The notes under the pieces are model-generated. The model did not search any database. It was not told the origin of the DNA and saw nothing but the letters and a program-made list of their open reading frames with translations. From the NCBI GenBank assembly GCA_025024175.1, contig QCXZ01000041.1, forward strand, positions 18,471,786 to 18,535,785: 64,000 nt of DNA, given 5' to 3'. The position numbers and the translations under genes were made by a program. This document shows positions 1 to 64,000 of the stretch, piece after piece (position 1 is the stretch's first letter; each line of letters starts with the position of its first letter). The stretch comes from Rhyzopertha dominica. Its lineage: Eukaryota > Arthropoda > Insecta > Coleoptera > Bostrichidae.

Positions 1-3000
1 GGTAGAATGCGCGGGGATCTGTCTTTCTTTATTAGGCGTGCACAGCGAGCAGCAAAAAAAAACAAGCAATAATAATTAAGTTGCAAGTGCTAACCAAGTT
101 CATTCTACGTGAAACATAATATCATCAGAACCTGAAGAGAACGGCTATTTTTCAAGCATTCCAGAAAAGCTGACAAGTGTTATATGATTTTGGTGGTAGT
201 ACCAGTATTTATCTTTGAAGAAGTTTCATTTGACCAATTCAGATATGTGTTTAATAGTTCAAGTTAGAATACACTACCAAACGAGCAACTTTTTGTTATT
301 TGAGTTAATGTTTTCGACTACTGACTTTCAGCAAATTAAAAGCATTTTCGTCTATTAGTATATAAACTTAATTGAAGCTTATTTTTCTAAATGGTTGCAA
401 TAAACTTAAGTAAATAATGCATTTTAGATTTTTCATACACAAGGAATATCTAGGGATTATATAACGAGTGAATGATATATACATTAAAGTAAAACAATAC
501 AAATCAATGATAAAAACTTTATTACGTTGACATCCCTATTTTTATTTTAATGGAAAGGATAAATTTATAGCTTCTACTACAGTTATGTATTTAAAATCAC
601 CAAAATCATTATAATATAAATTATAACCTCCTCCCTCCGCTATTAAAAGATTTTTTCCACATCTATGCTGCTGTATTATTATTTTAAAATCCCTTCAATC
701 AGTGCAAAGGAAATCTCGTTGAAATTCTTCTCATAGGTAATATGCTTCACAGATTAAATTTTAAAAATTCACACGGTGATATGCAGAACTACAATTGCCG
801 GGAATATGCAATTCTGATTGGATGAAGCCTAGACGTCCTCTAAATTGCTCAACTCCAGCGTAAAGTTTTAATTGCATTAGTTCCTAAAGCTCTCTCGCTC
901 GTCTGGCAGCAGTCAAGTATAGCGGATCGTGACAAAACTTTCTTTATAAGGAACAAAAACCAACTACAAGTTATAAACGAGTCATACAAGTTATCGTATA
1001 TGCTTTCTTTGACAAGCGCATCGAAGTTCCTTTTGTTTTGAGCGAAGCTACTCAAACGACAAAGATCGACTGACACGGAGGCTGAAAAACCAAGCTAGAA
1101 AACTGTAAACCATATACTGAGTTTTGTAAAAACTTCAGTCTATAAGATGTGTATAATATTTTATTGTAAGATATTTCATAACCGATCGCTTTTGTTTAAT
1201 AGTTTATACTTGCTATCTTTTATTGAAACAACACAAGGTACAGGTTAGATTTCATAATGAAGAAATACGCTAGATACACGCAAAATGTAATCGAAAAGAA
1301 CCTGCATGAACAACACTTCCCCGAAGACAGGGCTCGAACTCCACGCACTAACAGGAACAAATCTTGATGCAATGTCATTCTTAAATAAGGCTAATAAATA
1401 CGGTAATAAGAACAAAAAAATTAATTTACTAAATGGACTTTTCTTCTTATCGAAACCAAATTAAAACTACATTATGGGTCATGGATATAGTCCGCAGTTT
1501 ATATAAAATTAATCTTTTTTTATCAATTTCATCAGTCAGATTTAAATTTAATTGCTCATTTTGGATTGATTACGTTAAGTCGCGGTAGCCATCAATTATT
1601 GAGTTTAAAAGTAATAAAACGAATCCTGAAAGTGCTCTTAAAACAAACTGCGTTAGCAAGAAGAATAATATACTTAAGTATATAGAATGTTTAATTGACC
1701 GGCCTATGAATCATCAAAGACTCTTCACTTAGAAGAAGCACAAACGGATCGAACATTTCATTTGTAAAAATACTCAAGGTTGGCCATTTCTGACCCGGAA
1801 GTAACGTTATTATATTTCATTAGCACTGCGACTTATTAAGCAGAGCATACACTGCATACGAAATGGGCAGATAAAGTGATCACTATAGAGAAAATTACAA
1901 AAAAATATTGTATAAGTATGAAAGCTGTAGCATTTCTGATATTTTGATATTTGTACACCGTGGTCAAAAAGATATCTCTCATACGAGATAACAGTACTTA
2001 GCAAGTTAATTTACGTACAGTTTTTTCTATAAAAGTAATAAAGTCATCAGCTTTAAATAACCCCTTTCAAATTAGCTCCGGTATTATTTTTTTTATTAAA
2101 ATACACATCTGGGAGATTAGTACCATCTAATATACAAAAAATAAACAATATCTGTAATACGGTTAGTAAAATGTTTAAACCGGGGTGCTCAAATGCAAAT
2201 GTTTCACCAACTATGGACATGACTGTACCTGTGTATTGGGCTTCCTGCATACAGAAGTTCTCAGTTTGCATTCTAAATATTTGTATTATCCACCGCTAAG
2301 GCATGAGGTTGGGTCATTTCTACGAACACAAATTATGCACTGTCCTAACCACTCACGAATCTTATTACCCTAATCTCTGAGATCCCGTAAAAGGTATAAT
2401 ATTACTTCTTGGAGGGACTCACATGAGGCAGGCAGGTAGTCTTCTAATCCCTTTGAAACCTCTATTCCGATATCTGATGTTACTGATAAAATGCAAAATC
2501 GGATCTGTAAATATTAGCCAGATAAATGAGTAAGGAAAAAGACGGTATATTCTATTGTTGGCGCCGAAATACAAACCGATAAGACACCGGTATATTTATT
2601 CAATTTTAGCTTTAGTGGAAACATCGTGCTTTGTTAACTATAACGAATTAATACATGTGTTTGTTTTTAGTGTTAGCTTGGGATGACTTGCATGATGGAG
2701 TTATACAGCCAAAATAAATTTATGGTTGCAAGACATGTGTCGTCTTTTAACAAAATTACATGGAAAGTTTTTTGCTATAAGCAGGTTGGTTCCTGTTTAA
2801 AAATTTAAAGACAAGATTAGATGCTTATACGTAAAATGCATTTCTGCTGAAATTAAGTGGTATTCAAACATATAGAATTTCCGCATCAACTATGGATTTA
2901 GGTATTTATTCCTTTCAATCAATATTATAGTATTTGATTATTGCTGCTACTGCCTAGTTACTTCTACACGGTACACTAACAGAAAGGTTTCTCTTTCAAA

Positions 3001-5252
3001 AACGTTTTTCGAGTAATCTCCTTTTCAACCTACTGCTTTAGATACAACTGTAGTTAAGAGACAACAAACAAAAATATGTGTTAAAGTATAAGAAAACACA
3101 TTTACCACAAATTCTTGGTTAGCCACCCCTAAAATTTGCATTACCTTCTTCGCATAAGTAAAGCCTCATAATTTTTATTTTTAGTAATATTAATCTTCGT
3201 ACATCTGTTTTAAAAGCATCGTTACTATTAAAAGTAAGGTAGAGTTCAGTTTACTTTAGAATTTATGGAACAGTTCACTCCAGAATTTTATATAACGCTA
3301 TTGATATGAGGAGTCATTTTTGAGAACTGACGTACATAAATTATTTAAGGTGAAAGATAGATTTAGCAATTTACGCAAAACTAAGCTATATAATAAACAT
3401 GAAAGTATGTCTAAAGTAAGTGGGGTACAAAATAAATTTGCTTCGACGTTAAGAAGTGGATTTTGAGCAAGCGAAAATAACATATATAAAAATAAATATA
3501 GTACTACAAAAATTCACTTATATTTATCAAATTTTTTTGTTCCCCCATCAGACCACACGTCACCAACACTTAAAAATCAATTTCGAAAATGCTGATTGAA
3601 AAATACCGCACAAAAAGTACGGTATCAACGGCGCTATTTAAAAGTCCAGATGATAGCGTGTGTATAGATATCTGTTTTATTATCGATTTTACCAATTAAT
3701 GCATTCGAGGACAAACCATATATTCCGATCTAATATGTTTCTAGTTGTACAGATTATTACGACAAAAATAGTTACTTTGGGGCTTGTCTGTATTTTTTTT
3801 ATTTAGAAATAGTTGGAGTTATTCCACAAATGCAAAAAACGTTTCTATCAAATTAAAGAACTCTAAAGGTACAAGGTCAGGAGAACGGGCAGGCTAGATA
3901 CCTACTATATTACCATTGTCTATATGTCTATACAACTGGAAAATTTTTGTTGCTGATTATTCTTTTACAAGCGTTACAACAAAACCAGGATCAAAGTGAG
4001 GCCCTAATGCACCCGTTTCGTAGCATAGTAAGGCATTTATCCCAGGAGGTTTCATTTTTAAACCTATATCACCTGCTTATCTTTTTGTTCTTATAGAAAT
4101 CTTTCAGTCCATTGTCAATTTCCCTGCTGACATGATTTCTAAAGACCGCACAACTTTCTTTTCTTTCTAAACAACGATTGCAAGAAAACAAGTTTATCTG
4201 GTGCACAATAAGGTGCAAAAATTTTGAGGCTATACTACACGGAAGACTTGTTTCAGATATTTTGTTTGGAAGAACAGTGTTATGAGACGAACAGAAAAGG
4301 CGTTTTGGTAATTCATATAAACAACCTTACGACAACTGATAAAATAGTTACCATTTCGTTAAACATTTTATTACATTTATAAAATGTTTAACAAGTACTT
4401 CGTTTGATGTGTTATTAATTATTATTATTAATAATAAACTGATTTTCAAAACCGCTAGTAGTTGTTTTCCTGCTTGTTAGAACTGAATAAGAATAAAACA
4501 CAAAGCGATCGATTAACTTGGAAACTGTTAGACAACTAGTTATTATTAAACGATCTACGTTCTGGCAGTCATGTCCGATCTCCAGGTTTAAGGGTGGATT
4601 ATCGTAGAGTCCGGTCAAACTTTGCCACGAAACATGTCAAACAGGAAAAAGTTAATTGGTAACGAGTTCTTTGGAGGGACGAGCCAAGATTTTGCCTGAA
4701 TAGGTACTCAAGACGGACGAGTTCGTATTTTTAGAAGATCGAATGAATGATACGCACAGTGTAAAATGTAGCAAATGCCAATTTCCTCGCTGGAGGCTCG
4801 GTTATAACCCAGTCGTAGGTGGTAGCAAAAATAGCAATTCTATGCTGAACGGTACATAATGGACCTTCGCGGGGAACATGTTTCTTATACTGATCGGATT
4901 TTTTTGCTAATGCATGATAATGTCCGACCTCACCCAACAGAGCAGTAGTTGTTTCCTTTAAAAATTGAATTTCGGTATTTTTTGTTGTCGTTTCATAGCT
5001 TTGATCCTGACCTATATTTTATTCAAATGCTCCTTATGTTAAGGAATTAAAAAAATATGACAATATCGAATGTGATTATTCAATTTAAATGTACAAAGAA
5101 CAAAATAAAGTTTATTAGTGGTGCGTTAAATTCTATAGCCCATCCATCGTAGAGTACTTCTGAAATATCATAGAAAATTAAAGGAACATTGCACTGCAAG
5201 TGCGCTAAAGAACTGCCACTAGTGGACAACACTTTAACATTGTCGCTGACTA
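1..5252. other. gene-free AT-rich stretch
   Basis: No coding region, RNA gene or mobile element is recognisable here. The open frames are all shorter than about 80 codons, contain no known motif and lack splice-site support. A tRNA-like T-arm string on the minus strand near 1330 was checked and rejected. A short self-complementary run of ATT/AAT lies near 4415-4435. Confidence 0.6.
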
Positions 5253-5673
5253 TACTAGGATCACCCAACAGATGAAGTGATCACGTGTAGTCCACACATC
5301 TATCACATGATCGGAACCCCTTCCCTTCCGAAAAGCGTAACTTAAACCGCACAACAAATTTTAACATTTATTTTTTCTGAGGCAACACAACCTCACTTTT
5401 TCGGGAATTAGCGAACGTTCAGGTTTGGAATTTGCAACAGAAAAGTTTACTCAAAGATGCCATATGGCACTATCTTACAATGAAATTGCCCAAAAACATA
5501 GTTTTGCAATTTTAGTTTAATTTCGGTCGATCGGTAAGGTTGGCTAGTGTGAAACGGGGTTGAAGCAGATCTCCCTCGGTTGCGGAGAACCAATAGGAAA
5601 GCTGCGTTTGAAAATCACGTGAAGATCACGCTTCACGCGTGTTTATTACTCCGTCTATTGGGTGATCCAACTA
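5253..5673. mobile_element. MITE family A, copy 1 (Tc1/mariner type)
   Basis: Terminal inverted repeats of roughly 35 bp. The left end TACTAGGATCACCCAACAGA corresponds, with mismatches, to the reverse complement of the right end (GGGTGATCCAACTA). A TA dinucleotide flanks both ends (5251-5252 and 5674-5675), as expected for Tc1/mariner insertion. The left repeat continues with AGTGATCACGTG, and the right arm carries several diverged copies of the same words. The inside encodes nothing recognisable. A shorter relative with matching ends lies at 21990-22193. Confidence 0.7.
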
Positions 5674-5753
5674 TAGTAATCCCATAGCTTCTTTATGTGT
5701 CTTCTTTAAAACTTAAAGGTATATTAAAATAAGCGAACCTGTTATTTACACCG

Positions 5754-5790
5754 TCTCTCTCTCTCTCTTCTTCTTCTTCTTCTTCCTTCC
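5754..5790 (+). repeat. (CT)n/(CTT)n microsatellite
   Basis: A pyrimidine tract in which a CT dinucleotide run passes into a CTT trinucleotide run. Confidence 0.95.
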
Positions 5791-6063
5791 TTATATTTTA
5801 CATGTAGAATGTAGGAATGTGGATGACATAAGCTTTAAAACTACCTTTCAACACATTTTTTTTCATGAACTACAAAAATTGAAAGTTAACGCGGGAAATA
5901 ATCCAAAACAAGTGTGCTATCAGTTTTCGTTCTTTGTACACTATATTTTTTCTGGTTTTGACGCATACTTTATACCTACGTATAATTTGCAAAAGCCAAG
6001 GAAATATTAAAACTNGTAACTTATTTTTTAATCCATAANGATTTTATAGGTACTTAAAAGATA

Positions 6064-7322
6064 CAGGATGTTTCACGAATGATAATGGCCATAACTAAAT
6101 TAAAAATGCAACCCAAAATACATTGTCATAGCCAATGTGGTTATTTTACATAATGGTATTATTTTAAAAATAAATTGGGAATTCATGATGGCTATGCGCT
6201 ATAGTTCCTGTCACTGTATTTATTAAAAGTCAAAATGTATTCAAATCATGAAAAAACAGATATGATTTTGATTTATGGTGAATGCAAGAAAAATGCTTCC
6301 GCTGCTGCCCGTTTATACAGACAACGTTTCTAAATAGAAGAGCTCCTGTCGAAACAATTTTCAAGAGACTTGAATTAACTTTAAGGACAAACTAGCCACC
6401 ACTGAAAAAGTCAAGAGAAAGAACAGCAACAGTCCCTGACAATAAAATTAGAGTATTGGAAATGATTGACGAAAATCCTCATATTAGTCAAAGGGTAGTC
6501 TCAAGAGCAACCGGTATTAGTCTGTCTTCAGTACACCGAATAATTAAAGGCAATCAATTTAATCCGTATCACTTGCAATTGGTTCAGGCTTTAAAGGAGA
6601 CAGATTATTCTAAAAGACTGGCTTTTGTAACTTTTATCGGGAACATCAAAATTTGAATGTGAGATTTTATGACAACATTTGCTTATCAGATGAAGCAAGA
6701 TTTTCTAATAATGGTAGAGTTAACAAACATAACATGCATTATTAAGCGCATGAAAATCCATGCTGGATTCGAGGACATTTTCAAACTATCTACTCGACGA
6801 ATGTCTGGTGCGGGATATTGGGGAATCAAATTGTTGGGCCTTATTTTTTCGCGATAGTTTAAACGGCAATACTTATCTAAATTTTTTAAGAAACATTTTA
6901 CCGATACTTTTCTGTGAGGATTTGCAAAAGAGCAAGTAAACCAACCACAAATTGAAAGTGTAGAACATTTAGAAAATAAAATATGTGATGCATGTAGATC
7001 CATCACTCCAGAAATGCTAATGCATAATAAAAGATCGTTTTGGGCACGAATTCAAGCTTGTGAAAACAGCAGAAGGCGACATTTTGAGCATTTATAACAT
7101 TAATGTTATTGAATAAATATTTTTCAAAAATAAAATTTGTTTTACAATACCGAATTTACTTAAAACAAATTATTGAAGTTTACGTCAAAATTTACGAATT
7201 TATACAGCTCTCTACGTTTTATATTTTTTAAGACTACGAACAATTATCAATGTTACCTCTGCAAGTGTCTTTTGGGTTGCACTTTTAATTTCGTCAGGGT
7301 CATTATCATTCGTGAAATCCTG
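6064..7322 (+). mobile_element. decayed mariner-type element I
   Basis: This 1259-bp element is flanked by TA on both sides (6062-6063 and 7323-7324). Its ends are inverted repeats of about 60 bp: left CAGGATGTTTCACGAATGAT, right ATCATTCGTGAAATCCTG, with further matched words such as AAATTAAAA and TGCAACCCAAAA. Similarity probably continues more weakly to about 200 bp. The inside carries a broken, internally deleted transposase on the plus strand. TA duplication and the transposase type place it in the Tc1/mariner superfamily. Confidence 0.85.
6235..7097 (+). pseudogene. mariner-type transposase, internally deleted
   Basis: The ATG at 6235 opens a DUF4817-like helix-turn-helix (YSNHEK..DMILIYGE), stopped after about 30 codons by TAA. 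After a frame change the second helix-turn-helix appears at 6456-6650 (SQRVVSRATGISLSSVHRII, then NPYHLQLVQAL). The first catalytic aspartate survives in LSDEA at about 6685. Tracts reading NKHNMHYW and GILGNQIVGPYFF follow in shifting frames. The text then jumps to the C-terminal tail ending in RRRHFEHL. The block that should carry the second and third catalytic aspartates (HDGAPPH...SPDL in relatives) is missing, so this copy cannot be autonomous. It belongs to the same broad transposase family as the elements at 8.6 and 16.1 kb. Confidence 0.85.
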
Positions 7323-7324
7323 TA

Positions 7325-8579
7325 TAGGTACATACTTTCAACGGGCATTGCAATGTCTAATTGCTTCGATAATTTTAAATTAAACACTGAAGCCTTGGCT
7401 AGAGTTTTGTCATTAGGTAAAGATATACAAGAAAATACTGAAAATTATTTATCTTCTACAACTAGTGATGAGTAGATCAAAGTTAGAATATTGCACCTCG
7501 CAAGAACTGAGAAGAGGGCAGACGTACAAGCAGCTCAATAATTATAATTCCGTTCGCGAAGGCGGGAAAATAAAGTCAGGGTTACAAAAATAAACCAATG
7601 AACTCCCTCAGCCCTAAGCCCGCAATCAATAATTCATTCGAGGATTTTCGGTAAGCGTCTCACGTAAATATATGAACTGGGTCACTTAGAAGATGCAATT
7701 TAAGGCTTCGTCTGTCTGCTTCGCCCCTTCAGCGTTGTTGATCTTTGTTTCTGAAGGCGCACGATAATCGGATATCGGGAGGCAGCAGTCACAGCATTCA
7801 AGCGCAGTCTTGAGAACTTGTGTAAGTCGAATTAAGCCTTTCGATGTTATTACATGCAAATTGGCCGCAATAAGCTGGCCGAGCTCGGCGAACAGAATCA
7901 GAAACCGTGAAGCGAGCCGAGTCAAAAGCGACGCTGCGGAACCGATGCCTCACGAGCACCATCAATCTGTAATTGTTTCGCTATGGCCCGCGACGTTTCC
8001 GGTCGGTGGGTCCGGATCAATTTCATAATTATTACAGAAGCGGGGGTGGATTATTCGTGCTTAAAATGGAGGGAAAGGTTAAGAGGGTTACTCCCAAAAA
8101 GGTGTGAATATTTAACGATCACCCTACTATATTTTACAGACAAAATGTAGGTATCTGGAAATTATAAGTGAACGTAAATTACAGAACTTATAAAAGCCGC
8201 ATAAACAAGATGACCGATTGCAGCTTGTTTTTATTCGTGGGTTGTCCGGAGTACCTAGGTAACCATATGTGATGGGATAAAAGTGATGGACATATTCTGG
8301 TTCGAATTTTTAAGTGTAATTCATTAGTCAAATCAGATAACTTCATTATTAATTCTTGTTAAATAACTCCAACATCGTCAGTACCATATTACAAATTAGA
8401 GGAAAAATTATGACATTGTCAAAATCTTGACTAAACTTTCAAACCAGCAACATAAAATTTAGCGTTCAAATAAAAAATTTGGAATGGGACAACTGAAATT
8501 GCAAAAATCATTTAGTATTGTCCAATTTTGATCATTTAAAATTTTGTATATCGTGTATATTTTGTATATTGTCTATTTC
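7325..8579. other. intergenic; higher-GC island at 7490-8060
   Basis: No gene is recognised. The part from about 7490 to 8060 is distinctly richer in G, C and CpG than its surroundings (for example the GAGCCGAGTC and GGCCCGCGACG words near 7915-7995). It has overlapping open frames on both strands of 72-79 codons but no known motif or splice context. It could be conserved regulatory DNA or a lost exon. Sequence just before 8580 may be the 3' end of the Penelope-like remnant split by the neighbouring mariner element. Confidence 0.4.
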
Positions 8580-8581
8580 TA

Positions 8582-10818
8582 CAGGGTGATTTTTTTGAAA
8601 ACTTCACACCTTAAATAACTTTAAATAGAGGAAAAATTTAAAATTTTGCAAAAACAGGTAAACTTTTGTTTACAGAGGGACAACTTTTGAGGTAAGTTTT
8701 TAATGGATAGCGCTTACCCTCTTAGCGGGGTAGATACCCCTTCAAAAATTTTAAATGAAACTACCCATCTTACGATACATCATTACACAAGGAGTCTTGC
8801 CATGTAATTAGTTTTACTATTTTTTACCCATTGACGGGGTAGTGGGTCAAAAAGTGCATTGTAGCAAGTGGCTTATAAAATGGAATATTTTGGACTTTTT
8901 TTAACAAAATTTATTGTCTTGCAGTTACAATAAAAATTGTCCTTACTTAAGCCTAAAAAAACTTGTTAAAAAATAATTGTTACACCTAAGCAAAATGCCA
9001 AAAATACTTAAAATTTTCTTTCGACATTACTTGATATTGCAACTCGACAGTTTATACTGAATTGGCTAAATAATTATCTACTTTGTGTTTCCAATTTTTT
9101 GTTTCAACTTTTTGGCTACTTCTTTGGCACGACCATCTTTTTGTTCACATTCCTTTTTATAAATCGCGTGAAATTTTAAAGTGAGAGTCCAAGTGATAAT
9201 AGTTTATTCAACTGCCGAAAGGGTAGAAATAATTTTTATTTACGGTGCTGAGCATAGCTGTGCTCGTGCGTCAGCAAGGGTGTTTAACGAACGGCACCCC
9301 GATAAAAATGTTGACGCTAGGTACATTCTCGATCTCGTGCAGAAATTTCAAGACACTGGATCTGTAGTACACAAAAAAGGGCAGGGAATAGAGTCGTTGA
9401 TGAAATGGCCCAACTTGAAGTACTTGGTCATTTTGCAATGGATCCAACTAGCTCTTTGCGTAACATTTCTACAGCCACAGGACTTTCTTATTCATCTGTA
9501 AGGAAAGTTACAAAACTGCACAAATTCCATCCCTATAAGATGAAAACTCTCCACGAACTCGGCGAAGATGACTTCGATAGAAGACTGCAATTTTGCGAAA
9601 TTATGACAGAANAGATTATAGTAAATCCAAATCTAATAAAAAATATCTGCTTCAGTGATGAATGCACATTTTTTTTGAACGGCTCTGTAAATAAACATAA
9701 CGTCAGGTACTGGAGTGACGAAAATCCTTATATTTTTCGAGGTCATACACAAGTTCCTCAGAAGCTGAACGTCTGGGCTGGAATACTTGGCAACGCAATT
9801 GTAGGTCCAATTTTCATTGATGGGACGCTAAATGGGGGAATGTATTTAGAATTACTTGATAACGTTATTGATCCTTTAATCACAGAGCAATTAGAAAACC
9901 AACGTCACCCTGAGGGAAATCCAATGTTGGATGAATACGAATTGTTTTACCAACATGATGGAGCCCCACCGCATTACGCCATTAATGTGCGAAATTGGTT
10001 AAATCATAGATTTCCTCTTCACTGGATTGGTAGGCGTGGAGCAATTGAATGGCCGCCACGATCACCCGATTTGACTGCTTTAGATTTCTTTTTATGGGGT
10101 CATTTAAAATCTGTGGTTTACAAAACACAACCTACTAGCCTGGACAATCTGCGAGAAAGAATTATTAACGAGTGCAGGAGGATTCCACCTGAAACTTTCC
10201 GAAAAGTGCAGCAGGAGTTCGAGAACCGTCTGTATTATTGTATGGAAAAAGGTGGTGCACATTTTGAGAATCTATTGTAAGGTTTGAATTTCTATGGTTT
10301 TGTTCACACTGTTTTTATTACAAATTACATGATAAATACTTTAATGTTAATAATAATGTTAAAAGAAAATTTTCAGTATCCTGGGAGTTTATTTTAAGTG
10401 TCATATTTTTACAAGTTGTTTGTTTAAATTTTGGGTTCTCGTAAGGACAAATTTTATTTCCGCTCTAAAATAAAATACATTTTGTTGAAAAGAGTCCAAA
10501 ATATTCAATTTAATAAGCAACCTTTTTCGTAGGCACTATTAATCTATTACCCCGTCAATAAGTTAAACGTGGTAAAACTAATTACATGCCCAGACTCTTT
10601 GTGAAATAAGCTTTCAAATGATGTATCACAAGATGGATAGTTCCATTTAAAATTTTTAAAGGGGTGTCTACCCTGCTCAGAGAGTAAGCGCTATCCATTA
10701 AAAACTTATCTCAAAAGTTGTCCCCCTGCAAACAAAAGTTTATCTGTTTTTGCAAATTTTTAAATTTTTGCTATATTTAAAGTTATTTAAGGTGTGAAGT
10801 TTTCAAAAAATCACCCTG
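8582..10818 (+). mobile_element. mariner-type element II with very long TIRs
   Basis: This 2237-bp element has TA on both sides (8580-8581 and 10819-10820). It begins CAGGGTGATTTTTTTGAAAA and ends with the near reverse complement, TTTTCAAAAAATCACCCTG. Reading inward from both ends, inverted similarity continues with small gaps for at least 360 bp and probably about 440 bp. It passes words such as GATAGCGCTTACCCTCT, GACGGGGTA, ATATTTTGGACT and AATTTTCTTT. Almost everything outside the transposase is therefore inverted repeat, far more than the roughly 30 bp typical of mariner. It carries one transposase with few lesions. It is inserted in a minus-strand Penelope-like remnant. Confidence 0.92.
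9181..10280 (+). pseudogene. mariner-type DDD transposase, one frameshift
   Basis: The first frame (9181 to about 9378) encodes a DUF4817-like helix-turn-helix (VEIIFIYGAEHSCARASARV). It opens with GTG where an ATG would be expected. At a run of six A at 9373-9378 the reading moves to another frame. From about 9384 that frame stays open to TAA at 10280 with a second helix-turn-helix (SLRNISTATGLSYSSVRKV, then HKFHPYK) and the catalytic core. Numbering from the ATG at 9405, the acidic residues are D85 in FSDEC, D185 in QHDGAPPHY and D222 in PPRSPDLTALDFF, giving 36 residues between the last two. The protein ends GGAHFENLL, as in this family. One ambiguous base lies at 9612. Apart from the single frame shift and the missing ATG it looks intact, so loss is recent or the shift is an assembly error. 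Confidence 0.85.
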
Positions 10819-10820
10819 TA

Positions 10821-11690
10821 TATAATTTGTAGTTACAATGTCTGTATCTTTATACTTATTAAATAGTTTTAGATGCTCATTTGTCCTACTAAGAAAAGAC
10901 CTTCCCATTTGTCTAATACAAACAGAGTGAATGATTTAAAACTGAAATTTTAGCTTTATTATGGACAAAACGGGAACATACACTGCCTACAGTTGAAATG
11001 GCAATATTTATGTCATTAGATGCAAATATTTTAGAAAGGTAAATTGAGATTTGAGCAATAAACATAAGGGGGCACCAAATTTTAACTTTTTTATCACATG
11101 TGATGGTGTTAAAAGAAAACTTAAATTTTGTCAGATATTTATAGTACAATTAACGTGAGGCGAGAAGACAGTATTTTTGAATATTTCTTTTTCTAAGCTA
11201 TTCATGAAAATTTCTGCTAAAAGTGGACTAAAGGGAAGAACCTATAGTTAAGCCTGACTTTAGTACAAAATATTTGTTATTGAAAAAGAAAAAAATTTGA
11301 TCTAATACAAACTTTGTTAAAGACATCAAATTATTTATATGTAATAATGATAAATTAGAATTTGAAGTAGTAGGCTATTTAAAATATTTAAATAGTCTTG
11401 TGCAGGAGTCGATGGAAATAAATTGTTCACATCAAAGAAAACAAGGAAAGAATCAGCTGGTATTTTAAAATTTTTAAGTTTATCAGTCAAATCTAAAGTA
11501 TTCTTAATAGCATAAGAGTTGTGAAAATTTAAAGCTTCACGTAGGACTAATTTTAACCATTTTGCTAATTTATAACATGGAGAATTTATATAAGATACAA
11601 CAAGTCTAATAGGACAGCCGTCTTTATGTATTTTAGGTAATCCATAGAGTCTTGGAGTCATTGGATTCATGGAATGAATTTGAGATTTAA
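10821..11690 (-). pseudogene. Penelope-like element remnant (RT and GIY-YIG)
   Basis: On the minus strand, 11335-11670 encodes a reverse transcriptase fragment of the Penelope type, with PRLYGLPKIHK, then IRLVVSYINSPCYKLAKWL and FLVFFDVNNLFPSTP, a good match to that family's core. Further 3' (10913-11149) is a closed-in linker resembling the region between RT and endonuclease. At about 10836-10920 the reading VCIRQMGRSFLSRTNEHLK matches the GIY-YIG endonuclease motif (usually YIGQTGRSF..R..EH), with the first tyrosine lost. The RT fingers and everything 5' of them are absent, and stops interrupt the frame. The 3' side is cut by the mariner element ending at 10818. Confidence 0.85.
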
Positions 11691-14600
11691 AACTACTTAT
11701 GATGATAGTTTATCAAGGACAACAAACGCATATGAGCTGTTTCATAGAATATTTAATACTAAATCATTAATTGCTCATCCGAATATTGTCAAGGACATTT
11801 TTTCAACTCTCAATAATATAACATGTAAACATAAGTAAACTACAATAAATCCACTTAACAAAAATGAGTCAAGGTATTAACGAAAATAAATAGTTCGAAA
11901 ACAGAAGTTCAATGATCAAAAAATGCCGCAGTTAATAAAATTGAGAGGAAAACCGACATTCAGGTATTTTATTCTAGTTCCAGAGGTTTCACATGAAGCA
12001 AAAGCCTAAACCGCAATGTAGGTGTTCTATTTCAGGTTTAATGAGATTTTACCGCAATTCACTTGCAGCGATAATCTGCAACAGCACAATATTACAAGGT
12101 TTCTCTAATGTTACAAAATAAGACGTAACAAAATGCTTGGGGGCCATTAACTGTTCTAGCTTATTCAACATATTTCAGGAGATTACAAGTACGAAGCATA
12201 AAATATTATATCTTTCACTATAAACTTTTAAAAGATACATATGCCATGCCAGCCCTCTGGAATGTAATTGATCTCATTATGATTAGAAGTTTAAGATAAA
12301 CATGTGTCCTATTCACTTGTCACATTGTCAGTAATTAATTTTCAAAAGAAAAAACATGTGTAAGCAGTGGCTTTGACCCTTTGAATATAACCAATGGTAA
12401 AAAATACTAAACATAGCCATTGATAAAGTACATGTATATCGGTCATTACAGAATTCGTAAAATTCACCAAGTTTGCGAGATAAATATATATTATGTAAAT
12501 CATGTTTCACCGTCAACTTTGATTATTCATAAATCAGAAAAGACTCATTTGATTAATAAAACCTTGTAGTTTGTTTGCATTAAAAGTTTTGTGTATTAAG
12601 TATGAAGGGAAGAACTAAACAGTAAAAGCGAAACAGTATATGAAAAATAATATAATTTGAATCTAATCGGGTCCAAACCGGCATTTTGAATTTAACTTAA
12701 AAAACACACTTTTTTATTTATTCTTCTTGAAACCAGTGTATCTTTAAATAAGGCAAGTTCAGAATCATGTGTATATGAACTTTTAATCACAAAAGTGCCA
12801 ACAAGTCAGTCGTTCAGTGTTAACAAAACATTAAGGTTCACCCTTTAAAACGCATTATACATAAAAATGTCCTCGCTTGAACATACCATGAACAATATAA
12901 AGAAAACAAGTTATAGAATTTCAGGTTACATTGCTATATACGAGCAGATTAACTTTCGTGTTAAGACTCTTGGTAAGACTATATGCCGAAACACAGCAGT
13001 CTAATTGGTTCTTGAAGTAATCCTTAAACGCCCTCTAATCAAAACATCGGCAGAACCTCCTCACGGCGCGGCGTTTTATCTACCACAAAACGCCAACTAA
13101 TGGCTAAATCGTTAACACGAAACATTATAAATGTCTTAANTATAGATTGTTTGTCATCTGCCCTTAAAGTCATCTATCCATTTAGTACACGATACTCAAA
13201 ATATAAACATGCAGCTTTCCAATTATAAAAACTTAAGAGTGATACTGCGGAAATAATGTCACTCATGCAGAATCACTAGAGACGGTAGACCACGTTCCAT
13301 TAAACTGGAAAACTACCACGTTAACATTAAAGGGGGAAGTTTAGGTTCGACTATGTAATTTAACATATTTAACAAAATATAAAGGGTTATACATACAAGT
13401 TGGCTAAAATATTGGCAGTATCAAAAATATTGAGCGTGATATTTATAATTTGCTTACATCCCTTGTCCTACTCTTCTAATAAAATCCATCGGGAATAACA
13501 TAAAAACATTGCTCTACTGAAATCTTCTTAGTAGGGGGCGTACAACGTAGAAGTGCTGACTTACCTGAAATAAAAATAATACATTATATTAGTATAGATA
13601 AAATAGATATTGATTAAATAATTAGTACTTATACTACTACATTATAATCCTTAAAATAAACGGGACTATTGCTAAAGCAGTCGGACCGTTATTTGAGTAT
13701 ATTTTATAGGAAACATTTCTAGTATAGTAGATAATTCTGTAATGTCTTTGTTACCAGATAAACATCGCCAAATTGGCATGTTCTATCTAGAATTCTTCAA
13801 ATTGAAATTACTTAGTCCTTTCCCTAAATTTGGGTTGACGCGACCTGACCTATAGAAGTATATCCAAATGTTTAATAGCAGATTATGGCATTTACAAATA
13901 ATAACTAAAGCATATAAATAATCTCATTAACAGCCTAGAATTCAGGCTTAGGTGGTTTTGTTACATCATAAAAAAGCAAAACTGTATAATAACGAAGTCC
14001 TAATATCACGTCGCTACATGCAAGAGGAACAACAAAGAAATGACGTGGAGTTTTTGTACGAAATTAAATTTGCGAGTAAGCCGTGCTAATTACACTGACA
14101 GCGGACGGGAACTCAGACATGTGTTCAACGGCACGTAAGCCAGCGTTTCTTTTTGTATGTCGACGTCGTCGCCGTCTATTGTGGAAGAGTGTGAGGAATA
14201 ATCGCATTAGCTTTATTCTACACAAAAGGAAATAAAACCTTAACAGCGAAATCCCTCTTTGGCGAGGAAATGGAGACATCAAGTCAACGCCTGTACATAC
14301 ACGGGTAACATAAACGCGCACCCCAAAGAATTTGTGTTGATACTCTAACAATTAAAGTTTCTCTTAACACTCTCATTAGGAAAGGTGTCAATAAGTTAAA
14401 AACTTTTAGTGTAGTATTCAAGGTGTCTAAAAATTTTCTTGGTATATTAAGAACACTGATTCTACGAACAATTTTAAGTTGATTTGACACAAATATCCGA
14501 AAAGTTTCAGAAATATGTACACAAATGATACTACATTTTTTTATGACAAACATGATAGTGCCTTATATTTATATATTACAATAAAGCCATATTTAATTTA

Positions 14601-16114
14601 GGTTTGGTTTTGAAAAAAAAATATTATGTACTGTATGCAACAGGCATACAGTAGTGGAATAGGTTTGGATATAATTTCTAGCATGGTATGACATAAAGAT
14701 TAACAAAGCATTAGGTATATGTAGGTATGTGTTTATCTGTTTAGCTGATCTTTCGATGATGATGTTTTAATATCTATTATGTGAACAACATTTATCATCC
14801 TGGATGCAATTCCCTAGCAGCCACTTAAGGTGGCAAGAATTCATCTTTAATTAATTTAATGAATTCAGCTTTAATTGGATATTGGTTGTGTATCATTTGG
14901 TTGGCTGTTGCAGTTCTAAGATATAAATTTGGTAGGCATAAAGTGCCAGTGAATGATAAGTGTGTAAAAATATTTTAAGACAGTGACTTAATTTTTGTTG
15001 TTTTAAAAATATCTTTTTTTATTCCATTATGTACTCCTATAAAATTCGTTGCAATTTTCGGTCTTTCACTAAGCAAAATTCAGAGTAATCAACTCTTATA
15101 TTCGCAAAAGGAAACGTGGATGACATGCAACAAGCCGGTAGGTTTTCTATTAATGGAGCCTGCTAATTTGGGAGATTTGCTTTGAAACAGACAATGCAAT
15201 TTTAGATGAAAGTAGGCTGCTCCTCCTAATGCTTTTAATTAGTGATGCTTATAGATAGGTACCACTGCTTTTCGAGATCCGGCTCGTAAACCCATTATAT
15301 TGGGATTCACCAAATGCATTCAGTAGTGATGAAATAGACTGTATTTTTCAACTCTTTTTTTTTACTCTTTAATTTGATATATATTTTGTATCAATTGTTT
15401 TACTTTCTATGTTGCTTGGTTTTATAAACATTTCATGTTGTACGTGTAACACACTCGTACATGCAGTGCGTTGGGTTTGGATATAATTAACAATACCTAC
15501 TAGGGCGCTAATCCGGCCTTTTTGGATAAAACAATAAAAAAATTGGCTCCCAACTACCTTTATCATTAAATAGGCGTTGTTTTCCTCCACCACCTCAAAT
15601 TTTGTCTATTTCTTAACAAAAGCTTAAAAGAGCTCTCGTACTAGTTATCATACCAAAATAATGTCATTTGTGTATCTCTACAACTTTCAAAAATATTCAT
15701 TAGACACCACAATGAAAACTGTACCTTTAAAGGCCTAAGCTTCCTTAGAAAGAAATTTCCGATATAGATATTTTAACATAAATTGACTTGAAATTATACC
15801 TAGAATCTGTGGTTTCATTTTCTTAGAATAGTTTTTGGACACCATGGGCGTAATATAACAGTGATGTTATTGCACCTAAGGTAGAAATGCGTTATAAATG
15901 GCAATTCAGATAGAAATTATTGAGAAGTTAAAAAATAGGAGCAAGGTTTATTCTCAATATTTAGTTATAATTTGAACTACTTGGGGCTGTTATAATGCCA
16001 ATAGCTCTGAGTATTATCTTATTAAACACACAGACAAGCAATCTACTGCCATCTAACCTCACACACAACGCACGTGTCCTGGGTGCTGCGCTATCATACG
16101 TCATTTGTATTTTA
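11691..16114. other. gene-free AT-rich stretch
   Basis: Nothing recognisable is encoded. Open frames of up to 95 codons on the minus strand near 14064-14553 carry no known motif. A perfect 10-bp inverted repeat with a 5-nt loop (TACTGTATGC / GCATACAGTA) occupies 14629-14653. Confidence 0.55.
14629..14653. repeat. short perfect hairpin
   Basis: TACTGTATGC and GCATACAGTA form a perfect 10-bp stem around AACAG. No oligo-T tract or gene end is nearby, so no terminator role is suggested. Confidence 0.8.
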
Positions 16115-16454
16115 CACAGGGTCTCTACAAAGTATGGAACCAAAATGATATTTCAGGTTCTGTTCGACCGATTTCTCTGATATTGTGTGTGGGCCCATGG
16201 GTAATAAAAATGCATTTTCTGGATTTTTTTTTTACAAAAGTGTAAATACAATAATTGAGCCTGACAAAGAAAGAAAAGAATTAAAACAATTTTCCTTGCC
16301 GCTAAAATGGACAAGAAAGCCAGGTATTACCATTTTTCCTTGACTGGTAATAATTTTCGTCTAGTTTGATCAACTTATTACGAATCGGGTACCCAAAAAG
16401 TAAAAGAGAAAAACATGATTCCGTAAAAAAATTCAATATTTTTTCAGATTTACA

Positions 16455-16864
16455 TTACAGAAGATGCTCAAAATGTTCCCCATTTACTTCCTGGCAGTAA
16501 CGCAGCCTAGAGTAAAGGTTTCTAATGTNCTTTGTAACATATTTGTACAGGGAACATCAAGCGGCATCAGATCAGGGGAACGCGCTGGGCATTCTATCAC
16601 TCCGCGCCTGCCAATCCATCTGTCTGCAAATATCGCATATCCACGGACGTTGACTGCAAAATGGGGCGGTGCACCATCTTGCTGAAGCTCTATATCTGTT
16701 CAAAAGGACGCGCAACATTTTCACGATTAGGGAACAGGCGAATAAGTTCTGGTATAATGTGTTGCATTGTAGAGTGCAATTACTTCCGAATAACTGTGCC
16801 TTCTATCTCCATAACCAATCATCATCAAAATTTCGACGCGATCATGTTTAGTTAACTGAGGCAT
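16455..16864 (-). pseudogene. mariner-type transposase, internally deleted
   Basis: Read on the minus strand, the ATG at 16864 opens a DUF4817-like helix-turn-helix (KHDRVEILMMIGYGDRRHS) stopped by TGA after about 45 codons. The next recognisable block is QQDGAPPHFAVNVRGY, with the second catalytic aspartate, followed by RWIGRRGVIECPARSPDLMP with the third. The tail reads QEVNGEHFEHLL and ends at TAA (16455). The block with the first catalytic aspartate and the second helix-turn-helix is missing. One ambiguous base lies at 16529. The copy cannot be autonomous. It is complementary in what it has lost to the copy at 6235-7097. Confidence 0.85.
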
Positions 16865-16952
16865 TGCGATTGCAAATAACAAAGTGAATAAAAATTATCA
16901 CCTGCCACAAGGAAAATGGAGACACCTGGAGTTTTTGTTCTTACTTAACTTA

Positions 16953-16990
16953 CGATAACGATCGTTATCGCTAACAATATTCGAATATTG
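16953..16990. repeat. two adjacent perfect palindromes
   Basis: CGATAACGATCGTTATCG (16953-16970) and CAATATTCGAATATTG (16975-16990) are perfect palindromes of 18 and 16 bp separated by four bases. They sit inside mariner-type element III, about 90-125 bp upstream of the minus-strand transposase ATG, a position where a transposase-binding or promoter site is conceivable. Confidence 0.9.
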
Positions 16991-17288
16991 TTTTTATCCC
17001 GAAGTTTGTTATTGCACTTTTCTCTACTCAGAAGCAATAAATTGTACAAGTGTGATATATTTTTGAAATCGGGAAAAAATATCTATTTCAATGATGTGCC
17101 TTTTGACACCCCTTCCCATTAAAAAAATGCAACTTGCGCCCATATCTCGGAAACCAGAGCTGACACGGAGTTCAAAAATTTCAGAAAATGCATTTTAATT
17201 ACCCACAGGCCCATGCACAATTTCAGAAAAATCGGTCGAACAGAACCTGAAATATTCTGCTGGATCCATACTTTGTAGCGACCTTGTA

Positions 17289-18559
17289 TATACGAAATAA
17301 TTTTTTTACTACAGCATTTAACAATAGATTTAAATACACTAACCCAAAGTAAATAGTAAGTTAAATTAATGTTTTTGCTCTATGCTCTGAATAAGCTTTT
17401 TGCGTTTTAAACTGGCGGAACTGCGTAACTGCAAAGTAAGACTGACTTCACAAATGCAATCGTTTCAAATTAGATATACCTACTATAACGAAACACATCA
17501 AATAGCATCGATCCGCAACGTTAACTGTATCTGTTCCTTCAAGAACATTTAACAGCTCTTCAACATCGTGATGATTTACTGCTCTGTCCCCACAACAAAA
17601 CACAATTTCCTCCCCCTCAGAGGCAGTGAAGCAGAATGGCAAAATCTAATTCAATGAGCGTGGCAGCCATATACCCCGGATGTCCAGGCTTGTTAGATGG
17701 AAAACGGAGAGGCCTTCGGTCATGGCGTGCGGAATAACTTTCCCGGCGTTGCAAGGGAACATTTGCATAACCCGTCGCGTAGTGGCTTTGGTCGAGTGAA
17801 TGAAATGCGCGCATAAAAAGGTTCCATCCGTCAGGAAGGGGAATTAAAAGATGGGGCTCGGCGACGCTGAATGAGAAAGTGCAGGAGCTCGAATATCTCT
17901 CGACACAATCTGAGAACTGCAGCGAGTGATTATCCGTCTATTTTGCGAAAGTAAGCTCTTTAAGTACAGACAATGGCCGAGGGTATTTGTGAAGTGATCC
18001 GACGCGATAAAGTCGCAATGTCTCCTTTCAAGCCTCGAACGAGAAGAAAATCAGTCTTATGAACAGAAGTGAAAGATGAGCTCTTTCGGATGCCATAATG
18101 CAAATTAAATTCCAGCAAAAATGTACTTCCCGATTATTTTTAGCGAAATATATAAATTATGTTTTTGGTTTGCAATTATAACTACTTTGTTTTGGGCTAT
18201 TTGAGTGCAGTATACTAACCTGTAGAACAGTCACTTTGAATTCCATTCTAATGCCGATGTATCTGTGATACTAACTTTCCGAGTATTATAACCGCATTTT
18301 TACTGATACATCTAATAAACATACAAATTACGTCCAGGTACATTATCTTACGGCAGCATTTCTAGCAGCATAACTTTTTAACAGCTTTTTTTAATCTACC
18401 GCAAAATTTGGTGAAGAGTATTATTACACAAATCGCACGGAAGGTATACTATTTTTAACTGACAATATATTACTTTATTTAATTTATAAAAGCATTTTTT
18501 TGCAAAATGAAGGTGTGTTCTAAGAATTTACGTAATCCTAAATGGCATCTTAATTTGTT
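17289..18559. other. intergenic; higher-GC island at 17640-18080
   Basis: No gene is recognised. From about 17640 to 18080 base composition rises in GC with many CpG (for example near 17690-17780). A 65-codon minus-strand frame there has no known motif. The remainder is AT-rich and closed. Confidence 0.4.
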
Positions 18560-18865
18560 TATGTTTTATACCAAATATGGTGTTCCAATGCTCTCAAAAG
18601 GTGGTAATCCGCTGGTGCTAAGTATGAGAAATATGGTCGTTAAGGCAACAGCTTTCAACGCATTTTCTTCAAATATTCTTGGGTGTCTTTAGCTGAATGC
18701 GGTCTTGCATTTCATGAAGCAAGATTACGCTTGCTCTGTTGAACAATGCGGACGTTTTTAACTTAATTTCTTATTTAATTTAGTCAATCATTGTCGGTAA
18801 ATTTCCCCAGTTATTGTTTCACTACTTGGCATCAATTCATAATGCATTATCTCAAGGCAACCCTG
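18560..18865 (-). pseudogene. mariner (DD34D type) transposase fragment
   Basis: On the minus strand the reading begins EIMHYELMPSSETITGEIY and, after a stop and frame changes, continues with ILLHENARPHSAKDTQEYL, then KLLP, a damaged PPYSPD region and LAPADYHLLRALEHHIW. This is the C-terminal half of a classical mariner transposase (relatives read HDNARPH and PPYSPDLAPSDYHLF). The aspartate of HDNARPH is changed by the lesion. At least three stops or frame changes are present. No terminal repeats were identified. It belongs to a different mariner lineage from the DUF4817-type elements at 6, 8.6 and 16 kb. Confidence 0.8.
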
Positions 18866-19128
18866 TATCTTTTGTAGGTGCAATCTATCTTTTCCTTTTG
18901 GAATCATTTTCCTCGCCATGAACAATATGATATATAAAATGCTCATTTTTATTCCTCGTAAGCAAAGAGAAAATAGTACATCATAATGAAGGAATAAAGT
19001 GCAGCAATGTAATCCCCCAAATGGGGAAGTTGCATGAATTTTAAATCCCAGTATATAATTGTCAGCCCGAAAGAGAATCAAATTTGAGGATATAATGGTA
19101 GAAAACAAAATTAAATCAGTCCTAAAGT

Positions 19129-19432
19129 AAGCTCACAATATGAATTAGGAATCTGAAGTAAAGCCACCGTTCTAAAACGGACTCTAACGTTACGTGCTGG
19201 ACGGGTCTGCGCACGATGCGTATCTTAGGAACGGTTTGCAGTGCATATAATCCCGTTGCTAGCAAAAACAACGCCGTCCATTCAACTAATGACTAAAATG
19301 AAGAAACGCAAAACTCGTTGCCTAGCTTCGAGACTATCCACACCTAAGATCTGCACCGTACGGCAAGTGATGTCAGAGTCCGTTTTAGAGGCGTGGCTTC
19401 AGTTACAAATTAATTATTCATATTTTGAGCTT
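19129..19432. mobile_element. foldback/MITE element with about 80-bp arms
   Basis: The left arm begins AAGCTCACAATATGAATTA and the right arm ends TAATTATTCATATTTTGAGCTT, and they pair with small gaps. Inner parts of both arms share CTAAAACGGACTCT, followed by diverged matches (ACGTGCTGGACGG against ACTTGCCGTACGG). The total is 304 bp. No clear target duplication was seen, and nothing is encoded. Confidence 0.75.
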
Positions 19433-21987
19433 GCTTGAGGACAGATTTAATTCTTTCTTCCGACATATATCCCCAAATTTGATTCTCTTACGGACTAGCA
19501 CGTTTCTGAAAATTTTGCAAGTTCTCCATTGTGGCAACAACAACCCAATACTTTAAGCACATTAGTCTCGTGATATATATGCCATTTTCTGCACTTCCAG
19601 AACATTATTAAAATTGATAATTGAAAATTATGGAGATCAGTGCAAATTTTAAGTATCCACAGTTACGGTGCAGAAGCTCCGCCATATTGCAAATGAATAA
19701 AAAGTGATGGAAAAGTGTGAGGAATCTGATTTAGAAAAAGCAACCAAAGAGGCGTTATCAGGACCTTCCAAATCTTGTAAAATTTTTGAGACTTTTGCAA
19801 AATAGTGCCGTGAAAAATGGGACGAATATCAAGAAGACGTTTGGTATTTTTTAATGAAAAGGAAAAAAATGATGCTTCTACGAGTTAGGTCCACTATTCA
19901 GTTTTAAAACCATGCTTAACATAATACGTAATTTTGATAGAAGTAAATTCCAGAATTGACGACTCTTCTGAAAAAGAAAAATGTTGGTTACAAACAAAGA
20001 AGTCAAAGGTACTAACTGCAAAGCAGCTTGATAGGTTTCTGGTGTAAGCTTAGGATAACACATTTTTTTAAATAAAAAATTAATATGGAACAAGAGACTT
20101 TTTATCTTTTGTTTTTAATAAACCATTTATTTATATAGGCAGCAATCATAATGGGCGTAAAAGAAGCTTTACAGACGAACTATATTAGCCGAATTCTCAG
20201 TTGGCGGTGTAACCGACACTTCTTGTTAATATTAGAGCTACAAAAAAGGATGATTTTTATAGTTACTTTACTTTAACAAGCAGTGTACATGCAACCTTCA
20301 GAAAAGCATACATTTGGAAAACTGCCTTAGAATGTGCAGAATACTTAAACGTACCACAAACGTCGTCAACTGTTGCTGAAAGATATATGGAAAACTCCCT
20401 GAACAGCAAAAAAAATAATGACGTAAATTTTTGGAATTGACCAGATATCAAGCACTGTCACGTTCGCCCCAGTCTGAAGTACTCACTGCATGATCTTCTG
20501 GAATTATATTATTATTATCCTCCTCTCTTATAAACCTGAACCGTCCGTTGAATTATCTGGTCGAATTGCGTCAAAGATCGCTGATGAAAATAAAATGAGC
20601 TAATTTTGATATTATTTATCTGAATCACTAAATATGTAGGGAATGGAATTAGAATTTTTTCGTATGAAAGAAATGATCCAGTTCAGTCCGTGTAAACCAA
20701 GAGTAAAATATCAACTTTAGTCCAGGAAGTGCAAAAAATCATCCAACGCTGTTCTGTTTGTGATTTTTATTCCACTCATGTGTTCAGATGTTCTTAAACA
20801 TATGACCAAAAAGCAGAGACCATTTCACACACTTCTTGACCTAGATCATTCACGGTCTTTTTAACTAAAGCACTAGGTCTTTTACTTCTTGAAGCATCTA
20901 AGACAGTGGTACCTCCTCTAAAATTTGGCAATTGTCTACTGCCGTATACTGTATTAATTAAGATATCGAATAATAGAATAGCGTAAGTGTACTTTGTCTA
21001 CTAACTGACTGGCAATTTTCAAATGAATTAACGAATTAACAAAAACAACGCATAATTGTTCAACCTTTGGTAAGAACTTAAAGCTGCTGAAAGGCAGTTA
21101 ACACGTATTATGCTAGTTGGCTGAAGCCATAGAATTTCGGTTCATTATCATAAAAAATAAAATCTTATTATTTAAGGATTTAAAATATAGGTAGGTTGTG
21201 AAATTCCTAATGTGACACTTATCTTTCGTGTCACACTTTACAACTACATTTTGGCGACGAGCGTAGTTAGAACAAGATAGCCCGTACTACTATAATAAAA
21301 AACAGACAGAATAAAAAAATATCATGTTTATAAGATAATAAAGCTCAAATAATTTACAACACACTGTGATTGGCAAAACATTTACTTATTTCTTCGCATT
21401 TATTCAGTGCTTGCTATCACAATTAAATACTTTGTACCATTTCCATTTTCAAAATATTAACGTTGCTTTCTAAAGGACAAAAACTGTTCATTTTGCCTAC
21501 ACAAATTCATTACAAGGGTGGTTGAACGAATTCATTCTCGCTTTTATCCAAGATGCGCTAATTTGAATTCCTGCCTCTGACTTCTAACGTCGCCATCGGA
21601 CATTGACGCCAAGCGAATATGTAAATCGTATAGTGCGCTTTCAGGCGCCACCCCGTCGGATTTCGTTTGTTGACTGAACAGCGTTTAGCGTGAAATTAAA
21701 AACTCGTATGGTGCATATGGAGTTTCAATGCCCCGAGGAAGCAGTCTGTCAAACGATGCAAGACCGGACCGTTTTAATATTAAATCGGTTCTGAACGCCC
21801 TCAGCAAGGATTAATTTGCAGAATTCTCGCCCTGGGTGGAAATTTAGAGCGAATCCCGGATGAAATATTTAGTTAAAGATACCAATTATTAATTTGATAG
21901 CAGGGGTTTTGAGAAACTGCCTGAGAATTATAAATAGGTAAATGAGATTAAGCACAATTTGGAAACGTAAAAAGGCGCAGCTACTTC
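19433..21987. other. intergenic; higher-GC island at 21490-21870
   Basis: No gene or element is recognised. A frame-broken tract around 19690-19860 (CREKWDEYQEDVWYFLMKRK in one frame) looks protein-like but could not be assigned. The part from about 21490 to 21870 has raised GC and CpG and lies just upstream of a MITE. Confidence 0.4.
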
Positions 21988-21989
21988 TA

Positions 21990-22193
21990 TACTCCGATCA
22001 CCGAACAGATGGAGTGATTATGATGCGTGTTCTTCGCATAATTTTTAAATCATTATCATTTCATAATTTTGGAATTAATTGTTCAGTAGTCAAAAATTGA
22101 TTAAGTCGGTTTTGAATAAACAGCATCAAACCCGATAACGTGCAAGATGCATACAATTCACGTGATCACTCCATCTATTCGGTGATCGGAGTA
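21990..22193. mobile_element. MITE family A, copy 2
   Basis: This 204-bp element is flanked by TA (21988-21989 and 22194-22195). The left end TACTCCGATCACCGAACAGA is the near reverse complement of the right end (TCTATTCGGTGATCGGAGTA, one mismatch), and both continue into ATGGAGTGAT. The arms match those of 5253-5673, while the middle differs in length and sequence. No coding. Confidence 0.85.
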
Positions 22194-22195
22194 TA

Positions 22196-23829
22196 ATAAA
22201 ATCTTATGTGAAACAGTCAATAATTGCTTGTGTGAATAGTCATTGAGATGCAGGTATACGTAACACTTTTTGTTCACACACAAAGTAAAACCTTCCAAAT
22301 GCGAATGTTTGTGCTACAAACTATAAAATACGCATTTTTTTCCTTCTTACTGGCACTTATGCTTCCTGCTTCTTTCTGTTTTTGTACTTGACTTAGTATA
22401 GATCTGTTAATATGGTGCACTGGATGCGAAATTTTGTAGCTTTGCAGTTAGGTGGGAGTTGTTTCAAAAACATACTGTTTATTCGTAAAATATGGTTATT
22501 TTTATAAATACCAAACAGTACCTAATCGGTTAGGTAACGTCCTATGGTGTAAGCCTATGGCTCTAATTTTGGTATCGTATGTAAGCTTTGATTTTTTCTC
22601 TCTCCGAAACAGATACTTTTGCCTTTTTCAGTGGGAGATGAGTACAGCACGAAATCGCTTGCTTTGCATGTTAATTGGATAAGGATGACATGCGAAAATT
22701 GAACTGCAAATGACATTACAGCACCGCGTCGCTCACAGTGCAAGTAAGTGCTAATGGTGATAAGAATCCCCTCGGGAGTTATAGGCAATCATTTCTTTCT
22801 TTTAAATATCCCTTTCAATCACATATGGCTGCTTCAACTGAATTCGACAAGCTTACGACTTGCTCCGGGTTTTTCTTGCAGGGAGCGGTGCGCTCCAAGT
22901 GTTTACGTTGGGTATCCACATGGCTGCGTTACCTGTTAAGCTCGCACCAGGTGGCTTCTTCGAGAGGGCGATGTGCTCCCGGTACCCACGATAATTATGC
23001 GGATGCTCCAGGTGAGAAGAGTGGAGCTTAAGATGATGTCTCCAAAGTATCGATGCGCATCAGATCCCTAGGTAGAACAAGCGCGTTGTCGCCACAAAAA
23101 GCTTCCACCCAGGTGTTTACACCTCCATGGGGGCACCATAAGGTATCTACATCACGGGGATGGCTGACACTTTGTAGTTAATGCTTCTTTTAAACGCAAT
23201 ATACTGAAATACCTAAAAACGAGAGTTTCAATATTGCCGCATTGGTAATTCGTTGTAATTTAGCGCCCTAACAAAATTTAGTTCAAAATCTCCAAAAGTG
23301 AGATGGACGGAATTTTACCTTCGCATGTTTACATCTCTTCCAGATTGTGAAAGTGGTTAAAAAGAATGATAATCCTTAGTACTACCTTAAATGCGAGCTA
23401 CAGGGCCTACAGTTATTCAAAAGGTTGATTAAATTATTAATTGTTACGGCTAAATATATTTTACAGGCCTGTAGTGAACTACCTTTGCAAACCGTTTAAG
23501 ATTTTATTACTGCTTAAAGTATATTTTGATTTTGATTAGCTTCATCTTTGCGTCAATTTTCATAAAACTGCTGATTCATGGTCACGATTTAATTATTTAA
23601 AGTGAAACAAATACTTTCAGTATTCATTGTACGCAAAGCGCGTAAAAAATAATTGCATTTGTACCATCTATTTCATAATATAAAAAATTCGGCAATAAAA
23701 TATTATGTTGCTTTGCTAACGCTCTGTAATTGACAATTTTACTCCGGTTGAAAACTACAACCATAATATTAATATTACTGATATTACGCNNGCAACATTT
23801 TAGTTGCAGACGTGTCACTTGTAGATGTA
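22196..23829. other. intergenic with raised GC at 22730-23170
   Basis: Mostly AT-rich. The higher-GC part contains the only exon-like segment of this part of the window (22882-23011, entered separately). Nothing else is recognised. Confidence 0.4.
22882..23011 (+). other. exon-like segment, unassigned
   Basis: A 130-bp segment preceded by a pyrimidine-rich acceptor (TTTTTCTTGCAG) and followed by a strong donor (CCAG|GTGAGA). One frame is open throughout (44 codons, beginning GAVRSKCLRWVSTW and ending HDNYADAP), with GC well above the surroundings. The translation matches nothing I recognise, and two other frames are open for part of the way. It could be an exon of a host or non-coding gene, or chance in a GC-richer island. 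Confidence 0.2.
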
Positions 23830-24195
23830 AAGGGTTTCTAAAAATGATTCATACATCCAGGGCGCTTATGGAAATTATCGATTAAATAAATTTGCCGGCT
23901 CTCAGGAAAGTGACGCATACTTGTCATCTGTGGGTTCTTTAATTATTTGATATGTTTTAATATGAGAAAACGCCTGGAAGTGTGTATTTGCAACATAATC
24001 TGTAGGGTTTTGTGGGATAATTAATTTTAAGGTTGCAGAAAGTACACATTTCGGAGCTCTAGGGTGACATTAATCTACAACCTTCAGTACTATCACCGTG
24101 CAATATTGTAGCTTGGCAGCAGTTACAAAAAGGCGGCACAAAGAATTCAGAAATCAACGCCGCCCGCGTTATAAGAATCATTTATAGAAGACCTG
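23830..24195. mobile_element. MITE family B, copy 1
   Basis: This 366-bp element is flanked by TA (23828-23829 and 24196-24197). The left end reads AAGGGTTTCTAAAAATGATTCAT and the right end ATGATTC's complement (GAATCATTTATAGAAGACCTG). Its central 260 bp match the reverse complement of 55231-55516, including CATCCA, GGCGCTTATGGAAATTAT, TTTTGTGGGATAATTAA and ACATTTCGGAG. A piece of about 32 bp near 24091 is absent from the other copy. No coding. The ends resemble those of the DUF4817-type mariner elements in this window. Confidence 0.8.
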
Positions 24196-24197
24196 TA

Positions 24198-25473
24198 TGT
24201 GAAGAAGTATAATGTTGTAGGTTTGCGAGTCTTAGCACATCCTCAAAATATAGTTTCTGTTGAATTTAGAAACTAAAAGCGCTCTATTAGCCTTTCTCTA
24301 AAACACTGCTGATGTAGACTTGCTTACAACAGTTTTGTTCTTCTTACAGTATTTACGCAATGTTGCAAAATTGCTTTAAATAAGTTGTTGCAGCCAGTGG
24401 ATTTATAAAAGAAAGATTTATGCATAAAAGAAAGCTTATAGATACTTCACAATAAATGTATGGTTGTGTATAAAAACAAATCTGTAGATTTGATGTACCT
24501 ACTATTCCAACGAACACAACAGCGCCAATAAGCGAGACCATTTTATATTTGTAGCTATTGCATAAATATAATAATATATATTCTGATTTATGTAGATATG
24601 ACATTTATTGTACCTACTACTTGGCAAACAAAGAAACCTCTTAAAAGAGTAAGCAATTAATGAGTTATTAATATAACACGTGATATACCAATAACAAAAC
24701 TGTAACGAAAAAAATGCAAAAAGAGTAATGTTTGGGAACTCCAATACTGTAATCATAATATAAATAAAATGAAGTACCTAGTAACCTATTGCAGACGCGT
24801 TTCATTTTAATCTAAATATGTACTATTCTGTTAAAATAAAGTTTGGAAGATCATTACAGAACTCAAGATTTCTTAGTTAAAATTAATTGTAGTTATCCAC
24901 CAATTTGTTTAAGCGTTCTTGTTAATAAACTCATTAACTAATATATATTGAATTTTAGAAACAATACAGACGTAAGTGTGTGATAGGTATTTTATATCAA
25001 ACTGGCATTAGTATCATACGTAATTCATGTCCATGGTATGGACAACAAATTTAGAAGGATTTTAAGCGTTCGGGTTTGGTAAAGGCCACAATAAGTAAAT
25101 ACAATACGGATTAGCGGTATCCTTTCACGAGGATTAGTCTTCTATACCTACTCTTGTTAGTTTTTATTTACACCCCGATAAGAAATCAATTGCGGATTAA
25201 AGTCTTAGTGAAAGTGTGAAGTCCCAACTTAATGGGATTCTGAGAATCCCGGCATCATTACCTGCATCAAGCCTATACCTCAATTCTTAGCCTTGGGTGG
25301 GGGTTGGGGGTCAATTTGACCAACCCCTTACGGTTTTAAGTCACCAATAACATAAAGTTTTACTGAAGTGCCTCACTATTTCAACTTCAACCTATAGCGC
25401 ATACCATCAGTTTGTCTTCAGCAACACAAGCAGTCAGCAGTCTTTTAATCGTCATAATACGATCTACTGAAAA
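24198..25473. other. gene-free AT-rich stretch
   Basis: Nothing recognisable. Minus-strand frames of 83-84 codons at 24353-24756 are hydrophobic AT-codon runs without motif. A G/C-rich inverted repeat (GGTTGGGGGTCAA against TTGACCAACCCC) lies at about 25300-25326. Confidence 0.5.
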
Positions 25474-25725
25474 ATGCCGAATTTCGTGAGTACAATTTGG
25501 TACGAGCGTCCTGAGAGCGACTATGTGTTTAAAGGCGACGTTAGCGATCTGGTGGATATCCTCAGCAGACAGCAAGTCATCGAATACAGAACGATCCCCA
25601 GAAAGCGTAAAACTCCAGATGAAGAAACAACAAAGCAAACGAACAAGAAAGAACTTAATGTTCCAACACCAACGACCAGCAAAGGATGTTCAAGCAGTGA
25701 CCCGCAGAGTTCCAAAGCAATGTAA
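25474..25725 (+). CDS. hypothetical small ORF, possible first exon
   Basis: An 83-codon frame starting with ATG in a favourable context (GAAAAATGCCG) and ending TAA. The protein starts MPNFVSTIWYERPESDYVF and then becomes hydrophilic and low in complexity, rich in K, T, E, P and S (RKRKTPDEETTKQTNKK). Composition here is more balanced than in the flanks, which is the main reason to list it. A donor-like GTACGT follows at about 25778, after the stop. I recognise no domain. It could be a genuine small gene, the leading exon of a gene, the ORF1 relic of a retroelement, or chance. Confidence 0.25.
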   Translation: MPNFVSTIWYERPESDYVFKGDVSDLVDILSRQQVIEYRTIPRKRKTPDEETTKQTNKKELNVPTPTTSKGCSSSDPQSSKAM

Positions 25726-28700
25726 GGAGAAGCAGACCACGCCAGAGGAAGAGAGGACCCCCAAGGTTCAAGATCAACGTACGTAATAAAACCCATTAGG
25801 AACCGTAGCCGAAAACGGGGACTAAGAAATACAAACGGTCCGTATGTTTCCACCAGTGATAGCCTTCTAACTGATCACTTTACAATATTTTGGTAAGATT
25901 CTTATTATGCTTGATTGTCTTATCTTAGGGATTAACATATTTAGTAAACGGAAAAGTCTATTGTAAAAAATGTCCAACATACTTTTAATTATGTTAATAA
26001 GTTTAAGACAAGTAATTGAAGTGATTCATGAATGCATCTTCTAAACCGTTTAACTTATGCAAATTATAAATATGTAATATGTAGATGGACCTAAAAATAA
26101 AAAGTATACATCTTAGTTTGTATTTTTGTTACTGCGATTCATCTGTGCGTTTTCTCTTGTGAAGCAGCAATTATTCATATTCACTAAAGGTAAGTTGGTC
26201 TATACTTAGATAGATTCAATAAATAGTTTTGTTACTGATGAAATACTATTTATGCTAAATAATACCAAAAGTGCTTCACTAGCTGCAAATAGGATAAAGC
26301 CGTTTAACTAAATAGGTACACACTTCTAAAATTTGAGACAGTAATTTTAATCTAAAACTAGCCATCTCCGGCACAAAAAAATCAATTAATAATTTAAGAC
26401 GCTCATACTAAATATTTATGTTTAAAGGTAAGTATGCAATTCTTTCTGTTTTTTAGTTCAAAATCTTGATTCATCACAAATAAGGCTAGTTGGCGCTTAC
26501 AATTGCTTTCGTTTTTCGTTGTCACGCTGTATTTTTCTACAAAATTATACCATTTTCTTAGAAATTTCATATATATTCACTGTGTGTAAACTGTATAGTA
26601 TATTGCGAAAGAAAGCGGCACCCAAGCCTTATAGAGCAATTGTTAAAGGCGTGACTTTATCAGTGAAGATGTTAATGTTCAACCAAATTAATATCAACAT
26701 ATTTTCTGCGTTATTTATGACCTATACAGTTCAGACCGCAGTTGGTTATATTTTAGTTCAGCTGCAAGAAAAAAAACTGTGTTGGTGAGAGTTAATGCCT
26801 GTTTGTGTGTTTTAGTATTGCATTATACTGGCCGAGCGGCATTTACTTCCGAAATATAATTATCTATACATAAAACTTTGAAAAGACCTTTTTCTAATTA
26901 GACGGTTAATTTTAATAATAATAAAAACACTGTTGGTAGCCTAACAAAACGTATGGCAACAAATTTTGTGAAACAATAGGGGCAACCATTACTTAATTGA
27001 TCTCTTCAAAGCTTAAATTCGCTATAAACTAAAATTGATTCAGCTTACTAAGTGATCATCTGCACCAAAGACAGACATACCAGATAAAAACTTTACAAAG
27101 TTCGATATGGTCAAAATGAAGAGAACAGGAAAACAACACAAACTAACCGCAAAATAAAAAAAAAAACAGTATATTGCAACCGAAATTACGAAAATTATTT
27201 AAAATAATTAGGGAATAAAATTCTGGTAACTTAGAAATATCGCATGAAAAGGGCAACGTCATTCTCCATTCTCTATATACGTCTTTTTAACAATAATGGC
27301 ACAAACCTTCCGGTTAAGGAGACTGGTATAACCTTAATCTAGATACCACGTCTTTGTAGTTTCAATTCAATTTATTCTCTGAAACTGTTGATGTTACACA
27401 GGTTCATTTCACCCCTATAGTCTGGTAGTACATTTCAAGACCTTTTCAGTAGTACTCCAGTTATCACTATAAGTTCCAAAAAAATCAATAACTAAAAGTA
27501 ATTGTTTATTTTATTTCGACTGCAACGTCCATGTTATCTTCTACCGTTTTAAACATCTAATATTTGCACAAACACAAAGAAAACATTGAAATGAATAAAT
27601 TGATTCTCTGTTTGCATGTTTTGAGCAACACTTGTCGAATGTAGCACCAATTCCACACAGAAGTTACTATACTGTAAACACTTAAGCTATAATAATGGAA
27701 AAATTAAAATTGTAATCGGCTGGCTACAGATGCTCCCGAAACCCAAATCCATCTTAACATGATTACGAGTATCCTGACTGATACAGAAACACGCAGTAAT
27801 ATGTGTTAATTTGAATATTTTTTGTACTTTTTTTAATTTGCACAAAACCCGATCAGTTTTCTTCTGCCTCATGGAAGCAATGGGTTTTGTGTTAATTTAT
27901 TTTAGTTTTCTTTTTGTTCAACCTAATAAGAGAGAATTACACTATGTGTTTGGCTGTAGTTACATTTCCAACAGTTTCTTTGATTTGTCAATATACTATC
28001 AACACTAGAGTTTATTAAAATATGACACCTATTCCTGGAAGTTCTTATCTCTATGTCAATCAGTATATTTCCAAAACAGTTGAAGAAATGGAAATGTTAT
28101 GTAAAGTTGATAAAACTTACAAGGGTGCTATTAAAGTGGTATATTACATAACAAGAGTTGTAAAAAGCATATTACGCAGAAGTGGAAACTTTTCCACGAG
28201 TAGGTTAACGACAGTAATTATGACAATCACAACAAAATGTTGATCAACTCAGATAGACTTGTAGAATGGGGTTCATCGAATATAATCACTTGCCATTGGT
28301 TACAATAACTGAAACGTTTTAATTCTAATTTGATGTTATTTAGATGTAATCTAAATACCTTCAAAAGGCGAAAACATCAACTAAATCTTGTGATATTTCT
28401 AACAATTAACTGGCATGGGATAATATCCTGTGAAAGCAATACTGTAACGTAATAAAAAAAATATGTAATAGTCATTAGGTATGTGTAAAAGCGAATTTAC
28501 TAATTAAATACACAGTGCGTAATGAGCAATTCACTAACAAAGGGCTAGAAAAAATTATTTTACACCAATATTCTTAGATTAAACGCCTCAAATAATTAAG
28601 TCATTCTAACGTATTTCCCCGCAACACTAGCACTAACACGCATTAATAATTCTCGATATACGTGTGTTCAAACAGTTCATACGAAAATTTATAAAACTAA

Positions 28701-31386
28701 ATAATTGCTTGTGAAAATAGTTACTGTTCGAAGCTCCGACACTAAATGAAGCTACTTTACGAAACACAACCTGGTTAGATGGAGAAAAAGTTGAACGGCA
28801 ATTTCCTCCTGCAGGATAAACGAGCGAGCCCATAAATTGTCCCAAAGGAACGGGTACGCATTTAAATGCAGTCATAATTCTAAAATCTTATTTATTCTTT
28901 TTTAGATTCGTAGAAGTGATCCCATTTAGGAAATGGTGGGGGCCCGTATTAACTATGGCCTTGTAAGAATTGTGTCTTTACTTATTATCTATGCAGAAGC
29001 GAGGCACAGATAATACCTCTAACACCGTGAAACCGACTTAGGAAAAGGTAGACGTCTATTTAAGTTAATACCGCTCGTTTATACAAATTAAGGTATTGTG
29101 ATGCTTTGGACAAGAGGTAAAAGAACTTTAGAGTGAATTTCTTTCACTGTATACATATAGTGTTTTCTCTTTACTCACAATCATAGGTACGGTTTAACAT
29201 AAAATAGCATATTGATTTCAACTTGGCAATATAAGATATAAGCGAGTAACCTAATATATTATTCACCCTATAATTAATATTTAATAAAAAGGTCCCTCAA
29301 AAGAACTAAGAAAGCGAAACACTATTTATTAATATCAAGACAGAAAGAAAAATAGTGACAGCTGATCGCTGTAAGACTTAAGCTAACAGTGTCAAATTTG
29401 TTGTTTTATACTATTCGAACAGACAAAAATTGCGTAAGCTAACGATGAAAACGATTAAACATAAAACGACGCGAAGTAGATCCGTGCTAAGCCATAATTC
29501 TCTGGCCTGCCGGTACCAAATCGCTTTCCAAAGAATGGAATGAAATGTTAATACGTTGTGCTTCTCGTGCTCGATACTGTTTGCTAAGTAACCCCTACTT
29601 CTATGAGGGTAGTTACCAATCCATTCTGACTTTCTTTTAAAGATATTGTAATTGGATGCAGTTGTTACATATACTTATTTACTTAATTATACTAGCAGCT
29701 TGAATTTAAGATCAAACACTAAAGTGTATACATCAAAACTTGACATTTACAAACAGCTAGTACAATACCAAAAAAATCAGTCAAATAAAAAATTGATGGT
29801 TTGTTTTGATTGAAGGTAAATGATCATTTTTTCCAAAGCCCAAAATATAATACCAAATACGAAACAAGAAATAACTCGATCAGAGCACTGAACACCAGCA
29901 TAGCTGAATGGCAAGTAAGTAAAAAGGCAAAATGTAAACAAGATCGAGCATTCAAGAAAATATTAATTAATGCGCAGAATCTAACGTTTCCAGAAATCCG
30001 AGCAGGCAAACCATATACACGAAGATAACCAGCACTACATATTTGCTCAAATTCGTAAACATATTAAAAAAAGTATCGTTTCAATAAATTTTATGTTTAC
30101 TACAATTATAGATTAGTAAACACGAACCAAATGGCAGGTAAACAAAAGGAATCATTGATAATGGGTTTCACGATAAAGCGCCTTCAATCTTCCCGGCAGG
30201 CGTGATCATAATTCAAAATCATCCTTGCCATAAAACGTAGAACAAATATTTGTCGGTAATCCGGAACGACGAGATGAATCTTCCATTGTTGAAAATGATT
30301 GTGCCATGTTTTGAACGGGTTGTGTAACAATCGCTGGAAACATTTCACTCGTGCGACAGATGTATGCCACTGGCGTCCCTAAATACAGTGCTCCGGGATT
30401 TGATTTTGTTTTCTTTCCTTTTAGCCGTACTGTTTTGATTCAATATTTTCGCTGTCTCTTTTATTTAATACAGTAAAACAATATGTACGATATACGATAT
30501 GTTCCCGGGTTGAGTTTACAATAGGGGGAAAAACTATTTTGGATTTTACGACAAACCTACAAGCTCATTTTATCTAGATTTTTTCTTAGTTACCATATTA
30601 CTCTGCTTTTAAAACCCATCACGTTGGCAATTTTATTATTATATACCGATGTCACTTTGACAAATGGGCTAAGCCAAGTTAAATAACAAAAATGTTTGTG
30701 AAAAGCATAAGATTGATAAATGGCAACTAAAAAAAAAACTCCAAAATAAAGCTCCACAAAACTCTGAGATCTTCGATGGTCAATCATATCCCTTATTATA
30801 TCTTTTAATTCTTCAACATTATTAGGCAGATTATCCCTCTAAGCAATTTGATTTAAACGTCCTCACAAATAAAAATGTCCAATTGTTGAATCAGGATTAC
30901 TGACTTCCGATTCTAAAGCGTTCCTTCCAATTCACTGATTTCCAAATTTAACGTTTAACCAGTTAACAACAATATACATCATCATCATCATCATCATCAG
31001 TTTAACCATTTAGCAACAATGGACATCATCATCCCCAGTTAAAGTAACCGCCTCCTTAGTAAGGTTTTTAGTTGATCCTGCACAGATTTCAACACCTGAA
31101 GGAAAACAGCGTCTTCTTCGTCGAACGATTACTTGTTTCTTTATTTTCTTTAAAGATTCACTGTTAAAAATTTTTTACCCGTACCCGTACGAAATTCCTA
31201 AATATTCAGAAATTTATCTTTGAACTTTACTCATCTGTACTTTAAGATTGAACCAAATATATTTTTTTCTATTCCTAATGGAGCTATTATGAAACGCAAA
31301 TTGAGTTTTGTAGTAGAGCCATTATATAAGACCGATTTTTTTATTTTCCAATGTTGGTATCACTAAAAAACTCTGACGGAACATTA
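25726..31386. other. gene-free AT-rich stretch
   Basis: No coding region, RNA gene or element is supported. Frames of 60-89 codons carry no motif. The part from about 30120 to 30400 is somewhat richer in GC. A CAT microsatellite lies at 30977-30999, within an imperfect local duplication around the words ACAATATACATC and ACAATGGACATC. Confidence 0.5.
30977..30999 (+). repeat. (CAT)n microsatellite
   Basis: Seven to eight CAT units. A related ACAATGGACATCATCATC follows 40 bp further on. Confidence 0.9.
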
Positions 31387-31395
31387 AACATACTC

Positions 31396-31606
31396 CATGA
31401 TACTAAGACTAACAAGATATGCTTACTAGGCTAAAGCATTGTTGTCTAGTTGACGCATGACGTCACACCGTGATTACGCCCTATTTTGTAAAATGACAAA
31501 AATGTAGTCACCTAGGATGATACTTATCATCGTCACAGATTGACGTCATTCACCGATGTTGCCGGTTTGCTCGTGAGTATATCTGGTTAGTCTTATTAGT
31601 ATCATG
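31396..31606. mobile_element. Mutator-type MITE with 9-bp target duplication
   Basis: This 211-bp element starts CATGATACTAA and ends TTAGTATCATG. Inverted similarity continues inward for about 80 bp (GACTAAC.AGATAT in both arms, and GACGTCA words near the middle). The nine bases AACATACTC occur directly at both sides (31387-31395 and 31607-31615). Long inverted repeats with a 9-bp duplication are the signature of Mutator-like elements. No coding. Confidence 0.85.
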
Positions 31607-31784
31607 AACATACTCCAACTCGTAACGCCGTAACTGTCATGGGTCTTATCAAAATTGGCAGTTAACCAGCTTAAGCAAGGCAGGTTAACATTCCCAAAAT
31701 TTTTTATGTTTATTAAATAACTCACATTTTCTTGTGAGGAAGACAAAAATCACGCAAAATAGAAAAAATTCTACAAAAAAGCCG

Positions 31785-31884
31785 GTTTCATAAGTCTCTT
31801 TGTTGCACTCATGCATTACTAAACTCGCCTTTGGCTCGTTTTGTAAACGTTGGATGGGTGTGACAAAACGGCGGCTTATGAAAC
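31785..31884. repeat. small inverted-repeat element
   Basis: GTTTCATAAG (31785-31794) and CTTATGAAAC (31875-31884) are perfect inverted ends of a 100-bp segment, with weaker inner pairing (TTTGTTGCACTCAT against TGGGTGTGACAAA). No target duplication was found. Confidence 0.5.
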
Positions 31885-32932
31885 TAAATTTTAAATATGT
31901 ATACTAATATGCTTTAAAGTCAACATTTGGCCAGGCATTTGCAGCACCTATTGGCGCAAAATCAACGATAAAAATCAAAGCAACAGTAAATGTATTTTCC
32001 ACCGCTCTGCCAGTAAGCTACGCCAATGATTCGCTCCCTTCCTGCCTTATTCAAACGCAATTAAAATGAATGCTACACCCGGTGTTATTGCAGAATTAAC
32101 CAAGTTTGTACGCGACCGAGCCTGCTGTAATTATTCTGTGCTGCTAATCAAAAGTGTAATTTAAAATGGATGTTTTGTAATGGCGCGAACGTGTCCCTGT
32201 ATTTGAAACATAATTGACGATGCATAAAGTAGATTCGTACTCATTCTGGAATATAGGACTGTCACTCTTACAAAGCTCGTTATTAGAATCTCTACAAGTT
32301 CGTTAGAAAAAAATATTTTTTTACGCATTCAAAGTGTTTTATAACTGCTCAATAAGCTTTGTACGTACATTGCACTTGACATTTTTAGAGACAGACTTCA
32401 GCAGCAATAATTCTAGTGTTAAAATGCCTAGTTTTTTCTCCTCATTGGCAAGAACCTAACCCGTTTTGTAACAATGGGAAAACTGATTGAATTCTTTATT
32501 TAAAATGCCCATAATTATGCTCTCGTGATTTCTACTTCCAGCCAGGAAAGGATTTTTGAAGTGCACATGTCGTACACCGCACTTTGAGGGTCATACTTTG
32601 AAAATTGCTATACGCCATCTAGCGGCGGAATTATAACTATGACTTGGTTGTACGGTTTATAAGTACAGAGTCCTAGTTGCTGATTTCATGGTCGTTAGAT
32701 CATGTAATCATATAAATGCATTTTTTGGTACACTTGTTGGTGGTCCTGTGTCGTTGTGAGGTAGGTATTTCTGTTGCGCTCTAATGTGTACCGATGTGTA
32801 TTTGCTGTGGAATTTGTTGTCTTGTTGCGTATTTTGTATATACTATAACCGCTATTTATTAATATTCAGGCAAAGCTAACGCTCTCAGTTATTGTTGTTT
32901 TTATTTTCTGGATTATTGGCTCTTGACAAAAT
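31885..32932. other. intergenic sequence left of the ribozyme element
   Basis: No gene recognised. The part 31970-32260 is somewhat GC-richer. The words ACGCCATCTAGCGG (about 32610) and, beyond the element, GCGACATCTAGCAG (about 34303) are similar, but no larger repeat could be built on them. Confidence 0.4.
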
Positions 32933-32945
32933 AAAGTTAGGTTAT
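32933..32945 (+). repeat. target-site duplication, left copy
   Basis: AAAGTTAGGTTAT, identical to 34193-34205 on the other side of the ribozyme-bearing insertion. Confidence 0.9.
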
Positions 32946-32966
32946 AATGCATGTCTATGCTGTGCT

Positions 32967-33046
32967 GTCTACACCTCAACCAACTGCAGATAGATCTATT
33001 TCGCTGTCATCACAGCTCATCAGTGCAGTTTAGGTCTAGTGTAGAC
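32967..33046 (-). ncRNA. hammerhead ribozyme, type I (inverted copy)
   Basis: The minus strand carries the same fold as the plus-strand copies. CTGATGA is at 33023-33017, a 5-bp stem II (GCTGT/ACAGC with loop GATG) and GAAA follow, then a 4-bp stem III with a 2-nt loop and the cleavage triplet ending UC. Predicted self-cleavage lies between 32989 and 32988. Stem I is closed by TGCAGT/ACTGCA next to the core and by GTCTACAC/GTGTAGAC further out, and the outer pairing can be prolonged. Confidence 0.9.
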
Positions 33047-33190
33047 AGCACGGCATAGAACTGGTTTTGCTTATATACCAAAGCAATGGTATGATGTGAG
33101 TAAGAAATTAGGATGGCAATGCCATCTGTCAGCAATGCACTGACATGATGGCAAAGCCACCTAGCTGCCATAACGGGTACTACTTCCTAA

Positions 33191-33266
33191 ACACTAGACC
33201 TAAACTGCACTGATGAGCTGTGATGACAGCGAAATAGATCTATCTGCAGTTGGTTGAGGTGTAGAC
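33191..33266 (+). ncRNA. hammerhead ribozyme, type I (copy 1)
   Basis: CTGATGA at 33210-33216, stem II GCTGT-GATG-ACAGC at 33217-33230, GAAA at 33231-33234, a short stem III (ATAG/CTAT counting the last A of GAAA) and predicted cleavage after C33244. The inner stem I (ACTGCA/TGCAGT) is present. The 5' half of the outer stem I (GTCT of GTCTACAC) is missing, because this copy begins at the inversion junction, so it may fold less well. Confidence 0.88.
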
Positions 33267-33538
33267 AGCACAGCATAGACATGCATTTTAATGTATGTCG
33301 GTTCTTGCCCGCTAGCAAAAAGTGCCGTGGGGACCTGCTGTCAAATTGAAGTATGCAGTTGCATGGCAATTTGTCAGGCTACAGGTCACTTCCTTTAGGA
33401 AGTAGTACCCGTTATGGCAGCTAGGTGGCTTTGCCATCATGTCAGTGCATTGCTGACAGATGGCATTGCCATCCTAATTTCTTACTCACATCATACCATT
33501 GCTTTGGTATATAAGCAAAACCAGTTCTATGCCGTGCT

Positions 33539-33618
33539 GTCTACACTAGACCTAAACTGCACTGATGAGCTGTGATGACAGCGAAATAGATCTATCTGCA
33601 GTTGGTTGAGGTGTAGAC
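33539..33618 (+). ncRNA. hammerhead ribozyme, type I (copy 2, complete)
   Basis: The complete version. The outer stem I is GTCTACAC (33539-33546) with GTGTAGAC (33611-33618), extendable outward (GTGCTGTCTACAC with GTGTAGACAGCAC is 13 perfect pairs). An internal loop includes a possible ACC/GGU helix. The inner stem I is ACTGCA/TGCAGT, the core CTGATGA is at 33562-33568, then stem II and GAAA. The predicted cleavage site is after C33596. All invariant core bases of the family are present. The internal loop of stem I opposite the stem II loop is where natural hammerheads make their activating contact. Confidence 0.93.
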
Positions 33619-33890
33619 AGCACAGCATAGACATGCATTTTAATGTATGTCGGTTCTTGCCCGCTAGCAAAAAGTGCCGTGGGGACCTGCTGTCAAATTG
33701 AAGTATGCAGTTGCATGGCAATTTGTCAGGCTACAGGTCACTTCCTTTAGGAAGTAGTACCCGTTATGGCAGCTAGGTGGCTTTGCCATCATGTCAGTGC
33801 ATTGCTGACAGATGGCATTGCCATCCTAATTTCTTACTCACATCATACCATTGCTTTGGTATATAAGCAAAACCAGTTCTATGCCGTGCT

Positions 33891-33971
33891 GTTCTACACT
33901 AGACCTAAACTGCACTGATGAGCTGTGATGACAGCGAAATAGATCTATCTGCAGTTGGTTGAGGTGTAGAC
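33891..33971 (+). ncRNA. hammerhead ribozyme, type I (copy 3)
   Basis: Same core as copy 2 (CTGATGA at 33915-33921, predicted cleavage after C33949). One extra T in the outer stem I (GTTCTACAC) leaves a single-base bulge. Confidence 0.92.
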
Positions 33972-34192
33972 AGCACAGCATAGACATGCATTTTAATGTA
34001 TGTCGGTTCTTGCCCGCTAGCAAAAAGTGCCGTGGGGACCTGCTGTCAAATTGAAGTATGCAGTTGCATGGCAATTTGTCAGGCTACAGGTCACTTCCTT
34101 TAGGAAGTAGTACCCGTTATGGCAGCTAGGTGGCTTTGCCATCATGTCAGTGCATTGCTGACAGATGGCATTGCCATCCTAATTTCTTACTC

Positions 34193-34205
34193 AAAGTTAG
34201 GTTAT
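34193..34205 (+). repeat. target-site duplication, right copy
   Basis: AAAGTTAGGTTAT, matching 32933-32945 exactly. Confidence 0.9.
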
Positions 34206-36003
34206 GTTTTCATACAGTTATCATCAGTTATTTCGTGTCCTACATCTGCACAAGCGCCACCTACACGTTCATATATGGTATTTTGGTGAAAATCAGTGTG
34301 CGACATCTAGCAGAGGCCTTACGAACTACGACAGATTACAATAGGTAAGTAGAGACTAGAGAGCCAGCGACAAAAATACAGACCAGTGAAATAAATTACT
34401 TTGAATGATTAAACACATCCATCTCAAACTTATGGGTGTATCAAAAATACTTTACTATTTTTTTGCATGATGTTTATACTGTAATTTTGAGCTATTCCAT
34501 TTCCTTTCCCGTGTGTTATGACATATCCATTATTTGTCAAACAGGTAAATACCGTGTAAAGCCGGGCAAAAAGGGAACATATCTACTTCTAACAATATAA
34601 CAATAAATAAACTTCACTATCTGGAATGTGAAATTTTTCAACTAAATTACGAACAATTAAATGCGTAAGCGAAAAACTGGAAAATGTTCGTGTCGTAGAG
34701 CGCATCATTTGTTTGTATGTTTAATTTTTGTTTTATTTTATAGACACTGAGCAGTTTCGAACGCCCTGCAAGCCGTAAATTTTTAGTTAAGCTTTTATAA
34801 CAAGAATGAAAAATCAAGTAACACCTAAACGATCCGTCTTGGGCTCCATGTGTAATCCACTCAATGAATAATAAATGCAATACAAACAATAATAATAGCA
34901 ATTATAATATACTTCCCGCACAACCGACAGTGTCCAAAACAAAATATAGTTAAATAAACGCTTTAGAGTGATTATGACGCAAGGGATATTTAACTGTTAC
35001 CACATTTTATAATATTAGAATCCGCAGTAGATCACAAAACTATGGTCTTGTTATCGACTGACCTCCCAAAAATACTTAAAAGAGTTCCGAATGCCTTTGT
35101 TATTTTTGCTTTGACGAACGGCGCTGTCAATGATATACTACGTGACTTCGAAAGTGACGTATCTGCTTAAACCCACAATACATCATAACATTTTAAGAAA
35201 ATGGCAGATTTCATTTTTTATTTTCACCATAGTCTGTAACTTACGACAGACTGAATTTGTTCACGAAAACGTAAGTACGTCTATGCAGTAATTTAAGATT
35301 TAAAAGAAACCCATTTTTGCTTCACTATTTACAGGTGGCATTTAATAATATTTAAGTTCAATCTTTTTGACTCACTATAAAGCAACCAGCCCTATTGCAA
35401 TTAACTTTCGAAAATTTCACGAAACTCTCTATACATATACCGAGTACCGACTGGGCGCAAGTAAGTACTTCCTCTCCTATTCATTTATTTTGCTGAAAAC
35501 TTTTTTTTATTTTCTGCGTTAGTATTTTTCCCGTCATATCGCAGGATTGTTGACAATCTTCACCCGTTCGTGACTGACAGTTCGCTCAGCGGTTAAATCG
35601 CGCGGTACCCTTGTTTTTCCTTTTTGTACATTATCGGCCCATGCCCACAGATCTGATAATTTTTCTGACTATACAGGGTCCGCCACCTAAAACTCCCCAG
35701 GCTCATATTTTCTGTGTTTTTTTTTAGGTACAACCTTAAGTTATATGTCAAATTACAGGTCTTTTTATACTCTTTAAAGATAGCTTGGTGGGTGTTCAAA
35801 AAATTTTTTTCCAGAATATCATATTTTGTATATAAAGTTAATTTTTGTAAATATTTTTCAACCTTACCCCGTATAATAAATATTGCTTCATAGTTGGATG
35901 CCGATTTTTGTCTTCTTCAATTTGTGTCACTACCATGTATGCGTAATTTCTACTCCTTCTTAGTGAAAAACAAGAAAAACTAGTCGCCGCCATGTTCTGT
36001 TAA
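34206..36003. other. intergenic; orphan mariner-type end at 35674
   Basis: No gene recognised. At 35674, after a TA, the sequence CAGGGTCCGCCACC begins like the ends of the mariner-type elements in this window, but no matching right end was found, so at most a truncated copy is present. Confidence 0.35.
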
Positions 36004-36116
36004 AGTGAAGAGAGAGGCTAGAAAGCGAAACCCTGCGATGAGGCTAGTTTGGTTTTCTACATCGCGCACTAGCCTCGTCGCAGGGTTTCGTTTTCTAGCC
36101 TCTCTCTCTTTAAAAC
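36004..36116. repeat. long near-perfect hairpin
   Basis: Arms of at least 41 bp pair with only two mismatches (GAGAGAGGCTAGAAAGCGAA and, on the other side, TTCGTTTTCTAGCCTCTCTC), around a loop of about 19 bp (36049-36067). Weaker pairing continues outward into TTAAAG/CTTTAA. The two open frames over it are mirror images and not genes. It may be the core of a foldback element. No target duplication was found. Confidence 0.9.
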
Positions 36117-38590
36117 AAACTTTGTATTTGACTTATTTAAAAGTTACTCAAAATTTTGTGATTTTGTGTGCAGTGATGGGTATGTAGGCATAATTTGTAC
36201 CATAATAAGCTACTAAACTAACACTTAAAAAATTGGTTATTTTTACCAACGACGTACCTAAACGTATGTATTATTTTTTTCTACGCCATTTTCGATCCCT
36301 TTTCAGTCATAGAATTAAAAAAAATTGGACACAATCTACTTTGGTGATGCATTGGGATCCAGCGACTTGAGTTTCGTCTTTATTATGAGTCATCAGATAA
36401 GACTAGCGAATAAATGACCATCGTAAACTGCCCAATTATATCTGCGAAAAATGAGAACTCATAAGTGAACGTTACATCGCTACTGTTGTCTTTTCAAAAT
36501 ATTTTTTCGAAATTTCAACGGCCATCAAGCTGCGACCTCAAGACAAAAGAATGACTTCAGCGCACAAAAGGTATTGTTCTAATTTAATTTTATAAATGGC
36601 AAAATATAACGGCATCCTACAAAAGATTTTAGCCAGCAGAAAAGATAGGCAATTCAAACAACGTCCACAGCATACCAAACCAACAACCTCCTTACTAAAC
36701 TGCTGGCATCCCGAAATACCTTCCACACAATTCGCCCGCTACGTGAATTCCGGGACCTTTCGTCAAATTCCCCTTGATTAAACAAAAACGTTCCGACAGA
36801 GCCAATCCCGCCAACTTAGCGAAAAACAGGCGGCACGTAACACAATTTCATGGTGTTGGCGCCCTGCTGAATAAAATTAACGCGAAATCGATACCGCAAA
36901 GATAAGACGACTTATCCCCGTCCGTTTTAATTTGCCCCAACTTTCGCGGCCAGCATTTTTCCCCTGGTTGAATTCGATAAAGCTAGAAATAACAGCAAAT
37001 AAATTGCAGAATTGGCCCACGAATAGGAAGAGTTTATTAGCTAGTACTTGTCAATGACACTTTAATGACTTGAAACAACGCGTTACAAATCATTACGTCC
37101 TTATGCAACAAATAAAATGTCTGGAAAATAGACAAGTGTATTTTTATGAATTTCAACCAACTACTAAGTTAATTTGTTGGTCTTCTAAAATTATAGTAGT
37201 TGAATAGCATAGTGTGAATTATCGTCAAATATAACTTTAGTATAGGCAACATAAAAGTTTGTTGTACCAGTATTTTGAAAGTTTGCCGATATTTTACATT
37301 GTCTATGATTTGCGCACAAAAATTGTACTTCAGTAAAATAACACAATGTGATATAGATCTTATTGTTTACCGTAGAAAAGTGGCTACACATATTTAATTA
37401 AATCAATCAAATGATTTTAACCATCTTAGGGGTAACATTTGACCTGGTCTAGCAAGTTGTTTATTTCGCCACAGTGACAAGCTGTGGGATAGACAAAAAA
37501 ATTCTTTTAAATCAAGTTTTAAACGTTCGACAGTGGCATTATTTAGGGAAAAGTCATATCTTTTGTCACAGGTCACTTATCTGCACACTTATTTTACAGT
37601 ACTACACGAGTATATAGGGTAGGGCTCACAGGCATCTTATCTAATATCTACTAGCTGGATTCTAAACGGCCATAAGTGTGTGACGACCTTTAAGCCGTTC
37701 GTAGGGCAGCGAGTCTGCGCAGTGACTCGCAAGTGTAACCGGGTGAATGGCGATTGACGAGATGTGTGACAGACATGTAGCAGGTCCTGTTGTTTGTGTT
37801 ACGTTACCATGACAATCCAATAAAATCTTTACTACGCATGCGAGGATCGNTTTTCACAGAATCTTATAATTACATTACCTTTCTAGGTATATAGCTCTGT
37901 GGTAGGACTAGAAGTTATTTAAATACTATTCCTATTACACATTGCTAGAATCAATAAGTTAATCAGCAATATAAAGAATCGAGATGCATGATCATAGTGG
38001 AGCCCATAAATAATTATAACGAAAACAGTATTAAACAACAACAAACTAACACAAACTGTGTGTAATCAATAGAATAATAACCCTGTAAATTTACTAAGAG
38101 TAAAATGTGAATTTAAAAATGGGAACTAAATATATCACTAAAATACTGAGGGAAATGACAAAGCCACCTAGCGATTAGCCAATAATCTGTTATGTTGACG
38201 CGTCTGCACCTGCATAAGTAAACTTGACAGCGGCAATCAAGAACCAAGATAATATATTAAACCAACTTTAGACGAAACCATTTCGCTATTGTTAAACTTC
38301 GTAAATGCAGTTTTAACAAAAAGTCATTAAATCGACAAGAGGATTCGAAATGCGTTGCCGGATGCAAGCTTGCAAACAAGCCATCGCACGCAGGCGCCAT
38401 CTAAAGTCGCCAAATTCACGAGATAAAACCGCCTGCCCCCCATCAAAACCAGATTAAGACGGTTTTTTAAATTTTAATACGGGCTTTTTTCCTCAAAACT
38501 GGGGCACGGTTTCCCACAATACGATGATTTGTAAATGACGCTTTCATGTACTAACATTTTGTGAAGCAAAATAAGTTAAAATGTTATATC
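36117..38590. other. intergenic; GC-richer parts near 36.7-37.0 and 37.6-37.8 kb
   Basis: No gene or element recognised. Parts at about 36700-37020, 37650-37770 and 38340-38530 have higher GC content. The gypsy element begins at 38595, after its target duplication. Confidence 0.4.
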
Positions 38591-38594
38591 AAAG

Positions 38595-40102
38595 TGTAAG
38601 ACATCTTATTTTTATTTGGTAAATAAATCACAATTAGATTTCGTATGAAGTATATCAGAAAAATAAAATATCGGCAAACACTCAATAATAATATGAATCA
38701 GCTCGAAAGACACGAACTTGCCTGCCTGGCCCAGATGTTGTGACCGACAATGGGGAAAACCAGGAGGGTGGTTTATTGCACCCGCGGTCAACAGTATTTC
38801 GACAAATTTGCAGCTCTAGAGGTATCAGTCTTTCCTCAGAAACAGTGCTAGACAAGCGGTGAATTCGTTGTGTGCAAGTGCTTTGTTCATTCAGTTCATT
38901 GCATCAGATATTGGGTGAGTTTTCTCACTGAGCATTTTTAGTCTAAGTATTGAGCTAGTATAATATTAGTAAAGCTTGCCGTTAAAATAATGCTGATGAA
39001 GCTATAATCAATTTTAATGATAAAGAATCGGTTTGGTTCAAGTTAATACAAAGATAAAGACGTTTTGCGTTATTGCATAAGTTGTATTTTGTCGATTACA
39101 TATTTGCAATCGTTGGAGATCATGGGCAAAGTAAAGCTGTTTGATTTGGTTATGAATACGAGTTTAAATTATGACAAATTAGTAGTAAAACCGAATTATT
39201 TAAGTAGAGTCGAGTCAGACTAAGTAAATTTGGGTTTTCTATGATTATTGTTGTTTTGTGATAGTCTGTATCTGGAGAGAGCATATCGCGCGTGGACTGA
39301 TTTAATATCTGATCCTATTTCCCTTTATGCTCATTGCACTTCTCAGTACAGGCGGGGACACTTTGTGTCTGACGGCAGGTATCTGGAGCGGGACTTATCG
39401 CGTGTGGTCGGATTTAATATCCGTTCCTATTTTCCCTTTAAGCCCATTGCACGACTCAGTATCTTGTCTTGTGAGTTGTAAGTGTTTGTAGCTGGAGAGA
39501 GCATATCGTGCGCGGACTGATTTAATATCTTTCCTGTTTCCCTTTATGCTCATTGCACTTCTCAATACAAACCGGGACATCGGGACGCCTTTGTCTGACG
39601 GCAGGTAGCTGGAGCGGGGCTTATCGCGTGTGGTCGGATTTAATATCCGTTCCTATTTTCCCTTTAGGCCCATTGCACGACTCAGTACCTTGTCTTTATG
39701 ATTTTGATGATCAAAAGAATCCCAATTTGCGCTTGTTATTTCTGTTGTTGCTTTAATTGATTTAATTGATGAAAATCCTAACGTAACCGTAATTGCTTAT
39801 TTACGAAATAGTATTCATTCTACGAATTACGATTTATTAGACAAAAGTGCTCACACTATTTTTTTCTTATCCGTAGGTAACTAACTTCAGAGATGCCATT
39901 CAGATCACCATCGCCGCCATCTTGACAAGAATTTAATATCTAGAGATAAGTCCAGTATTTGCTAGAGCAATATATTTTATATCTGACTAAATATGGATAT
40001 AGTTTATGGTTTGATTCGAATATCGTAATAAACATGATTTTGCCTTCAATTAATGATTACAGTTTATAATTTATTTATAATAAAAAAAAAATTCACCTTA
40101 TA
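38595..40102 (+). repeat. 5' LTR of the gypsy element
   Basis: 1508 bp, starting TGTAAG and ending CTTATA (imperfect terminal inversion, ending TA rather than the usual CA). Contains four diverged tandem units at 39271-39700. A GGTGAGT splice-donor-like site lies at 38914-38920. The only called difference from the 3' LTR is one T/C in the CGTTTTGCGT word near 39065. Confidence 0.95.
39271..39700 (+). repeat. tandem subrepeats inside the LTR (A-B-A'-B')
   Basis: Four units of about 109-117 bp start at 39271, 39382, 39491 and 39608, each beginning with CTGGAG and containing ATTTAATATC, TTCCCTTTA, CCATTGCAC or TCATTGCAC, and CTCA.TA. Units 1 and 3 resemble each other, as do 2 and 4, so an ancestral dimer was duplicated. 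The 3' LTR has the same set (second to fourth at 49522, 49631 and 49748), with the LINE inserted in the first. Confidence 0.88.
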
Positions 40103-40109
40103 TAATTTA

Positions 40110-40122
40110 TCAGAAGTGGGAT
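40110..40122 (+). other. probable primer-binding site, tRNA-Leu type
   Basis: TCAGAAGTGGGAT would pair with the 3' part of eukaryotic tRNA-Leu (…ATCCCACTTCTGA…, recalled consensus). It starts seven bases inside the LTR border and lacks the TGG that would pair with the CCA tail, so priming would begin inside the tRNA end or from a processed tRNA. Confidence 0.55.
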
Positions 40123-40266
40123 CTGTTATTCATGTGATATGGAGGTGAGGTGATCTGAACGGAAAAAAAAATATATACTAACAGTACTTGTACATTCGTT
40201 TTACACTGTTTGCACTGTTATATCTTTTTTTTTATTTATTCTATTAAGGGCCTGAATCAATTTAAA

Positions 40267-41178
40267 ATGGCGGGTAGAGGACAGAAAAGAAAACATGCGA
40301 CTAATGAGCGTTCACAGGACTTAGTTCCTGAAGCTAGTAGAAGCAGGAGTAGTAGTGGGAGTATAGCTAGCAATGATTCTGTGGATCGTTTGGCAAATAT
40401 CATGGCTAACTTTTTACAAAATGCGAAATCGCCTAGTGTAGGCACGGCTAAGGGTGATGTAGTTCCGGAATTTTATCCTGAAAAGAGGGAACAAAGTTCA
40501 GAAATCTGGCTGAATAAGGTTGACGAGTTACGGGAGGTTTTCAATTGGTCGGAAAGTACAACTATTTATTTTGCATTGTCCAAGTTAAAGGGATTGGCCG
40601 AGGTATGGTACAAAGGGCTTCAAACAATGAAATATACATGGGCTGAATGGAAGGTAAAGATTTTGGCTGCATTTCCATCTGCCCGAGATTATCATGAAGT
40701 GTTGTCAGAAATGATGCGACGTAAGAAGATGCCGCATGAAACTTATCAAAAATATTTTTATGAAAAATTAAGTCTTTTAAACCAGTGCAATATAACAGGT
40801 AAAGACGCAGTTTCTTGCATACTGGGTGATATTGACGATACGGTTGTTAAGGCCGCCGCGAAAGCTGGGAACTATTGTACTCCGGAAGACTTATTTCACT
40901 ATCTAAATACGTTACATGATTTGCGTCCAGTTAGTAATGGACCAAAGGCAAAATTTGTACAAAGGCCAAACGGACGTAATCGACCGTCTAGAACAGAAAA
41001 TTATCAAAAGGATAAATTTAAATGTTTCGGGTGCGGCAAAATGGGCCATGCTATTCGTGATTGCGAATTGCAGCGTAACCGATGTAACTACTGTAGAAAG
41101 CTTGGACATTTAGAGAACAACTGTTATCTCAAAAACAAGGAGAAAGCTAAATCTGGAGAAAAAAGAGCTGTTTTATGA
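40267..41178 (+). CDS. gag: Gag polyprotein
   Basis: 303 codons from an ATG in good context (AAAATGG); the frame is open upstream but without a better start. It forms the particle that packages element RNA. A basic N-terminus (AGRGQKRKHA) and serine-rich stretch precede a central capsid-like region with AEVWYKGLQTMKYTWAEWKV, typical of the gypsy Gag family. Two zinc knuckles of CX2CX4HX4C follow at residues 253-266 (CFGCGKMGHAIRDC) and 273-286 (CNYCRKLGHLENNC). The frame ends with UGA, and pol continues in the same frame immediately after it. No frame damage is seen. Confidence 0.93.
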   Translation: MAGRGQKRKHATNERSQDLVPEASRSRSSSGSIASNDSVDRLANIMANFLQNAKSPSVGTAKGDVVPEFYPEKREQSSEIWLNKVDELREVFNWSESTTIYFALSKLKGLAEVWYKGLQTMKYTWAEWKVKILAAFPSARDYHEVLSEMMRRKKMPHETYQKYFYEKLSLLNQCNITGKDAVSCILGDIDDTVVKAAAKAGNYCTPEDLFHYLNTLHDLRPVSNGPKAKFVQRPNGRNRPSRTENYQKDKFKCFGCGKMGHAIRDCELQRNRCNYCRKLGHLENNCYLKNKEKAKSGEKRAVL

Positions 41179-41182
41179 CTAG
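41176..41182 (+). promoter_or_regulatory. probable UGA readthrough site between gag and pol
   Basis: The gag stop is UGA followed by CUAG. UGA-CUA(G) is a context known to permit efficient ribosomal readthrough in animal and viral genes. Gag and pol are in the same frame with no other stop between. No ATG occurs in the pol frame until about 41458, inside the protease. Occasional decoding of UGA would therefore give a Gag-Pol fusion of 1479 residues. No strong downstream hairpin was seen. The alternative is a nonsense mutation in a formerly single frame. Confidence 0.7.
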
Positions 41183-44100
41183 ACGAAAAAAATGTTAATG
41201 TTACACCAAATCAAAAATATTTCAAGGACATTTTAATTAATGATAAACCATCTAGGGCTTATTTGGATTTTGGAAGTACAATAATAGCAATTAGGATTAG
41301 CGAAGTTACACGATTAGGATTAAGTATTGATGGCAATGACTGCGTATTAATTAAAGGATACGGCAATCAGACTAATTTAACTTTAGGTAAAACATTTTTT
41401 CATTTAAGTGTAGATAATGTGAAGGCAAAAGTCACAGCTAGTGTAGTAGATGATTCTATGCAAGATGTACCTGTTTTAATAGGACATCCTTTCACTGAAC
41501 TGCCAGGTGTACTAATTATCAAAGACGATAGGCAATTGTTAGTGGCCGAGGGAGATATCAACCAATTAGGAGACGTATTTCCTAAGCCAACTAAAGTAGT
41601 GTTGTGGGCAAAAACTGCCACGATGATTCCTAAAAATAACGTCGTAAATATTAAATTAGTATCAAAAGATAGCGAGTATACGGGGGACTTATTAGTTGAG
41701 GCTAGTTTAAGAACCAAGGAGGGAAATGAGTACTGCATTCCAAGGACTGTCATCAGAATTGCACCTAAGCAAGAAATAATATTGCCGATTATAAATCTCG
41801 CTGACTCTGATTTCATTATCGGAACCAAAAAACCTTTAGTCAGGGCGTTGCCTTGCGTGCAGGAAAATTTCTACGAAGAAGCCCGTGTGTTGCAAACAAA
41901 CGTCGCTGAACGCGCTTTATTGCCTCTAGAAGATATTAATGTGGGGCCCATATCAAACGAACATCGAGAAGCTCTTATTAAGCTCTTGCAAATGTATCGC
42001 GACTGTTTTTCCGAAAGCGCTACTGATGTCGGTTGTGCTAAGTCCGCCGAAATTGAAATAAGATTGGCTGATGATAAACCATTTACGTATAGACCTTATC
42101 GTATGTCGGTTAGTCGACAAGAGACCGTAAAGGAAATGGTCACTGAGATGTTAGGGAGTAATATTATTCGAGAATCGAATTCACCCTATTCGTCTCCAGT
42201 GTTATTGGTGAAAAAGAAGAATGGGGAAGAACGGATGTGTATAGACTATAGACGACTGAATGCTATGACAATAAAAGAACAACAACCTTTGCCACGAATC
42301 GACGATCAGTTGGACCGATTACACGGCAGCATTTTGTTTACGAGTCTCGATTTGCGATCAGGGTATTATCAAATTCCCGTTAAAGAAGATTCAAAGAAAT
42401 ATACGGCATTTGTCACGCCTGAAGGTCTTTATGAATTCAACCGTATGCCCTTTGGATTAACCAATGCTCCTATTCAAAGACTAATAAACAGGGTATTGTC
42501 CGTTGCAAAAGCATTTGCTGCTATATACTTGGACGATGTTTTGATTCATTCAAAGACTGTTGACGAAGCTTTAACTAATTTGGAAACTGTTTTACAACTC
42601 TTGCGGGAAGAAGGTTTAACTTTAAATCTTTCCAAATGTCATTTCTTACAGACCTCTGTTACGTATCTAGGATATGAAATATCGGATGGCAAAGTTGCAC
42701 CAGGTAATGTAAAAGTTAAGGCGATTGAAGAATTCCCAGCACCAAAATCAGTCCACAACATTCGGCAATTTCTAGGACTCACTGGCTATTTTCGGCACTT
42801 TGTCAAAGACTATGCTGCTATTGCAAAACCGTTAACCAATTTACTTAAGAAAAACATCAACTGGACATGGGGTGATGCTGAGCAGAAAGCATTCGAGAGT
42901 TTACGCCTGAGTTTAATGAGTAAACCTATTTTGGCTATTTTTGACCCAAAGGCAGACACCGAGGTCCACACAGATGCTAGTGCGCAAGGAATTGCGGGAA
43001 TTTTGCTTCAAAAGCAAACAGATGAACGTCTTCATCCTGTGGCTTATTATAGCAGGCAAACTAATAACGCCGAAAGCAAATACCACTCATTTGAGTTAGA
43101 GACATTAGCAGTCGTAGAAAGCCTAAAGAAATTTAGAGTATACCTGTTGGGTAAGCACTTTACTGTCGTAACTGATTGCAATGCACTAAAAGCATCCAGT
43201 ACGAAAAGAGATATTTTGCCAAGAATAGCTAGATGGTGGTTGCAATTGCAGGAGTACGACTTCGAAGTCCAATATCGACCGGGAAACAGGCTAAAACATG
43301 CAGATGCCCTAAGTAGAAATCCGTCGTCTAGCGAAACACCACCTGAGGAAATTCTTAGAATTGAACAGGGTGACTGGGTGTTGTCAGGCCAATTGACAGA
43401 CGATACTATAAAATTAATAAGAGAGGTTTTGTTAAAACCACCTGAAACCGATTATGACAAAACTGTTTATAAGAATTATGCCCTAAAGGACGGAAGAGTA
43501 TACAGAATTACTCCAAAGGGATTACTCTGGGTGATTCCCCGTGGCATGAGACATCAGATTGTTTCCATCGCACATGACCAAAAGGGACATTTTGGAGCGG
43601 AGAAAACGCTTAATAGACTTTGCGAGCATTATTGGTTTCCACGCATGCGAGAGTATGTTGAAAAATATATAGCGTGTTGCATACCGTGTTTGTTTAGCAA
43701 AAGACCTAGCGGCAAGAAGGAAGGGCTAATGCATCCAATTCAAAAAGTACCCGTACCATTACACATGCTACACGTAGATCATGTTGGACCTTTCCCAAGA
43801 AGTAAACGAGGTAATGTTCATTTACTGGTGATTGTCGATGCCTTCACAAAATTTGTATTCTTAAAACCGGTTAAGTCCACGAAAACTAAACTGGTTATTG
43901 ATTTCTTACAAGAAATATATAGTTATTATGGCCACCCGCACACAGTAGTAACTGACCAAGGAACTGCATTCACTTCAACGAAGTTTAAAGAATATTGTAA
44001 GGATTTTAGCATAAAGCATGTTCGTACAGCCGTAGCTACTCCTAGGGCCAATGGACAAGTCGAAAGACTCAATCGTACGATAAAGGGAGCATTGCTTGCC

Positions 44101-44706
44101 GCTACAAGCGACGAAAATCGTTGGGATGATCACGTTAAAGAAATCCAACTAACTATTAATACAACCGTTTCAAAAACGACGGGAAAAACACCAACTGAAT
44201 TATTTTATGGTTATAAGCCAAGGAGTGGTGCAGACATCCCTCTGCTTGATGAGATCAAAAATATTCCTAAAATACTCGAAGATTTACCGACGCTTCGAAG
44301 GGAAGTCGCAGAAAAAGTCACACGTGAGCAACTGAAACAAAAACATTACTTTGACCGGAAACGAAAGAAGCCCAAACAATATAAGGAAGGAGATATGGTA
44401 CTCATACAGAAGCAGGAATCATCCGAAGGTACAAGTCGAAAACTTGTACACCCTTATGCCGGTCCTATGATAGTAAAAGCCGTATTGCCAAATGATAGGT
44501 ATCTAGTAGCAGATATGCCGAACAATCACAGGAAGAAGAAAGCCACTAAGTACGAAAAGGTGATCGCCGTGGATAGAATGAAGCCATGGGTGATACCAGG
44601 AGGAGTGTCGGACGATACCAACAGCGATATAGAAGAACGAGCTGCTTTGGCAAATTTAGACCAGGAGCCTGAGGCTGAACAGTCCAAGCACCTCGGGGCG
44701 AGGTGA
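41179..44706 (+). CDS. pol: Pol polyprotein (PR-RT-RH-IN)
   Basis: 1175 codons with no ATG near the start, so expressed presumably as a Gag-Pol fusion. Residues are numbered from the TTG at 41263. Protease: LDFGST at 1-6, an unusual form of the DTG/DSG motif. Reverse transcriptase: VLLVKKKNGEERMCIDYRRL, first aspartate D363 in SLDLRSGYYQIPV, MPFGLTNAP ending at residue 403, and YLDD at 422-425. RNase H: D571 in HTDAS, ELETLAVVE, D638 in TDCNAL. Integrase: HHCC zinc region (HDQKGHFG…CCIPC), then D839, D898 and E934 (DD35E), and a C-terminal tail. After MPFGLTNAP the usual A-x-F-Q is shortened to IQ, a two-residue loss in RT motif B. No env follows, and the frame ends 18 bp before the 3' LTR. 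Confidence 0.95.
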   Translation, partial: LDEKNVNVTPNQKYFKDILINDKPSRAYLDFGSTIIAIRISEVTRLGLSIDGNDCVLIKGYGNQTNLTLGKTFFHLSVDNVKAKVTASVVDDSMQDVPVLIGHPFTELPGVLIIKDDRQLLVAEGDINQLGDVFPKPTKVVLWAKTATMIPKNNVVNIKLVSKDSEYTGDLLVEASLRTKEGNEYCIPRTVIRIAPKQEIILPIINLADSDFIIGTKKPLVRALPCVQENFYEEARVLQTNVAERALLPLEDINVGPISNEHREALIKLLQMYRDCFSESATDVGCAKSAEIEIRLADDKPFTYRPYRMSVSRQETVKEMVTEMLGSNIIRESNSPYSSPVLLVKKKNGEERMCIDYRRLNAMTIKEQQPLPRIDDQLDRLHGSILFTSLDLRSGYYQIPVKEDSKKYTAFVTPEGLYEFNRMPFGLTNAPIQRLINRVLSVAKAFAAIYLDDVLIHSKTVDEALTNLETVLQLLREEGLTLNLSKCHFLQTSVTYLGYEISDGKVAPGNVKVKAIEEFPAPKSVHNIRQFLGLTGYFRHFVKDYAAIAKPLTNLLKKNINWTWGDAEQKAFESLRLSLMSKPILAIFDPKADTEVHTDASAQGIAGILLQKQTDERLHPVAYYSRQTNNAESKYHSFELETLAVVESLKKFRVYLLGKHFTVVTDCNALKASSTKRDILPRIARWWLQLQEYDFEVQYRPGNRLKHADALSRNPSSSETPPEEILRIEQGDWVLSGQLTDDTIKLIREVLLKPPETDYDKTVYKNYALKDGRVYRITPKGLLWVIPRGMRHQIVSIAHDQKGHFGAEKTLNRLCEHYWFPRMREYVEKYIACCIPCLFSKRPSGKKEGLMHPIQKVPVPLHMLHVDHVGPFPRSKRGNVHLLVIVDAFTKFVFLKPVKSTKTKLVIDFLQEIYSYYGHPHTVVTDQGTAFTSTKFKEYCKDFSIKHVRTAVATPRANGQVERLNRTIKGALLAATSDENRWDDHVKEIQLTINTTVSKTTGKTPTELFYGYKPRSGADIPLLDEIKNIPKILEDLPTLRREVAEKVTREQLKQKHYFDRKRKKPKQYKEGDMVLIQKQESSEGTSRKLVHPYAGPMIVKAVLPNDRYLVADMPNNHRKKKATKYEKVIAVDRMKPWVIPGGVSDDTNSDIEERAALANLDQEPEAEQSKHLGAR

Positions 44707-44724
44707 ATCTTCAGGATGGCCGAA
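44695..44724 (+). other. 3' leader: weak purine tract and tRNA-Leu-like motif
   Basis: GGGGCGAGGTGAA (44695-44707) is the nearest purine-rich tract but lies 17 bp from the LTR. Next to the LTR is TCAGGATGGCCGA (44711-44723), which matches bases 2-14 of the recalled consensus of tRNA-Leu. Whether this serves second-strand priming or tRNA interaction is unknown. Confidence 0.4.
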
Positions 44725-45463
44725 TGTAAGACATCTTATTTTTATTTGGTAAATAAATCACAATTAGATTTCGTATGAAGTATATCAGAAAAATAAAATA
44801 TCGGCAAACACTCAATAATAATATGAATCAGCTCGAAAGACACGAACTTGCCTGCCTGGCCCAGATGTTGTGACCGACAATGGGGAAAACCAGGAGGGTG
44901 GTTTATTGCACCCGCGGTCAACAGTATTTCGACAAATTTGCAGCTCTAGAGGTATCAGTCTTTCCTCAGAAACAGTGCTAGACAAGCGGTGAATTCGTTG
45001 TGTGCAAGTGCTTTGTTCATTCAGTTCATTGCATCAGATATTGGGTGAGTTTTCTCACTGAGCATTTTTAGTCTAAGTATTGAGCTAGTATAATATTAGT
45101 AAAGCTTGCCGTTAAAATAATGCTGATGAAGCTATAATCAATTTTAATGATAAAGAATCGGTTTGGTTCAAGTTAATACAAAGATAAAGACGTTTCGCGT
45201 TATTGCATAAGTTGTATTTTGTCGATTACATATTTGCAATCGTTGGAGATCATGGGCAAAGTAAAGCTGTTTGATTTGGTTATGAATACGAGTTTAAATT
45301 ATGACAAATTAGTAGTAAAACCGAATTATTTAAGTAGAGTCGAGTCAGACTAAGTAAATTTGGGTTTTCTATGATTATTGTTGTTTTGTGATAGTCTGTA
45401 TCTGGAGAGAGCATATCGCGCGTGGACTGATTTAATATCTGATCCTATTTACATATATACAAA

Positions 45464-46402
45464 ATGGCCGACGATGAAGTTGGTGTGGTTAAATCTGATG
45501 CTAAAGCAAATTGCATATTTTGTAAAAGAGCTGCAATAACTAAGTTAGTTAAGTGTAGTGTGTGTGGTAAAGAACTACACAGATTCTGTTGTGAGTCCAG
45601 GGGCCTTCCTATCTCGGGTACAACAACAAAATGCTGCGAAGTAAGAACTAATGAGGAGGACAATGAAACATCCCAATTACAAAACACCGATATGCTGGTA
45701 ATGGAAATTAAATATCTGAAGGAAATAATCAAAGAAAAAGATAATATAATTAAGGATAAACTATCTATTATCGCAGATAAGGAATTTATTATCGAAATTC
45801 TAAAGAACAACAAATCTCCAGATGCACCATCTACTGGGAACAAAATGCAGCAAAACAAAATGGAATCTATAACGGTACCAACTGGTACCCAAAGATCCCT
45901 GTCACCAGCAAATAACGCTGTCAAAAAACCTAACCCTATAGCGACAGTATCAACAACGAACAAAATCACACTTCAGGAAGTAAGTGAAGCGTGTTTAAAT
46001 GCTGAAGCAAGCCTGAATTCCAATGAAAAAGTTGCGAACAAAAATACAAATGAGTCTTGGTCTACAGTTGCCGCTAAAAAACCCAGACCTAAAACTAACA
46101 CAATTGTAGGTACCCAAACGTCAACATCGAACCTGAAAGCGGTCCCCCGACAACGATTTGTTCATGTGTATAGGCTGTCACCTGAGACTACAGAAGAAAA
46201 AGTGAAGGAATTTGTAAAACCCAAGTGTCCTGAGGTGACTGTACAAAAAGTTAATTCTAAATACCCAAAGGAGTACTCTTCATTCAAAGTGGGTGTAAAT
46301 GTGGAAAATGAGGTAAAAGTCCTTGATCCAGATTTCTGGCCAGCAGGAGTGTGCGCAAGCAAATTTTTTCAGCGCCTTGCAGAGAGACAACCCGCCACTT
46401 AA
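45464..46402 (+). CDS. LINE ORF1 protein (PHD-like finger, coiled coil)
   Basis: 312 codons from an ATG in good context (CAAAATGG). Residues 16-60 form a zinc finger of the PHD type (CIFC, CSVCGKELHRFC, KCC). Residues of about 80-125 form a heptad-like helix (KYLKEIIKEKDNIIKDKLSI), probably a coiled coil for trimerisation. The C-terminal 80 residues (RFVHVYRLSPETTEEKVKEF, then VLDPDFWPAGVC) resemble the RNA-recognition-like domain of LINE ORF1 proteins. The role is to bind element RNA as a chaperone. The last 52 bp overlap ORF2 in another frame, so ORF2 translation depends on reinitiation or frameshifting. Confidence 0.9.
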   Translation: MADDEVGVVKSDAKANCIFCKRAAITKLVKCSVCGKELHRFCCESRGLPISGTTTKCCEVRTNEEDNETSQLQNTDMLVMEIKYLKEIIKEKDNIIKDKLSIIADKEFIIEILKNNKSPDAPSTGNKMQQNKMESITVPTGTQRSLSPANNAVKKPNPIATVSTTNKITLQEVSEACLNAEASLNSNEKVANKNTNESWSTVAAKKPRPKTNTIVGTQTSTSNLKAVPRQRFVHVYRLSPETTEEKVKEFVKPKCPEVTVQKVNSKYPKEYSSFKVGVNVENEVKVLDPDFWPAGVCASKFFQRLAERQPAT

Positions 46403-49254
46403 ACGCTTTGCATTGTGGTTACAAAGAGTGTAATGTAAATAAACAAGTTAACATAATTCATCAAAACCTTAGGTCAATAGGAAACAGTTTAGATAATTTA
46501 ATAGAAATAACATGTAATGAAAAAGAATGTATTGTTTTAGGTGTCACGGAGCATTGGAAAACAGAGGAGGAAATAGTTATGTATAAATTACCAGGATTTA
46601 AATTAATATCAAGTTATTGCAGAGATAGTAAACAGCATGGAGGATCGGCGGTTTATGTTAGAAATGATATAATTTCTAAAAATTTGACGGAGTTTGTTAA
46701 GATGTCTGAGAGATTCTGTGTGGAATGTTCTGCAGTTGAATGTAATGTCAACAATAAAAAATTTGTTATTCTATGTATTTATCGCCCCCCTGATGGCGAC
46801 ATTAAAATTTTTATAGAGAAAATTGACCGTATTTTATCACGTTTAATTCATCAGACAGTTTTTGTTGTAGGAGATTTTAATGTTCATTTTTTGGAAAATA
46901 ATGTTACAACTCATAAAGTATTATCCATTTTTAATTCATATGCAATGGAGCAGACAATCTTTGATTACACTAGGGTTCAGATTGTTAATGGTGGAGTTAT
47001 TAAATCATGCGTTGATAATATATTTACAAACGAAACTGACTGGCAGGCATGTGTTTTGGATACTATTATATCTGATCATAAGGCACAAAAAGTAAGTTTT
47101 CAATGTAGTTTTAAAAATAAAAATCCGAAGGTACAAATTAAACGATTTTATTCACAAGAAAATATACAACTTTTTAATACATACTTAAATAGTACTAATT
47201 GGAATAATCTTTATTGCATAAAAAATGAGGAAATAAATAAGCAGTGGGAGGAATTTCAAAACATATTTTTAAATAATTTTAATAGGTGTTTTCCAGAGAG
47301 AAGGTATTATCCCAGGAATAAAAATGCAGGTATAAGACAAAACCCGGTTGTAAATAAATGTAAATCTGAACTTGATTTGTTGTATGTAATAAGTCAATAT
47401 GACCCCGCTATTCAAACAATTTATAATGAAAAAAGAAAAGAATACAACAATATTTTAAGGGAAAATAGAGCAACAAGTTTTGAAAATGAAATAAGAAATA
47501 GTGATAATAAGGTAAAGTCTGTGTGGAAAATTGTTAACGAGTTGGTAGGATCCAAAAATAATAAAATAAATATGCATACAGGGCATAACCCAGAGGCTGT
47601 GGCGGAAGATTTTAATAAATACTTAATAAACTCGGTTAACAAGTTAGTTAAAAATAGTCAAACTTCAAATCAAACTTCTATTAGCATAAGTACCAAATCA
47701 ATATTTATTAGCCCAGTAACTGAAAGAGAAACTCTAAATATAATTAATGAATTGAAAAATAAGTCAAGCTGTGGTTTTGATGAGGTTCCTAGTAAAATTC
47801 TAAAGGTGAGTGCACTTGAAATAGTAAAACCATTAACATGGATAATCAATAATTCTTTCAAAGCTGGTTTGTTTCCTGAAGCATTGAAGCTGGCAATTGT
47901 TACGCCTGTATACAAAAAGGATGATTCTAAAAACATTGAAAATTTCAGGCCTATTAGCATATTGTCCGTTTTCTCAAAAGTGTTTGAAAAGTTAATGTGT
48001 AATCGTATAACCGAATTTATGATTAAATTTAAGCTTCTTTCAGAATTTCAGCATGGGTACCTGAAAGGACGATCCACACAGACAGCGGTCTTCCAATTTA
48101 TACAGCAGATCCACAGAGCCTTGGAGGAGAAGAATATACCACTTGGAATATTTCTAGATTTATCCAAGGCTTATGATACACTGAGTCATGAAGTTATTTT
48201 AAACAAATTATTTGCGTATGGGATCAGAGGAGGACCGCTGAACTGGTGTGCATCGTACCTCGCAAATAGAAGGCAAAAAGTCCGGGTTTCAGTAGAATCT
48301 AAAAGTTACTTTTCCGAAGAAATTACTTTAAATATGGGAATACCCCAGGGAAGTATTATGGGTCCGTTTCTTTTTGTTCTTTACATGAACGACTTATCAA
48401 ATATACTGGCTTCTAACAAGGAATATGTTATAAACTATGCTGATGATACCAGCTTATTGATTAAAGCACCAACATATAATAACTTAGTACAAAGAGCGAG
48501 TGAAACATTCATAAATAGCAACAATTGGTTTGACGACAATAAATTGATTCTAAATGCAGCTAAAACTAATTTAATTTTGTTCAGCACTAATTATAACAAT
48601 GTTTATCCACAAGAAATTTCACTAAACAGTATTACTTTTGAACTAACAAATGATACAAAATTTTTAGGGATTCAAATCGATAATAAATTAAACTGGTTAC
48701 CACATATCACATATATTTCAAAAAAACTGACATCTAGTGCGTATTCAATAAAAATACTGGCAACATATCTGAGCTCTGGTGTAGTGAACATTGTGTATCA
48801 CTCCAATTTTGAGTCAATATTGCGATATGGTATTGTATTTTGGGGTGCGAGTAGTGATGTAAATCGTTTATTTGTTATACAGAAGAGATGTTTGCGGTCC
48901 ATGTTAGGATTAAAGTACGGTCAATCTTGCAGAGGAAAATTTAAGTCAGTAAATATGTTTACAATACATGCTCTATATATATATGAGTGTTTAGTGTTTA
49001 TTTTTAAACATAAACAAATATTTGTGCCCGCTTTACCAACAACCAAGTATTCTATAAGAAATTTCAATTACACATTGCCAATTCACAGACTTTCTCAGAC
49101 GGAAAACAGTACCTATTATAAATGCATGTTATTTTTTAATAAACTGCCGAACTCTATAAAAATTGAAAAACATTTTAACAAATATAAATCATTAATAAAG
49201 CAATTGTTATTAAATCTGGAGCCGTATAGCATAGAAGAATATGTGAATATGTGA
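46351..49254 (+). CDS. LINE ORF2 protein (APE endonuclease and RT)
   Basis: 967 codons from the first ATG of the frame, inside the end of ORF1. The APE-type endonuclease nicks target DNA: HQNLRS at 38-43, TEHW at 66-69, IYRPP at 143-147, GDFN at 174-177 and SDHK at 241-244. The reverse transcriptase spans about 510-760: AIVTPVYKKDD, FRPISILSVFSKVFEKL, FLDLSKAYDTLSH (first aspartate), GIPQGSIMGPFLFVLYMNDL and YADD at 696-699. The C-terminal region ends EPYSIEEYVNM, as in related LINEs. No stop or frame shift is seen, so the protein may be active. Confidence 0.95.
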   Translation: MRKQIFSAPCRETTRHLNALHCGYKECNVNKQVNIIHQNLRSIGNSLDNLIEITCNEKECIVLGVTEHWKTEEEIVMYKLPGFKLISSYCRDSKQHGGSAVYVRNDIISKNLTEFVKMSERFCVECSAVECNVNNKKFVILCIYRPPDGDIKIFIEKIDRILSRLIHQTVFVVGDFNVHFLENNVTTHKVLSIFNSYAMEQTIFDYTRVQIVNGGVIKSCVDNIFTNETDWQACVLDTIISDHKAQKVSFQCSFKNKNPKVQIKRFYSQENIQLFNTYLNSTNWNNLYCIKNEEINKQWEEFQNIFLNNFNRCFPERRYYPRNKNAGIRQNPVVNKCKSELDLLYVISQYDPAIQTIYNEKRKEYNNILRENRATSFENEIRNSDNKVKSVWKIVNELVGSKNNKINMHTGHNPEAVAEDFNKYLINSVNKLVKNSQTSNQTSISISTKSIFISPVTERETLNIINELKNKSSCGFDEVPSKILKVSALEIVKPLTWIINNSFKAGLFPEALKLAIVTPVYKKDDSKNIENFRPISILSVFSKVFEKLMCNRITEFMIKFKLLSEFQHGYLKGRSTQTAVFQFIQQIHRALEEKNIPLGIFLDLSKAYDTLSHEVILNKLFAYGIRGGPLNWCASYLANRRQKVRVSVESKSYFSEEITLNMGIPQGSIMGPFLFVLYMNDLSNILASNKEYVINYADDTSLLIKAPTYNNLVQRASETFINSNNWFDDNKLILNAAKTNLILFSTNYNNVYPQEISLNSITFELTNDTKFLGIQIDNKLNWLPHITYISKKLTSSAYSIKILATYLSSGVVNIVYHSNFESILRYGIVFWGASSDVNRLFVIQKRCLRSMLGLKYGQSCRGKFKSVNMFTIHALYIYECLVFIFKHKQIFVPALPTTKYSIRNFNYTLPIHRLSQTENSTYYKCMLFFNKLPNSIKIEKHFNKYKSLIKQLLLNLEPYSIEEYVNM

Positions 49255-49427
49255 ATATGTAAAGCTGTTGTTTTCTGCAACGTTCTGATACTTGTCTGAT
49301 TACACTAACGATTGTATTTTATATTTATCTAATTATTAATTCCTCTTTTTTTCATATATGCATTGTGACGTTTGTTTCCACCTATTTACCATGTTTGTAT
49401 CTTACAACTATGTGTTATTATTTGGAA

Positions 49428-49455
49428 AATAAAGATATATTATTATTATTATTAT
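49428..49455 (+). terminator. LINE polyadenylation signal and TTA tail
   Basis: AATAAA at 49428-49433, then a tail of TTA/ATT units running into the TATTT target duplication. Confidence 0.85.
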
Positions 49456-50246
49456 TATTTCCCTTTATGCTCATTGCACTTCTCAGTACAGGCGGGGACA
49501 CTTTGTGTCTGACGGCAGGTATCTGGAGCGGGACTTATCGCGTGTGGTCGGATTTAATATCCGTTCCTATTTTCCCTTTAAGCCCATTGCACGACTCAGT
49601 ATCTTGTCTTGTGAGTTGTAAGTGTTTGTAGCTGGAGAGAGCATATCGTGCGCGGACTGATTTAATATCTTTCCTGTTTCCCTTTATGCTCATTGCACTT
49701 CTCAATACAAANCGGGACATCGGGACGCCTTTGTCTGACGGCAGGTAGCTGGAGCGGGGCTTATCGCGTGTGGTCGGATTTAATATCCGTTCCTATTTTC
49801 CCTTTAGGCCCATTGCACGACTCAGTACCTTGTCTTTATGATTTTGATGATCAAAAGAATCCCAATTTGCGCTTGTTATTTCTGTTGTTGCTTTAATTGA
49901 TTTAATTGATGAAAATCCTAACGTAACCGTAATTGCTTATTTACGAAATAGTATTCATTCTACGAATTACGATTTATTAGACAAAAGTGCTCACACTATT
50001 TTTTTCTTATCCGTAGGTAACTAACTTCAGAGATGCCATTCAGATCACCATCGCCGCCATCTTGACAAGAATTTAATATCTAGAGATAAGTCCAGTATTT
50101 GCTAGAGCAATATATTTTATATCTGACTAAATATGGATATAGTTTATGGTTTGATTCGAATATCGTAATAAACATGATTTTGCCTTCAATTAATGATTAC
50201 AGTTTATAATTTATTTATAATAAAAAAAAAATTCACCTTATAAAAG

Positions 50247-51636
50247 TAATAAACAACTTGACGACTTATTCGACGTGTAAGGTTTTCCCTATATTCAATT
50301 GTACGTTAGATCTGTACCAATACAGTAATAAAACACTTAAAACATTGGATTAAAATATATATTTACAGGTAAATATGTTCTGTTTTACTTACATAATACC
50401 CATGAGTTAATTTTAATTATAAAATTAGAATTTGCTGACCCTTTAGAAACGATGCAATACTTTTACAGTAACGAAAATATACGACAATCCGATGTCAGGA
50501 CATACTTCGCTATATTAATGAGGTGTCATAAATATTAAAAAAACCTACATGGTTTAATATATTTAAGAGATTGAAACAAACAGCGAATTTTTTAATAACG
50601 ACATCTATCTACTGTCGAACATTTAGAATAAATTTCACTTCATTATAATAAGCCACCTGCATAGAATTCGGTATAAGAAAATTCAAGTTACACTAGTTTA
50701 AAAATTAATAATTTATATACCGGTCTATGTGATGAGAAGTATTAGATTTGCTTAACTAACACGTGGCAGCCAAATACACTCTTGTTCGAAAAAAGAACGT
50801 ACCCTTAGACACAGAGTAATATACGAAGATTCAAAAATACGGAGATATAATAAAGACTCTGTAAAGTTCAAAATTTAAATCTGAACAATAGTAGTGTGGT
50901 AAAATTGAAGACCTTGGTGTAAAAACGTTTTGGATTTTGCAATAAGTTTGCAACATATAAGTTCTTCAAACCCCTCCAACTTGCCTTGATTTTTACATCA
51001 AATGACCAGGGATAGTTGAATATATATGATAACCAGTACAAAAAAATCTCTTAGTCTTTAATTATTGAAACATGTTACGGCCAAATTTGGTCTTCACCGT
51101 TGAGATCTGAATTTGTTTTGTACTGCTTGTTTTTCATTGTATGCTGTAACAAACTAAGCTGGAATGAACTGCAATAAGGCGGCAAGGCGGACCCTCATTT
51201 AATAATCAAATTTTCCCCGGCCTTAATAATCGACGATATTATATAAANTTTATGCGTCGTTAGCGGTCANAAGACGAATCTCTCGCAGGCGGGTGTGTAG
51301 CAAACTTAATTTTAAAGTTGGAGCAAAGGGCCAATATACTTGAGGAGGGGAGTCATCAAACAACTTTGAGGGAACCCTTGTTGGCCGTATACTGACGGAC
51401 GCTTTATGACAACGAGCACAAACTTGCACAGAGTGGCGGTACACGAACACTGTTGTTCCATTTCGGCTAATTAAGTTAAGATGGGCTCGCATACAGGTGC
51501 AAAAGCTAATTTAGCAAATGCGCGGCTTTGGACATTATCTGCAGTGTTATGTGCTGAGAATTCAAAGTTACCAGATTATTTATAGCGCTGTTTTCGGTAC
51601 GTGTAAATGTTCTCTTAAAACAGTTCGGTATGGTTA
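50247..51636. other. gene-free stretch right of the gypsy element
   Basis: AT-rich without recognisable genes. The part 51170-51490 is GC-richer, with an 80-codon minus-strand frame (51250-51492) of no known motif and two ambiguous bases. Confidence 0.45.
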
Positions 51637-51946
51637 GTGTTGTTGAAGAGCCGAATAAAAGTCCTTATACCCTCATAATGAACCAGAGTTTTTGTTGTTT
51701 GGCAAAAACACATTATCCTGTTAGTTGCTCCATTTTGTCTGTTCTAGATAGATGTCTGAGAATTTGACTCTAGACGTAGACGTAATTTTTAATATAAATG
51801 TACTGTTTATCTATGTACTGAGGAAGGGATTCTTGTAGAGCCTGAAGATGACAGTTGTGTCGAAACGCATCGCCTGATTTACAGATAACAAATAAAAAAT
51901 ATATTCTTTGATTCTATTCTATGAAATTATTCGACTCTACAACAAT
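51637..51946 (+). repeat. short repeat with Penelope-like 3' motif
   Basis: The ends are imperfect inverted repeats (TGTTGTTGAAGAGCCGAATAA and, at the right, TTATTCGACTCTACAACAA). At 51841-51876 the words CCTGAAGATGACA and TGTCGAAACGCAT form a small hairpin around GTTG. This resembles the CTGA.GATG...GTC.GAAACG motif I recall from the 3' ends of Penelope-like elements. AATAAA lies near 51890. Its identity is uncertain. Confidence 0.35.
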
Positions 51947-52842
51947 TAATATTACTCACATTGAATGAAATCATTAAGATTGAAGGTTAGTGTTACCAAC
52001 CGTACTACAAGTAGATGAAAATCTAATTTATGTTTTCTAATGACTAGAACAATCTGGTATTGGCTTGTCGCTTCAGTCTTACATCTTTTACAGTTAAAAA
52101 AGTAAAAAATAATTATTGCATATTTTGCGTTATAAAGCATTACATTTGTTTTCGTTTTACTGTTAACCCACAAATGTATGCGTTTAGTACTTCATTCCTT
52201 GATCAATCTTGCATTATCTTCTATATTAATAAGAATGGAATGTAAAGTAGGTTCCCACTGTACTGTTTCCATTGGAGTTTTCACATTTCTACGTCTTCTT
52301 ATTTCAAATGAATATTCCGATAGGTATATAACCCTATTATGACAGGTTTCGGTTTTGAAGCTGTTCCGATTCCAATAACCAGTTGCAAGTGACCGATTGC
52401 TATAATCGACAGCGAGAGAGCTTAGTGAAAATAATCGTATTCCGAATGTTTTAATTCAATCGCAATCATCGGAATAATTGAAGAATTGAGAAATTCGCGA
52501 TTATGAATTCGCATATTCAGTTCTAACTCTAAACCATACAGTAATTCAACATAATATGAGGTATACGATCCTAAAACTCAACGCAACGATGTAAGAAATA
52601 ATTTTAGGCACAACAAAAAACTAACCCAGTTTATCTGATAAAAGCAGGCTCAATTCTTTCTAGCGGGCGTAGCAAGTTTAAGTACCGGTTTTTAATTGGC
52701 AAACAAAGAAATACTTGAATATTGAAACCAACGTTATATTACAATCCAATAAAGTTTTAAATAGAAAAGGGGGGCATGTTGCACGCACTAGGCGAGGGGG
52801 TAATGATAAGTTGTTGACCTAATATAGAAATAGATGACATTT

Positions 52843-53225
52843 TTAAAAGAAACTCCTAACACTCAATATAATCCACCTTAATTGAAAACGCTTAAAACAG
52901 AGGTCCTGTAGTGCGTCTAAGCCTTTCAAACAAAATTCTTCTTCCAGGTCTACTAGCCAGCTTTCGACAGTTACCATAATTTCCTTTTTATAAGAAAACT
53001 TGCAACCTTTAAAACCCTTTTCGGTTTGGGAGATAGATACTAGTCCGATGGAAACAAGTATGGTGAATGGAGGATGGTCTACCAGTTCGAACCTCAAAGA
53101 CCTTTCGTCTGGTCTCGAATAGATAATTTTGCTATTTTAATAAAGCAACCCAATTTTTGGTAGTGGCATACGAAGGGCCATCGTGGAGCGTAATGATCAT
53201 ATCGTCATAAATCTCCTAATCTCGT
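52843..53225 (-). pseudogene. mariner (DD34D type) transposase fragment
   Basis: On the minus strand the region near 53215-53160 reads LHDGPSYATT (compare HDGARPH in relatives). Then FELVDHPPFT at about 53085 corresponds to the DHPPYSPDLAP segment, damaged, and GFKGCKFSYKKEIMVTVESW, LVDLEEEFCLKGLDALQ give the C-terminal end of a classical mariner transposase. Stops and frame changes separate the blocks. The N-terminal half and the terminal repeats were not found. Together with 18560-18865 this shows a second mariner lineage in the genome. Confidence 0.8.
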
Positions 53226-53516
53226 AAGCTTTTTAGCTACAGGATCTATATGGTAGCTCGATATTCGACTTTAACTAACTATTAAGATGGCCTAGTTAGA
53301 AAAAGAAACGCGAGTCAAGACAAGGATGGAAAGTAATTCTTATTTAAAGGTCCACTCTCGGAACAATTTGGTTGCCGTCGGAAAGCACGACATTGGTCGC
53401 GGTAGTGTTGCCAAAGTGGGCGATTTATGACCCTCTTACTATTCTTACTATTTTCATTATATAGGTTATAAAGAGGTACTATACACATTATTTGTACTAG
53501 TAGCAACCAGCCCAAT

Positions 53517-53985
53517 ATTATGATTATTATATTTATTCTTTAAAGCCTTTTACAGCACAGAACAAGTCAAGAACGCAATTTAGTTGTCTTATATATAACT
53601 TACAGACAGTGCATAATTACAAATACCTTAACAGTCACATAACAGATTAAAATTGACTGATGCAACAGAGTACGGTGCTTCAACTATTAATAGATGTTTT
53701 AGTCTTTTTCTAAAGAGTCTAGTAGGCAGCATCTTTAGTTTCATTGGAATTATATTATATATTTTAATCATCTGCGTCACAACATTTTGATGCACTCGAG
53801 TAAATTTAGAATGCGGTATTTTCAATTTTACTCCATCACTGCACTCGCGAGTTTCGTAGTTATGATGAACTTCATCGTAGTTCTCATGAGCAAAACACGC
53901 ACATTCGAGTATGAAGATACGAGGTAAGGTAAGTAGGTTTTTTTTCTTTAAACACCCTTCTGCATGTTTCCCGTCTTCTCATTAT
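53517..53985 (-). mobile_element. 3' end of a LINE, minus strand
   Basis: The minus strand from about 53985 reads KKNLLTLPRIFILECACFA, then HHNYETRE and a frame opening at 53825 with QNVVTQMIKIYNIIPMKLKM, LPTRLFRKRLKHLL and a YSV end. This is the characteristic C-terminus after the reverse transcriptase in Jockey/CR1-type LINEs. A 3' untranslated region with AATAAA follows and ends at about 53517 in an AT-rich ATA-type tail. It is a 5'-truncated copy of a LINE different from the one at 45451. Confidence 0.82.
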
Positions 53986-55200
53986 TAAAATGAGAATTAA
54001 ATACTGACATTCTCGTGGATTCAATTCTCATTTAAAGAGATTGGCGCTTCAAGGTCATCCGATCAGTTTCAAAAAGAACAAAGACGCCGACACAAGTGAA
54101 CCACCTTAATAGTTATTGAATCTTTGATGCAGGTATTTTTTAATACCCGTTGCAATCTTAAATCCACTGGAACAGTTCCTTCTAACGTTGATGATATGAA
54201 ATGTAACATCTAATTCTTTTTGAGTTAAAACCCTTATAATTTTAGAGTGGATTGTCAGATTACAATTTTCTAAACGAACCTTTTAGCTTAACATGCTAAG
54301 AAGGCTTAAAGCGTGGAGAAATGTTTTTCTATTTAAACGCCCATAATTTTACAATAACTTGATCGATATCAATCTTCTAAATGTGCGTAGTTAGGCAATT
54401 AAAGTTGTATTTAAATGATGTATAACACAATTCTTCCCACTACTTACATATTTCTCAAGTTAATAGCTACTAAAGCGCCATCTTGGATTTTTTGAGTGAT
54501 ATTTAACTATCTGACCCGCATTTTGTCAGAATGTTCTCACTTAAAGCTTTTAAAAGTTAACATAGGAGGAAGGGGGGACGCACTATACAGGTTGTTATTC
54601 TATCTCACCTGTTTGTTGCATTGTTCTATCGTGTTTTTAATATTCATAATTATTCCTCACAAAAATTAATTTGATGCCTGTGATTTATATTTATGCCTTT
54701 GATTGGAATATGACTTTACGTGCCTGATGTAGATGGCATTGTTTGAAAACCACAAAATTGTTAGTAGCGTTAATAAATGTTCTTGGGTCCTGGCCGTCAA
54801 TAGTTGCTTTTTCGAATTATATATTGTTATTAACTTATATAAATAGAAGTAACTAAAGACAAGGTAATAAGCTAGAAGTGGAAAAATTAAAAAATAAGCA
54901 ATGCCGTTAGAATTGACGAAACTGTTTCAGTAAAAATATTGAAGTAAGGACACACTTTCTTCATTANAAGGTATCCTCAGTAAAGTTCTGACAATACTGT
55001 CTCGGCATATACGTAAATAAGGCATAATCTTAAACAACAGACTATAAATATATGGAGAGCAATAAAATTCGCACTGATGGCTGCTTTGAACATCCAAATA
55101 GTTTAAAATTTTTGTTGTCCGGTTATATAAAAGACGTATAAAAAATCTCACAGTTCGCAACAAACATCAATGCAGCAACTACCGACGAAAACAATAAAAA
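53986..55200. other. gene-free AT-rich stretch
   Basis: No coding region or element is recognised; a 78-codon minus-strand frame at 54927-55163 has no motif. One ambiguous base at 54967. Confidence 0.5.
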
Positions 55201-55516
55201 TTTCGCGCCTAAGTTAAAAGTATTGCCATTTGAATTCTTCGTTCCGCTTTTCTGTAACTGAAGGTTGCAGATCAATGTCACCCCACACCTCCGAAATGTG
55301 AGCTTTCTGTAACCTTAAAGTTAATTATCCCACAAAACTATACAGAATATGTTGAAATACACACTCCCAAGCTTTTTCTAACATTAAAATATACCAAATA
55401 TTTCAAAAATCGACAGATGACAAGAAGTATAGGTCACTTTTCTGAGAGGCGCAAATTGATTTAATCAATAATTTCCATAAGCGCCATGGATGCATGAATC
55501 ATTTATAGAAACTCTG
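55201..55516. mobile_element. MITE family B, copy 2 (reverse orientation)
   Basis: The reverse complement of this segment matches 23830-24195 over about 260 bp. The right end reads GAATCATTTATAGAAACTCTG and is followed by TA (55517-55518). The left end is not clear: the expected inverted end was not found, so the copy may be truncated near 55230. Confidence 0.75.
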
Positions 55517-58500
55517 TATAAAGCGGGAAAATAAGTCTTTAGGTATTGACATTTTTATGAATACCGATAAACAATATTTATGTAGTAATATGAAGGGTAT
55601 GATTAAGCAGTATGGGAAACAAGGAATAATTAGCAAGCAGGTAGTCACACACAAAACTTTGTTTTTATTGATCTATTAGTAAATAAAGAAAAGCAACGTT
55701 CCGAGATACATATTCAATTTCCAAATAATTCAAACAAAGGAATTTGTAAACGCAGAAATATTTCTTGTTGTCTAGGTTAACTGTGTGTTCCATAAATAAA
55801 TTAGTTTCGGTAAATATTACTATTTTAGTATAATATACAAAATCGAATCGATTCATAACAACTGATATTTTAATGAACCGATTCACAATTGTGTTTATTT
55901 CGACCATTCCCAATACTTACATCTAATTTTATATTATCGATTCAAAATCGAGATGCCGCATCGGGTTTGAAATCGAGAACTGGAATTACATTTTTTTGGG
56001 ATCAGAATGTCAAAATTTCGTTCGTCTCGTTTCGCGACAACACTAGGTTAGTTGTTCACAACTGCAACCGAAAATACAACAATAATTTCAAGACGTACCT
56101 ATGCGGATATACGAAATAATGCTAGGCCTACTGCGAGTATTTTTGTTTTAATGAACACCCATTATTACATGCATTCATTCTAATTAAAATGCACTATATA
56201 AAATCATTATACAAGGTCGCAGTATCGTAATTAATTTTAGTTCTGCAATTAATAAATTCGCTAGCTAATTCGATTCCTGGCATACGGGAATGAACGTCAA
56301 AGCGCGTCCGATAACCAGAAATGTACACATTCACGTTGGAAGCATCCCTATCACATAAATCGCACGTTGTAAATACACCCCGGAGTCGTCACGCAAAACG
56401 CGAAAAACACACACACGCCGTCATTTGGAAATCGCTTTAATTCGATGTCGGTTGTAATCGAAAAACGTGAACATGAAAATACGATCCCTTTACCCGGGAA
56501 TGACGCTACCCCTCCCCCTCTATCTCGTGCTCTCCAGAGATCATTTCGTATCCTGAAAAGACGCCGATTTCGCTGGAAATTAGCGACGGCTTTTGAAGAC
56601 GTCGTCGCCGGCTTTAAAGGACGCATTAGCCTAAGAGATAGGGAACGGTATGCTAGCGTGCAACTCGGAACTATGCATTCAGTCAGGATATAATTTGGAA
56701 CAAATCCAAGTATTCCATAAACGCATAAGAGACTTCGCTTCATGTTTATTACGCGAAGCAGCTCCGGCAATAACACACCTGAATACTTATTGCATTAGAT
56801 GACATAAATTACGCCTGGTTGAATAAGAAGAGGGTAGATGAAGTTGGCATTCAAATCGCAAGCACGACAATCTTCAAAAGGATGAAAAATTCAACGAAAT
56901 GAAAAGCGAGTATCATAAGAATATGAGATAAGCACAGTATGACGCAATGTATTTATGTAGGTTAACATTTCTACATTTTTCTCTCATTACTAACAGACAG
57001 CATTACAGCACATCTTTCTAGGTCCATTTCTCTTTTTTAACAATATTAGATAATATTTCTATGTACTTATTTATCAGCATACGAGTATATACTATTTCAT
57101 AGAGAAATAAGAACACCCAGAAGTAATTTCTCTATTTGAAAAAACGTTGGTGTACATTTTTATTGGTGTAAGACAGTGGCGTATTTAGAATTTTATTCGT
57201 GGAGGGAGAAGGATCTCATAATTTTTTCATCTTTTTGATGAGCGTAAACAAATATAATAGGTCGCATAGTTTTGTTTGTTATTTTTATACATAAAAATAC
57301 ACAAACAATTTCGACCCAACACAAAGGTAATATAATATATATACTTAATACATAAATATTAACTTTAGACATATATAAAAATATGCTGAATCGTATAATA
57401 ATAATAATTAAACAACAACCTTTTTTTTACATTATGTGTCATAACACAAAGTTGTTGGGATATTTTTACATCAAACGTTGGTAGCAATTTACTAAAATCA
57501 AAGCTACCACTAGAGACTAGACTGACCTATTCTGATTCATTTGTCGGTATGAGTAACGACGCGATGGCTAGCAATATTTGACAGTATTACATCAGATAAA
57601 AATCGAGTGTCACTTACTGGTGGGGGGATCAAACATTAAGATGGAAAAACCTTTGCAACCTTCTACCCATAATAAACTGTGTTCGATGGGTGAAAGATGG
57701 AAATATCTTAATGGACAGGAAAACAAACTGGCTTTGTTTTTTTCAGAGTAGTTTAAACACGTTGTGCTTTGTGTTTGAAAAAAAATGTTGATCAATTTTT
57801 GTCTTAATAAAAATAATCAAGTGTACCAAGTATTCCTGAAAACCTTATATTGTATATAAGTCAGTATATGTATATTATTATAATAGGCAATTTTTGTACC
57901 TGCACTACATTTTTTTTATCTTATTTAAAATAATGTCTGTCATCGGAATAGTGTTTCCGCCAATGCATAATACTAAGCATGTCACTAATAAATATATATA
58001 GTCCAGTTCTACCACGTGCCTGTCTTGTCATCAAGCGTCCGCCGTCACCAACCTTTTTCTGCAATATTTGGAAATCTACATCAGCATCTTTTGTTTGTGA
58101 CTCGCAGCATCAGCGTAATAAATTGCCTCTTTCTTCATTACCTTTTCCACTAGCCATGTTAAAAACAGGTGAACTTATAAAGAATCTCTTAATCTGATAT
58201 GCATTCGATATCTGTTGGTCTGTTAATAATATGAAATTTGTCTTTATACCTTATACATTGTTTTCCGGTGACCAGTGGCCTACAATAGGTGCTGAATGAA
58301 ATAGGCATCATCGAACCCGTTGTCTTTAAGTATACAAACCAAAAATAAATTCTTGATGTAACAAGCGGTCCTATAAAATAGCACAATATTCCGTGTAACA
58401 CATAGGTAATTCTGCTACTACGGCGAGGCTACCATGCCAACATTTCAGCACGCGCCAGATCTCTACCTCCGCAGAAGTACTTAAAAACTTTCAAAGCGAA

Positions 58501-61500
58501 ATACAAACAATAATGTAAAGAATGTGAATAGAGCAGACGATTGGAGTTTCAAAAATTCACAAGAGGTTCATATCTTCACATGCACCACTATTTGCCAGTT
58601 ATCTAGGAGAAGGTATCCACTGCTTCTGCAGTTAAGGTTCACAGATATTAGCCCTTTAGATGACCCTTCAGTCGTCTGTTTTTATCACCGCAAAGCAAAT
58701 TAAGAGTTTTTAAATATCTCGCCTAGTAATAAGTCGTCGCAGAAACCTACCAAAAAATATATCGTAATACATCTCCCTCATAAGCGCATGATGTTTAATA
58801 GACAGCAGACTTATGGCGTGGTATGCTTTACAATGTAAAGTGTTGTCGGCAACATTACTGTGCAGGTTTCTGTTACATCACATTATAGCCAATGAAAACA
58901 AGAACAAACGAAGACAACTTAGCCTTACATTTGAAGTGGAAATAGCAAACATAAAGTAAGAATTATGCATTCCTTGTACCATTCATATGTCTGTCACCGA
59001 GCAAAGCTGGCCCATGAACAGTATCCGCCATAATGATATACTAGATATTAATAATAAGTGGATAATAAATTAAGTTTAGTGGGGTAAAAACTTTTTGAAA
59101 CAGAATATGGAGATTTACGTTATTTGTACTGGAATCGGACCGGTCTGTTACATATTATTTGTTGCTGTCAACTTATAGACCCTTCGGAGTAACTAGTATA
59201 TACCAAATGAGTTCCTTACAACCGCACCTTGTTTTTATGCTTAAATTTTTTTAATGCAAAGCACAAAAACTCACTATCGTTGTGTTGTGCAAGCTGGAGA
59301 CGTTGGAGCCATCATATACGAATTTCCAAATAAGAATACTTGATAAGCTAGTTAAAAATTCTGCTAAAAAACTTCTAGCTCCGGAAGTGATGCTGTACCT
59401 CAAGTGATCGATCACCACTGCGAAGTTAGCTGCCGCATTTCCAGCAAAAACCGTAATCTATAATCATACCCATATTTCTTTATATCAGAGGTAAGCCGTA
59501 AAGTTCAGAAAAATCGTTTATAACTTTAGTAAATAACACCGGGCGAAAGAAGGGCTTTGCAACTTTTTAAAGGACGGCAGGAACATGGTAGTACGTATAC
59601 TATAGAAATAATAATTTTCCTGTTAGAATCTGCATTCTCTCATCATAAGAAAACCTTAGAAGGAAATATTGAACGAAATATTCAATACTCTAAACACAAG
59701 TTGACGTGGCATGTTTATATCAAAAAGCAGAAACGAACAACTACAATAAGTGACAAAGTAATCTTACACACTTCTACATAAAGCTCGAAACAATTTCCAG
59801 CTGATGTTTAAACAAAGCGACCGCACAACCATATTACGAAGCAGGTATGCATCAGACAAAATTTGCATACCTGACACTGCAATTTGTTTGCTGATTCCGC
59901 TATGGTTAATCCATCGGGAGTGTTAAAGGCAATTGCAATCAATGTAAGCCTAATAAGCTTTACTGCCGTTGAACCGTCGTGCGTGCTGTATCCCTTTAGG
60001 GAGGAACGAGCGACCGATAATGGTACACTAATGCGGTCTATTGTTTATGTACCTGACACTGCACCATGCACAGTCATCGAATAAACAACCTGATAGGAAT
60101 CTAATTAGATTGTCATGTTAAACTGCCAAGGGCGTAAGGATGGACATTTGTGTTTCGCTGGAATTTCTTGGCTTCCAATGCATTTACTGTTTACAGAAAA
60201 TACAAGTTGTTATAGGATAACTTTTTTATTTTAAAGTGGGATAATTTGTTTCTCACTTCTTGTCCTACTTCTTTAGATGTCGTTTTTTCTGTTCGTTGTG
60301 AGTCCTATTTTGTTGGGTTAAATATACACACATTATAGATTCAGAATCGGAACAGACTGATTATTCAGTATCTTTATCGTTAGCTGTTAAAGATTTTTTA
60401 AAATTTGCCAAACTCTCATCCGTTTAGTGTTGTTATAAAAACTAAGAGCAGTGATGTTCAATTGCGTTTAGGTAGTAAACAAGCGGTTACTATTGCGGCA
60501 AGCTATTGTTTATAATTGTTCCGGTCAAGAACTGAACCTACTTCTAAAAATTTCTGCACCTCCCGCTTACAAGCAATTGCTACTCGTTATTTTCTAACTT
60601 TCCTCCGTTTATAATCAATGAGTATTTTTGCCAACAACGCTCTAAGACGTTCAATTCGGTGTGCCACAGAATTCAATTTTGTCAAGTAAATTACCATTGC
60701 TATGAATATCTATAGAACTCCTTAACACAGTAGGTTGTTTTAACTAACTGCTGACACTGCAGTATCAGGATGCAATTCTTAATCGGTAACCAAATGGCAT
60801 AAAAATAAAGTACTTTTCTGTTTGATCTTACATTTTCTAAGACGTAATTTTTATCCAGCTTTCAATACAGACTTCTTTTAAGCACAAGATTTGCTTCTGT
60901 TTCCATTGATACTTCAACATCAGGTAAGCTTTTCAGAATATCATATGTAAATTATCAGTTGTAAAACTATTAGTGCAGATGCTAATCAAGAATGCATTTT
61001 AATATACCAATACTATCCAAATGAAGTGGGAAAAGTAATATATTTTGAAGTTGCTTTAGTAGTAATAAAATTACATCTATGCCATGTCATGTGCCCGTGT
61101 CAAAACTCTCTGTGGATAGCTATTTCGGCTTATAAAGCCTCCTCAGTCCAGCCATAGTCTTCACAATTTCTTCATATTTGAAGAGACGTATTTCAGAATA
61201 AGTTTTCTTTAAGCTGTNACGTGTGAATATAAATACGAGTTTTGCCATTTCTTGTTATAATAACCATAAATGACAGTTGATTCCGTGAATGATGATTTTT
61301 TATTTAGTCATCACTTACAATTCTTTTCTAACTTCATCTATAACAGCAAATTGTATTCTTCATGCGGGGTAGATGATAGGTAGTTTAGGGTCATATACAC
61401 GATCAGTTTCAACAGTATACTTCTTCGGAGAGTCAATTCCATTCAGTTCTGAGTCCATCCAATCTTTAAAATCCCAATTTTACACAAGAAGCCTTTCTCA

Positions 61501-64000
61501 TCGTTGGATAAATTACTTCATTAGCTATCAAGAAGTGCAATGCTTTTTCCTAGCACTTATAATCCATGATTAGACAACTAAACCAATTGGTTGACTTTAA
61601 ATAAGCTTCCTTAGTTGCGGACTTGGACAAGCTTCCATATTTTTTACTTTTCTGTCCGCGTTTACCAATTTCCCTTTAAATAGTTGAAACATACAGTGAA
61701 TACAAATATCGTTTAGGCTCTGCTATGACGTTTAAGGCTTTTCTTGTGCCACATCTTCTACAATCAAAAGAAGAAAGGAGAATCTTCTGACATTCTCGCG
61801 TCCGTTTGCCTCTTACTTACCTGCTGTATTTTGCTTTTTGCAAGGCATCTAGAACTATTTAAACATACTTACGCACATAATTCATTCTCTACCTCTGCTT
61901 TGTACAATATAATATATCAACGCATTATTTACTCTGTTAATTTAAGAACGTCATGAGCTTTGACCCTTGCTATGACTTATAAGCTAAGTTCTTTAATACG
62001 ATATGGGATTCGTTGAATCGTTCCAGCTGATTCCAAATTTTATAAAGATACAATCAAAATTAACAGTTCAAAATGCAAAAGAAAAAACTGTGCAATAGAA
62101 TGCAATGCCCATATTACTGACAATCTTGCGACAGAAACCTTTTATAAATCCTGATGTAGTGGTTCAGTGAACAAATATCTTTCAATCGTGTTTAAAAGTC
62201 ATACTGCTCGTAGATTAAAAAGGCAGCGAATGACACCCAACCAAGCCAGTTCATCAGGAAGACGAGCGCTTATATATTATGCAGTGAAACCCCATTCGAA
62301 AGAAGAAAATTGCTTTCCGCACATCAACTTCATCTTATCAGATTTCATAGTGCACACCATGTCTTATCGCCCGGCGACCCTATACACCATCGGGTTGACG
62401 AATGGCATCTGTAATCTAAGTTTAGCAAAAGTAATCATTTACGCCACGAGACCGGTTCGCATTACAAAATTAAGCCACCATTTCGCAAAAATGAACGCCT
62501 CCATTATACATGAGGCCGAGTGTTCCGCTGCCAGGAGGATCTCTTGAGAATCGGCGTCATTGCGGAACGTGGAAATGATGTATGTCGGCGTATACGTAAT
62601 AATATAGGAGGCTTGTCGCTCAGGGAGATATTGCTGTGCCAGACAGTGGAAATGCAAGGGTAGCTACAAGAGATGTAAAAACCTTATTGCACGACAGTAG
62701 TAAAAGCGTCATACTTGCAAGGCTGTTCGAGAAAGCTTAGTCGGCACAAAGATATTAAGAATTCGTAACAAACTTTAAAAACCTCGTTTTTATACAATAT
62801 CCTATTAGTGTGAACAACAGCAAGATTGGAGATCAATTTTTAGTCGCCAAAATTAACACATTGTGACATTTTTCAAGTTAATAAAATACACCTAACATAT
62901 AATGCATATTGCTACATCCATCTACATGCTGTTAGGCAGGTACCTCACTATTTTAATTTATAAAAGAAACAAACGTTTCTGGAATTAATCCCAAAGTAAA
63001 ATAGTAGATAACGCTAGTAAAAGTGTATCCCCAAGCACCAGCACCACCACAATTTCGGTCTGGTCCGATCATATTTTTTTTTAAATAAATTGTTATACAT
63101 ATTAACTGCTATTGTTTAAGTTTATTAGCTGGATAAAGTTGTTTTTGATTAACTAAAGTCTTATTGATCTCGAATTAAAGGTAGATATTAGAAAAAAATA
63201 CTACGGCTAGTATTTTTGAAGGTAATACGACTTTCATCCACAAACAATTTATCCAATACAAATTTTTCGCTCTAGTGTATTTACCCCTCACAAACTTGAT
63301 ATGTCATAACGGTAATAGATTATAGTAATTGTGTCATGTTGTAATTCAAAGACAACTTGTGAGGTAAGCATATATTTTTAATTTTCTAGACGTGCCTTTA
63401 TACATTATACACCAAATGACTTTTGTGAACCACACATTTAAGACGTATTGAGAATATGAGTCTGTGTTAAAGCATCTTACATATCAGCAGAGAAATATTT
63501 TTTGTGTCAGCCAAATAGTTTTCAGAACACCAGAGCAGAACCAACCAGCACAAGTACTTGCTATGTGAGCTGCTAGATAAGTTTTGGAATACCACTTTAT
63601 TTCGTATTTCTCAAAATTATTGCCATCACAAGTAATACATTTTGTCGTAATGTAGAAACCAATTAACAAAAATGTCTTTATATTTCTCATCTTAAAAATG
63701 TTCCCTGTTGCTAACAACGCCACGCCGCGGGGTTGCTAAACTTCCTGCGTTTTAATTGATTTTTCATAAATCAAAGAAGGCCGAAGTCCCAGGGGACAAG
63801 GTCGAGGTTTTAGGGAGGATCTTTGGCCAGACAGTCACGTGTCTGAGGTCTATGCATCGTCATGGCAAAAATGCCATGTGTCTAGTCACGAGTTTGGGCG
63901 GAGGCATACATTCTTTATTGTACGATATGATAGTTGAGCTGACTTATCAATACAACAAGAAATAAAATATCAATTCGCGTAAAATATGCGATAATGAGTT
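55517..64000. other. gene-free stretch to the window end
   Basis: No gene, RNA gene or complete element is recognised over about 8.5 kb. GC-richer parts lie at about 56250-56720 (with overlapping frames of 141 codons on the minus strand and 82 on the plus strand, neither with a known motif), 59880-60080 and 62160-62640 (a 126-codon frame without ATG start or motif). At 57174 CAGTGGCGTA looks like one end of a hAT transposon, without a partner. The final 300 bp contain a GC-richer 69-codon frame that cannot be assigned. Confidence 0.4.

Follow-up and report, generated by a model that had tools for sequence, protein, structure and literature searches.

Which enzyme moves the small, ribozyme-bearing retrozymes of animals is a question raised by a single insertion in the window, by which we mean the whole 64,000-nucleotide stretch of Rhyzopertha dominica DNA analysed here. 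Metazoan non-LTR retrozymes were defined by Cervera and de la Pena in 2020 (PMC7229834), in a paper whose available text mentions insects once. Penelope-like elements (PLEs) have been put forward as the likely movers on the basis of shared ribozymes, tandem layout and co-occurrence (PMC7229834, PMC7761336, as far as their available text goes); in the same portions PMC7229834 leaves the mobilising element open, and a 2024 review (PMC11722881, available text) again names LINE or PLE as the candidates. In the window, positions 32946–34192 form one 1247-bp insertion composed solely of copies of one 352-bp unit. A first-pass annotation placed its boundaries correctly to about a base and described four identical hammerhead cores, one per 352–353-bp unit; absent from it were a 13-bp target-site duplication (TSD), the inversion of the first copy and a head-to-head arrangement that gives a lead on the mobilising enzyme. 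The insertion consists of 246 bp in inverted orientation followed by direct units of 352, 353 and 297 bp, so that 2.8 direct units stand head-to-head with the inverted one, and it is flanked on both sides by the exact direct repeat (13/13 identical), a match that two given places would reach by chance with a probability of about 5e-8. Its parts are the following.

32933–32945, no strand: left target-site duplication AAAGTTAGGTTAT, a 13/13 direct repeat exactly at the element ends
32946–33191, minus strand: A-arm, a partial unit in inverted orientation whose outer end falls at unit position 43–47 (site A), identical to the direct array as its reverse complement (246/246)
33191–34192, plus strand: B-arm, a direct array made up of a 352-bp, a 353-bp and a 297-bp unit, which ends on its outer side at unit position 243 (site B)
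33388–33403, plus strand: hairpin ACTTCCTTTAGGAAGT (ACTTCC/GGAAGT), which folds and is repeated at 33740 and 34093
34193–34205, no strand: right target-site duplication AAAGTTAGGTTAT, the same exact 13-bp repeat

Four cores are indeed present, but the claim of one per 352–353-bp unit has to be dropped because one of them sits, on the minus strand, in the inverted 246-bp partial unit. Units 1 and 2 are identical at 352/352 positions except for one extra T, units 2 and 3 at 297/297, and the absence of substitutions in 1247 bp sets a 95% bound of about 0.24% on divergence since insertion. Since the unit copies carry no substitutions and the TSD is exact, a recent insertion is supported by the sequence. 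The same age had been read from the identity of the cores; the conclusion stands while that argument falls, because older copies also conserve their cores. The inner end of the inverted arm falls in the loop of the ACTTCC/GGAAGT hairpin of the unit. The insertion has a GC content of 45% versus 35% for the window, and no open reading frame of 110 or more amino acids lies within 32946–34192. The TSD at 32933–32945 also contains TTAGGTTA, a piece of the insect telomere repeat; as the other TSDs tabulated for family copies do not show it, its presence is probably due to chance.

All four cores have the form CTGATGA–GCTGT/ACAGC–GAAA, each with a UC cleavage site and paired stem I strands. The spaced core pattern occurs at five sites in the window, four of them in the insertion, where 0.06 are expected in shuffles, and a motif scan recovered the four cores of the insertion plus a single weak site in the rest of the window, with one site in total from 20 shuffles; by these counts the cores are not a product of chance or low complexity. 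In a covariance-model search, suggested in the first-pass annotation, Rfam Hammerhead_HH9 matches all four cores, at 25.6 bits and hence below its gathering score of 52 (E-values of 0.0049 in a 7-kb and 0.045 in a 64-kb search).

32969–33039, minus strand: type I hammerhead, minus-strand copy (HH9, 25.6 bits), predicted cleavage after the C at 32989
33194–33264, plus strand: hammerhead ribozyme 1 (HH9, motif scan), predicted cleavage after 33244
33526–33632, plus strand: extended stem I around ribozyme 2, with an outer helix of 21 pairs and one C/A mismatch
33546–33616, plus strand: hammerhead ribozyme 2 (HH9, motif scan), predicted cleavage after 33596
33899–33969, plus strand: hammerhead ribozyme 3 (HH9, motif scan), predicted cleavage after 33949

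The ribozyme of the unit is made up of CTGATGA, a 5-bp stem II with a GAUG loop, GAAA, a palindrome and the UC site, and its inner stem I of 7 bp runs on into the long outer helix; topology, core and fold are those of a type I hammerhead with an open stem I and an intact core. The 107-nt ribozyme region folds at −55.9 kcal/mol versus −27.7 kcal/mol for shuffles (sd 3.5, z −8.1), and the predicted catalytic fold, at −52.3 kcal/mol, lies 3.6 kcal/mol above the minimum. The 10-nt palindrome AUAGAUCUAU may form a 3-bp stem III with a GAUC loop or, alternatively, a 10-bp duplex between two molecules (−9.8 kcal/mol), and is predicted to be unfolded when alone.

These features agree with the description of the insertion as retrozyme-like and, given the type I hammerhead and the missing reading frame, as a non-autonomous, ribozyme-bearing element. 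According to the available text of PMC7229834, metazoan non-LTR retrozymes carry type I hammerheads with a short stem III in noncoding tandem units of 170–400 bp with a GC content below 50%, have TSDs longer than 4 bp and coexist with PLEs; here the unit is of 352 bp at 45% GC, the TSD measures 13 bp and the genome yields at least 144 matches to the GIY-YIG endonuclease. Plant LTR retrozymes are likewise noncoding, ribozyme-bearing and thought to move via circular RNA, but they differ in having type III ribozymes, LTRs, a PBS and a PPT, circles of 600–800 nt and 4-bp TSDs, and they are thought to use Gypsy enzymes (PMC7229834, available text); the type I ribozyme and 13-bp TSD place the present element outside that group. 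The W-elements of Schistosoma resemble it in being satellite-like, with some type I hammerheads and indications of TSDs and inner inverted repeats, although the accessible part of PMC8490949 describes neither a fixed end pair nor a link to PLE insertion. Another tandem repeat of insects, pDo500 of Dolichopoda cave crickets, has a hammerhead that is active and shows compensatory changes; the available text of PMC2837043 describes it as a satellite and reports no insertion anatomy. By its features, then, the element is a new family of the retrozyme kind, to which the insertion rule set out below is the addition.

To define this rule we used the further copies in the genome. The genome-wide search with the 352-bp unit that had been proposed in the first pass yielded 3128 candidate places in the 479-Mb assembly, of which the best 40 were scored; the matches were grouped into 40 loci and 39 of these were read. 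Two more copies came from 30 PLE loci and another three, older or extra, from within the fetched loci, bringing the set to 44; old copies are under-sampled in it because copies were chosen as best matches. Left out of the counts were L003–L009, which duplicate either the window copy or fetched loci, L058, which is the same element as L057, and copies with fewer than 150 aligned bases; copies below 90% identity were excluded from the variation and arm comparisons, and from L017 and L027, in which chaining left internal gaps, only the outer ends were used. At a further place (G000 C137:38075136–38078868) some ten retrozyme units stand in one array, which exceeds the copies read in length.

With unit positions counted from the ribozyme cleavage site, site A (about +47, mostly 44–52) takes 40 of the 73 outer ends and site B (about +242, mostly 240–247) takes 30, while the other three lie at 261, 311 and 195, the last being a locus end. 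The windows used for A (38–56) and B (236–254) were set after the ends had been seen and together cover 38 of the 352 positions. The 5 nt on either side of the ribozyme cut hold none of the 73 outer ends, and the inner ends are scattered across the whole unit. Head-to-head copies account for 29 of the 44 and one-armed copies for 15. In 26 of the 29 head-to-head copies one arm ends at A and the other at B, with no A/A and no B/B case; two of the others have one end at neither site (L019, an older copy, and L077) and one, L065, is truncated by the end of its locus. If the 52 ends of the 26 A/B copies are dealt at random, all pairs come out mixed with a permutation P of 1.4e-7. The left end is an A-end in 17 of the 29 copies and a B-end in 10. 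One-armed copies have an A-end in 13 of 15 cases, two of them in copies of 72% and 84% identity, and site A therefore appears to be old. At the join the two arms overlap by 1–9 bp in 24 of the 29 head-to-head copies, and exact direct repeats of at least 9 bp flank 22 of 28 copies in own flank pairs versus 5 of 756 cross pairs. What sets this family apart from the account in the available text of PMC7229834 is that two internal sites hold 70 of the 73 outer ends and that 29 of the 44 copies are head-to-head; the words "inverted", "inversion", "twin" and "head-to-head" are absent from the main text of that paper, and a literature search, made largely without subscription papers, found no description of a one-A-one-B rule for retrozymes.

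We then asked how the two arms of a copy relate to each other. In the 15 copies with enough overlap, 125 of 5925 positions (2.1%) differ between units of one arm and 200 of 7738 (2.6%) between arms, which is no clear difference (Wilcoxon p 0.86). Seven copies are young, as defined by less than 0.5% difference among their own units. One of them, the window copy, shows 0/600 differences between arms and 0/900 within, and is 4.4–5.0% away from the other six, which mutually differ by 0.3–2.0%; three of those six have 3/1461 differences between arms. Since the arms of one copy agree while young copies differ, both arms were, by these comparisons, copied from one RNA sequence. RNA editing as a source of the between-unit differences found no support, C>T and G>A leading the changes and A>G not being in excess. 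With a circular template, the identity of the arms and the reading across the ribozyme junction are both well explained. Identical arms would also be expected if a uniform array had been transcribed into one long RNA that stayed uncut, and the spread of inner ends fits circle and long transcript alike.

It is possible, though we would not count on it, that the template was a multimeric transcript left linear and uncut, and that mobility does not need the ribozyme, a variant that is compatible with mobilisation by a PLE and alters only the circular step. Besides the lack of outer ends at the ribozyme cut, it draws on a PLE that in vitro inserts unprocessed RNA and whose ribozyme mutants still insert (PMC11167929, available text). 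It is opposed by the pattern of variation in the family: counted with one vote per copy in 41 copies of more than 90% identity, the core varies at 0.4%, the inner stems at 0.8% and the rest of the unit at 2.1% (core and inner stems versus rest, p 0.0012), with outer stem I at 2.1%, equal to the rest, and unit positions 331–352, which contain the stem II loop, at 3.0%. The lower variation of the core and inner stems argues that the ribozyme matters to the element. Core, stem II, the closing A-U pair and the cleavage-site C are jointly intact in 73 of 103 family ribozymes, which are not mutually independent. Compensatory stem changes in other copies, which the first-pass annotation had looked to, exist but are few: four stem pairs among the 103 ribozymes have changes on both sides that keep the pairing, and two of the four, in inner stem I and stem III, stem from one old copy (L016:6301).

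The genome appears to hold hammerheads beyond those of the retrozyme, because a genome search with Hammerhead_1 gave at least 25 matches, 22 of them over the gathering score (best 74 of 57767 candidates scored), and these are scattered off the retrozyme copies; none of the matches listed lies at a copy listed from the unit search. Outside the genome, neither the exact 25-mer of the core nor a looser form of it was found in viral_contigs, and a 25-mer match in a Clostridia MAG (genome_contigs) was set aside as chance, having by eye no matching stem I or cleavage site.

The genome is also rich in PLEs. Of its GIY-YIG matches (at least 144, from the best 150 of 2080 candidates scored) we read 30 loci, and 22 of these belong to one dominant PLE family whose copies are mostly 95–99% identical. 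The copy at L048 has a 600-aa frame with PLE-type reverse transcriptase (RT) and endonuclease motifs by eye. Among the relatives listed the closest is 97% identical and bears GIY-YIG, many of the 120 bear RVT_1, and the named organisms are insects such as Coccinella septempunctata. Pfam and NCBIfam gave no match on this frame, and a PDB search returned weak, unrelated-looking matches only (E 0.067 or worse); we identify it as a PLE because of the GIY-YIG match at the locus and its homologues with RVT_1 or GIY-YIG. The 3' ends of the PLE copies, counted by hand in L051 coordinates, fall at 2050–2054 in 14 cases and at 2086–2089 in 13, that is, at two sites 36 nt apart, and L052 ends early at 1785. 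All eight head-to-head PLE copies with both ends in view have one arm at each end site (permutation P about 0.02, 2^8/C(16,8), by hand), and seven of the eight have an exact TSD of 10–14 bp; these counts are without L051, which served as the end-search query, the L043/L051 pair, and the arms of L038 and L050 that are cut by locus ends. The 36-nt stretch between the ends is the tail known from PLEs.

Because the A/B end rule of the retrozyme recurs in the dominant PLE of the same genome, a PLE enzyme suggests itself as the copier. We consider it probable that the element is a metazoan-type non-LTR retrozyme moved in trans by a PLE RT-endonuclease that is primed once from each cut strand. Known PLEs offer the parallels: in the available text of PMC11167929, the purified anole PLE (Poseidon of Anolis) cuts and extends both target strands and starts reverse transcription internally at two sites, the stretch between which is the genomic tail, and in that of PMC3846280 rotifer Penelope has inverted pLTRs with a tail optional on one of them and TSDs of 8–10 bp where seen. 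The retrozyme thus shares with PLEs, as far as these two sources describe them, the head-to-head inverted arms, the TSD (about 8–14 bp in PLEs), the tail on one arm and internal RT starts, and with the anole PLE a hammerhead close to where RT starts. It does not qualify as a PLE, because no ORF of at least 110 aa, and so no RT or endonuclease frame, is present. In the window one trace of a PLE lies outside the element, as a bystander:

11335–11670, minus strand: Penelope-like RT ORF fragment, 38% identity over 88 aa to the L048 PLE frame

This fragment reaches E 4e-19 in a single comparison with the L048 frame and has no Pfam match of its own. In two of the 30 PLE loci (L049:2605–2756 and L054:2088–2517) a retrozyme copy and the endonuclease region of the PLE are no more than about 1 kb apart.

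We regard it as unlikely that the insertion instead arose by deletion from a PLE family of this genome that bears hammerheads, as a non-autonomous pLTR array rather than a retrozyme with a sequence of its own. Its anatomy is the same as that of a PLE, pseudo-LTRs of PLEs bear minimal type I hammerheads in tandem (PMC7761336, available text), and loci of other PLE families here hold CUGANGA...GAAA motifs. Yet the unit has no similarity to the 30 GIY-YIG loci read of at least 144 matches, apart from the retrozyme insertions in two, and its ribozyme can form, in the predicted fold, a 3-bp stem III with a tetraloop, unlike the minimal PLE hammerhead, which the available text of PMC7761336 describes without helix III or loop-loop contacts. 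In the dominant PLE family we found no CUGANGA...GAAA motif at a common place; a hairpin followed by GAAAC is present in 17 of the 30 loci, and the single pattern matches in L034, L051, L052, L053 and L057 have positions unshared between dominant-PLE copies. Motifs like the minimal PLE hammerhead occur in L032, L036 and L040, which are non-dominant GIY-YIG loci, and Rfam gave no match on these.

A LINE as the mover, acting by target-primed reverse transcription with twin priming to give a 5' inversion, looks improbable. Twin priming by LINEs fits TSDs of 9–16 bp and 5' inversions with short join overlaps, so that the TSD lengths, inversions and overlaps seen here are compatible with it, and a LINE with an RT ORF is present in the window. 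It is opposed by the start of both cDNAs at fixed internal sites, one at each where both are seen there, and by the dominant PLE obeying the same end rule. The LINE in question (45464–49254, two ORFs) is nested in a young Gypsy element at 38595–50245, with a first LTR at 38595–40105, pol at 41263–44706 and an ORF at 40210–41178 that has CCHC motifs by eye and no Pfam match; it splits the second LTR into 44725–45458 and 49456–50245 (99.5–99.7% identical), and the 13-bp overlap between these pieces is consistent with target duplication by a LINE. The nearest named relative of the Gypsy protein is from Tenebrio molitor (67%); together with the insect relatives of the PLE frame it supports the first-pass inference of an insect element. 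Inside the Gypsy LTR, at 39267–39696, there is a 226-bp tandem duplication (1.9 copies, 89%). Elsewhere in the window we noted a Tc/mariner-like element at 8580–10820, with long imperfect terminal inverted repeats of about 475 bp (78%) that enclose a 291-aa ORF weakly matching HTH_Tnp_Tc3_2 below the Pfam cut-off, and a long inverted-repeat hairpin at 36004–36112 that looks like a small foldback element; this hairpin draws sub-threshold matches to the microRNA and FasX models of Rfam at 36 kb, which are unrelated to the retrozyme. Ordinary satellite DNA expanded by unequal exchange, with the inversion as a mere rearrangement, is scarcely credible, since although the units are tandem and number about ten at one other place, it is contradicted by the TSDs and fixed ends that recur at dozens of places dispersed in the genome.

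Mobilisation by a PLE enzyme has evidence to face as well. The distance from A to B is 195 nt in the retrozyme versus 36 in the dominant PLE of this genome and 30–40 in PLEs generally, as described in the portions of the sources available; the unit and the dominant PLE share no sequence over the 30 PLE loci; and the start site is other than B in 13 of the 15 one-armed copies. For the anole PLE in vitro, the available text of PMC11167929 reports start sites that are the same on both strands and insertion that did not require the ribozyme.

Under the PLE-driven insertion that we favour, the hammerhead would be expected to cut the noncoding 352-nt unit RNA that contains it, this RNA would then be ligated to a circle, and the PLE RT with its GIY-YIG endonuclease would take this retrozyme RNA as a foreign template. 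The endonuclease would cut both target strands about 9–16 bp apart, and the cut strands would both prime antisense cDNA on that RNA, with the start at A (about +47) for one strand and at B (about +242) for the other, the RT being able to pass the uncut ribozyme junction several times. Joining of the two cDNAs, mostly over 1–9 matching bases, would then leave a head-to-head A-arm and B-arm within a TSD. We infer cleavage, circularity, the action of the PLE protein in trans and the order of these steps from the genomic copies.

More generally, we lean towards the view that animal retrozymes are SINEs of Penelope elements, in which a small, probably circular RNA offers a dimer of the PLE RT-endonuclease two start sites, each protomer priming from one cut strand, with both arms made from the same circle. 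If so, the one-A-one-B rule would be the genomic footprint of a two-start, both-strand insertion, and this footprint would be readable in any animal genome with retrozymes. The A/B signature thus bears on which autonomous element moves animal retrozymes: the two-site ends provide a sequence signature linking retrozymes to PLE enzymes and indicate the unit positions at which such an enzyme, once purified, would be expected to initiate. For the biology of PLEs themselves, they imply that in vivo both target strands are primed, at two different sites of one RNA.
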